From: a virus
Length of the DNA stretch: 33,720 nt
Reading direction: 5' to 3' (one strand)
IMG/VR virus record: IMGVR_UViG_3300037278_000160
Span: 1 to 33,720 of that record
Shown here: one piece after another, positions 1 to 33,720 of the stretch
Layout of the letters: each line of letters begins with the position of its first letter
Numbering within the stretch: position 1 is the first letter of the stretch
Notes under the pieces: model-generated
Told to the model about the DNA's origin: nothing
Seen by the model: the letters and a program-made list of their open reading frames with translations, nothing else
The model's database searches: none
Position numbers and translations under genes: made by a program

Positions 1-37
1 AATGTATATAGATGGCTGAGTAATACTTCGATCATAT

Positions 38-54
38 GTAGATTATATATCTAC
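38..54. promoter_or_regulatory. Inverted repeat GTAGAT-N5-ATCTAC
   Basis: A perfect 6-bp inverted repeat with an AT-only 5-bp centre lies upstream of the first gene. A related half-site (TAGTAGATAT) follows at about 64-73. The layout fits a small operator, but nothing in the window shows what binds it. Otherwise bases 1-180 hold no gene that I can support. Confidence 0.3.
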
Positions 55-106
55 TCTATATTTAGTAGATATTACGTTTCATAACGGAATTGAAAAGACC
101 CCTTTT

Positions 107-135
107 TTGTCATTAGGTGTAGGGTAATTTAAATT
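107..135 (+). promoter_or_regulatory. Possible promoter for the first gene
   Basis: TTGTCA (107-112), a 17-bp spacer and TAAATT (130-135) form a weak sigma-70-like promoter, 46 bases before the chosen start codon at 181. The region is AT-rich, so a chance match is possible. Confidence 0.35.
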
Positions 136-180
136 TGTATGATAGAATGCAGGTGTTATCTAATACTTTTAGGGGTTATC

Positions 181-720
181 ATGGAACGCAAAGATGCGAT
201 ATTATCTGGATTGAGCAAATATAATACGGGTCGTCAATGTAGATATGGACATATGAGTGATAGATCGACAGCCAGCGGCGCATGTTGTGAATGTGTTAGT
301 GATACTCAAAAGACTATCAGAGCCTCAATTAACGCCAATAAAATTATAAAACCAAGATATAACTTATCCTTGTACACGCAAATAATTTATATAATTATCG
401 ATCCGCGTTATATCGAACAGGTTGGTGCACAATTATCCGCCTATTGTGGATTAATCGACCCCCGTTTTCCAGCAGAAGTGTTCCGTAATTCATTACGGTT
501 TAAGATTGGTTATGGCACAACTTCGCATAAATATTCCATGAATGTCCCAATTGGGCACGATGTGATTGTGCGAGAAATGGCTGCAAATTTACTCGATACG
601 CCGGACCGACGTGCAGAGATGGCGCGCGTGTTGGATCAGGCACGCCGAGAACGTGAGCGGTATGTGCGACAAGTCGAAAAGGACGAATTGGTTAGACCAG
701 CGGGGGAATTGCCGACATAA
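181..720 (+). CDS. Hypothetical protein with N-terminal zinc-binding motif
   Basis: The protein has 179 residues from ATG 181, chosen because AGGGG lies just upstream; an in-frame ATG at 139 has no such site. Residues 17-40 contain C-x4-GH-x3-R-x-TASG-x-CC-x-C. This is the 'CxxGH...R...SG.C..C' zinc-knuckle pattern found at the N-terminus of many phage HNH or endonuclease VII-like proteins. I see no convincing catalytic HNH motif afterwards, so it may be a truncated nuclease or a DNA-binding protein. The C-terminal 40 residues are rich in Arg and Glu and probably helical. It stands alone before the strong promoter at 737. Confidence 0.6.
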   Translation: MERKDAILSGLSKYNTGRQCRYGHMSDRSTASGACCECVSDTQKTIRASINANKIIKPRYNLSLYTQIIYIIIDPRYIEQVGAQLSAYCGLIDPRFPAEVFRNSLRFKIGYGTTSHKYSMNVPIGHDVIVREMAANLLDTPDRRAEMARVLDQARRERERYVRQVEKDELVRPAGELPT

Positions 721-736
721 ATTGTGTATAAAAAGC

Positions 737-765
737 TTGACAAGGTAATTTAGTGTGTATATAAT
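737..765 (+). promoter_or_regulatory. Perfect-consensus sigma-70 promoter
   Basis: TTGACA (737-742), a 17-bp spacer and TATAAT (760-765) match the sigma-70 consensus at all twelve positions. Transcription would begin near 772. The leader ends in ACCGGAGAATC directly before the ATG at 799, an ending shared with the early leaders at 8606, 13617 and 15622. Unlike those three, it carries no TTGAC/GTCAA inverted repeat, so it may be constitutive. Confidence 0.8.
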
Positions 766-798
766 TCACTCATCAACTAAACAAACCGGAGAATCAAA

Positions 799-1044
799 AT
801 GACTACAGCGACATTCATCAGCAAAGACCAAAACTGGCAGGATGGTGCCACCACGTATTGGTTTGTTCTCGATGGCACTGACTACGGAACAGAAAAAACC
901 TTTGAAAACGAAACTTTTGGCGTAGTTGATTGCGCTGGTAAAAAATCAGTTGTGTACGCTGATGGTCAGCCCGTAGCAAACGACTACGAAGCGTCGATAG
1001 TTTTGCGCGATTGCAAAATAACAGACGAAATTATTTTTTCTTAA
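799..1044 (+). CDS. Small conserved phage protein, function unknown
   Basis: This is an 81-residue acidic protein with a strong ribosome site (GGAGAATC) 6 bases before the ATG. The sequence is rich in aromatic and beta-favouring residues (FISKDQNW, TYWFVLDG, YGTEKTF), with two cysteines (VVDCAG, LRDC). It looks like a small all-beta fold. It is the first gene after the consensus promoter and so should be strongly expressed early. I recall similar short proteins in other phages but know no function. Confidence 0.7.
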   Translation: MTTATFISKDQNWQDGATTYWFVLDGTDYGTEKTFENETFGVVDCAGKKSVVYADGQPVANDYEASIVLRDCKITDEIIFS

Positions 1045-1058
1045 ACGGGAGAATCAAA

Positions 1059-1222
1059 ATGTTTAAATATATCGTAGATGCAAGCACAAAAGTCGGTGAT
1101 ACATTCAAACCGACATTTTTAATGAAAAAATAGTCTGGTTAGAATGTGTGGATTTCGGATGCCCTAGGGAATCTATGCTACTTGAACAATTTATTAAAAA
1201 ATATGGGGGAAATAATGACTAA
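1059..1222 (+). pseudogene. Small gene split by a one-base frameshift
   Basis: After GGGAGAATC, the ATG at 1059 opens a 24-codon frame that stops at TAG 1131-1133, right after six A residues. The next frame continues without a stop (KIVWLECVDFGCPRESMLLE...) and ends at TAA 1220-1222, overlapping the next start codon. One extra base in the T5 run near 1115, or a -1 slip on AAA AAA before the TAG, gives a continuous protein of about 54 residues. The tight spacing to both neighbours supports one original gene. It could be a sequencing error, a real null allele or programmed frameshifting. Function unknown. Confidence 0.6.
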
Positions 1223-1505
1223 ATTTATCAACATGCGCGACGGTGAAATAACATTTGATTCTTATAGACTCCCGGACGCGGAATGCACGACTGAAGAAGA
1301 TTTATATAGACGACATGAAAATGGTTCAAAAGCAACGCTTACTGCTGATATTGAGCCAAAACCAGTCGGTAGACCTTCATCGCTGCAAAACGGCAAGCGG
1401 GTCAACGTCTATCTCGACGCGATATCGCTTGACGCTGCTGCAAAACTTGGCAACGGCAATGTGAGCGAGGGTATCAGACTAGCATTACAAAAAAGCATGC
1501 TTTAA
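1215..1505 (+). CDS. Ribbon-helix-helix-like DNA-binding protein
   Basis: The protein has 96 residues, with its start at ATG 1215 behind GGGGGA. An upstream in-frame start at 1146 would overlap the preceding broken gene and has no ribosome site. After a variable N-terminus comes GRPSSLQNGKRVNVYLD, then ISLDAAAKLGNGNVSEGIRLAL. That is a basic beta strand followed by two helices, as in small phage proteins of the ribbon-helix-helix type. It may be a transcription regulator or anti-host protein. Its last 12 codons (from EGIRLAL) are copied three more times downstream in the 47-bp repeat array. Confidence 0.6.
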   Translation: MTKFINMRDGEITFDSYRLPDAECTTEEDLYRRHENGSKATLTADIEPKPVGRPSSLQNGKRVNVYLDAISLDAAAKLGNGNVSEGIRLALQKSML

Positions 1506-1650
1506 TTATCTACGAAGGTATAAGACTGGCATTACAAAAAAGCATGCTTTAATTATCTACGAAGGTATCAGACTAGCATTACAAAAAAGCATGCTTTAAT
1601 TATCTACGAAGGTATAAGACTGGCATTACAAAAAAGCATGCTTTAATTAT
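1470..1650. repeat. Four 47-bp direct repeats in ABAB order
   Basis: Copies begin at 1470, 1517, 1564 and 1611. Types A (GGTATCAGACTAGC) and B (GGTATAAGACTGGC) alternate A-B-A-B. Both bases that differ are synonymous when read as [11 protein letters not shown]-stop, the C-terminus of the preceding gene. Each copy carries the perfect 12-bp palindrome AAAGCATGCTTT. The period is not a multiple of three and each copy has its own stop, so only the first copy is translated as part of the gene. The last copy ends at the 3' end of the opposing methyltransferase, so the array fills the gap between convergent genes. Confidence 0.95.
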
Positions 1651-3169
1651 TCAACTCCATGTAGGATTCTATAAAGATTTGCGCTTGCGGCGCGACGATG
1701 CAGTTGCCGTAGGCGCGCAGCTTGACCATGCGGTTCGTGGGTCGAACGATCCCCAATGAATCTTGTGAGCTACTATTAAATTTAAATTCTCCGAGAGGAA
1801 AGCTAGCGGGGGCATTCTCGTAGATGTTGGGATACGTAGCTTCCGATGCAAACCGTGCCACTGCTGATGACAATAGACGCAAAGCGTTTGCAAATTCTCG
1901 ATGCGATTGTCCTGCCAGTTTTCGTTGATGTGGTGAATTGCAAGTTTGTATGTTTTGCCACAACATTCGCAAGTCTCTTTGAGTGCCATATCGCGCGCTT
2001 GTACCATGCGTTGCGTCCTGCTCTCCCCAATTTTCCCTCGTGTATTCGAGCAGGTAAGCGAGCAAAATCTGCGTTTCATGAACGAGCAGTAATCTTCCTC
2101 CCCACTCAAAAAGGTTCGTGCAATTAACTGTTTCCCGCAACGTTCGCAGAATTTCTCCGGCTTGTGTCTGTAATCTATTCGACGCTTCATTTAACGCATC
2201 CTCGACTTTAATTTTGAGATTGGTGCACAAAGGTCCCATTCGTAAGGGAGCCCCATCAACCATCTGCTGAATTCTGGCCTCAACGGGCCTCCACTTTCCA
2301 TCCCGGCAGAAGAGCCAATCAGCATCTCGCCAGAAGCCGTTAGTCGGGCAGCTTGGGGGTTGTCCCGCAATAGGTTCCGTATGCTGTCTGTGTAGCGATT
2401 GTTCCCTGCCTGATGACCGTTTGTTATGCTGGGGCATGTCGGTGTGTTCGGCCAACCTGCTAAATTGGCAAAGTCCTGCAATCTCACTTGACGCTTTGTC
2501 CCGTCCTCCCGATACATTTCTGTCGGCTGTGGCGCTCGATCGTTGTTGCATGAGGTCGTCGGCCACCCCGCTAACCACACTGTTCGACCCAATAACGCGT
2601 TGATTGGGACGTTTTCGCATTCCGCCCCATCCTTCCAATCTCTTACTGTCGCTGTCGGCCACCCAGTAAAGCCTGTCGCGGATGTGCGGAGCACCGACGC
2701 TCGCAGCCGGAAACGGCACCGCCCCAAAGGCGTAACCCATTCCTTCCAGGTCAGTTTGTACAAGGTCGATCCAAGATTCTGCGTCTTTGCTCGCAACCTG
2801 TTCACCAAAGATAACGTCAGGTTTGCACTGGGTGACGAGGTGGTAGAAGTCAGGCCACAAATGCCGCTCGTCAGCAAACCCAGATTTTTTGCCTGCCGTG
2901 CTGAAAGGTTGGCAGGGGCAAGATGCTGTCCAAACTGGTCTATTGTCATCCCACCCAGCACATCGTAATGCGTAGGACCAGACTGCAACGCCAGCAAACC
3001 AGTGACACTGGATAAAGTTTCTGACATCACTTGGAAGCACATCTTCGATTGATCGTTCATCGACTTCTCCTGGGGCTACAAGCCCCGCCTTGATTAAGTT
3101 TCTAATCCATTGCGCAGCGAGTGGGTCAATCTCATTGTAATAAGCCCATTTTTTAGTTAAAATGTTCAT
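1643..3169 (-). CDS. dcm: DNA (cytosine-5-)methyltransferase, Dcm-like, extended by an insert
   Basis: This enzyme transfers a methyl group from SAM to cytosine C5, usually to hide phage DNA from host restriction. Residues 8-60 carry the AYYNEID...[10 protein letters not shown] phage-type N-terminus. The catalytic motif IV CPCQPFS, the motif VI variant GEQVASKD and [14 protein letters not shown] follow, then a variable recognition region. The C-terminal [20 protein letters not shown] is motif X-like. Motif I reads [11 protein letters not shown] where relatives have FAGIGGWSYAL, which may weaken SAM binding. At 508 codons it is longer than the usual 330-360, because about 500 bases (roughly 1720-2220) encoding an HNH nuclease lie before the last conserved block, yet the frame stays open. 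No good ribosome site precedes the ATG. Confidence 0.8.
1669..2190 (-). CDS. HNH endonuclease embedded in the methyltransferase gene
   Basis: The 173-residue frame starts at ATG 2190 with GAGG nine bases upstream. Its core holds CERCGKQ...CS..CSN, then [20 protein letters not shown] and [14 protein letters not shown]. These are the paired CxxC zinc sites and the His-His/Asn/His pattern of HNH nucleases. It lies on the same strand as the methyltransferase, one frame away, and begins immediately after the stop of the overlapping open frame at 2191. The last 25 residues ([18 protein letters not shown]) do not look like nuclease but match the tail expected for that overlapping frame. It behaves like a homing-type insertion. 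A group I intron is possible, but I identified no intron core. Confidence 0.75.
   Translation of the reverse strand: MKRRIDYRHKPEKFCERCGKQLIARTFLSGEEDYCSFMKRRFCSLTCSNTRGKIGESRTQRMVQARDMALKETCECCGKTYKLAIHHINENWQDNRIENLQTLCVYCHQQWHGLHRKLRIPTSTRMPPLAFLSENLNLIVAHKIHWGSFDPRTAWSSCAPTATASSRRKRKSL
2191..3060 (-). CDS. Long overlapping sense frame with its own family signature
   Basis: This 289-residue frame lies wholly inside the methyltransferase gene, one frame away. It contains [56 protein letters not shown] and [17 protein letters not shown] recall this residue pattern from proteins encoded beside or over cytosine methyltransferase genes in other phages, including the GWPTPT and WLMG-P-EW blocks. 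It stops exactly where the HNH frame begins, and its expected tail ([11 protein letters not shown]) reappears at the end of the HNH frame. Either both frames are translated, or this frame is conserved only because the methyltransferase constrains it. A ribosome site for ATG 3060 is not obvious, although GGAG lies a few bases upstream. Confidence 0.45.
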
Positions 3170-3191
3170 TTTAATAGATGGAGTTACGCGT

Positions 3192-3731
3192 ATGTATAGG
3201 AAGGTTTGTAGCCACTGCTCATCCGAGTACGATACAAAGCACTCAAAAAGTCTTTACTGTTCGCAAAAATGCGGGGCAGCGTATCGGTGGTCTGCGTCAG
3301 AAAAAGACACATCAAAACCAAGGGAGTGCTTAGAGTGCAAGAAACAATTTTTTGCAAAGCCAGATGCAAACCAGCAAAGAATTTGCTCGGATGAATGCAG
3401 GAGAACAAGGAATAGCAGGAAGGTTCGCGAGTTCCATTCTGCAAATCCAGACCGTGAAAATTGGTACAGGGCTCGGACGAAAGAAAAGCAACTTCCTGAC
3501 TCAAATCAGATTCGTTTTTTCCGCACAAACCCACTTGCTCCAAGATGTTGCGAGTCATGCGGAGAAACCCGTGTTTTGGAAATCGCACATCGCCCAGAAC
3601 ACGAAAGGAACGGAAAAGGAAGAAGCATTTCAAACTGCAAATGGCCTGAAATGGTTTGGGTGTTATGCCCAACATGCCACCGACTTCTCGACAGAATGAA
3701 CTACCCGCCAAAAGACCTTGGTCTGAAGTAG
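3192..3731 (+). CDS. HNH endonuclease inserted opposite to the methyltransferase genes
   Basis: The protein has 179 residues from ATG 3192, which has GGAG about eight bases upstream; the ATG at 3162 lacks a site. There are two zinc-finger-like units, CSHCSSEY...YCSQKCGAAY and CLECKKQF...ICSDECRR. The nuclease part follows: CCESCGETRVLEIAHRPEHERNGKG...LCPTCHRLLDRM, with the CxxC/CxxC pair and the catalytic AH. It is the only rightward gene in a long leftward block. It sits between a truncated methyltransferase 5' end (3738-3894) and the full-length gene starting at 3169. This placement fits a homing nuclease that interrupted a methyltransferase gene. It needs its own promoter, which I could not identify. 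Confidence 0.8.
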   Translation: MYRKVCSHCSSEYDTKHSKSLYCSQKCGAAYRWSASEKDTSKPRECLECKKQFFAKPDANQQRICSDECRRTRNSRKVREFHSANPDRENWYRARTKEKQLPDSNQIRFFRTNPLAPRCCESCGETRVLEIAHRPEHERNGKGRSISNCKWPEMVWVLCPTCHRLLDRMNYPPKDLGLK

Positions 3732-3737
3732 ATAAGA

Positions 3738-3894
3738 AATGACATTGGCTATATCCGGCAAGATCGCTCGGTTTAACATCTGAAATACTCCTGTTGTCCA
3801 CATGACCTGGCGCAATATGGCCTGCTTTAATTAAATTTTCCAACCATTGGCATACGGTAGGGTCGATCTCGTTGTAGTAAGCGAGATGAGTCAT
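3738..3894 (-). pseudogene. 5' fragment of a second cytosine methyltransferase gene
   Basis: From ATG 3894 the first 54 codons read [12 protein letters not shown]...IKAGHIAPGHVD...YSQCHF. This is clearly homologous to the start of the complete methyltransferase at 3169 but diverged at many positions, so it is not a recent duplication. Homology stops at QCHF, just before the codons for SAM-binding motif I, within about ten bases of the end of the opposing HNH gene. The reading frame then runs on through the antisense of the HNH gene to a stop at 3184, only 15 bases before the ATG of the complete gene. The start overlaps the preceding gene by ATGA. The protein would lack every catalytic motif. 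Confidence 0.75.
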
Positions 3895-4226
3895 GTCTTC
3901 ACCTCATCATTTAGTTGTTCACCAATAGCGGCAGCGAATTTAGCGCATCGTTCGCATCCTTGGCAGTGACCACAATTGCATCCACGCGGGTTATCTCCTG
4001 GACTAAATTGGTCGTCCAGATCATCGCATTCTTTCATTGCGTCATAGCACTCAGGATGCAACTTTACCGTTCCCGCATCACCACCATCAAAATATCGATA
4101 TTTTTTATATGATTCCCCGACTTCAATTTTGTTGGCGCACCAACTGCACCGATGAATTTTCTTAGCAGATTTAACGATTTCAAGTCCGGTTGAACTGCTC
4201 ATATCTTCACCTCTCGACACGTTCAT
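3891..4226 (-). CDS. Cysteine-rich putative zinc-binding protein
   Basis: The protein has 111 residues. The ATG at 4226 has AAAGGAG eight bases upstream; an in-frame ATG at 4202 also has GAGGTG, so two starts may be used. Two clusters are seen: HRCSWCANKIEVGESY...LHPECYDAM, a treble-clef-like CxxC...H..C pattern, and a C-terminal CNCGHCQGCERC. The first is common in small phage and bacterial proteins of unknown role. The C-terminal run CNCGHCxGCExC could bind a second metal. Its stop overlaps the start of the methyltransferase fragment, so the two are translationally coupled. Confidence 0.65.
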   Translation of the reverse strand: MNVSRGEDMSSSTGLEIVKSAKKIHRCSWCANKIEVGESYKKYRYFDGGDAGTVKLHPECYDAMKECDDLDDQFSPGDNPRGCNCGHCQGCERCAKFAAAIGEQLNDEVKT

Positions 4227-4284
4227 GTTTTTGCTCCTTTTCGATTAAAGGTTCACCATCGGATATATTGCGCAAAAACTTATC

Positions 4285-4611
4285 TTAAATTACTGAGTGG
4301 CCGTACTTACCGGCGAGGATGTATTCAACTGCGGCGGGTACGTTCCATTCGGTGCGTAGCAAGTATTTATATGCTTCGTCCTGTTCTACACCCGCCAGTT
4401 CGCATACCGCTTGCACCCTTTCGGTTCTTATATCGAACTCCTCTTGCATTTTGCGGCATTCATCGATCGCTTCGCTTAAAGTATGGCAAGCGGGGGCGGA
4501 TACCATATAGCCGTCTTGTGCTGTTATTCTGTACACGCGCCGCGAAGGTATGTATTCAACACGGAAATCATGGGTTAAGAACTTGGTATTTTTATTGTCG
4601 ACATTAATCAT
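4285..4611 (-). CDS. Hypothetical protein with UBA/TS-N-like C-terminus
   Basis: The protein has 108 residues from ATG 4611. GGAGGG lies seven bases upstream, and that site is itself inside a longer in-frame extension starting at 4626, which argues against the longer form. The N-terminal half looks like a small beta-rich domain (HDFRVEYIPSRRVYRITAQDG). The C-terminal 40 residues (VQAVCELAGVEQDEAYKYLL...NVPAAVEYIL) resemble the three-helix UBA/TS-N fold, in which an xGV/xxx-A turn is followed by W-x-x-xxA. The similarity is by eye only. Function unknown. Confidence 0.55.
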   Translation of the reverse strand: MINVDNKNTKFLTHDFRVEYIPSRRVYRITAQDGYMVSAPACHTLSEAIDECRKMQEEFDIRTERVQAVCELAGVEQDEAYKYLLRTEWNVPAAVEYILAGKYGHSVI

Positions 4612-4681
4612 AATATGACCCTCCATTGCTTTGCTACCACGAGTGCTTGATCAAAACCAAAAAAAACGAATAGCGCGGCGA

Positions 4682-4885
4682 TCACGATTCATCTTCACTA
4701 TTAATCATCCCCTCTAATAACTGCAAAGACACATCGTATTTAACAATCTCAATACAACCAAACACCTCCGCTAAACTTACTTGCCCTGCGTACTTATACA
4801 CAGTCTTTTTTAATTCATCGAGTAGTTCTTCCACTTGTGGATTAAGTCGTTTGTTTGGTGTGAATTTAATTACGTTGTCAGTCAT
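4682..4885 (-). CDS. Small hypothetical phage protein
   Basis: This is a 67-residue, mostly helical protein (MTDNVIKFTPNKR..., then EELLDELKKTVYKYAGQVSLAEVFG). The ATG at 4885 overlaps the stop of the gene before it (ATGA) and has CAGGTGAA upstream, so it is coupled to that gene. The pattern 'xVIxFxP' near the N-terminus recurs in small phage proteins, but I know no function. The 55 bases between this gene and the next contain nothing recognisable. Confidence 0.6.
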   Translation of the reverse strand: MTDNVIKFTPNKRLNPQVEELLDELKKTVYKYAGQVSLAEVFGCIEIVKYDVSLQLLEGMINSEDES

Positions 4886-5313
4886 ATTTTCACCTGTTCA
4901 ATAATGGATTCTGGATCGATTGCAATTATCTTGTCGAAATCTTCTTTGACAAGAGTTGTGCGGATAGTAGACAATTGAATTTCACGGACTTTTTCTTTTA
5001 ATCTCTGATTCTCAGAAATTAATTTATCTAGCTCGGCGCTTAAGGTTGGCTGCAATCTAATTTCAAGCGGTTCTTTTGATTCGGCACTGTTTAAAACTGC
5101 TGAAAAGTTTTCTGCTTTTGCTACTGCAATCTCTATTTTTAGTCCAGCAACAAGCTGCACAATATGCTCACACAGAGCAGGCTCGATAATTAAATGTCTT
5201 GTATCAGGTTTGCACCATAGCTGAGCCACCACTTGTCTTGCATCAGCAATCCAAGGGGCTTTTGTATAGTTTAGTTCGCAGTCATCATCTCTTGGATTTT
5301 GCGGGTCGCTCAT
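4882..5313 (-). CDS. Hypothetical protein with coiled coil
   Basis: The 143-residue protein has AAGGATG before its ATG. Residues about 88-115 (LSAELDKLISENQRLKEKVREIQ) have heptad spacing of Leu and Ile typical of a coiled coil. The final segment, EDFDKIIAIDPESIIEQV, resembles the end of the next upstream gene (FDSIDPDEILKRM), so the two may be distant paralogues that share a C-terminal module. It is embedded in a run of genes with 4-base overlaps. Function unknown. Confidence 0.6.
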   Translation of the reverse strand: MSDPQNPRDDDCELNYTKAPWIADARQVVAQLWCKPDTRHLIIEPALCEHIVQLVAGLKIEIAVAKAENFSAVLNSAESKEPLEIRLQPTLSAELDKLISENQRLKEKVREIQLSTIRTTLVKEDFDKIIAIDPESIIEQVKI

Positions 5314-5612
5314 GGTGTCATCCTTTTCAGTATTTCATCAGGGTCGATGCTATCAAAAGTGCGAAGTGAAACTGGGCTATCTATATATTCTTTAGCATAT
5401 TTTATCGTCGCCCATATCGCAGCCAGTTGTAACTCACGTACTTGTTCTTCACTGTAAAGTGGAATAACCCAACCTTCATATTTAGGTCCATTTTGAGCGT
5501 AATAATCAATTCGATAAGATTCGTTATTTTCGTAAAGACGAAGTTCATAACTACCTTCCCCGTCAAAAGTCGCCCACGCAAACGGCTCTGCTTGTTTGAT
5601 TGTGTCAGTCAT
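5310..5612 (-). CDS. Conserved phage hypothetical protein
   Basis: The protein has 100 residues from ATG 5612. TGGAGCG lies upstream, whereas the longer frame to 5636 would start with GTG and has no site. The N-terminus reads EPFAWATFDGEGSYELRLYENNESYRIDYYAQNGPKYEGWVIPLYSEEQ; 'EPxAW..FDGEG' and 'W..PLY' are familiar from many small phage early proteins of unknown role. The C-terminus (FDSIDPDEILKRM) resembles that of the following gene. ATGA overlaps at both ends place it firmly in the operon. Confidence 0.65.
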   Translation of the reverse strand: MTDTIKQAEPFAWATFDGEGSYELRLYENNESYRIDYYAQNGPKYEGWVIPLYSEEQVRELQLAAIWATIKYAKEYIDSPVSLRTFDSIDPDEILKRMTP

Positions 5613-5707
5613 TTCAACGCTCCACATTTTGAACACATCATTACGTATTTCACTCCAGTTTGCAGCATTGGATTTACTGGGCAGAGTGATGTTAATTTTG
5701 TTCGCAT
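5609..5707 (-). CDS. Possible 32-residue CxxC microprotein
   Basis: The frame ATG 5707 to TGA 5609 encodes 32 residues ending VKYVMMCSKCGALK. It fills the otherwise empty stretch between two operon genes. It starts 14 bases after the previous stop and ends in an ATGA overlap with the next start, exactly like its neighbours. One CxxC motif and one further Cys could hold a metal. The ribosome site is poor (AGG touches the ATG), so expression would rely on coupling. It could also be a chance frame. Confidence 0.4.
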   Translation of the reverse strand: MRTKLTSLCPVNPMLQTGVKYVMMCSKCGALK

Positions 5708-5720
5708 CCTATTAGCGCAG

Positions 5721-6008
5721 TCATTTCGTTCTCGCTTCCAAAATTTTAGTTGCAGTCTTTATAAGATACGCTTTGGCAGCATCGCTGTATTCGTCCTGTG
5801 CAGCGTTTAAGGCTTCCAGAATAAGTTCATCCTGATTTTTTCTTTCAGCATTGTTATGCTGCGCGACCAATTCGGCAAATCGGGTGAGTTCTGGTTCAAG
5901 ATTCTGCCCTGCTACGCAAGAGAAAATCCCTGTAAAGCCGGATACATTAAATGTCACTTCCTGAAATCCTGCGGCTGTTGCCAGCTTCAATATATCGGCT
6001 TGGTTCAT
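5721..6008 (-). CDS. Small helical phage protein
   Basis: The 95-residue protein has GAGGATTG before the ATG, which overlaps the previous stop. It opens with ADILKLATAAGFQEVTF, a pattern typical of short phage early proteins ('ILxLAxxAGF'), followed by LTRFAELVAQHNNAERKNQ and an alpha-helical tail. It is probably cytosolic and all-helical after residue 40. No catalytic motif was seen and the function is unknown. Confidence 0.65.
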   Translation of the reverse strand: MNQADILKLATAAGFQEVTFNVSGFTGIFSCVAGQNLEPELTRFAELVAQHNNAERKNQDELILEALNAAQDEYSDAAKAYLIKTATKILEARTK

Positions 6009-6175
6009 TTCGCATCAATCCTCGTAGCCAGTTCGACAAATTCCAAACGTCGAATTTCATCATTTATATCAATAATTGCCCATTTATGAAGCGCAAGTTG
6101 ATGCTCCAAATGTCCGCGCGCGGCAATCAAACGTTTTATTTTCCAACTAAGAAACAATTGTGCAATTTTAGTCAT
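6005..6175 (-). CDS. Small helical protein
   Basis: The protein has 56 residues from ATG 6175, one base after the stop of the preceding gene (TAA-A-ATG). The longer version to 6217 would need a TTG start and overlap that gene. The sequence MTKIAQLFLSWKIKRLIAARGHLEHQLALHKWAI is amphipathic and basic, likely two helices with coiled-coil character. Its stop overlaps the next ATG. Function unknown. Confidence 0.55.
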   Translation of the reverse strand: MTKIAQLFLSWKIKRLIAARGHLEHQLALHKWAIIDINDEIRRLEFVELATRIDAK

Positions 6176-6176
6176 T

Positions 6177-6545
6177 TTAAAATTTCCAAGATAAGCTGAT
6201 ACGTTTATTTTTTTCAATCACATCCAATTCCACCAATGTCGCCGATAACAAAAAACCATCCCGCCATTTTCCAGGTAGCGCGTCAGCGATAAAATATTGA
6301 GCGATTATGACGGTGCCGAAATAACGATTGATTTTGGACTCTGATGGATAGGGACCCAATATCTCATTGCGTTCCGAATAGCCAGGATGGCTGGAGATTT
6401 CACGCGTTTGATGCCAGTCGATTGCCAGTGTGGAAATCGTAACACTTTCTTCAATGACTTGAGCGACTGTCCATGCGTTATCGGTTTCATCAGCGCAAGC
6501 GTAATTTGCAATAAAAAACAACAAAAATGTAATGATAGTTTTCAT
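6177..6545 (-). CDS. Exported or membrane-anchored conserved hypothetical protein
   Basis: The 122-residue protein has GGAGAAT before its ATG. Residues 1-18 (MKTIITFLLFFIANYACA) form a Sec-type signal peptide with a likely cut after ACA. The mature part includes WHQTREISSHPGYSERNEILGPYPSESKINRYF; the HP...E.N.ILG..PS...NRYF arrangement is familiar from small periplasmic or membrane proteins in phages and plasmids. Residues about 76-105 are moderately hydrophobic and may span or touch the membrane. A secreted protein in an early operon suggests envelope modification, but there is no direct evidence. Confidence 0.65.
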   Translation of the reverse strand: MKTIITFLLFFIANYACADETDNAWTVAQVIEESVTISTLAIDWHQTREISSHPGYSERNEILGPYPSESKINRYFGTVIIAQYFIADALPGKWRDGFLLSATLVELDVIEKNKRISLSWKF

Positions 6546-6590
6546 TTAAAATTCTCCAAGATATAAAATAATTCTCGGCTGAATCATTAT

Positions 6591-6800
6591 TCACACTTTA
6601 TCGCAGTTGTGATAAATGTCGACCTGATCGTATCGGCAAAGATTCTCAATAGAGTCCAGTGTTTCGTCGGTATTATCAAATGATTGTTCGCAACACCCGT
6701 CCGCGCAGTTCATCCATTTATCCATCCATATAAACACGTGCCAGTGAACACTATCGCCAGCTTCCAGATGCTGTTTAACTTTTTCGCGATCAAGTGTCAT
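6591..6800 (-). CDS. Small hypothetical protein with clustered Cys and Trp
   Basis: The protein has 69 residues and GGAG upstream of the ATG. It is acidic and contains HWHVFIWMDKWMNCADGCCEQSF, with histidine, tryptophan and three cysteines close together, which might bind metal. It overlaps the end of the Cys-repeat gene by 11 bases and is therefore likely co-translated. No family recognised. Confidence 0.55.
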   Translation of the reverse strand: MTLDREKVKQHLEAGDSVHWHVFIWMDKWMNCADGCCEQSFDNTDETLDSIENLCRYDQVDIYHNCDKV

Positions 6801-7560
6801 GGTTTACTCCAGATAAATTCGCCCGAAGTTTCATATCAGCTAAAGCGTCGTCGTTTGAATCATAAAATCGATTTGGGTTAATTGGCGAACCACTTTCGCG
6901 ATAGATTAACTGTGCGGCGAGAGCCGTTGAATTGAAAAATTTTTCGAGCGCATAACCTTCATCACCCGCTAAATGAACTACCCACCCAGCCCTGCAATGT
7001 GTTGTGTTGCAGGTGTGCCAGCGCCCCATATTTAACGCGATTGGTGTTGCAGTTACGGCAGCGTAAATTACTTTGTCGATATTTTCAATTTTTGGTATTT
7101 TAAGCGTATCGGATTTGCCCACGCAATCGCTGCAATCGCTGCAATCGCTGCAATCGCTGCAATCGCTGCAATAGCTGCGATCTCTGCAACCGCTGCAACC
7201 GCTGCAACCTCTGCAATAGCTGCAATCGATGCAACCGCTGCAATAGCTGCAATCGATGCAACCGCTGCAATAGCTGCAATAGCTGCAATAGCTGCAACCG
7301 CCGCAATAGCTGCAACCGCTGCAATAGCAGCAACCTCTGCAATAGCTGCAATCTCTGCAACCGCTGCAACCGCTGCAATCGATGCAATAGCTGCAACCGC
7401 TGCAATCTCTGCAATCTATGCAATCTCTGCAATCTATGCAATCTCTGCAATTCTTGTTTCCGTTAGCGTCCATTTGCTTCGCTTGTTCGTCAGCTAATTC
7501 TTGAGAAACATAACTGACCCTAACGTTACCTTTTTCCGTTTTCTGCGATTCGAATCTCAT
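6790..7560 (-). CDS. Protein with 36 Cys-x-x triplets and a conserved C-terminal domain
   Basis: The 256-residue protein has a short charged N-terminus (1-37), then a cysteine every third residue from about 38 to 146. The two variable positions are drawn from S/R/I/G/C and D/G/Y. One cysteine is replaced by Arg (CRDRSYC). The C-terminal 100 residues form a normal domain: VIYAAVTATPIALNMGRWHTCNTTHCRAGWVVHLAGDEGYALE. I recall this domain in other phages with the same kind of repeats. The repeat region could form a triplet-helix or a disulphide- or metal-bound rod. It follows the previous gene by six bases. Function unknown. Confidence 0.75.
   Translation of the reverse strand: MRFESQKTEKGNVRVSYVSQELADEQAKQMDANGNKNCRDCIDCRDCIDCRDCSGCSYCIDCSGCSGCRDCSYCRGCCYCSGCSYCGGCSYCSYCSYCSGCIDCSYCSGCIDCSYCRGCSGCSGCRDRSYCSDCSDCSDCSDCSDCVGKSDTLKIPKIENIDKVIYAAVTATPIALNMGRWHTCNTTHCRAGWVVHLAGDEGYALEKFFNSTALAAQLIYRESGSPINPNRFYDSNDDALADMKLRANLSGVNHDT
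7123..7450. repeat. 9-bp tandem repeat array encoding Cys triplets
   Basis: About 36 units of the 9-mer GCAATCGCT and variants (GCAACCGCT, GCAATAGCT, GCAATCTCT, GCAATCGAT) run head to tail. The GCA bases that encode Cys are almost invariant, while the other two codons vary within a narrow set. The array is open in other frames too, giving false ORFs of Leu/Gln/Arg repeats. Confidence 0.95.
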
Positions 7561-7566
7561 ATCAGT

Positions 7567-7773
7567 TTACCCTATGTTTTTGTTAGCGCAAGTCGCGCAT
7601 AAAATTTTAGTCCGGCGCGAAAGCCTCGGATTCTCAAGCTGCATCGTGTCAAAGTATCGTTCACCGGGTTGTATGTGGTTTAAACACAGCGGCACCAAAC
7701 AATGCCGTTTTATTCTTGCAATGCGCCAGCATCCGGCATATTTTGTAGTGTAAAAATCGGCTTGGGTTGTCAT
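7567..7773 (-). CDS. Small cysteine-containing hypothetical protein
   Basis: This is a 68-residue basic protein with GAGGGTGG before the ATG. It contains WRIARIKRHCLVPLCLNHIQPGERYFDTM and ends in KILCATCANKNIG. The pattern C-x4-C-x2-H-x-GE-Y with a later CxxC is like the treble-clef 'interrogation' motifs of small phage zinc proteins, including the one at 3891-4226. It begins MTTQ, like the gene upstream of it, and overlaps that gene's stop (ATGA). Confidence 0.6.
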   Translation of the reverse strand: MTTQADFYTTKYAGCWRIARIKRHCLVPLCLNHIQPGERYFDTMQLENPRLSRRTKILCATCANKNIG

Positions 7774-8606
7774 GCCACCCTCACAAATTTATGATCGTAG
7801 TCCAGTTTGTACGCAACGTTAGCTTCAATTCCATCCTCGCCGGTGTATCCGACAACTGTGCGATACCGTTCATTTTTTGAATCCCAATATTTAATGCAAA
7901 TTGTGCCGTAGTCGCCCGCTGTGGCAGTGCCGTAGTCGCCCGCTGTGGCAGTGCCGTAGTCGCCCGCTGTGGCAGTGCCGCTATAGCCCGCTGTGGCAGT
8001 GCCGCTATAGCCCGCTGTGGCAGTGCCGCTATAGCCCGCTGTGGCAGTGCCGCTATAGCCCGCTGTGGCAGTGCCTCTATGGCCCGCTGTGGCAGTGCCG
8101 CTATAGCCCGCTGTGGCAGTGCCGTAGTCGCCCGCTGTGGCAGTGCCGCTATAGCCCGCTGTGGCAGTGCCGCTATAGCCCGCTGTGGCAGTGCCGCTAT
8201 GGCCAGTTAATGCATTTTCAGTATCTCCGACAATTACAGTTGCGCCAATTACAGCGACTTTTGCGCATTGAGGCTCATTAGCGATAAGGAAGTCGGTTGC
8301 TGATTTTTTATCGCCGATAAATCGAACCACGCCGCGTTCAAATTTGCATTTTCCGTCCAACATCACAATATTTTCGGTAATGACTTCAACGACGAGCCAT
8401 TTTGCGGTTTCATCCAAATACTCACTACATGAATGATCACCTTGACCATATAACCAGCCATGTAGACCATTTCCACATTCGGCATTCGGTTTCCAATCTG
8501 GTGCAGTTGCTACCTCACCAACTGATGGCCATTTGAAACCGTTTTTAGATGTCATGTCAGCGCGGCATGTGCGCAGAATGAGACTTGTTTTAACTTGGGT
8601 TGTCAT
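7770..8606 (-). CDS. Protein with GTATAG-x-x octapeptide repeats
   Basis: The 278-residue protein has ACCGGAGATT before the ATG. Residues 1-134 form a conserved head: NGLHGWLYGQGDHSC...AKWLVVEV...CKFERGVVRF. I recall this in phage proteins of unknown function (DUF7666-like). Residues about 135-238 are 12 copies of GTATAG plus a variable dipeptide (YS, DY, HR or HS). The T-x-T and AG-Y elements recall ice-nucleation-type beta-solenoid repeats, but that is a resemblance by eye. The last 40 residues form a normal tail (YRTVVGYTGEDGIEAN). It is the first gene after an operator-bearing promoter. Confidence 0.7.
   Translation of the reverse strand: MTTQVKTSLILRTCRADMTSKNGFKWPSVGEVATAPDWKPNAECGNGLHGWLYGQGDHSCSEYLDETAKWLVVEVITENIVMLDGKCKFERGVVRFIGDKKSATDFLIANEPQCAKVAVIGATVIVGDTENALTGHSGTATAGYSGTATAGYSGTATAGDYGTATAGYSGTATAGHRGTATAGYSGTATAGYSGTATAGYSGTATAGYSGTATAGDYGTATAGDYGTATAGDYGTICIKYWDSKNERYRTVVGYTGEDGIEANVAYKLDYDHKFVRVA
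7892..8204. repeat. 24-bp tandem repeat array
   Basis: About 13 units, each pairing a constant part (CCCGCTGTGGCAGTGCC) with one of a few variable 7-mers, run head to tail inside the preceding gene. The DNA constant part is nearly perfect between units, which points to recent expansion or ongoing homogenisation rather than old divergence. Confidence 0.95.
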
Positions 8607-8641
8607 TTTATTTAATCTCCGGTCGGTTTGTTGATGTACGC

Positions 8642-8670
8642 AGATTAAATAAAGTTGACGGAGCCGTCAA
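8642..8670 (-). promoter_or_regulatory. Leftward early promoter with operator
   Basis: On the minus strand TTGACG (8670-8665), a 17-bp spacer and TAATCT (8647-8642) form a promoter for the operon starting at 8606. The perfect inverted repeat TTGACG-GAGC-CGTCAA (8655-8670) covers the -35 element, and also contains the stop codon of the primase-helicase gene. The -35, spacing and -10 match the rightward promoter at 13554. Confidence 0.65.
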
Positions 8671-11048
8671 CATTTAAATTGTAACAATTGAGATATTTGC
8701 GAATCAGTGTATGCGCGCGCAACATCGGCGGCGTTGGTAAGATGGTAGTGAGGAGATAATTTTGTGACGTAAAGTCGAGGTTTGCCGTTGTCTGGCAACA
8801 CAATGTTATTGACACGCCCTTGCGGTAATGCCGGATGCCAGTCATAACCTAGGCGTTGCAGAATGGTGCGGCGCTGATTGAGCGCAATTTTGTTGTTTGT
8901 GTGGCGACGGTCAATCAATCTGTCCAGAGCAATCGACGAAATAAAACCACCGCAGAAGCCCTCCTGCCCCTGCGCGACGGCTTCCAATATTTCTTGATCG
9001 ATCAATCCTTGCGACTCGCTAATAGCCTCATCAGTGCTGCTTGTGATCGGTGCAACCTGGCATGCGCTGGCGGGGTTAAATTCTGGCAGTATAGGGAACG
9101 TGTGCAGTAATTCAGACACGATGGCGTAACCATCTTCATTTTTTAACCAGTTGTATAAACCCGTGACGTATTCTGCCGTAATTCCGTCGCGCACCAGATC
9201 ACCCTTCGATTGCTGAGCCGTAAATAATGGTGCAGCTCTTCGGTCATTCTGTGTTTTGGGAATACCGTTTTTACTGTTCCCATTTAGGATGTAATTGCAG
9301 CATACGTACCTGGTTGCAGCGTCCACACCTTTGGGCTCAATTGACTGCTTTTCCCCGGTAATCATTGGCTTCAACAATTCCCACACTGATTTATTTGACT
9401 CACTGATGCAAATATCTTCAACGGCAATAAATATCTTATTCAACTGCCACATATTGAAATTTTTATGTATCTGGTCGGCCTTGGGCCAGTGTGAATATTT
9501 ATCGCCTACAGCATAATCCACACATCGACTAAATAGGGATTTACCATTACCTTCCACACCCTGAATAAATGGGCACCATTGAAATTTAATACCTTTGTAT
9601 TGGACGACTGCAGACATGTAAGATAGTAAAATTAGCGCATCGCGTTCAACCGGCAATAATTTATGTAAATGATTTAAAAATGGCGCAGGGTCGCCGACCC
9701 GTCTCGGCATGTTGATCGGCACGTAAGAGTTAACTCGCGTCATGCCGCCAGTATTAACGATCATCCCCGGTTTTAAATCTGGTCTAAATGTGGATGTATC
9801 CACCTTTGGTGCTCGGTAGAGTTGAGACTGCGTAAACGCTTCGAATGCATCCCTGCTTGATCGACGGTTCTCCACATCCATCTGAAACATAAACCCGCCG
9901 TAGGCAACGCGGAATTGATCTGGCTTTAACAGGTTTCCAGACGGTACCATGATGCGGTGCATGTCTTGAACGTATACGCATCCCTTAAACGTATTAATTT
10001 GCTCCTGTGCACCCAGATAGACATTCCCCTCAACCATTTTTGGCACGGGGGTCTCAATGTTGCCAGACTCGACCTGCTGAACTGGTTCCGGGTGTTTGTC
10101 AGTCAATACATCATGCGACAATCGGACGACTGCTAAAATGGTGCGCGGTAAATAATCCTCGCGCTCCCATTTCTGCCGGTAAAGTTGCGACTGCATCATA
10201 ATGCGCCGGATACGTTCGCAATTTTTACCGGTCCAAAATGACAGGTGCATGGCAAGCGCGCTATCAGCTTCACTATGCCCATACGGTTCGGTTGGATGTG
10301 GAAAACACCGACCAAGTGCGGCAATGTCGGCATTCCACAGATCGGCAAAACTGGCTTTGTTACCGAACGCAGACGATGCTGATTGAGATCGTAAGGCACG
10401 TTGAATCAACAACTCATCATCTTCCGGCCCACGCCATTCTTCGCACGGCTCGGCTGTCCAGCCAGCGTCAGATTCGTTCGGATCGCGCATTAAATGTCGC
10501 TTGACTAACTCAGCCAGACTATCACTATAGTTGCAACCATCGACTGAACCAACAGCGCCAACGCCAGTCAGTGCAACAAATCTTTTTTTAGTAAACAAAT
10601 CAAACAATTTATTGGTTTTATCTTTAATGCGCCGGTCGTCCGTTACCCGACCCATGCCGAAAAAATGCAAACCTCGGCCAGAGTGGCTAATCTCTACGGC
10701 GCATCCTGGGAATAATGCCGCCAATTCCATCACGATTGGCGTATAGCCTGAGTCAGTAATGCATTCGTCCACGTCAATAAACCAAAACGGGTCTTGTTCG
10801 GTAAATACAAAGCCGACCCCATGATCCGGCCCAAATAATGTGGCGATACGAATGGCATCCTGAGCATTAATCCAAATCGACGGATCGTGCGCGTCAGTGC
10901 GGTACCCGTGCGTAGGATGAATAGGAAATTTATGCGTCTTGCCCGGGCGTGTTTCGTCCGGCACATATTGGCAGACGATAAACTGCTTAAAGTAGACAAA
11001 GCCGCGTAGTGCGCCCGAAGCGCCTAACGCCTGAACTAAATTGTGCAT
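8667..11048 (-). CDS. Phage primase-helicase (prim-pol plus SF3 helicase, DUF5906-type)
   Basis: The 793-residue protein makes primers and unwinds DNA at the fork. The N-terminal third is prim-pol-like: FIDVDE (D92, D94) and HSGRGLHFFG (about 122-131). Residues about 238-310 resemble the PriCT-type linker. The C-terminal helicase has Walker A GVEGNGKS (497-504), FIAVEDICIS as Walker B, NSKNGIPKTQNDRR as the motif C/arginine region, and a winged-helix-like tail. This layout is that of D5/NrS-1-type replication proteins. It follows the HTH gene by two bases, with no clear ribosome site, so it probably depends on coupling. With the polymerase at 19411 it gives the phage its own replisome. Confidence 0.85.
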   Translation of the reverse strand: MHNLVQALGASGALRGFVYFKQFIVCQYVPDETRPGKTHKFPIHPTHGYRTDAHDPSIWINAQDAIRIATLFGPDHGVGFVFTEQDPFWFIDVDECITDSGYTPIVMELAALFPGCAVEISHSGRGLHFFGMGRVTDDRRIKDKTNKLFDLFTKKRFVALTGVGAVGSVDGCNYSDSLAELVKRHLMRDPNESDAGWTAEPCEEWRGPEDDELLIQRALRSQSASSAFGNKASFADLWNADIAALGRCFPHPTEPYGHSEADSALAMHLSFWTGKNCERIRRIMMQSQLYRQKWEREDYLPRTILAVVRLSHDVLTDKHPEPVQQVESGNIETPVPKMVEGNVYLGAQEQINTFKGCVYVQDMHRIMVPSGNLLKPDQFRVAYGGFMFQMDVENRRSSRDAFEAFTQSQLYRAPKVDTSTFRPDLKPGMIVNTGGMTRVNSYVPINMPRRVGDPAPFLNHLHKLLPVERDALILLSYMSAVVQYKGIKFQWCPFIQGVEGNGKSLFSRCVDYAVGDKYSHWPKADQIHKNFNMWQLNKIFIAVEDICISESNKSVWELLKPMITGEKQSIEPKGVDAATRYVCCNYILNGNSKNGIPKTQNDRRAAPLFTAQQSKGDLVRDGITAEYVTGLYNWLKNEDGYAIVSELLHTFPILPEFNPASACQVAPITSSTDEAISESQGLIDQEILEAVAQGQEGFCGGFISSIALDRLIDRRHTNNKIALNQRRTILQRLGYDWHPALPQGRVNNIVLPDNGKPRLYVTKLSPHYHLTNAADVARAYTDSQISQLLQFKC

Positions 11049-11050
11049 TT

Positions 11051-11341
11051 TTATAATTGCGCGATGGCGCGCGCTTTAAGCGAGTCTGGAATCTTTTTAA
11101 CTAACGGGTTTTTTGTTGCCACAAGCTCGGCAATGACCGGCAATGTCTCGCTGCGGATCGCCGCTCGCGCAATCGTTCTTCGCATTTCGGTCATTGTCCC
11201 AAATCGATGATTGACGAGTGACGGGGTGATGCCGCACGCCTCGCTTATGTTGGCGCGGGTAAGATTTGCAAATCCGATTTTTACGGCCAGTGCCAGCGCC
11301 TTATCTACCATTTCGGATTTAATTTGTGTGTCGGTTTTCAT
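11051..11341 (-). CDS. Small TetR-like helix-turn-helix protein
   Basis: The 96-residue protein has AGGGGAA before an ATG that overlaps the previous stop. The segment ALALAVKIGFANLTRANISEACGITPSLVNHRFGTMTEMRRTI matches the TetR-type DNA-binding domain: helix, then HTH with G-I-T-x-S-x-V-x-x-x-F. The ligand-binding half of full TetR proteins is missing, as in many short phage regulators. It is the only clear specific regulator in the replication operon and is a candidate for binding the TTGAC-N6-GTCAA sites, though nothing here proves this. Confidence 0.7.
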   Translation of the reverse strand: MKTDTQIKSEMVDKALALAVKIGFANLTRANISEACGITPSLVNHRFGTMTEMRRTIARAAIRSETLPVIAELVATKNPLVKKIPDSLKARAIAQL

Positions 11342-11700
11342 AATTCCCCTGTACTAAATTTGGCGTAACCGCCCAGTTCATTAACAATATCGGCCCAATG
11401 TTGCTGTGCCTGTTCGCGTTCAGGATCATCGCCCGGTTTCCAGTCGCTACGTTTTACTTCAATGCTGACAAATTGCCCCATAACTTTGCCGACCATATCC
11501 TGCGTGATTAATACCGGGCGGATACCGATCAAGTCTGCCGATTTAATGCGTTTATTCATTGCTGGCGAATCGTTGGCAAGTCCGAATCGTACCGGAACGC
11601 CGCGTTCGGTTTTAAAAACACCAACATTGTTGCGCCACAATATCCAGCCGGAATTTGCCGCTTGTAGTCGTATGCGTTGTTGGATAGGAGTTTCATTCAT
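11338..11700 (-). CDS. VRR-NUC domain nuclease
   Basis: The protein has 120 residues from ATG 11700. The frame extends to a TTG at 11736, but that would lie inside the helicase gene. The core reads LWRNNVGVFK...KSADLIG...GQFVSIEVKRSDW, giving D56, E81-V-K83 and a later Gln-rich helix (EREQAQQHW). This is the PD-(D/E)xK arrangement of the stand-alone VRR-NUC nucleases common next to phage SNF2/SF2 helicases. It probably cuts branched or structured DNA during replication or recombination. Its start lies five bases past the helicase stop. Confidence 0.85.
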   Translation of the reverse strand: MNETPIQQRIRLQAANSGWILWRNNVGVFKTERGVPVRFGLANDSPAMNKRIKSADLIGIRPVLITQDMVGKVMGQFVSIEVKRSDWKPGDDPEREQAQQHWADIVNELGGYAKFSTGEL

Positions 11701-11704
11701 GATC

Positions 11705-13420
11705 TTATTGTCTCCGATTATTGACAATTCCGTCAACTGATAATTTTAATAAAATTCTTGCTTTAAGCTCTTCCGCATCTTTCGCATTCAATGCTTGTGC
11801 AGACAATACGTCAATATTAAACAAATGATAAAACCGACGTTGCGCTTCGTCAATTTGCCGACCTAGTGCTGTCTGATGGCCGCCCCATATCATCATCGCT
11901 TGACGTAATTCAAATTGCGCTTGCTGTTTGGCATAGTGTTTATTTTGCAAAGATCGGACGATGATGTCGTTAAATCCACGCGGGGCTACCATCGGGTTGT
12001 CAATTTTTGCAATCTCACCGCGTAGCTGCGCCAGCATTGCCGGTGAGATTTCATTCATATCGCCATCAACCTCTGCCGGACTGTCACGGGATGCCGGGAT
12101 GTGCTCGTAGCCGCAATGCGGACAAGTTTTATATGACTTCTCGTATGGTCTGCTACACTCCGCGCAATTACGCAAAGGTAAAATATCTTCGTCAATTGTG
12201 GGCGCCCGTTTCTCACGTCGATCCAGTGTATAAATTCTGGGTTTGTCTGGCAAATTATGGCGCTTCCAATTACCGACGTGATCAATAATTAATGAGTTAG
12301 GCTTGCGCGACCCGGCAATGTACAACAGGCGCTCGGCGTCGGTAAATGTATGCCATGTGGAATTTAAGCGCGACTCAACCATGATGCGCAAGGCTCTTCC
12401 GAATTGTTGCGCGTAGAGACTGTATGACTCTGTTGGCCGCGCCATGATAACGACTTCAACTGCGGGCAAATCAAACCCTTCGCCAAACAGATCGACGTTA
12501 ACCAGCATCATAATTTCACGCTGCGCAAATCTACGCAGGATGCTCGCACGCACATCCGCTGGCGTATTACCCGTGACCACTTCGGCCCGGACGCCTGCGG
12601 CATTAAATCGTCTGCTAATATCCCCAGCCTGTTCGATATCGGCAGCAAAAGTGACACCCAACATATCCTTGGCAAATTTTAAATAGTCACGCACGACATT
12701 GCCGATAACTTGCGAATTCTTTACCGCGTCGCGCATTTCAATTTGGTTAAAATCACCGTCCGCTGAGTGATGAACCTTGCTCATATCCAAGTCATTGCGC
12801 GGGCAGATCAGTCGATAGTCGCACAAATAGCCCTGATTGATCAGATCGCGCATGCCGGGGCCGATAATCATTTCATCGACCAACCCGTCAGCATGAGCGC
12901 CTAATCCCATCCCATCTGCACGTATGGGCGTTGCTGTGGGCATCAGAGCGAAACAATCCCTATGAAATTTGGCAGCAGTCTTACCCCATTTGTTATGTCG
13001 TAGGACGTGGTGACCCTCGTCAATTGCCCAAAATCGAGATTGGGTAAATATCGGATCGCTGGGTGACACTTTCGCCAATGTATCCACGCCAGCCACCGCC
13101 CACTTGCTATGCGGATTAATATAATTATTATCTAATTCGCGTAGATGGATTTGCATAATAATTTTTTGCAACTTCTCTGGGCCGATAATGCGGTGACGGA
13201 TGCCGTTGCGTGCGATGGCAAGCGACATTTGTGCAGTCAATTCTGCGCGGTGCGCTATAAATGCGCCGGGTTCATTCAACGTAATGGCACAGTCGCTCAC
13301 GACGACGGTCTTGCCGCCGCCCGTAGGTAGCACCGGCATCAATTTACGCTTGGCAGGGTCTTGCCACGCAATAAAAATGCGGTCTTTTAAAACCTGCTGG
13401 AAGTTGCGTAAGTGCGTCAT
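11705..13420 (-). CDS. Superfamily 2 DNA helicase
   Basis: This 571-residue ATP-driven DNA translocase has Walker A PTGGGKT (32-38), Walker B box DEGH (134-137), motif III MPTATP, FAADIEQAGDISRRF (motif IV), DLFGEGFDLPAVEVVIMARPT (motif V) and QQFGRALR (motif VI). A CxxC...CxxC zinc finger follows (NCAECSRPYEKSYKTCPHCG), then a helical tail. This is the phage SNF2/RecG-like companion usually paired with VRR-NUC nucleases, as here. Its ATG overlaps the stop of the 37-residue peptide gene, and it has no obvious ribosome site of its own. Confidence 0.85.
   Translation of the reverse strand: MTHLRNFQQVLKDRIFIAWQDPAKRKLMPVLPTGGGKTVVVSDCAITLNEPGAFIAHRAELTAQMSLAIARNGIRHRIIGPEKLQKIIMQIHLRELDNNYINPHSKWAVAGVDTLAKVSPSDPIFTQSRFWAIDEGHHVLRHNKWGKTAAKFHRDCFALMPTATPIRADGMGLGAHADGLVDEMIIGPGMRDLINQGYLCDYRLICPRNDLDMSKVHHSADGDFNQIEMRDAVKNSQVIGNVVRDYLKFAKDMLGVTFAADIEQAGDISRRFNAAGVRAEVVTGNTPADVRASILRRFAQREIMMLVNVDLFGEGFDLPAVEVVIMARPTESYSLYAQQFGRALRIMVESRLNSTWHTFTDAERLLYIAGSRKPNSLIIDHVGNWKRHNLPDKPRIYTLDRREKRAPTIDEDILPLRNCAECSRPYEKSYKTCPHCGYEHIPASRDSPAEVDGDMNEISPAMLAQLRGEIAKIDNPMVAPRGFNDIIVRSLQNKHYAKQQAQFELRQAMMIWGGHQTALGRQIDEAQRRFYHLFNIDVLSAQALNAKDAEELKARILLKLSVDGIVNNRRQ
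11721..11736. promoter_or_regulatory. Operator-like inverted repeat before the VRR-NUC gene
   Basis: TTGACA-ATTC-CGTCAA matches the TTGAC-N6-GTCAA pattern of the early-promoter sites. It lies in the last codons of the helicase gene, 21 bases before the nuclease start. No good -10 element is spaced from it, so it may be a regulator site without its own promoter or a chance match under coding constraint. Confidence 0.45.
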
Positions 13421-13530
13421 TTATTACGCAACTTGGAAAGTATATTTGCTAGTGCAATACTTATGATTTTTAGTATTACATATATCGGAATTATGCAAAT
13501 TAGTAAGTAATAAGTGTCAATCGATGTCAT
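13417..13530 (-). CDS. 37-residue membrane peptide, first gene of the leftward arm
   Basis: ATG 13530 has GGGGG six bases upstream, and the frame ends in TGA overlapping the helicase ATG. The peptide is MTSIDTYYLLICIIPIYVILK..., with hydrophobic residues about 7-31 and a basic end (LSKLRNK). This is a single membrane span with the charged tail probably inside. The strong ribosome site and the start-stop overlap make it a likely real gene. It would also load ribosomes for the helicase. Its position right after the promoter means high early expression. It may act on the host membrane, which is inference. Confidence 0.65.
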   Translation of the reverse strand: MTSIDTYYLLICIIPIYVILKIISIALANILSKLRNK

Positions 13531-13553
13531 TACATCCCCCTTAAAAATAATTG

Positions 13554-13596
13554 TTGACAGAGCCGTCAATGTAATTTAATCTGAGGTCGTTGTCAA
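13554..13596. promoter_or_regulatory. Face-to-face early promoters with shared operator
   Basis: Rightward: TTGACA (13554-13559), 17 bp, TAATCT (13577-13582). Leftward: TTGACA (13596-13591 on the minus strand), 17 bp, TACATT (13573-13568). The inverted repeat TTGAC-N6-GTCAA (13554-13569) covers the rightward -35 and the leftward -10. The two promoters overlap and cannot both be occupied. Bound protein would block both arms of the early region. The rightward leader ends with ACCGGAGAAT before ATG 13617. The stretch 13421-13616 also holds the small peptide gene. Confidence 0.7.
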
Positions 13597-13616
13597 CATA
13601 AACCGGAGAATTTTAA

Positions 13617-14390
13617 ATGCAAGCATTTCACAACAAACCCGAAGTAAAACAATTTTACGTTGATCGTTTAACAGAACATCATCGACTTGATCAAATAATT
13701 CAAGGAACCGGATTTGATGGTTCGCGAGGCTGCAACGTTGGTTGTATTTTGCATGCGTATCAACATGATCGTTATCCAATAGAACTCGGTTTACCTGAAT
13801 GGTATGCACAGTTATGCGACACAATTTTCGAAGGTCTGCCAAAAGAAAATGCGCCAGCATTCGCTATGTCAACTTTGAGCGCGATTAAAATTGGTGTTGA
13901 TATTGAGCATGTTCGGTGGCAATTGGCAATCGAACGCCATCAAATTGATTTACTTCGATTAAAAGATAATTCGGAACCGTATGCTCGCGAATGTGAAATT
14001 GCGATTCAAAAGGTTATTGATTATTGTTTTGATGAATTGAATCATGTATTTAAAGACAATGAGTCGGCGGAGTCGGCGGCGAGGTCGGCGGTGCATTCGG
14101 CGGCGAGGTCGGCGGTGCAGTCGGCGGCGAGGTCGGCGGTGCAGTCGGCGGCGAGGTCGGCGAGGTCGGCGGCGAGGTCGGCGAGGTCGGCGGTGCAGTC
14201 GGCAGCGTGGTCGGCAGCGTGGTCGGCGGCGGAGTCGGCGGTGCAGTCGGCGGCGAGGTCGGCGGAGTCGGCGGCGAGGTCGGCGGAGTCGGCGGCGAGG
14301 TCGGCGGAGTCGGCGGCGAGGTCGGCGGTGCGTAACCATTTTATTTGGGAAGCCGAAACTTTGATTCGATTACTCACTGAGATTAACTAA
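13617..14390 (+). CDS. Conserved phage protein with Ser/Ala repeat tail
   Basis: The 257-residue protein has CCGGAGAAT before its ATG. Residues 1-147 are a conserved domain (MQAFHNKPEVK...GCNVGCILHAYQHDRYPIELGLPEWY...IFEGLP) that I recall from many phage and prophage early proteins, usually with an Ala-rich variable tail. Residues about 150-237 are tri- and tetrapeptide repeats (SAAR, SAVQ, SAR, SAES, SAAW). They probably form one long amphipathic helix with Arg/Glu on one face. The protein ends with a short helix (WEAETLIRLLTEI). It is the first gene of the rightward arm. Function unknown. Confidence 0.75.
   Translation: MQAFHNKPEVKQFYVDRLTEHHRLDQIIQGTGFDGSRGCNVGCILHAYQHDRYPIELGLPEWYAQLCDTIFEGLPKENAPAFAMSTLSAIKIGVDIEHVRWQLAIERHQIDLLRLKDNSEPYARECEIAIQKVIDYCFDELNHVFKDNESAESAARSAVHSAARSAVQSAARSAVQSAARSARSAARSARSAVQSAAWSAAWSAAESAVQSAARSAESAARSAESAARSAESAARSAVRNHFIWEAETLIRLLTEIN
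14064..14329. repeat. GC-rich 9/12-bp tandem repeats
   Basis: Units built on TCGGCGGCGAGG or TCGGCGAGG are mixed with TCGGCGGTGCAG and TCGGCGGAG variants. The region is much richer in GC than its surroundings and is open in several frames on both strands, which creates spurious ORFs (poly-Arg, Ala-Asp-rich). Mixed 9- and 12-base units keep the reading frame. Confidence 0.9.
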
Positions 14391-14392
14391 TT

Positions 14393-14680
14393 ATGCCCAC
14401 ACTTAAAGAACATAAGGTTGGGTCTGGCATGAGCATACCGATCGTGTTAACAAAATGGTTTTTAAGTACGAAAATGCCTACGCGAATTGGTGTTTATGAA
14501 ATTGCCCGACAAGTTGGCGCATGCGGCCCTTGGTTACTAAACTTTTCATATTGGGATGGCGAATTTTGGTATTGGGGAGATATTCATCCAAATTTAGCAA
14601 TTTTGCATATGGAAAAGTCGTTCGTTTTATATGATGACGACGGCTTAATTAAATCATTTCAATGGCGGGGGCTAGCATGA
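14393..14680 (+). CDS. Small conserved phage protein
   Basis: The protein has 95 residues. The frame opens at ATG 14393, two bases after the previous stop, but ATG 14429 (MSIPIVLTKWFL) is an alternative start, since the same MSIPI codons recur at 14677. Aromatic-rich: WFLSTKMPTRIGVYEI, NFSYWDGEFWYWGD and a final QWRGLA. 'P-x-R-x-GVYE' with later 'YWDG-x-W' and a terminal 'WRGLA' is a pattern seen in short phage proteins, possibly a small beta barrel. Function unknown. Confidence 0.6.
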   Translation: MPTLKEHKVGSGMSIPIVLTKWFLSTKMPTRIGVYEIARQVGACGPWLLNFSYWDGEFWYWGDIHPNLAILHMEKSFVLYDDDGLIKSFQWRGLA

Positions 14681-14703
14681 GCATACCGATCATGTCAACA
14701 TAA
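14677..14703 (+). other. Truncated copy of a gene start (8 codons)
   Basis: ATGAGCATACCGATC here repeats the bases at 14429; 22 of 24 positions agree. The copy reads MSIPIMST and then stops. It overlaps the previous stop as ATGA. It looks like the leftover start of a second, lost paralogue or the footprint of a recombination event, rather than a functional gene. Confidence 0.5.
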
Positions 14704-14722
14704 ATAGGAAAAAATAAAATGA

Positions 14723-14914
14723 ATGCAAAGAAATGCAAAGAAATGCAAAGAAATACGTCAAAAACTTCGCAGGGCTGGGATTGATGTGAAAGAAATAAAA
14801 TTAGTTCACAAAGCCTCGCAATTTTACGAATATTTTACAGGAGATCGCAAACTTTATATAAGTTGCGGGCGTTATGCGTATCGATCAATGAAACGTAATG
14901 CGAGGTTGGTATGA
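14723..14914 (+). CDS. Small basic phage protein with 10-bp repeats at its start
   Basis: The protein has 63 residues. Three copies of ATGCAAAGAA (14723-14752) form the start. The best ribosome site (AGGAA) fits ATG 14719, which in this sequence is out of frame and ends after 21 codons. ATG 14723 is in frame. With one repeat fewer, 14719 would be in frame and give MNAKKCKEIRQK. The rest, RRAGIDVKEIKLVHKASQFYEYFTGDRKLYISCGRYAY, is a compact alpha/beta pattern that I recall in small phage proteins without known function. Its stop overlaps the next start. Confidence 0.6.
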   Translation: MQRNAKKCKEIRQKLRRAGIDVKEIKLVHKASQFYEYFTGDRKLYISCGRYAYRSMKRNARLV

Positions 14915-15156
14915 GAACGTTATCGCAAATTAATGAATTTCGAATGCGCTTGGGTCATCCCCCGTCAATAAAGCGAACTGGAGTTAAGTCACTTCAAGAA
15001 CGTAACGCAATCCGCATCCGTGCAGCACAGCATAAATTAGGTTTTAATTGGCAGGCACATCCATTTTACAGCGCTTTGCACAATCCGCATCATCCGATTA
15101 TTCCAGGCAGTCACACGGCAATTTTGACCAACTTGGCAAAATTTTTAAAAATATGA
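14911..15156 (+). CDS. Small basic hypothetical protein
   Basis: This is an 81-residue, His- and Arg-rich protein (MRTLSQINEFRMRLGHPPSIKRTG...). The ATG overlaps the previous stop (ATGA), and the stop overlaps the next ATG. The high basic content and helices suggest nucleic-acid binding, but no motif is recognised. It is part of a run of four coupled small genes between two promoters. Confidence 0.55.
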   Translation: MRTLSQINEFRMRLGHPPSIKRTGVKSLQERNAIRIRAAQHKLGFNWQAHPFYSALHNPHHPIIPGSHTAILTNLAKFLKI

Positions 15157-15377
15157 GGCGCATTAATTTCTTTGCATATCTGACCGTCGCTGCAATTGCG
15201 GGGTATTTGTTTGGATATGGTGCGCGGCCAGACCCGCGAATTGTCACCGTGATTAAGAATGTGCCAGTCGAAACGATCATTACTCGACATGAGTGTAATT
15301 CGGTCGATGCGGTCAAATGGTGGAACAATTCTGACTTGAGGTCAGCTAAATTAAAACTTTGTGGGATTGGGAAATGA
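15153..15377 (+). CDS. Small single-pass membrane protein
   Basis: The protein has 74 residues from ATG 15153, which overlaps the previous stop; the longer frame to 15048 lies inside that gene. Residues about 6-22 (FFAYLTVAAIAGYLFGYG) form one membrane span with a basic start (MRRIN), so the C-terminus is probably periplasmic. The outer part has two cysteines (HECNS, KLCGI). It is too early in the map to be part of the lysis set. Function unknown. Confidence 0.6.
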   Translation: MRRINFFAYLTVAAIAGYLFGYGARPDPRIVTVIKNVPVETIITRHECNSVDAVKWWNNSDLRSAKLKLCGIGK

Positions 15378-15545
15378 GCGACAAAAAAATGTACAGTCGG
15401 TAAAACGCATAAATGGGAATGGGTTAAAGATGTGGCGTTGCGAACTTCACCACGCCCCGGTTATCTGAAAATTTCTGCGAAAGGTGTTTTTAAATGTGCC
15501 TGCGGCGCAACTAAATACGGCATGTCTAAAAATGGATTGCTCTGA
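15374..15545 (+). pseudogene. Zinc-ribbon-like small gene with +1 base in an A7 run
   Basis: ATG 15374 overlaps the previous stop (ATGA) but reads only MSDKKMYSR before TAA. If the A7 run at 15383-15389 had six A residues, the frame would continue MSDKKCTVGKTHKWEWVKDV...RPGYLKISAKGVFKCACGATKYGMSKNGLL, 56 residues in all. The restored sequence has a C...H-K-W-x-W-V-K-D start and KCACG end, like small phage zinc proteins. So it was recently intact, or is read by polymerase slippage on the A tract, or the base is a sequencing error. Confidence 0.65.
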
Positions 15546-15558
15546 ATAAAAATAAATC

Positions 15559-15587
15559 TTGACAAACATTGACGGCATCGTCAAAAT
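15559..15587 (+). promoter_or_regulatory. Rightward promoter with operator in the spacer
   Basis: TTGACA (15559-15564), 17 bp and CAAAAT (15582-15587) form a moderate promoter. The perfect inverted repeat TTGACG-GCAT-CGTCAA (15569-15584) fills the spacer and touches the -10, an ideal place for a repressor. The leader again ends in CTGGAGAATTTG before ATG 15622. It would drive the DUF2800, DUF2815 and following genes. Confidence 0.65.
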
Positions 15588-15621
15588 GCAATGGCATTAC
15601 TAACTTACTGGAGAATTTGAA

Positions 15622-16404
15622 ATGCAAATTATAATTAACGACATCAATCAACTTACGGATTTGGAGCGGCAAATATTGTTGATACTTGCAGATACGCCCG
15701 TTGAGTCTTTGTCATTTAAAATTAAACCTGCCGATTTACCCGATGCTGGCGCTGATGTCAATCCGATTATTGCGAAGCATGCGTATGTACAACCGTCAAC
15801 TCTGATTCAATCGCTGCCGGAGTCATTCGACCCAAACGTAGCGTTCGGCACGGCCCCTGTATCCAATATTGCCGTTGCCGCTCAGTCTCCGATTGTGCCA
15901 ATTACTTCTCAACTGCCCAACGTATCGTTACCGCCTGCAGCGGCTTTCAACATACCGGCACCTGCGCAAACGGGCACTACTCAGTCAGCGGTTGCGACCC
16001 TTTCAAACCCTGCCCAAGGCGACACGGATAAAAACGGCTTCCCGTGGCATCCAGACATTCATTCTTCTTCGAAAGAGAAAAACCAAGACGGGTCATGGCG
16101 TTACAAACGTGGTGCGGACAAATCTGTCATTCAAGCGGTCGAAGCGCAATTGCGCGCAGCATTGGCAGCACCCGCTCAGCCAGCCCCTCAATCGCCATTG
16201 ACCCCACTTAATACTGACATACTGACATGGCCCGTATTGATTCAGGAATTGACCGGTTTATTGTCGGCCAACAAAATTACCAATGACCAGATTACAAAAA
16301 TTTGCAAAGAATCTGGCGTTGACCAATTTAGCATGCTGGCGGCACGTCCTGATTTGTTTAAAAATGTGCTGTTCCGTTGTCAGCAACTGGCGTCAGTAGC
16401 ATGA
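15622..16404 (+). CDS. Conserved phage protein with Pro/Ala linker
   Basis: The 260-residue protein has GGAGAAT before the ATG. A short N-terminal domain (1-45) is followed by a long Pro/Ala/Ser-rich linker (about 50-135). Then comes DKNGFPWHPDIHSSSKEKNQDGSWRYKRG, a block I recall from phage proteins of unknown function beside DUF2800/DUF2815 genes. A second linker and a C-terminal helical domain (WPVLIQELTGLLSANKITNDQI...) complete it. The modular form and location suggest a replication or recombination accessory protein. The stop overlaps the next ATG. Confidence 0.65.
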   Translation: MQIIINDINQLTDLERQILLILADTPVESLSFKIKPADLPDAGADVNPIIAKHAYVQPSTLIQSLPESFDPNVAFGTAPVSNIAVAAQSPIVPITSQLPNVSLPPAAAFNIPAPAQTGTTQSAVATLSNPAQGDTDKNGFPWHPDIHSSSKEKNQDGSWRYKRGADKSVIQAVEAQLRAALAAPAQPAPQSPLTPLNTDILTWPVLIQELTGLLSANKITNDQITKICKESGVDQFSMLAARPDLFKNVLFRCQQLASVA

Positions 16405-17522
16405 GTGCTCACGCATTTTTAGCACCCTCATCCGCGCACGTGTGGGTAAATTGCGCTGGTTCGGCAAAAATGCAGCAGTTGTACCGTGAACCTGCCGATA
16501 GCCCGAAAGCGATCGAAGGGACTGGCGCGCATTGGTTTTTGAAAGAACTGGTGCATGGTCGCCAGGTTGCGCTCGGGCAGGTTGCTGAAAATGGCGTGAC
16601 GCTTGATCCTGAGATGTTGGCTGCGGTTGAGTTATGCCACGGTATTATTGCGGATATTATGCAAGATTCAACCGTGATTCGAGCGGCATGCGAGGCGCCC
16701 GTCGCAATACCATATGTACATCAACAAAATTGGGGAACGCCTGATTTTTGGGCGTATCGTCCGGGATTGCTGACTATTGTTGATTTTAAATATGGTCATG
16801 AATTTGTTGAAGTGTTTGAAAATTGGCAGTTGATGGATTATGCATGTGGGATTATCGACGAATTGAAAATCGATGGCCATGCGGATCAATTTACACAAGT
16901 CGAATTTGTCATTGTCCAACCTCGTAGTTATCACCCAGACGGACAAGTGCGTCGTTGGACAATTTCTACATCCCACTTGCGCGGACATTTCAATCAATTA
17001 CATGCGAGTGCGGAATTGGCAGTGCGTCCTGATGCGCGAGTTACCACGGGGTCGCATTGTGAATACTGTAGCGCATCGCATGTTTGCAAAGCGTTGCAGG
17101 CAGATGCAATGCGTGGGGTTGATACCAGTGACGAGTCGGTGCCGTTTGAACTGAGTAGTGTGCAGGTTGGTCATGAGTTGCGTGCCGTACAGCGGGCAAT
17201 CAGTAAATTGGAAATGCGCGAACGTGGTTTGATTGAGCAGGCCAAAGCACTTTTGCGTAATGGGGAAATTGTTCCTTTCTATCATTTGGAACCAACTAAA
17301 TCACGTCGCATCTGGATTAAATCTGTACCTGAAATTGCGGCATTTGGAAATATGTTTGGCGTTGATTTATTAAAACCGCCCGAAGTCGTCACACCGACCC
17401 AGGCGAAAGCGTTAAAAAAACTGGACCCGGATTTAATTGATTCATATAGCGGTCAATCTAATGGTGAAATTAAACTCGTTCCTATCGATAATCTTTTAGT
17501 TAAAAAGGCATTTCAATCATGA
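16401..17522 (+). CDS. DUF2800 family Cas4/RecB-like nuclease
   Basis: The protein has 373 residues from ATG 16401, which overlaps the previous stop; the longer frame would need a TTG inside that gene. The start MSAHAFLAPSSAHVWVNC is the typical DUF2800 N-terminus (S-x-W-x-x-C). The PD-(D/E)xK core is seen as GTPDFWAYRPGLLTIVDFKYG (D115, D128, K130) with a QL-x-x-YA helix. A later C-x2-C-x5-C group (CEYCSASHVC) joins C18 as in Cas4-type Fe-S nucleases. It is probably an exonuclease in replication or recombination. DUF2815 follows immediately, the usual order in phages. Confidence 0.85.
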   Translation: MSAHAFLAPSSAHVWVNCAGSAKMQQLYREPADSPKAIEGTGAHWFLKELVHGRQVALGQVAENGVTLDPEMLAAVELCHGIIADIMQDSTVIRAACEAPVAIPYVHQQNWGTPDFWAYRPGLLTIVDFKYGHEFVEVFENWQLMDYACGIIDELKIDGHADQFTQVEFVIVQPRSYHPDGQVRRWTISTSHLRGHFNQLHASAELAVRPDARVTTGSHCEYCSASHVCKALQADAMRGVDTSDESVPFELSSVQVGHELRAVQRAISKLEMRERGLIEQAKALLRNGEIVPFYHLEPTKSRRIWIKSVPEIAAFGNMFGVDLLKPPEVVTPTQAKALKKLDPDLIDSYSGQSNGEIKLVPIDNLLVKKAFQS

Positions 17523-18499
17523 GCACAAAGAATTCAGCAATTTTTACCACACCAGTTGGTCGCATCGTCTGGGGCAGCGTCTACACTCCACAAACGGCAG
17601 ACAAAGATGGTAATCCTCTTGTTGTAAAATCCGGCCAGAATAAAGGCAAACCGACCAAAAAATGGGCGTTTGGCTTGGCAATCACGAAAACACCAGGCTG
17701 TGCGCATTTTACGCAAGAGTCATGGGGTCAACATTTCCTTGCCGTTGCACAGCGCGGTTTTCCGAATGGGGCGTGGCAGCGGCCAGACTTCGCGTGGAAA
17801 GTAACGGACGGCGATAGCGCGATGCCGAACAAAAAAGGACGTGCGCCAAATGCCACGCCGCATAATGTCGGGCATTGGATTATCTCAATTTCAACCAGCA
17901 TGCAAGCACCTCGCTTGTTCCGCCAAGATCAGTCGCAGCAATGGGTTCAAATCGTTGGTGAAGACGATTTTGTCAAGTGCGGGCATTATGTACAGGTCAA
18001 TCTCGAATTAACGGATAACGCCCCCGCTGAATCGGCTGGCATTTACGTCAATCCGCGCATGATTGCGTGGGTTGCGTACGGCGAGGAGATCATATCTGGC
18101 CCCGATGTGTCTGAGGCAGGTTTTGGAGGCGTACCGTTGCCAGCAGGGGCGTCAGCGGTGCCAATTGGCGGGTTTGCTACGGCTAGTCCAGTTGTCGGAT
18201 TGCCCGCCAGCCCAGGCGCGCAATTGCCGGGATTACCTGGACTTAATGCGTTACCTGCCAGCGTGGCAAGCTATCAGCCACAGCAACAAGCTGCCCCGGT
18301 TACTCAAGGCATTCCGCAATTACCTATTGTGCCGAATCCAGCATTCTTACAAGCCGGGCCAGTTGCCGCGCTGCCGGGATTGACTGCCACCCCGGTCAAA
18401 CGCATGACGGCTGCGGCGCAAGGTACCTATGACCAGTATATTGCTGCCGGGTACACCGACGCATTATTAATTCAAAATGGTCTGATGACGGTTGCGTAA
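17519..18499 (+). CDS. DUF2815 single-stranded DNA-binding protein
   Basis: The 326-residue protein starts in an ATGA overlap with the DUF2800 gene. Residues 1-195 form the conserved part (FTTPVGRIVWGSVYTPQTADKDG, KKWAFGLAITK, RKDQ-like LFRQDQSQQWV, GHYVQVNLELTDN, GIYVNPRMIAWVAYGEEI). This corresponds to the OB-fold SSB relatives of T7 gp2.5. The remaining 130 residues are Pro/Gly/Ala-rich and disordered, ending with a helix (YDQYIAAGYTDALLIQNGLM). The acidic C-terminal tip usual in gp2.5 is absent. A strong terminator follows directly. Confidence 0.8.
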   Translation: MSTKNSAIFTTPVGRIVWGSVYTPQTADKDGNPLVVKSGQNKGKPTKKWAFGLAITKTPGCAHFTQESWGQHFLAVAQRGFPNGAWQRPDFAWKVTDGDSAMPNKKGRAPNATPHNVGHWIISISTSMQAPRLFRQDQSQQWVQIVGEDDFVKCGHYVQVNLELTDNAPAESAGIYVNPRMIAWVAYGEEIISGPDVSEAGFGGVPLPAGASAVPIGGFATASPVVGLPASPGAQLPGLPGLNALPASVASYQPQQQAAPVTQGIPQLPIVPNPAFLQAGPVAALPGLTATPVKRMTAAAQGTYDQYIAAGYTDALLIQNGLMTVA

Positions 18500-18505
18500 T
18501 TTTGC

Positions 18506-18540
18506 GCCCGGTTGCTGTGATGCGTGACCGGGCTATTTTT
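18506..18540 (+). terminator. Rho-independent terminator
   Basis: GCCCGGT (18506-18512) pairs perfectly with ACCGGGC (18527-18533) over a 14-base loop, followed by TATTTTT. It lies seven bases after the DUF2815 stop, so it would reduce transcription into the polymerase region and let the SSB gene be expressed at a higher level. Confidence 0.8.
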
Positions 18541-18553
18541 AAGTGAGGCGCAA

Positions 18554-18727
18554 ATGATACGATGTGTTGATGGCAAAGAGTTCGAAAATGTGTCAATTGT
18601 GGGCAGTGTGGTGCAACGAAATTCCGATGATATCCACACACCCCCTGTCGTTGGTGAATATCCGGTTATTGCTGTTTTTTGGGGTCGGGTTGTCACCTAC
18701 GTTAGCCAAATTAAAAGGATATTATGA
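18554..18727 (+). CDS. Small beta-rich hypothetical protein
   Basis: The protein has 57 residues from ATG 18554, with GAGGCGC upstream. The sequence (MIRCVDGKEFENVSIVGSVVQRN...GEYPVIAVFWGRVVTYVSQIKRIL) alternates hydrophobic and polar residues like a small beta sheet. Its stop overlaps the next ATG. The longer frame to 18524 would start inside the terminator hairpin. Function unknown. Confidence 0.55.
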   Translation: MIRCVDGKEFENVSIVGSVVQRNSDDIHTPPVVGEYPVIAVFWGRVVTYVSQIKRIL

Positions 18728-18903
18728 AAAGATTCATTTTAATCATTTTGTGGTCTTTGGCACTTTATGTTGCTGGCGGATTCATTGTTTTAGATTGGAA
18801 TGTATTTGAATGGTCGGAGGCTAGTCGTACGTTTTATGTTTGGTTCGTATTTACGGGTGGCGCATTTATTGCTTTCACGCCTAAATCCATATGGGAGCCA
18901 TAA
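18724..18903 (+). CDS. Small two-span membrane protein
   Basis: The 59-residue protein begins at ATG 18724 with AAGGATATT upstream, overlapping the previous stop. It reads MKRFILIILWSLALYVAGG... with a span at about 4-24, a polar loop (WNVFEWSEASRT) and a second span at about 37-53. Short phage membrane proteins of this type sit between replication genes in many genomes; the role is unknown. It ends two bases before the next start. Confidence 0.6.
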   Translation: MKRFILIILWSLALYVAGGFIVLDWNVFEWSEASRTFYVWFVFTGGAFIAFTPKSIWEP

Positions 18904-18905
18904 CT

Positions 18906-19211
18906 ATGAAATTATCTGAACATCAAAAAGCGCAGATGTATGCCGGTTCGCAATTCGGTGCCGATATTGTCAATTTTATTGATCGCCAGCTTGAGGATCA
19001 ATTTGTGCCATCTGCATGCAAAGCGGTCGGAATATTGCAAGATGCGATGCTGGACACTGATGAAATTTTCATTCATTTTGACGCTTTTTTAGAAAAATTG
19101 CCCAAACAGTTAGCGGCGGAATTTAATGATCTGTTGCAGGCGCATGTTGACGATCTTGAGCGCACCAATGAATCAATTGCCGAAGCAATTCGCGCATTGG
19201 ATCAAAAATGA
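18906..19211 (+). CDS. Hypothetical helical protein
   Basis: The protein has 101 residues from ATG 18906, with GGGAG upstream inside the previous gene. It is acidic and helical: QKAQMYAGSQFGADIVNFIDRQLEDQF, then KAVGILQDAMLDTDEIFIHFDAFLEKL and a last helix. It might be a small adaptor or dimeric helical bundle. Its stop overlaps the next ATG. No family recognised. Confidence 0.55.
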   Translation: MKLSEHQKAQMYAGSQFGADIVNFIDRQLEDQFVPSACKAVGILQDAMLDTDEIFIHFDAFLEKLPKQLAAEFNDLLQAHVDDLERTNESIAEAIRALDQK

Positions 19212-19414
19212 GCATGCAAATGCGTAAAGTGATTGATACCAAAGAAGTCCGCCCATTACGATTGCTACCCAACATCGCGGGGTTTGAATTTCACGGCGTG
19301 CGCGCGGATTTTACGCTAGCAAACTGTCGTGTTGAACGCACCGAGGAAGGTACACACGTCATTCGCGGCGAGGAGTCCTATTTTAATTTGCAAGGTTGGG
19401 TTCCTAAATCATGA
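19208..19414 (+). CDS. Small hypothetical protein upstream of the polymerase
   Basis: The 68-residue protein overlaps genes on both sides by four bases. It reads RKVIDTKEVRPLRLLPNIAGFEFHGVRADFTLANCRVERTEEGTHVIRGEESYF, a beta-rich pattern. The position directly before the polymerase and the stop-start overlap suggest co-expression. Function unknown. Confidence 0.55.
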   Translation: MSMQMRKVIDTKEVRPLRLLPNIAGFEFHGVRADFTLANCRVERTEEGTHVIRGEESYFNLQGWVPKS

Positions 19415-21408
19415 TCAAACCCGAAATAATGTTCGACACCGAATGTTATCCGAATTATTGGTTGCTCCGATTTAAAAACGGTTACAGTTTTGAACTGCGC
19501 GAAGGTCAACGATTGACGCCTGAGCAGGGTTTTAGAATTCGTTGGCTATTTGACGTTGTTACTGCCGTCAGTTTTAATGGTCGCAACTATGACGTTGTTA
19601 TGATCAACGCTGCTTTATGTGGATACACACCGGCGCAATTGAAATTTTTAAATGATCAGATTATTGTTCAGGGAATTAAACCATGGGATATCAATCTACC
19701 CGCCAAATGGGAACCTCTCGACCACATCGATATTATCGAAACATGCCCTGGTGTCAAAGCATCGCTAAAACAACTTGCCGCTCGTGTCCATAGCAAGCGA
19801 TTGCAAGACCTGCCGTATGAGCCAGACACGCGTTTGACTGAGGATGAAATAAAAAACGTGTTTGATTATTGTGGCAACGATTTACAATTGTTGCAGGATG
19901 TTTTCGACGGGCTAAAATCTGAATTGAAATTTCGCAGGGCATTAAGTCAACGTTATGGCATTGATCTGCGCAGTAAATCGGATGCCCAAATAGGCGAAAC
20001 TGTCTTAAAACTACGCTGTGAAAATGTTCTCGGTCGTAAATTATACAGACAGGATGTAAATATAAATTTGCGTTTTAAATATGAAGCGCCTGATTTTATT
20101 GCATTTACCCATCCTGCTCTGATTGCCGCATTCGAAGCGGTCAAATCATCGATCTTTACACTGAACCCGAATGCCACAGTTGGCATGCCTGCCGCACTGG
20201 AAGGTTTAACGATTACGCTCGGCGATACTACCTATAAAATGGGTATTGGCGGACTTCACAGCCAAGAGCAAAAATTAATACTTGTTAGTGATGCAAACAA
20301 GACTGTGCGCATGCCCGATGTGGCCAGTTATTACCCGGCACTTATGATTAATTCGGGAAAATTTCCTGCTGCGCTCGGCCCGGCATTTACTAAAGAATAC
20401 ACGGCTATTCGAGATGAACGTCTGGTGCATAAAGCCACGCTGGCGCGATTGAAAGATGCACATCAGACTGATTGTATCGAATACGACGACGCTAAAGTCG
20501 GCTCCGAAGGCGGCAAGATTCAAATTAACGGCCCATTTGGTAAAACCGGCTCACCGTATTCAATATTGTTTGCGCCGGAAATGTTGATTCAAACAACGTT
20601 GACCGGACAATTATCAATTTTGATGCTAATCGAATGGCATGAATATTATGGAATACCTGTGCGATCGGCCAACACCGATGGCATTGTGATCGAATGCCCA
20701 AATCATTTGTTGACCACAAGTGAAATGCTGATTAAAGAATGGGAAAAGCGCACCGGGTTAGAAATGGAAACTTCGGATTATGTTGCATTGTACGCGCGCG
20801 ATGTAAATAACTATTACGCGATAAAAACACCCGACGACGTAAAGCGCAAAGGTGAATATGCCCTATCTGGACTGGCCGCAAAGAAGAACCCCGACGTTGA
20901 AATTTGCTCGGATGCGGTAGAAAAATACTTGGTGCATGGTACGCCGGTTCGCACAACGATTGCGGCTTGTCGCGATATCCGTAAATTTGTGACAATTCAA
21001 AAAGTAGCAGGCGGTGCGGTGAAATTGTGGGGTAAAGGGCCTGATAAAAATGCACTTGTTAAAGACATGGTGCCAGTATTGGAAGCAAATGGATGGCTGA
21101 AAGTCGGGCGTCGATGGATTAAAAACCTACCGGATACATTTGAGTCCGTATCGATGACTGCTCAGGAAGCCTATCAGACCTGTTTTAATCCACAAGTTCG
21201 AGAATATCTTGGGAAAGTCATTCGCTGGTATTATGGTGTAAATAGTCCGGGTACCATTGTGTACGCAAAAAATGGGAATACCGTAGGTAGATCAGAAGGT
21301 GCGCAACCCTGTATGACTTTACCAGATGAATTTCCGAGCGATATCGACTACGATTGGTATGCTGCGAACTGTGAATCAATCTTGCGAGATTTGGGGGTGT
21401 TGCCATGA
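19411..21408 (+). CDS. Family B DNA polymerase with 3'-5' exonuclease
   Basis: This 665-residue replicative polymerase has Exo I FDTE (D9, E11), Exo II SFNGRNYD (N56-D61) and Exo III FDYCGND (Y153-D157). The palm motifs are DVASYYPALM (motif A, D303), KIQINGPFGK (motif B, about 369-378) and SANTDGIVIE (motif C, T422-D423). Motif C has N-T-D where many members have D-T-D; N-T-D is usual in this phage group as I recall. The C-terminal half holds thumb-like sequence ending YDWYAANCESIL. It is compact and lacks an obvious terminal-protein domain. The primase-helicase is encoded in the opposite arm. Confidence 0.9.
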   Translation: MIKPEIMFDTECYPNYWLLRFKNGYSFELREGQRLTPEQGFRIRWLFDVVTAVSFNGRNYDVVMINAALCGYTPAQLKFLNDQIIVQGIKPWDINLPAKWEPLDHIDIIETCPGVKASLKQLAARVHSKRLQDLPYEPDTRLTEDEIKNVFDYCGNDLQLLQDVFDGLKSELKFRRALSQRYGIDLRSKSDAQIGETVLKLRCENVLGRKLYRQDVNINLRFKYEAPDFIAFTHPALIAAFEAVKSSIFTLNPNATVGMPAALEGLTITLGDTTYKMGIGGLHSQEQKLILVSDANKTVRMPDVASYYPALMINSGKFPAALGPAFTKEYTAIRDERLVHKATLARLKDAHQTDCIEYDDAKVGSEGGKIQINGPFGKTGSPYSILFAPEMLIQTTLTGQLSILMLIEWHEYYGIPVRSANTDGIVIECPNHLLTTSEMLIKEWEKRTGLEMETSDYVALYARDVNNYYAIKTPDDVKRKGEYALSGLAAKKNPDVEICSDAVEKYLVHGTPVRTTIAACRDIRKFVTIQKVAGGAVKLWGKGPDKNALVKDMVPVLEANGWLKVGRRWIKNLPDTFESVSMTAQEAYQTCFNPQVREYLGKVIRWYYGVNSPGTIVYAKNGNTVGRSEGAQPCMTLPDEFPSDIDYDWYAANCESILRDLGVLP

Positions 21409-21527
21409 TTTCAAATTACATCGTTTTGCTTCGGTATGGATATTTACAAGTACAGAATATCTACATATTTGGGATTGTGCACGAAACGATCGCCACAGTG
21501 CTATTTGATGATGTGGTTTGGTGCTAA
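21405..21527 (+). CDS. Possible 40-residue peptide after the polymerase
   Basis: ATG 21405 overlaps the polymerase stop (ATGA). It encodes MISNYIVLLRYGYLQVQNIY..., moderately hydrophobic, and ends 54 bases before the end of the convergent patatin gene. The overlap pattern matches the rest of the arm, but composition gives no further support, so it may be spurious. Confidence 0.4.
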   Translation: MISNYIVLLRYGYLQVQNIYIFGIVHETIATVLFDDVVWC

Positions 21528-21528
21528 C

Positions 21529-21569
21529 GCTTGGGAGGGCATGAATTAATCAGAGCTCACATCCCAAGC
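21529..21569. terminator. Inverted repeat between convergent arms
   Basis: GCTTGGGA (21529-21536) pairs with TCCCAAGC (21562-21569) over a 25-base loop. It lies between the end of the rightward arm and the end of the leftward late region, where a two-way terminator is expected. There is no strong T-run, so the call is tentative. Confidence 0.35.
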
Positions 21570-21580
21570 ACACAGCATGA

Positions 21581-22381
21581 TTATACCATCTCAGTCAACG
21601 CCGATCGGGTTTCGTTGTATCCGGTCATGAGCAATTTTGATCGTAACTCAAAAGTCATGTTTTTGTCTAAACCTCCGGCAAACCCGGTTTCAATGTACGC
21701 AAAATGTACCCCTGATTGCAACGCAAGCGCTCTATGAGCGTTTTCCGTAGCGCTGAGCATTAAGTCTAACAACCTAGGAGCAACGTTGAATAGCGATGAT
21801 TTTGCGGCGCTGAATGGGCTTTGTTTTGAGACCAACTGAATCCCTAAACGCGGGATATCGTCTTTAACCAATAAATCGGCAGGAATGTTGTCAATCATAC
21901 CACCATCCATCAATAATGCTTTGCCGATTTGCACCGGCGAATAAACGAATGGTATTGACGCAGAAGACCGCGCTGCTTTAGCAATGCTGATGTCAGGGGT
22001 GTTGTATTTATTAAAAACGAATGACGACTCTGACGCCACGTCGGACGCCACAATGGTTAAATCGGTGCGCAATTGTCTGAACGTTTGATGTTTGGTGTAA
22101 TTACCAATCAAAGACTGTAGATTTTTACCGTTGCAGAAACCACCCCGCATTAAGGCTGTCGGAGTAAATTTTAAAATATTTGACCAGTTTTGTGTTAACG
22201 CAATGTCGCGCATTTTAGTCAACGGCATGCCGGATGCGGCCAATGCAGAAATTAGAGAGCCGCCGGATGTACCTGCATATTCAACAGGTTTGTATCCGGC
22301 GTCTTGAATTGCCATAAGCGCGCCGACGTGCGCGGGGAATTTAAACCCCGAGCCCGACAAGGCGACGCGAATGGGTTTCAT
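21581..22381 (-). CDS. Patatin-like phospholipase
   Basis: The protein has 266 residues from ATG 22381, which overlaps the previous stop; the longer frame to 22411 lies inside that gene. The patatin fold signature is complete: IRVALSGSGFKFPAHVGAL (oxyanion loop), GTSGGS with nucleophile Ser39, and MDGG with Asp159, the second half of the Ser-Asp dyad. ASIPFVYSPVQI precedes the DGG as in bacterial patatins. It hydrolyses acyl esters of lipids. It has no signal peptide. As last gene of the lysis block it may help break the host membrane, or be a late effector; both are inference. Confidence 0.85.
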   Translation of the reverse strand: MKPIRVALSGSGFKFPAHVGALMAIQDAGYKPVEYAGTSGGSLISALAASGMPLTKMRDIALTQNWSNILKFTPTALMRGGFCNGKNLQSLIGNYTKHQTFRQLRTDLTIVASDVASESSFVFNKYNTPDISIAKAARSSASIPFVYSPVQIGKALLMDGGMIDNIPADLLVKDDIPRLGIQLVSKQSPFSAAKSSLFNVAPRLLDLMLSATENAHRALALQSGVHFAYIETGFAGGLDKNMTFELRSKLLMTGYNETRSALTEMV

Positions 22382-22623
22382 GCGTGTTTGATGGCGGTGG
22401 CTGCCACCCATGCAGCATGCGCGGCAATGACTTGCTGAATGACCGCCGCTGATTGATCTGCGGTCACTACCCCGGATGATGACAGCGCGTTGATACCCTG
22501 TATCACATTGATGATTGCGGGGATCGAAGCGGCAATTGCCGCGTCTGCCGGATTGACTGCCGCCAATACACCGGCTGCTTCATCAATAACCGCTGTGGTT
22601 TCTGTTGTTGGTGCGTTATCCAT
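22378..22623 (-). CDS. Small Ala-rich lysis-region protein
   Basis: The protein has 81 residues from ATG 22623, with AAGGAAAA upstream. The frame extends to 22911 but only through the antisense-shifted lipoprotein gene. The sequence is rich in Ala, Ile and Val (VLAAVNPADAAIAASIPAIINVIQGIN..., VIQQVIAAHAAWVAATAIKHA). It has amphipathic or weakly hydrophobic helices but no clear signal peptide. It sits between the lipoprotein and the patatin gene with overlaps at both sides. Possibly membrane-associated; function unknown. Confidence 0.6.
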   Translation of the reverse strand: MDNAPTTETTAVIDEAAGVLAAVNPADAAIAASIPAIINVIQGINALSSSGVVTADQSAAVIQQVIAAHAAWVAATAIKHA

Positions 22624-22625
22624 GA

Positions 22626-22940
22626 TTATTTTCCTTGAATTGAGTCGGCCAACAGATTCGTTACTGCTGACATGATTTGTTGCGTTACCGCTGTCGGATC
22701 GGCTGGCGCTGGCTGGCTGCAAATTGGTGTTATTTGCGCGTCCAGTTGGTTGATTTCCGCAATCGATGCCGCCGACAGTTTCCCTGCCGATGCTAACGTG
22801 CTTGCGGTCTGTAACGCCCCCGCGTACGCCAGACATGCTTTCGAATACGTCGTTTGTATCTGGGGTGCTGTCGCGGTTGTTGAACATGCTGCGATACAGA
22901 TTGAGCACCAAATTGCCAAAAAACTGAGATATTTTTTCAT
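22626..22940 (-). CDS. Lysis-region lipoprotein
   Basis: The 104-residue protein begins MKKYLSFLAIWCSICIAACS, a signal peptide with lipobox I-A-A-C19, so it should be lipid-anchored, likely to the outer membrane (Ser at +2). The mature part is Ala-rich and helical with a late Cys (PICSQP). Its place between a holin-like gene and the patatin gene would fit an outer-membrane spanin subunit, but it is longer and less Pro-rich than typical Rz1 proteins. It overlaps the previous gene by four bases. Confidence 0.65.
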   Translation of the reverse strand: MKKYLSFLAIWCSICIAACSTTATAPQIQTTYSKACLAYAGALQTASTLASAGKLSAASIAEINQLDAQITPICSQPAPADPTAVTQQIMSAVTNLLADSIQGK

Positions 22941-23140
22941 TTCTGTTCCTCCGGTTGAGTGTTACTGGGATTGCTTTTTAAACCCTTTGTTAAGTCTTGA
23001 AGTAGCAGTGTCAAAAGCGGCAGTATGCCGATCAATACCGTGTCACTGTGGGGCATGGGGAACAGTGTCAAATAAACCCACGCGGCCCCAAGAATTGCCG
23101 CCGATAAAATTTTTACCAAGAATACCAAAGTTGGGTTCAT
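22937..23140 (-). CDS. Small holin-like membrane protein
   Basis: This 67-residue protein has two membrane spans (about 5-27 and 33-49) and a polar tail (LTKGLKSNPSNTQPEEQK). Two spans with a charged C-terminus beside the endolysin fit a class II holin or antiholin. It overlaps both neighbours by ATGA-type junctions. Another candidate holin lies on the other side of the endolysin, so their roles cannot be assigned by sequence alone. Confidence 0.6.
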   Translation of the reverse strand: MNPTLVFLVKILSAAILGAAWVYLTLFPMPHSDTVLIGILPLLTLLLQDLTKGLKSNPSNTQPEEQK

Positions 23141-23601
23141 GACGCCACCGTGTCATATTGTGTTAAATTACGTGCTGATATTTCATCGATCAGCATTTGA
23201 GCATAGTTCGGATTGGTAGAATATCCGGCGTCTTGCAAACCTTGGCAAAATTCTTGCGGTGTGGCCAACACCCACAACCCTGCATAACGTTCGTTGTCAT
23301 GTAAAAAATTAGTGTGATCTAAGATTGATGCTTGCCATGTCAGATATGATCTCCAGTTAGCCGATACAGTTACGGCCACACCGTTTTCATATTCAATCGT
23401 TGGCAATGAAATTGTTTGCCCATTCCATGCCGGGTCAGCTTTAATGCCAAACAAATTATTGGCCCGAATTGTTAATTCCGACGAACCCCAGCCGGATTCA
23501 AAAATAGCTTGCGCGACGACCACGGAGGGGAATACGCCCGTCGAAGGGTAAAGCGCTTGTGCCGCTGGGGCAATTTGAGCTATAAAATCATCAGGTTGCA
23601 T
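23137..23601 (-). CDS. Endolysin, FlgJ-like N-acetylglucosaminidase (GH73)
   Basis: The 154-residue enzyme cuts the GlcNAc-MurNAc bond of peptidoglycan. VVVAQAIFESGWGSSELTIRANNLFGIKAD contains the catalytic Glu35 and the NNLFGIK block of the GH73 family. The later YLTWQASILDHTNFL...YAGLW...FCQGLQDAGYSTNPNYA matches the C-terminal half of the domain. There is no signal peptide, so release should depend on a holin. Its start overlaps the holin-like gene at 23591 by 11 bases. Confidence 0.9.
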   Translation of the reverse strand: MQPDDFIAQIAPAAQALYPSTGVFPSVVVAQAIFESGWGSSELTIRANNLFGIKADPAWNGQTISLPTIEYENGVAVTVSANWRSYLTWQASILDHTNFLHDNERYAGLWVLATPQEFCQGLQDAGYSTNPNYAQMLIDEISARNLTQYDTVAS

Positions 23602-23890
23602 TTTGATCTTTCAGCAAAGCCAATTCTTGTCGCAAAAGTCGAATCTCGATTTCCCGCGCTTCCATTTTTCGGATGCGCCAGTTGACAATGTAAATTCTAA
23701 TCGTAATGTACGTTAGCACACAACCTAAAATTAGCGCAAGCAAACTGATACCGTCATGAATAATTGGAAATTCTTGCATAAACGCATTCAGATACCCCAA
23801 TAAACCCGTAGATAATCCGACTGTCGCGCCGACCTCAGGTGTCGAAATCAGTTCGTTGATCTTGTGCGTTATCGTCTGGAAATGGCTCAT
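23591..23890 (-). CDS. Holin-like membrane protein with C-terminal coiled coil
   Basis: This 99-residue protein has an amphipathic N-terminus, one weaker span (about 20-37) and a strong span (about 47-70), then RIRKMEAREIEIRLLRQELALLKDQ with coiled-coil spacing. The position just before the endolysin is the usual holin place. The charged coiled tail also recalls inner-membrane spanins, so that alternative remains. Its ATG overlaps the previous stop. Confidence 0.6.
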   Translation of the reverse strand: MSHFQTITHKINELISTPEVGATVGLSTGLLGYLNAFMQEFPIIHDGISLLALILGCVLTYITIRIYIVNWRIRKMEAREIEIRLLRQELALLKDQNAT

Positions 23891-24303
23891 GGCCGAACAC
23901 CTTTATTAAATAAATTGACCAAATTATAATCACAACAAAATACAAGCCAACGAGGATATTGCACAATGTTTCCATCACTTTTACCTATCCAAATTAGCCG
24001 TAGATAAGTAATTATAACGATAGTTAGAATCGCATTGTGATAAAAGTAAGGGAACGTAACGTATGTCGCAATTAGCCACGCGAAAATATGTGTACACATC
24101 TGCCCAAACATGAGTAGTGAAACGTCAACCATGACAGAGGTCGGTTTATTTTTTAAAATCAAAAGCAATGTTAAAAAGCTGAAATTTACACACGCGAACA
24201 GATACGCTCCGTTGGTCGGAATGAAATTTAAAACGTAAGCTGATAAAAAATCTGACCATAATAAAATGGTCAGCGCTATCAACCTGGAACGTATTCCGCG
24301 CAT
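23887..24303 (-). CDS. Four-span membrane protein
   Basis: The 138-residue protein has hydrophobic segments at about 8-27, 33-50, 57-82 and 88-106 and basic ends. It starts four bases after the stop of the 31-residue peptide and ends by overlapping the holin-like gene. It belongs to the lysis set by position. It may be an accessory holin or a superinfection-exclusion protein; there is no family evidence. Confidence 0.6.
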   Translation of the reverse strand: MRGIRSRLIALTILLWSDFLSAYVLNFIPTNGAYLFACVNFSFLTLLLILKNKPTSVMVDVSLLMFGQMCTHIFAWLIATYVTFPYFYHNAILTIVIITYLRLIWIGKSDGNIVQYPRWLVFCCDYNLVNLFNKGVRP

Positions 24304-24306
24304 AGT

Positions 24307-24402
24307 TTACGGCTTAACTGGCGGTTGTTGTGGTAAATTCCCGCCGATTTCTTCCTCTTCGGGCGTTTTAATTGGTTGCGGTAATTTTTGATCGTCATCC
24401 AT
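24307..24402 (-). CDS. 31-residue Pro/Glu-rich peptide
   Basis: ATG 24402 has AAAGGAT seven bases upstream, and the frame ends three bases before the next start. It reads MDDDQKLPQPIKTPEEEEIGG..., acidic and proline-rich, probably unfolded. It fills the gap between fibre and lysis genes and probably couples them. The good ribosome site argues for a real gene despite its size. Confidence 0.55.
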   Translation of the reverse strand: MDDDQKLPQPIKTPEEEEIGGNLPQQPPVKP

Positions 24403-24424
24403 TTTTAATATCCTTTAAATTTAA

Positions 24425-25753
24425 TTAACGTCTACGTCGGGCAAACAAATAGCCGCTCGCGGTTTCTGTGCTGACAGTGAAAGAGGATGAGACCACTAAA
24501 TAAACTGTGGTTGTCGCCGAAATATTGATACGTTGGATCGGGGCACTCGCATCCTGCGACGCCCCCGTTTGCATTGTATTTTGTATGCGTAAAAATGAGC
24601 CCGCTGCGCCCACCGCCGCCGACGTTGTAGACACTCCGCATATGAGATTAGTGGGAATTGTCGTCGCTGCCGGATTAATTTCACACACTCCCCACACGTC
24701 CCAATCACCGGCTGTCAAACTAAAACTACTAATATTTGCCCCAGTGCCGGTGGTTAGAGATACGCCAGTTAAATTTGTCGGTGTCGGAAATTCGCCAACA
24801 TTGCCAGCGGCGGTATTATTGCCGGACGTTGTGCCGATGATTCCGTTCGTGCTTGCAAAACCGGCATTGACTTGGAACTGACAAAGATTTGAACAACTAA
24901 AAACGGATGCACCGCCAACGTAAAAAGCGTCCCCCAAAGACGAATTAATATAGGTATTGCTGCTGGTAGCCGCCATTACAAAATTGGTCGAAGATGGCGT
25001 GACGCCCGTTGTCCAAATTCCACTATTGTCGGTCGCCAAATTGCCCATATACCAACCCTGCGAAGATGCCGAGCCCGATCCGATTTGAACTTCTGTAGAT
25101 GTCGGTGTCGATGGATTAATGATTACGCCATCGACAAGACTCACAACGCCAGTCGAGTTAGATACAGTAATTGGGTAATCTTGAAATGTGCCAGATATAA
25201 ATCGCTGTAGCACCCACTGATTAGTCGAACTAATGTTTTCCAAGTCCCATTCTGAATTACCGGAATTGTCAAAAAGCAATTGCGCAAGACCTGTTCCGGA
25301 CGAATCGTTTAAAACAAGCAACGGTGACGTGCTTGCTAAAATAACCGATCCTGTTGCATTAATGGTCGTCGCTTTGATTGCTGCTGGTGTAGTTAGGCCA
25401 ACGGTCGTCCCGTTGATTGAACCTCCAGTAATGGTCACGGAACCGGGCGTATAAGCTGATCCGGCAACCCACGTGGGGCAGCCCGATGCACCAGCTTGTA
25501 AAAAATAACCTGCCGTACCTAAAGCAATATAGCCGGTAGTGCCGGTAGACGTTTGACATACCAATTGTCCGGCGCCGCCCGCTGCTAAATTTGTCGCGCT
25601 TGTTGCCGTTGTGGCACTTGAAGCATTGCCGGTCAACGGGCCGACTAAAGACGATGCTGTAACCGTACCCGACGCATTCAAATTGTTGACTTGAAAAGTT
25701 TGCGCTTGAACGCCGGATATTAAAAATAAAAGCAATAATATAATTTTCTTCAT
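24425..25753 (-). CDS. Tail fibre-like protein with signal peptide
   Basis: The protein has 442 residues from ATG 25753, which overlaps the previous stop. Residues 1-18 (MKKIILLLLFLISGVQA) are a textbook Sec signal followed by QTFQVNNLNASGTVTAS. The body is Thr/Ser/Gly-rich with fibre-like repeats (TGNASSATTATSATNLAAGGAG). The C-terminal 140 residues end in a compact domain (AGDWDVWGVCEINPAATTIPTNLICGVS...YLFARRRR) resembling phage receptor-binding tips. It probably binds the host surface. A signal peptide on a virion fibre is odd, and secretion or surface display should be considered. Confidence 0.7.
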   Translation of the reverse strand: MKKIILLLLFLISGVQAQTFQVNNLNASGTVTASSLVGPLTGNASSATTATSATNLAAGGAGQLVCQTSTGTTGYIALGTAGYFLQAGASGCPTWVAGSAYTPGSVTITGGSINGTTVGLTTPAAIKATTINATGSVILASTSPLLVLNDSSGTGLAQLLFDNSGNSEWDLENISSTNQWVLQRFISGTFQDYPITVSNSTGVVSLVDGVIINPSTPTSTEVQIGSGSASSQGWYMGNLATDNSGIWTTGVTPSSTNFVMAATSSNTYINSSLGDAFYVGGASVFSCSNLCQFQVNAGFASTNGIIGTTSGNNTAAGNVGEFPTPTNLTGVSLTTGTGANISSFSLTAGDWDVWGVCEINPAATTIPTNLICGVSTTSAAVGAAGSFLRIQNTMQTGASQDASAPIQRINISATTTVYLVVSSSFTVSTETASGYLFARRRR

Positions 25754-25998
25754 ACTGAAACTCCCGCAGCATTGACCCATGTCGGGCCGGTTAAACTTGA
25801 GCACGTTATTAGTTGACCTAATGTGGTATCGAAATATTGTTGATATAAGATTGGTGAAGTTGGTCGTTGCGACGTTGTGCCACCAGCCGGAACCGGTAGC
25901 GCATTAACTGCATTCGCCAAATTGGTGAAATTTGCGTCAACCTGCGCCCAAGATAACGGGTTTGTTTGACCGGCACGTAATGCGATGACGACACCCAT
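25750..25998 (-). CDS. Small fibre-associated protein
   Basis: The 82-residue protein has GAGGTAATT before the ATG. The start (LRAGQTNPLSWAQVDANFTNLANAVNAL) is the 'L-x-W-x-E/Q-VDANF-xNL' segment often found at the beginning of phage fibre proteins, and the rest (QRPTSPILYQQYFDTTLGQLITCSSLTGPTWVNAAG) looks like a short fibre-attachment motif. It may be a fibre connector or a fibre split from the next gene. It overlaps that gene by four bases. Confidence 0.65.
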   Translation of the reverse strand: MGVVIALRAGQTNPLSWAQVDANFTNLANAVNALPVPAGGTTSQRPTSPILYQQYFDTTLGQLITCSSLTGPTWVNAAGVSV

Positions 25999-26005
25999 AA
26001 TTACC

Positions 26006-27313
26006 TCAATATTTTATGCAGGTTATGACAGAAATGTTGATTGGTCGCGATTCGCTACCGCCTTGCGCATTAACTGTCGTACTTGTCGAGGCGCTGGCCG
26101 TGGTAGTGGTGCTGACAGACACGCTGGTTGACACGGTAACGTTTGTGTTTGCCGCATTTGTCGGATAAGGGCTTCCGTTAAACCCGAAATTGGACGCGCC
26201 CCCGCCTGAAAATTGATTACCGCCTGATCCAACATATGCACCGCCGCCATTAAATCCCGCCGCCCCCAACACCATACCTTCTGAGTGCGCATGACCCGGG
26301 TCGTTGACCAATGACGTTGCACTTGCCGTTGACGTGGACGACGGCGTGACTGACGTGCTTGAGCTAGCTGTATGCGTGTGACTAATGTTGGCTGAGCCTT
26401 GAATTGAGCCAATTGTACGACCGGGGTCAATTCCATTGCCGTTATCTAATGAGCGCAAAAAGTAACCACCAAATTGTGGCAATCTGAATGTAGTTGCACC
26501 GTCGCCAGTACTAAATTGACCGGCAGTCCAGGACGCATCAGAAACAATATTTCCACTTGCTTGCGCAAAAGTCCACAGGTTTGCGTATGTCGTACGCGAA
26601 ACTATTTGGCCGTTCAGGAGTAAATAACCGCTCGGTGCAGTCGTGCACGGAAATTGCGCTATAGAGCCCGCAGGGATTGAACTGACGCCTGTTGCCGGGT
26701 TCTGCATCACGTATGCTGAAAACGTCGATGAGTAATTTAACTGAATTGGATAGCCAGATGCAGGTATGTCGTTCGCAACTAATGGGCTATTGTTACCTTT
26801 GACAATGTTAACTGCGCTAAAGACCATAGAGCCTATTGTCAATTGCAATGTTGCAGGCCCTGTGTTGGCACTAATTGCTTGCACAATTAAAGGCATGCCT
26901 GCGGGAACTGTTGCCAGATCGCCCGCAATTGCCGCCGATAATGCGTTTGCTGTCCCGCCTGCGATTGAGAATGAATATGCGCCTTGTTGCAATTGATCGG
27001 GTTGAGCAAAAGTGGCTTGTGTACCCGCTGTCGGATAGCATGAGACATAATCCCCAACTAACCACGCGCGCGCAGTAGTATTTTCTTGACCGCGAACAAC
27101 GGTAATTGTGTCGCTTGATTTCGCGGTACCGTACATAATTTCATGAATTAAACCGGTCGCGGCGTCGGTCATTGTTAAAATAAAATATTGGCCACTTGTC
27201 GGCGATGGAAATAACATGCCGGTATTAGGTGTCAATTGCAAAGCGGTCGAACTATTTGAGATCGCAGCCACAAGGTTACTGGTCGCATTGTTCGCAAAAA
27301 TTAATTTACTCAT
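26006..27313 (-). CDS. Tail fibre with collar domain
   Basis: This 435-residue protein has an N-terminal attachment region (1-110) with TDAATGLIHEIMYGT...ITVVRGQENTTARAWLVGD, as in many baseplate-attached fibres. Residues about 215-310 are the phage tail collar domain (AQFPCTTAPSGYLLLNGQIVSRTTYANLW...GDGATTFRLPQFGGYFLRSLD). A long Ser/Thr-rich, His-containing region follows (ISHTHTASSS..., DPGHAHSEGM), typical of metal-binding fibre tips. The protein ends RPINISVITCIKY. It is the likely main host-recognition fibre. Confidence 0.8.
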   Translation of the reverse strand: MSKLIFANNATSNLVAAISNSSTALQLTPNTGMLFPSPTSGQYFILTMTDAATGLIHEIMYGTAKSSDTITVVRGQENTTARAWLVGDYVSCYPTAGTQATFAQPDQLQQGAYSFSIAGGTANALSAAIAGDLATVPAGMPLIVQAISANTGPATLQLTIGSMVFSAVNIVKGNNSPLVANDIPASGYPIQLNYSSTFSAYVMQNPATGVSSIPAGSIAQFPCTTAPSGYLLLNGQIVSRTTYANLWTFAQASGNIVSDASWTAGQFSTGDGATTFRLPQFGGYFLRSLDNGNGIDPGRTIGSIQGSANISHTHTASSSTSVTPSSTSTASATSLVNDPGHAHSEGMVLGAAGFNGGGAYVGSGGNQFSGGGASNFGFNGSPYPTNAANTNVTVSTSVSVSTTTTASASTSTTVNAQGGSESRPINISVITCIKY

Positions 27314-27315
27314 AA

Positions 27316-28026
27316 TTAATAAGTGACCGTAAAGTTGTATTGGAATGGCAATGATAAAACTTGCTGATTGATTGCCTCTTGAAGCGAAATTGCGCTTGCC
27401 AAATTTGCTGCAGATGCTGCAACAAAAGTAGGTGATACCGCAATAGTAACATTTCTTGCCGAAGAAAAAGAGATGCTTACAATATATGTATTATCCAATG
27501 GTGTTGAGATACCGTTTTGCATTGTCAAAAATCTAACGACTCGGTTTTTTAACCAGGACATTGTAAATTGTTTGCCGTCGCCCGTATATAAATTCCACGT
27601 TAAAATCCTTTGATAAATATCATCATTGACTGGTGTCAGATTTGTGTTGCCGGAAATTTGCGGCGTGTCGTAAGCGATCGTGTTGTAGTCGTTTGAGTTA
27701 TACGTGCCGCCATATACAGTGACTGCGCTTAATACTGGTCGATTTATTCCATATAAATTTGTGGCAACCCAATCTAACGCATTGCCGAATTGTTGACTCC
27801 ACACGGGTAGATTTAAATTATTAATTTGATTTAAATATTGTTGAGATATTGTATTGTACGTAATAAAGAAAGCGTCGGTGTCTGCATCAGGAGTCCACTG
27901 GACGTAAGCATAGGCAGGCAAAACTGTTTGCGCAGAAGGTGTTGCAATCGCAGGCAATGCTGCGACTTGATATTCGATAGCATATCCGTCAGCCCAATAT
28001 CCATCTTCAACGTAGCCAAATCCCAT
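27316..28026 (-). CDS. Baseplate/tail protein next to baseplate J
   Basis: The 236-residue protein has AGGT before an ATG two bases from the previous stop. It contains PVWSQQFGNALDWVATNLYGINRPVL and DDIYQRILTWNLYTGDGKQFTMSWLKNRVVRFL, which suggests a gpI- or DUF2612-like baseplate component. The order J then this gene then fibre is that of gpJ-gpI-fibre in P2-like tails, so it may link fibres to the wedge. The assignment rests mainly on order. Confidence 0.6.
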   Translation of the reverse strand: MGFGYVEDGYWADGYAIEYQVAALPAIATPSAQTVLPAYAYVQWTPDADTDAFFITYNTISQQYLNQINNLNLPVWSQQFGNALDWVATNLYGINRPVLSAVTVYGGTYNSNDYNTIAYDTPQISGNTNLTPVNDDIYQRILTWNLYTGDGKQFTMSWLKNRVVRFLTMQNGISTPLDNTYIVSISFSSARNVTIAVSPTFVAASAANLASAISLQEAINQQVLSLPFQYNFTVTY

Positions 28027-28028
28027 AG

Positions 28029-29663
28029 TTAAACCTGTGTAATTGTGATTGCAGCAACGGTTGTTTGAAAATACGATTCAGGATCGCCATAAATGACACC
28101 CGTCCCAGCAACTGGTGAAGTCACGATGCCGTTAATAGTGACAACGAACGTCATTTGCGAAATTAACGTAATATCCAATAACGTCGCAATTGATTTTTTA
28201 AATGCCGCTTGCATGTCATAAATATTAATTGGCTGACCAACACCGATACCGTTGATATATGAATCTAACGCAGGAGCTCCCGCTGCCGCAACCGCTGTGG
28301 CAGAAACGTAATTTGTGGCAATGGAATTCCACGTCAATGCAACGCTGACCTGCTGTGCAGGCGGAATTACAAACGGGATACTGTACGTGTCGGGGTAATC
28401 ATTAATGGAGACGACAATGTTGCGTAAATTTGGTGTGATATAGGCACTATTGGTCGTATATGTACCGTTGCCCGATCCGTCATATGGCGTGTAGCCTAAA
28501 TTGGTCGCAGTTCCCGGGTTTGATGCCAGCGGATAAGTAAACGTATTGGCGCCGGTTCTGGTCAACGTGTACGCGCCGTTATATGCCGTCGGCGTACATC
28601 CGTAAATATTACCCGCAGTCGTCCCGCTTGGTAAATTGTGGGGTTCGGTTGTCGTTACTGTTACGGTTCCGGACGCCCATGCGATTGATGCGATTGCCAC
28701 ATTCAATGTGAACGTTGTTTCGGTCGTTACGGCTGCGATGAAATTGATTCCGCTGGTATCGGTTCCCCATGATCCACCCGCCGCACCGACCAATTGCATG
28801 ACTTGTCCACTCGAATACCCGTGATTTAAATTTGTGGTCACAACCGGGGCGTAAACTGATGTAATGGAAGCCGCAAGAATGGTTGAGCCAACCAAATTGT
28901 TAAAGTCAAACATACCTTGATAAATGGCATTCGCGACTTGATAGGGATCGCCTCCACCGCAGATAATTTTCCAATTCGAACCAACGGCAGTAAGTGAAAT
29001 TAAATTCGACTGTACGCCCGATACGTTTTGCAATTGCGTCTTTAAAAATTGAGGGAACCCTTGCGCGACAGCTTGACCAGCTTGAATGACTTGCGCTTGG
29101 TAGCTTTCGAGTGACTGAGTGGTTTCGCCAGGCAAACCGCTCGTTGTATTTGTGCAGGTCATCGTTATACCAGTCGGCAATGATGTCACTATCTGAATGA
29201 CCGTACCAATAGGAACTGCCCAAGACCCCGGATTGACTGCAAGGCAATACAACGGCTGAGATTGACCCGAGGCTGATATGGCACCCCCATCCTGCACAAT
29301 GTATTGGTTCGTGCCATCACTGACTACAAAACCGGCATTGATTACAAATCCATAATTCGAACTCAAAAAAGTGACGTATACGCTTGTGTTTGAACCTTGA
29401 CCTTGCGGTACTCCATATTGCATACCTAGTTGGTACAAAACAGGCGGGTTTGCAAATGGGGGAGCAATTGAGTTACCTAGATCAACAATCCCCTGATCCT
29501 GTACGACGACGGCACCCGTGGCTGTACTCGCCAAATCTTCAATTAATGAGCCCGGTAAATTGGCAGTCAATCCTGGCGATAACGCCTGTGCGTCACTAAT
29601 AATCGTAGCGTTTAGGGTCGCCGGTGGAGTTGGGATAAATCCCGCTGTAGTAATTGTTGGCAT
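28029..29663 (-). CDS. Baseplate J-like protein
   Basis: The 544-residue protein is recognised from its N-terminal half: the pattern LSPGLTANLPGSLIEDLASTATGAVVVQDQGIVDLGNSI, then QLGMQYGVPQGQGSNTSVYVTFLSS and PGETTQSLESYQAQV is that of baseplate_J wedge proteins. The middle (about 270-400) carries beta-rich insertions, and the C-terminus returns to the wedge fold. It forms the ring that holds fibres and wedge. The start overlaps the gp25-like stop as TAATG. Confidence 0.8.
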   Translation of the reverse strand: MPTITTAGFIPTPPATLNATIISDAQALSPGLTANLPGSLIEDLASTATGAVVVQDQGIVDLGNSIAPPFANPPVLYQLGMQYGVPQGQGSNTSVYVTFLSSNYGFVINAGFVVSDGTNQYIVQDGGAISASGQSQPLYCLAVNPGSWAVPIGTVIQIVTSLPTGITMTCTNTTSGLPGETTQSLESYQAQVIQAGQAVAQGFPQFLKTQLQNVSGVQSNLISLTAVGSNWKIICGGGDPYQVANAIYQGMFDFNNLVGSTILAASITSVYAPVVTTNLNHGYSSGQVMQLVGAAGGSWGTDTSGINFIAAVTTETTFTLNVAIASIAWASGTVTVTTTEPHNLPSGTTAGNIYGCTPTAYNGAYTLTRTGANTFTYPLASNPGTATNLGYTPYDGSGNGTYTTNSAYITPNLRNIVVSINDYPDTYSIPFVIPPAQQVSVALTWNSIATNYVSATAVAAAGAPALDSYINGIGVGQPINIYDMQAAFKKSIATLLDITLISQMTFVVTINGIVTSPVAGTGVIYGDPESYFQTTVAAITITQV

Positions 29664-29980
29664 TAACTTACGATCTCCTGCACAGGTGTGCCGTCCAATA
29701 AAACGACAGAAACGTTATAGGTCGGCGGAAATGAATTGGCCACCTTCGTAATGATCAAACTTGAAAAATATTGCGAAAATTGCGTTTGAATTGCATTAAC
29801 CGCAATATCTGGCGCAATTTGAGTGGTGACGGATTGATAGGCCGGAATGCCCGCTGACGCATAAAACGGGCTTTCGCCCTGAACCAGCCGCAAATTTTGG
29901 ATAAGCGTCGCCAACCACACATATGATGTTTGCGTGATTTCCTGCCAATTTCCATTTGCATCTTTGCCGTATGTTCTCAT
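29663..29980 (-). CDS. gp25/W-like baseplate wedge protein
   Basis: The 105-residue protein is chosen by size, position directly before J, and sequence: SYVWLATLIQNLRLVQGESPFYASAGIPAYQSV...TQIAPDIAVNAIQTQF...FPPTYNVSVVLLDG. This resembles the small wedge proteins that pair with J. GGTGGGG lies before the ATG, which overlaps the spike stop. Residue identity to T4 gp25 (EPR motif) is not evident, so the family name is by context. Confidence 0.6.
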   Translation of the reverse strand: MRTYGKDANGNWQEITQTSYVWLATLIQNLRLVQGESPFYASAGIPAYQSVTTQIAPDIAVNAIQTQFSQYFSSLIITKVANSFPPTYNVSVVLLDGTPVQEIVS

Positions 29981-30597
29981 GGCCCCACCGGTCCAGATTC
30001 GCTCGTGCCCGTTTGCACCAAAGTGTGCTTGTGGCTTAAATATGGATTGCCATTAATCGTCAAAATGCCAGTAATTGCAATTCCGCTTGAATTTATAACG
30101 ACACTATTGCCACCATAATTTAAATTTATTTGGTTTTCAGAAATTATAACACTTGATATACCGTCGATAGTTTGAATTACTGCGCCGTTTGGTGCGGAAA
30201 GAACCACGGCATTCGGGTCGATCGTTTCCCAATTTATGTTACCAATCGGAATAAATGACAGGCCGCCCAAATTGCTGGGGGCAACTAAGGGTGCCATACC
30301 GTTACCCAATCCAGTAACGCCTCCCAGTCGTACATCAGCGGCAACGCAAATGCCAAAATCACCAATTTGTATTGGCACTCTTACGTACTTGCTACCCAAC
30401 GTGGCACATGTGACTGGTGGAAACGTGAATTTTACATTGCTTGAGTCCACATCGAAGTTAACCGTCACAATTGCCCCGTTAACTGCCGTCACATGACACG
30501 GCAATACGGGGCCAAGTTGACCCAACGCGTCAACAATTCGTTGATCTGTGAATTGATTAATCGCCCTGGAAAAGGGGGTCTTTTGTGACGTGCTCAT
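29977..30597 (-). CDS. Baseplate central spike (gp138/gpV-like)
   Basis: The 206-residue protein has an N-terminal OB-like part (HVTAVNGAIVTVNFDVD...VRVPIQIGDFGICVAADVRLGG) and a repetitive beta-helix (VIQTIDGISSVIISENQINLNYGGNSVVINSSGIAITG). The tip reads PYLSHKHTLVQTG. The H-x-H near the end matches the iron-binding apex of membrane-piercing spikes. It forms a trimer at the tip of the tail. It overlaps the hub gene by four bases. Confidence 0.8.
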   Translation of the reverse strand: MSTSQKTPFSRAINQFTDQRIVDALGQLGPVLPCHVTAVNGAIVTVNFDVDSSNVKFTFPPVTCATLGSKYVRVPIQIGDFGICVAADVRLGGVTGLGNGMAPLVAPSNLGGLSFIPIGNINWETIDPNAVVLSAPNGAVIQTIDGISSVIISENQINLNYGGNSVVINSSGIAITGILTINGNPYLSHKHTLVQTGTSESGPVGP

Positions 30598-31559
30598 GAT
30601 AGCGACAAGCCTTTAATTATAGCGTCAATTACCGTCACCCATCCGTTGGCATCTTTTTGTCTTGAACTGCCAACATGGCGAATGCTGGTGACTAAAAATT
30701 TACCGCCGAACGAAATTAAGTTGCGTACTTGATTGACGCCCGCAGCAGTGTTTACGGTCGGAGCATTTGCCGGAAACGTAATTTCATCGCCCACGTTAAC
30801 GTCAGATCGCATAACTAGTTTCGCCTGAATTGTGGCTATATCCAACCACGTCAGATTGCCGATAATGTCCTGATAATTCACAGTGATGGTATTCGGTGCG
30901 GGTCCGGTTCCGTCAGTGATATAAAATCCATTCGTATTAACAGAAACGATGCATCCCAGGTAATAGTCCTGATTAAGAATATTTTTGCTTGTTTTATTTA
31001 AATAATCAGTAAACGATTTCATTGTATGAAATAACCCCGGCTGTGGCTCAGGCGTAACCAATGATTCAGACAGTTGACTGAGGGGGTCAACGTTTAGCCC
31101 ATATGCTGCATTTAAAGTGTTTGTAATGGCCTGTAGCATAGTCTGACCAGGTTGCCAATTGAACGACAAATTTGCGGGTGTGCTTGAGTCGATCGCAAAT
31201 GGCACAATGACAAAATTTAAATTGACTGTCAGACCTTGATAATTTCCGAATGCTTGTAAAACGGTTCCCTGAATTAAAACCCCGGCTTGGCTCGGTGTAG
31301 CCAACGGCAAACCTTTCGACATACCGCCTTTAACAACAATGCGACAATTATTAAAATCGGATGCTTGCGTGAGGTAATCGAACGGGATTCCCCAAATAGT
31401 CACAGTGCTATTTTGTGACGGCAAATGAAAAACTCCTTGCCACACGTCAATGTCTGCACGCAACGCCATTGGATTATTCGATCCGTCAGCATTCAACGTC
31501 GAAAATGTCGTAGTTGCCTGACCGTCCGGGCTCGTAATGATCAATTCGTAATAGCGCAT
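30594..31559 (-). CDS. Baseplate hub protein (gp27/gpD-like)
   Basis: The 321-residue protein is assigned by order (directly before the spike) and sequence: an N-terminal beta domain (YYELIITSPDGQATTTFSTL...NPMALRADIDVWQG), LSFNWQPGQTMLQAITNTLNAAYGLNV and a C-terminal GGKFLVTSIRHVGSSRQKDANGWVTVIDAII. The 'V-x-x-I-R-H-x-G-x-x-R' ending is common in hub proteins of this tail group. It connects the tail tube to the spike. Confidence 0.7.
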   Translation of the reverse strand: MRYYELIITSPDGQATTTFSTLNADGSNNPMALRADIDVWQGVFHLPSQNSTVTIWGIPFDYLTQASDFNNCRIVVKGGMSKGLPLATPSQAGVLIQGTVLQAFGNYQGLTVNLNFVIVPFAIDSSTPANLSFNWQPGQTMLQAITNTLNAAYGLNVDPLSQLSESLVTPEPQPGLFHTMKSFTDYLNKTSKNILNQDYYLGCIVSVNTNGFYITDGTGPAPNTITVNYQDIIGNLTWLDIATIQAKLVMRSDVNVGDEITFPANAPTVNTAAGVNQVRNLISFGGKFLVTSIRHVGSSRQKDANGWVTVIDAIIKGLSLS

Positions 31560-31831
31560 TATGGCGTCACTTCAAAATTATTCGTACTGACACGATAGAC
31601 CAACGTGGACGTTTGAAAGTAATTGTTGACCAGATTGATATCGTAATCAGGAGGTGATCCGATTAATGGTCGCAGCATAATTAACGTTTTTGACGTGTTG
31701 TAAATGCCGATGTAATATCGTTGCCCATACACGTTCCACGTCACTATGGCTACATACGCCACGCTGTCCAGCGTCAAATTAAATTGGAACGGGGCGTTCG
31801 GCTGTGGGTTAAATTGAGTATATGTCGTCAT
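31559..31831 (-). CDS. Small tail protein
   Basis: The protein has 90 residues from ATG 31831, which overlaps the previous stop; the longer frame would start inside that gene. It is all-beta: APFQFNLTLDSVAYVAIVTWNVYGQRYYIGIYNTSKTLIMLRPLIGSPPDYDINLVNNYFQTSTLVYR. I recall this pattern from a small protein (DUF6983-like) found between tape measure and hub genes of similar phages. Role in the virion unknown. Confidence 0.65.
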   Translation of the reverse strand: MTTYTQFNPQPNAPFQFNLTLDSVAYVAIVTWNVYGQRYYIGIYNTSKTLIMLRPLIGSPPDYDINLVNNYFQTSTLVYRVSTNNFEVTP

Positions 31832-32418
31832 AACGTAAATGGTGCCGCTGAGCCATTCCAATTTGTCTGTGTTGGCGTCCCGTTCGTCGTATTGTTCATG
31901 AAATTATTCAATTGCGTAGTGGCCGCGGCCAAATCAATCAATGGTTGAGCGAAGTCCCATTTCCACACGGCTTGCACCTGCTTGTCGTTGTTTCCGGTCA
32001 TGTCAGTTATTTTAGTCAATAGAATGTTTTGATAAACGTACCCAGGCGTATTTACTTGAAAGTAGCCGCCCTGCGAAATGTGGTTTTGGATTTGATTTTG
32101 CAAAGACGTTAACGTGTTTAGTTTTGACAAATAGTTATTTGTAGGGTCGGATTGAGCGGGGCAAATCATTTCAAGGCTGACACGCAGCGGTTGCATAAGA
32201 CCTGCATTCGCGGCGACGACCATGTTGGCGAATGGATATTCGGCATATTCCCAATCGACAATCGTGCCGCCCGGCGTAACTTTGAACGTGGCAAAGTCTG
32301 TCGATTGTAGTAAATCAGTAATCAACATTTGATGGTTTTGCGCATCTTGCGCAATGCCTGCCACCAATATAATTGGTGCGACTGCAAAATTTTGCTCAAA
32401 TATAGTTAAGTCGCTCAT
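31828..32418 (-). CDS. Tail/baseplate protein downstream of tape measure
   Basis: The 196-residue protein has a hydrophobic start (DLTIFEQNFAVAPIILVAGIAQD) and a beta-rich body (TPGGTIVDWEYAEYPFANMVVAANAGLMQPLRVSLEMICPAQS). The last part is Asn/Thr/Gln-rich. Its position directly after the tape measure, overlapping as TAATG, fits an initiator protein of tube or baseplate assembly. No firm family. Confidence 0.55.
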   Translation of the reverse strand: MSDLTIFEQNFAVAPIILVAGIAQDAQNHQMLITDLLQSTDFATFKVTPGGTIVDWEYAEYPFANMVVAANAGLMQPLRVSLEMICPAQSDPTNNYLSKLNTLTSLQNQIQNHISQGGYFQVNTPGYVYQNILLTKITDMTGNNDKQVQAVWKWDFAQPLIDLAAATTQLNNFMNNTTNGTPTQTNWNGSAAPFTL

Positions 32419-33720
32419 TATTTCATCGCCGTCGCAATTACGTTCAAATCGCTACCCGCAGAAGTCGTAACGTTGATGTTGAATTTATGCAGGTAATCAG
32501 TCGTTTCTTTCGGTAGCCGAGAATAGCCCTTGTCGCCACGAATATAGTGATCCAAATTACCCTCACCCCAATTGTACGCAGCCAACGCGTCGGCCAAATT
32601 ATCGTGGTATTTTTCCATCAAATGATGCAGCAATTTACCAGTACCTTGCGCAGAATCTTTTAAATTAAACGAATCGGCCACGCCGTATTGCTTTGCGGCG
32701 TCCGGCTTGAGTTGGAAAGGGCCTTGTGCGCCTTTCTCAGACACGGCATTGTTATTACCACTAGATTCAATAAATCTAAGTTTTTCTAATAAACCTTCGG
32801 GCAATTTATTTTTCGATTCCACACTTGAAAAAAAGGTTTCAAGTTCTGGATGATTGGATTTGTCATATGCAATTTTATACTCTAATTTTTTTCTATATTC
32901 TACGAACTGATCAGTCTGATCAGGTTTTGCATTTGGGTCGACTTGTTCGTTTGGATTTAAATATTGGTGCAAATTGCCCTGCGATAAAAACCCAATAAAA
33001 TCGCCCAATCCTTTCCCAGTTAAGCTAAAAATATCAGTGGCAGTATCGATCCCGCCACCAATTTTAAGCATGTATTTCCCCATGTCAGACAGCCCTGTAA
33101 AAAAATCAGACATGGCTTGTTTACTTTTTGGAGAATTTAACCACTCTGTGAGATTTTCAAGCCCGTTTTTAACTTCGTCACTTTTTAAAAATGCAGCAAT
33201 GGCGCCGCTAATCGCTTCAGCCAAATTTGATAGAGGTTTAGCCAACGGAGCGAGTGCTCCAACCAACACGGTTTCAATTACGTCACCAGAACGCTTTAGT
33301 TGCGTCCAAAAATCTTGCATCGATTCGTTTTCTTTATCGGAATTTGCTAATTTTTTACGATCTTCCTGAAAGGCTTCGATCGTTTTATTTAATTCTTCTT
33401 CACCATTTCTAGTCGCGTTCGCCAGTCGCCGTAAATCTTCCATAGGGAAAATTTCGGTCAATTTCATCGCTTTGGCGGTTTGTTCGTTTTCGCCGCCACG
33501 TTTAAATAAACGCACGGCATTTTTCATTAAAGTCGGCAACATTTCGGCAGGATTTTCCCCTGCTTTACCACCAAGCATTGATAGGATGTATGAGCGCGAC
33601 AGATCACCTTTAATGTCGGCAATATTACCTAATGCATTTTCAGGATTGATATACTTCCCGAAGTTGACCTTCGCAGCTCGCAGGTCTCCCGTTGACGTAC
33701 CCAAACCTTGCGCCTGGCGA
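32418..33720 (-). CDS. Tape-measure protein, C-terminal part, with lytic transglycosylase domain
   Basis: The frame is open to the window edge; the codon at 33704 is TTG inside an open frame, so the true start lies beyond. About 433 residues are visible. Helical tape-measure-like sequence (MLPTLMKNAVRLFKRGG..., EAISGAIAAFLKSDEVKNG) leads into an SLT domain: LPEGLLEKLRFIESSGN with the catalytic Glu, EKGAQGPFQLKPDAAKQYG and LADALAAYNWGEGNLDHYI. It sets tail length and would locally open peptidoglycan during injection. Confidence 0.85.
   Translation of the reverse strand, partial: RQAQGLGTSTGDLRAAKVNFGKYINPENALGNIADIKGDLSRSYILSMLGGKAGENPAEMLPTLMKNAVRLFKRGGENEQTAKAMKLTEIFPMEDLRRLANATRNGEEELNKTIEAFQEDRKKLANSDKENESMQDFWTQLKRSGDVIETVLVGALAPLAKPLSNLAEAISGAIAAFLKSDEVKNGLENLTEWLNSPKSKQAMSDFFTGLSDMGKYMLKIGGGIDTATDIFSLTGKGLGDFIGFLSQGNLHQYLNPNEQVDPNAKPDQTDQFVEYRKKLEYKIAYDKSNHPELETFFSSVESKNKLPEGLLEKLRFIESSGNNNAVSEKGAQGPFQLKPDAAKQYGVADSFNLKDSAQGTGKLLHHLMEKYHDNLADALAAYNWGEGNLDHYIRGDKGYSRLPKETTDYLHKFNINVTTSAGSDLNVIATAMK

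Follow-up and report, generated by a model that had tools for sequence, protein, structure and literature searches.

Two HNH endonuclease genes at one phage cytosine methyltransferase locus, each apparently sparing its host gene

Introduction

One C5 cytosine methyltransferase (MTase) gene of a virus probably harbors two selfish HNH elements of different kinds, each of which appears to spare the gene that it inhabits. Both HNH genes and the MTase gene lie within a single 2.3-kb locus of a 33.7-kb virus record, and the whole of this record (33,720 nt) is the stretch of DNA analyzed here, referred to below as the window. The outer element would be a homing-type cassette consisting of an HNH gene on the opposite strand and a replacement 5' end for the MTase gene with an altered motif I. 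The inner element would be an out-of-frame HNH gene of the kind known as the ShiLan domain, situated immediately ahead of the motif X codons.

Free-standing homing endonucleases that spread by 'intronless homing' are known from the seg and mob genes of phage T4, and in phage Aeh1 the HNH gene mobE is inserted in a functional region of nrdA (PMC2988022). In fungal mitochondria, mobile ORFs carry replacement C-termini, as in atp6 of Allomyces and in atp6, atp9, cox2 and nad3 of Glomus (PMC3630166). The ShiLan domain, described in 2025, is an HNH domain that is encoded out of frame in mycobacteriophage methylases, the host frame remaining open and neither an intron nor an intein being present; how such hidden nucleases are translated was left as an open question in that study (PMC11855218). 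A search of the literature on overlapping genes with cytosine MTases and on duplicated 5' ends gave nothing on point besides this paper and its precursor (PMC9957025).

In this study, the architecture of the locus, its open frames and the selection acting on them, the mosaic of 5' end and body in the MTase gene, the association of motif I with the outer HNH gene and the ribosome-binding site of the inner HNH gene are documented at the level of sequence.

Organization of the locus

The complete MTase gene occupies positions 3169-1643 on the minus strand as one continuous frame of 508 amino acids (frame A), which matches phrog_363 (E = 7e-77) and PF00145 (E = 3e-15) and contains motif IV (PCQPFS), a motif VIII region and a motif X region (LRAYGN). 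The outer HNH gene lies on the plus strand as an ORF at 3162-3731 (phrog_1271, HNH, E = 5e-11), the likelier start of which is the ATG at 3192 (MYRKVCSHC...). Its stop codon adjoins a second MTase 5' end on the minus strand (3894 to about 3733), which runs for 53 codons from an ATG to ...SQCHF, matches phrog_363 (E = 1e-15) and is cut at the motif I codons. This fragment is regarded here as the displaced 5' end, or scar, of the resident C5-MTase gene. When the scar region is aligned with L090, which among the relatives that share this outer HNH gene is the closest, MTase homology extends up to HFFA and HNH DNA lies beyond. The 5' end that the complete gene now uses, from the start codon through the altered motif I (3010-2975), spans 2975-3169 on the minus strand; from the grouping of 5' ends and from motif I, it is the putative replacement 5' end and would travel with the outer HNH gene.

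Frame B, which is +1 relative to the MTase frame, encodes an overlapping phrog_1008 gene on the same strand (2191-3060, start uncertain; E = 3e-29). The inner HNH ORF (1669-2190, minus strand) is also read in the +1 frame, and its ATG directly follows the TAA of phrog_1008. Its assignment is based on its relatives and on PF01844 (E = 2e-5; 25 bits against a cut-off of 21.4 in the Pfam search). The inner insertion itself measures about 510 bp (1718-2227, minus strand), is open in the MTase frame and is absent from L090; the last 20 codons of the HNH ORF (about 1731-1672) correspond to the old phrog_1008 tail.

This layout bears out most of what the first-pass annotation of the locus had described, namely a 5' MTase fragment cut at QCHF beside an opposite-strand HNH gene, a complete MTase gene after it and a second, same-strand HNH gene before the last conserved block (YGN). 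It needs correction in that the MTase frame is not broken by the inner HNH gene: all 508 codons are open, the HNH being encoded in the +1 frame.

The outer HNH gene and the scar

The family of the outer HNH gene is small and comprises the window and its near-copies, seven other viral loci and one locus in a genome of Cupriavidus respiraculi. The loci include L157 (= L090) and L158-L164, with L159 (= L055) and L160 (= L037) being mutually close. Identity to the outer HNH is 96% for L090/L157, 61% for L158, 49-53% for L159-L163 and L166, and 36% for L164. The protein matches an HNH family of PHROG only, with no Pfam match, and its C..C, AH, N and CPTCH positions are conserved; in the phages collection no match was obtained for it at E <= 1e-5, and the inner HNH had few matches there. 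In every locus examined the gene lies on the opposite strand and abuts the MTase start. No intron or intein was found around the gene.

Beyond the HNH stop codon, a displaced 5' MTase fragment is found in the window, L090, L158 and L166, and also in L164, where the scar belongs to another MTase family and is cut at motif I (AIDLFCGL). The scars of L158 and L166 end about 14 codons before motif I, and the junction is not one exact codon. Five outer-HNH loci (L159-L163) have no scar, which is hence not an obligatory feature. Two MTase starts were present in only two of the first 81 loci collected, the window and its near-copy, and no locus without the outer HNH gene was found to have a duplicated start.

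A phage may contain several MTase genes, and the arrangement could in principle have arisen from two such genes lying side by side, the upstream one having been truncated by a deletion and the HNH gene being a bystander between them. The identity of only 65% between the scar and the start of the complete gene would agree with such an origin. However, the order of 5' scar, abutting opposite-strand HNH gene and complete MTase gene recurs in L158, L166 and L164, the last with an MTase of another family; the scar borders directly on the stop codon of the HNH gene; a second 5' end is absent from all unlinked relatives of the first sample; and the 5' ends and bodies of the linked genes differ in history, as described below. 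Two adjacent MTase genes are thus considered a rather improbable source of the scar, and its displacement by an incoming outer element is preferred.

Altered motif I and mosaic structure of the MTase gene

Ordinary motif I has the form FAGxG, for example in QCHFFAGIGVW, whereas in HNH-linked MTases it reads FAGVA, FAGIA, FSGIA, FCGIA or FCGIL. An altered motif I was present in 8/8 linked versus 1/88 unlinked MTases (p = 7e-11, uncorrected for kinship), and it accompanies HNH linkage in all five phylogenetically independent pairs (p = 0.06, with only five pairs available). The sole unlinked MTase with an altered motif I in the tree set is that of L065 (QCHFFAGIAVWS), in which the motif perhaps remained when an outer HNH gene was lost.

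The two parts of the linked genes were found to have different trees. In the tree of the MTase body, seven label changes are needed for the linked genes and a single clade is rejected (AU p = 0.0001). In the tree of the 5' end (57 columns), which is weakly supported, two changes are needed and a single clade is not rejected (AU p = 0.18). Four changes are needed when the motif I columns are removed, so that part of the 5'-end signal is motif I itself. The body of the window gene groups with unlinked MTases, and its 5' end, downstream of the HNH gene, groups with HNH-linked 5' ends. Since the linked bodies reject one clade and the 5' ends do not, the association of the altered motif I with the HNH gene is, on these trees, not one of whole-gene descent. 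A similar unevenness is seen in the DNA identity between the window and L090, which is about 90% for the HNH gene and the new 5' end, about 69% for the scar and about 77% for the gene body.

The altered motif I could alternatively mark a functionally different MTase subfamily that is merely linked to the HNH gene, rather than a target resistant to cleavage. Loss of the second glycine of FxGxG should affect cofactor binding, and L065 has the altered motif without a detectable linked HNH gene, both of which are in keeping with a subfamily. However, the rejection of a single clade for the linked bodies means that they do not form a subfamily, and it is only the 5' end that follows the HNH gene. 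A distinct subfamily is accordingly judged unlikely, and a 5' end that travels with the nuclease and has a modified target is favored.

The arrival of the outer HNH gene together with a piece of another MTase allele is well supported by this mosaic. It had been suggested earlier that both nucleases came with pieces of other MTase alleles; this is supported for the outer gene and needs modification for the inner one, which is an out-of-frame element in an unsplit MTase gene. Clean insertion of the outer HNH gene into a single allele was also considered and is ruled out by the mosaic of 5' end and body.

The inner HNH gene in an open MTase frame

The extent of the inner insertion is apparent from the spacing between the WRPVE and YGN codons, which is 24 or 40 codons in uninterrupted relatives and 179-194 codons in genes with the insert; the long C-terminus had been put forward as a feature to be looked for in relatives without the HNH gene, and it does not occur in them. 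L090 provides an empty site, and its uninserted motif X region reads ...CCCGAGTGGTCAAGCTGCGCGCCTACGG.... In the 40-codon class of uninterrupted relatives (ARLGRVEPGVARVASSNRVGRLKGYGN), inspection revealed a doubled RxGR block that resembles the flanks of the inner insert; this class may bear the trace of an inner element that has since been lost.

Relatives of the inner HNH were gathered by HNH homology alone, down to about 35% identity. In all 29 loci, which include Komagataeibacter phage phiKX1 and Staphylococcus phage CUB-EPI_14 (36% GC), the HNH gene is in the +1 frame and the host frame across it is free of stops. Shuffling of synonymous HNH codons gave an expectation of 2-10 stops per locus in the host frame, against none observed in 29/29; for CUB-EPI_14 the expectation was 8.7. 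The remaining (third) frame contains stops at the expected level, and in four more distant HNH relatives the host-type frame is closed, with 14-24 stops, near their own expectation. The C, H and N columns of the HNH motif are invariant in the alignment of the relatives. The host proteins are phrog_363-type C5-MTases, other C5-MTases (PF00145) and phrog_1008-type proteins that end in the motif X block; the host of L118 was assigned to none of these types. The insert is situated before the motif X codons in several MTase types and before motif IX in the Staphylococcus phage, and the motif X block 3' of the insert is kept. Judged by these counts, the open MTase frame over the inner HNH gene is maintained by selection.

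Long spurious open frames are frequent in GC-rich phages. An MTase frame that is open by chance or composition, in a dead MTase gene where only the HNH matters, would agree with this and with the shuffle probability at some single loci, which is only 0.07 for L094, for example. However, none of the 29 loci has a stop, the phage of 36% GC included, the remaining frame behaves as expected and the motif X block is preserved. An accidental open frame in a dead gene is therefore regarded as very improbable. Chance alone as the source of the open frame is ruled out by the codon shuffles together with the HNH relatives that have closed frames.

Group I introns are a frequent home of HNH genes, and an unrecognized spliced intron or intein would be a further explanation of the inner insert. 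The same question was weighed for the ShiLan domain by its authors (PMC11855218). However, no Rfam match was found up to E = 1 and no intein domain was found with Pfam, and an open host frame in 29/29 loci would be needless for an intron. A spliced element is consequently thought extremely improbable. Because these intron and intein signals are missing and the host frame is kept open by selection, splicing of the inner insert is unlikely, and because the MTase frame runs through the insert, no splicing is needed; an HNH gene read out of frame within a continuous MTase frame remains the preferred interpretation. As individual candidates, a group I or group II intron was rejected on the Rfam result, and an intein was rejected on the Pfam result and on inspection of the ends of the insert in the MTase frame, which are without an intein signature.

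In the GenBank entry of phiKX1 (LC644975.1; L082, 2501-4084), hypothetical proteins are listed for frame B, for the tail region and for an opposite-strand ORF; the MTase frame and the HNH gene are both missed.

Translation start and overlap with phrog_1008

An AGGA, GGAG or GAGG motif at suitable spacing precedes the HNH ATG in 17/23 loci, compared with 11% of other nearby ATGs (p = 2.5e-12), and in the window a Shine-Dalgarno (SD)-like GAGGA lies upstream of the inner HNH ATG.

In 71 uninterrupted relatives, frame B contains 16 stops versus 247 expected from shuffling of the MTase codons, and the remaining frame of the same relatives contains 999 versus 861 expected. The overlap of phrog_1008 with the MTase gene is, to judge from these numbers, real and under selection. 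Among the relatives of this MTase type that bear the HNH gene, most have a frame B that terminates immediately ahead of it with WDxCA and a short basic tail. The HNH frame then enters a second copy of the frame B tail in the window, L096, L100, L140 and L082, and in L098, which is on the same contig as L010, frame B is fused to the HNH.

Duplicated but diverged flanks had been reported for both insertions. For the outer element they are clear. For the inner element the copies in the window are 24 nt long and 50% identical (p = 0.24), too diverged to score, and the duplication is instead demonstrated in relatives, at 79% in L098 (p < 0.0005) and with p = 0.002-0.03 in L082, L140, L100 and L096. 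What is 'duplicated' on the left side in these relatives is the block encoding the C-terminus of phrog_1008, the overlapping gene. We infer that the inner element resupplies the tail of frame B.

A different arrangement is seen in L104 (2022-3458), L112, L103 and L114, where the open host frame itself encodes the phrog_1008 domain and continues, past the out-of-frame HNH, into a motif X block. In the window, by contrast, phrog_1008 shares its frame with the HNH; the relative frames of the modules have shifted from one lineage to another.

Predicted structures

The AlphaFold model of the inner HNH is good (pLDDT 80.6), although confidence is low at its end, in the stretch read from the former frame B tail. 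A fold search of the PDB with this model gave weak matches, mostly to HNH nucleases, the best being SciA of phage T5 (E = 0.006). The AlphaFold model of the MTase is good up to residue 176 and in the final C-terminal helix of motif X, and it is unreliable between these parts apart from short helices; within the inner insert the pLDDT is 30-60 for most residues. The predicted MTase structure speaks neither for nor against tolerance of the insert.

Proposed mechanism and comparison with known elements

The outer cassette would have entered the resident MTase gene at its motif I codons, pushing aside the original 5' end, which persists as the scar, and supplying a new 5' end that was joined to the resident gene body. 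Its altered motif I codons would protect the linked allele from the nuclease. The inner HNH would have a ribosome-binding site of its own and be translated in the +1 frame, right after the phrog_1008 stop, and the MTase frame would cross the insert, which would add about 170 residues to the protein. Cleavage, homing, resistance and continued MTase function are what we infer from comparison of the sequences.

The nearest phage relatives of the outer HNH gene in mode of life are the T4 seg and mob genes, which it resembles in lying outside any intron or intein and beside its probable target gene. However, the free-standing T4 enzymes cut at sites hundreds to thousands of base pairs from their own gene (PMC2988022), whereas less than about 200 bp would separate the start of the outer HNH gene from its putative target, and the displaced old 5' end remains in place. 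Like the fungal mobile ORFs, the outer element would combine an endonuclease ORF with imported sequence that substitutes for a portion of the host gene, the native portion being displaced and kept as a diverged duplicate. In the fungal elements it is the 3' end that is replaced and the enzymes are mostly LAGLIDADG or GIY-YIG, whereas the outer element involves the 5' end, an opposite-strand HNH gene and a phage. The fungal end-replacing elements may thus have a phage counterpart in the outer type, which offers a testable target, namely the motif I codons in their ordinary and altered forms.

As with the ShiLan domain, the inner HNH is encoded by an insert in a methylase gene, in a frame other than that of the host; the host frame is open and there is no intron or intein. 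The start of the ShiLan insert resembles the sequence that follows its insertion site; here such a resemblance is seen in relatives, clearly in L098, L082, L140 and L100, with p = 0.24 in the window. In contrast to ShiLan, the inner HNH resides in C5-MTases, in the +1 frame and before motif X or IX, and belongs to another HNH subfamily; it is further distinguished by the SD motifs before its ATG and by insertion inside a second, overlapping gene. The record of ShiLan gp65 is of a methylase of the DPPY type with the HNH in the third (+2) frame, and the ShiLan HNH and the inner HNH are only weakly similar (31%, E = 1e-4). Because of these differences in methylase type, frame and HNH sequence, the inner HNH is best regarded as a separate lineage of the same kind of element. 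Insertion of mobE differs from the present case in that nrdA is split into separate coding regions, whereas the MTase here stays one continuous frame.

The locus would then present two splice-free ways in which a homing-type gene can inhabit a protein gene without killing it. The inner type, so far known from mycobacteriophages, in which both the class of methylase and the frame are different, now includes a separate and widespread lineage in C5-MTases, and its SD motif and stop-ATG junction bear on the translation question raised for ShiLan. We lean slightly towards a wider proposal, that phage HNH elements persist in genes by carrying the parts that they would destroy: the outer nuclease with a cut-resistant 5' end that rewrites motif I, and the inner one by resupplying the tail of the overlapping gene and keeping the MTase frame open. 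If this is true, one stretch of DNA would hold two layers of protein code, and the host gene would be spared without introns or inteins.

Repeats elsewhere in the window

Four tandem-repeat regions were observed in the window. At 1466-1650, a 47-bp repeat in 3.9 copies overlaps the 3' end of the MTase gene and the C-terminal codons of a plus-strand ORF (1146-1505). At 7123-7451, a 9-bp repeat in 36.6 copies lies inside a Cys-rich ORF (6790-7560, minus strand) with repeated xDCxxC units, and at 7914-8204 a 24-bp repeat in 12 copies encodes repeats of GTATAGYS in an ORF at 7770-8606 (minus strand). Repeats of 12 and 21 bp at 14063-14328 lie in an ORF at 13617-14390 (plus strand) with repeats of the ARSAVQSAARSA type, where the other frames are also long and open.
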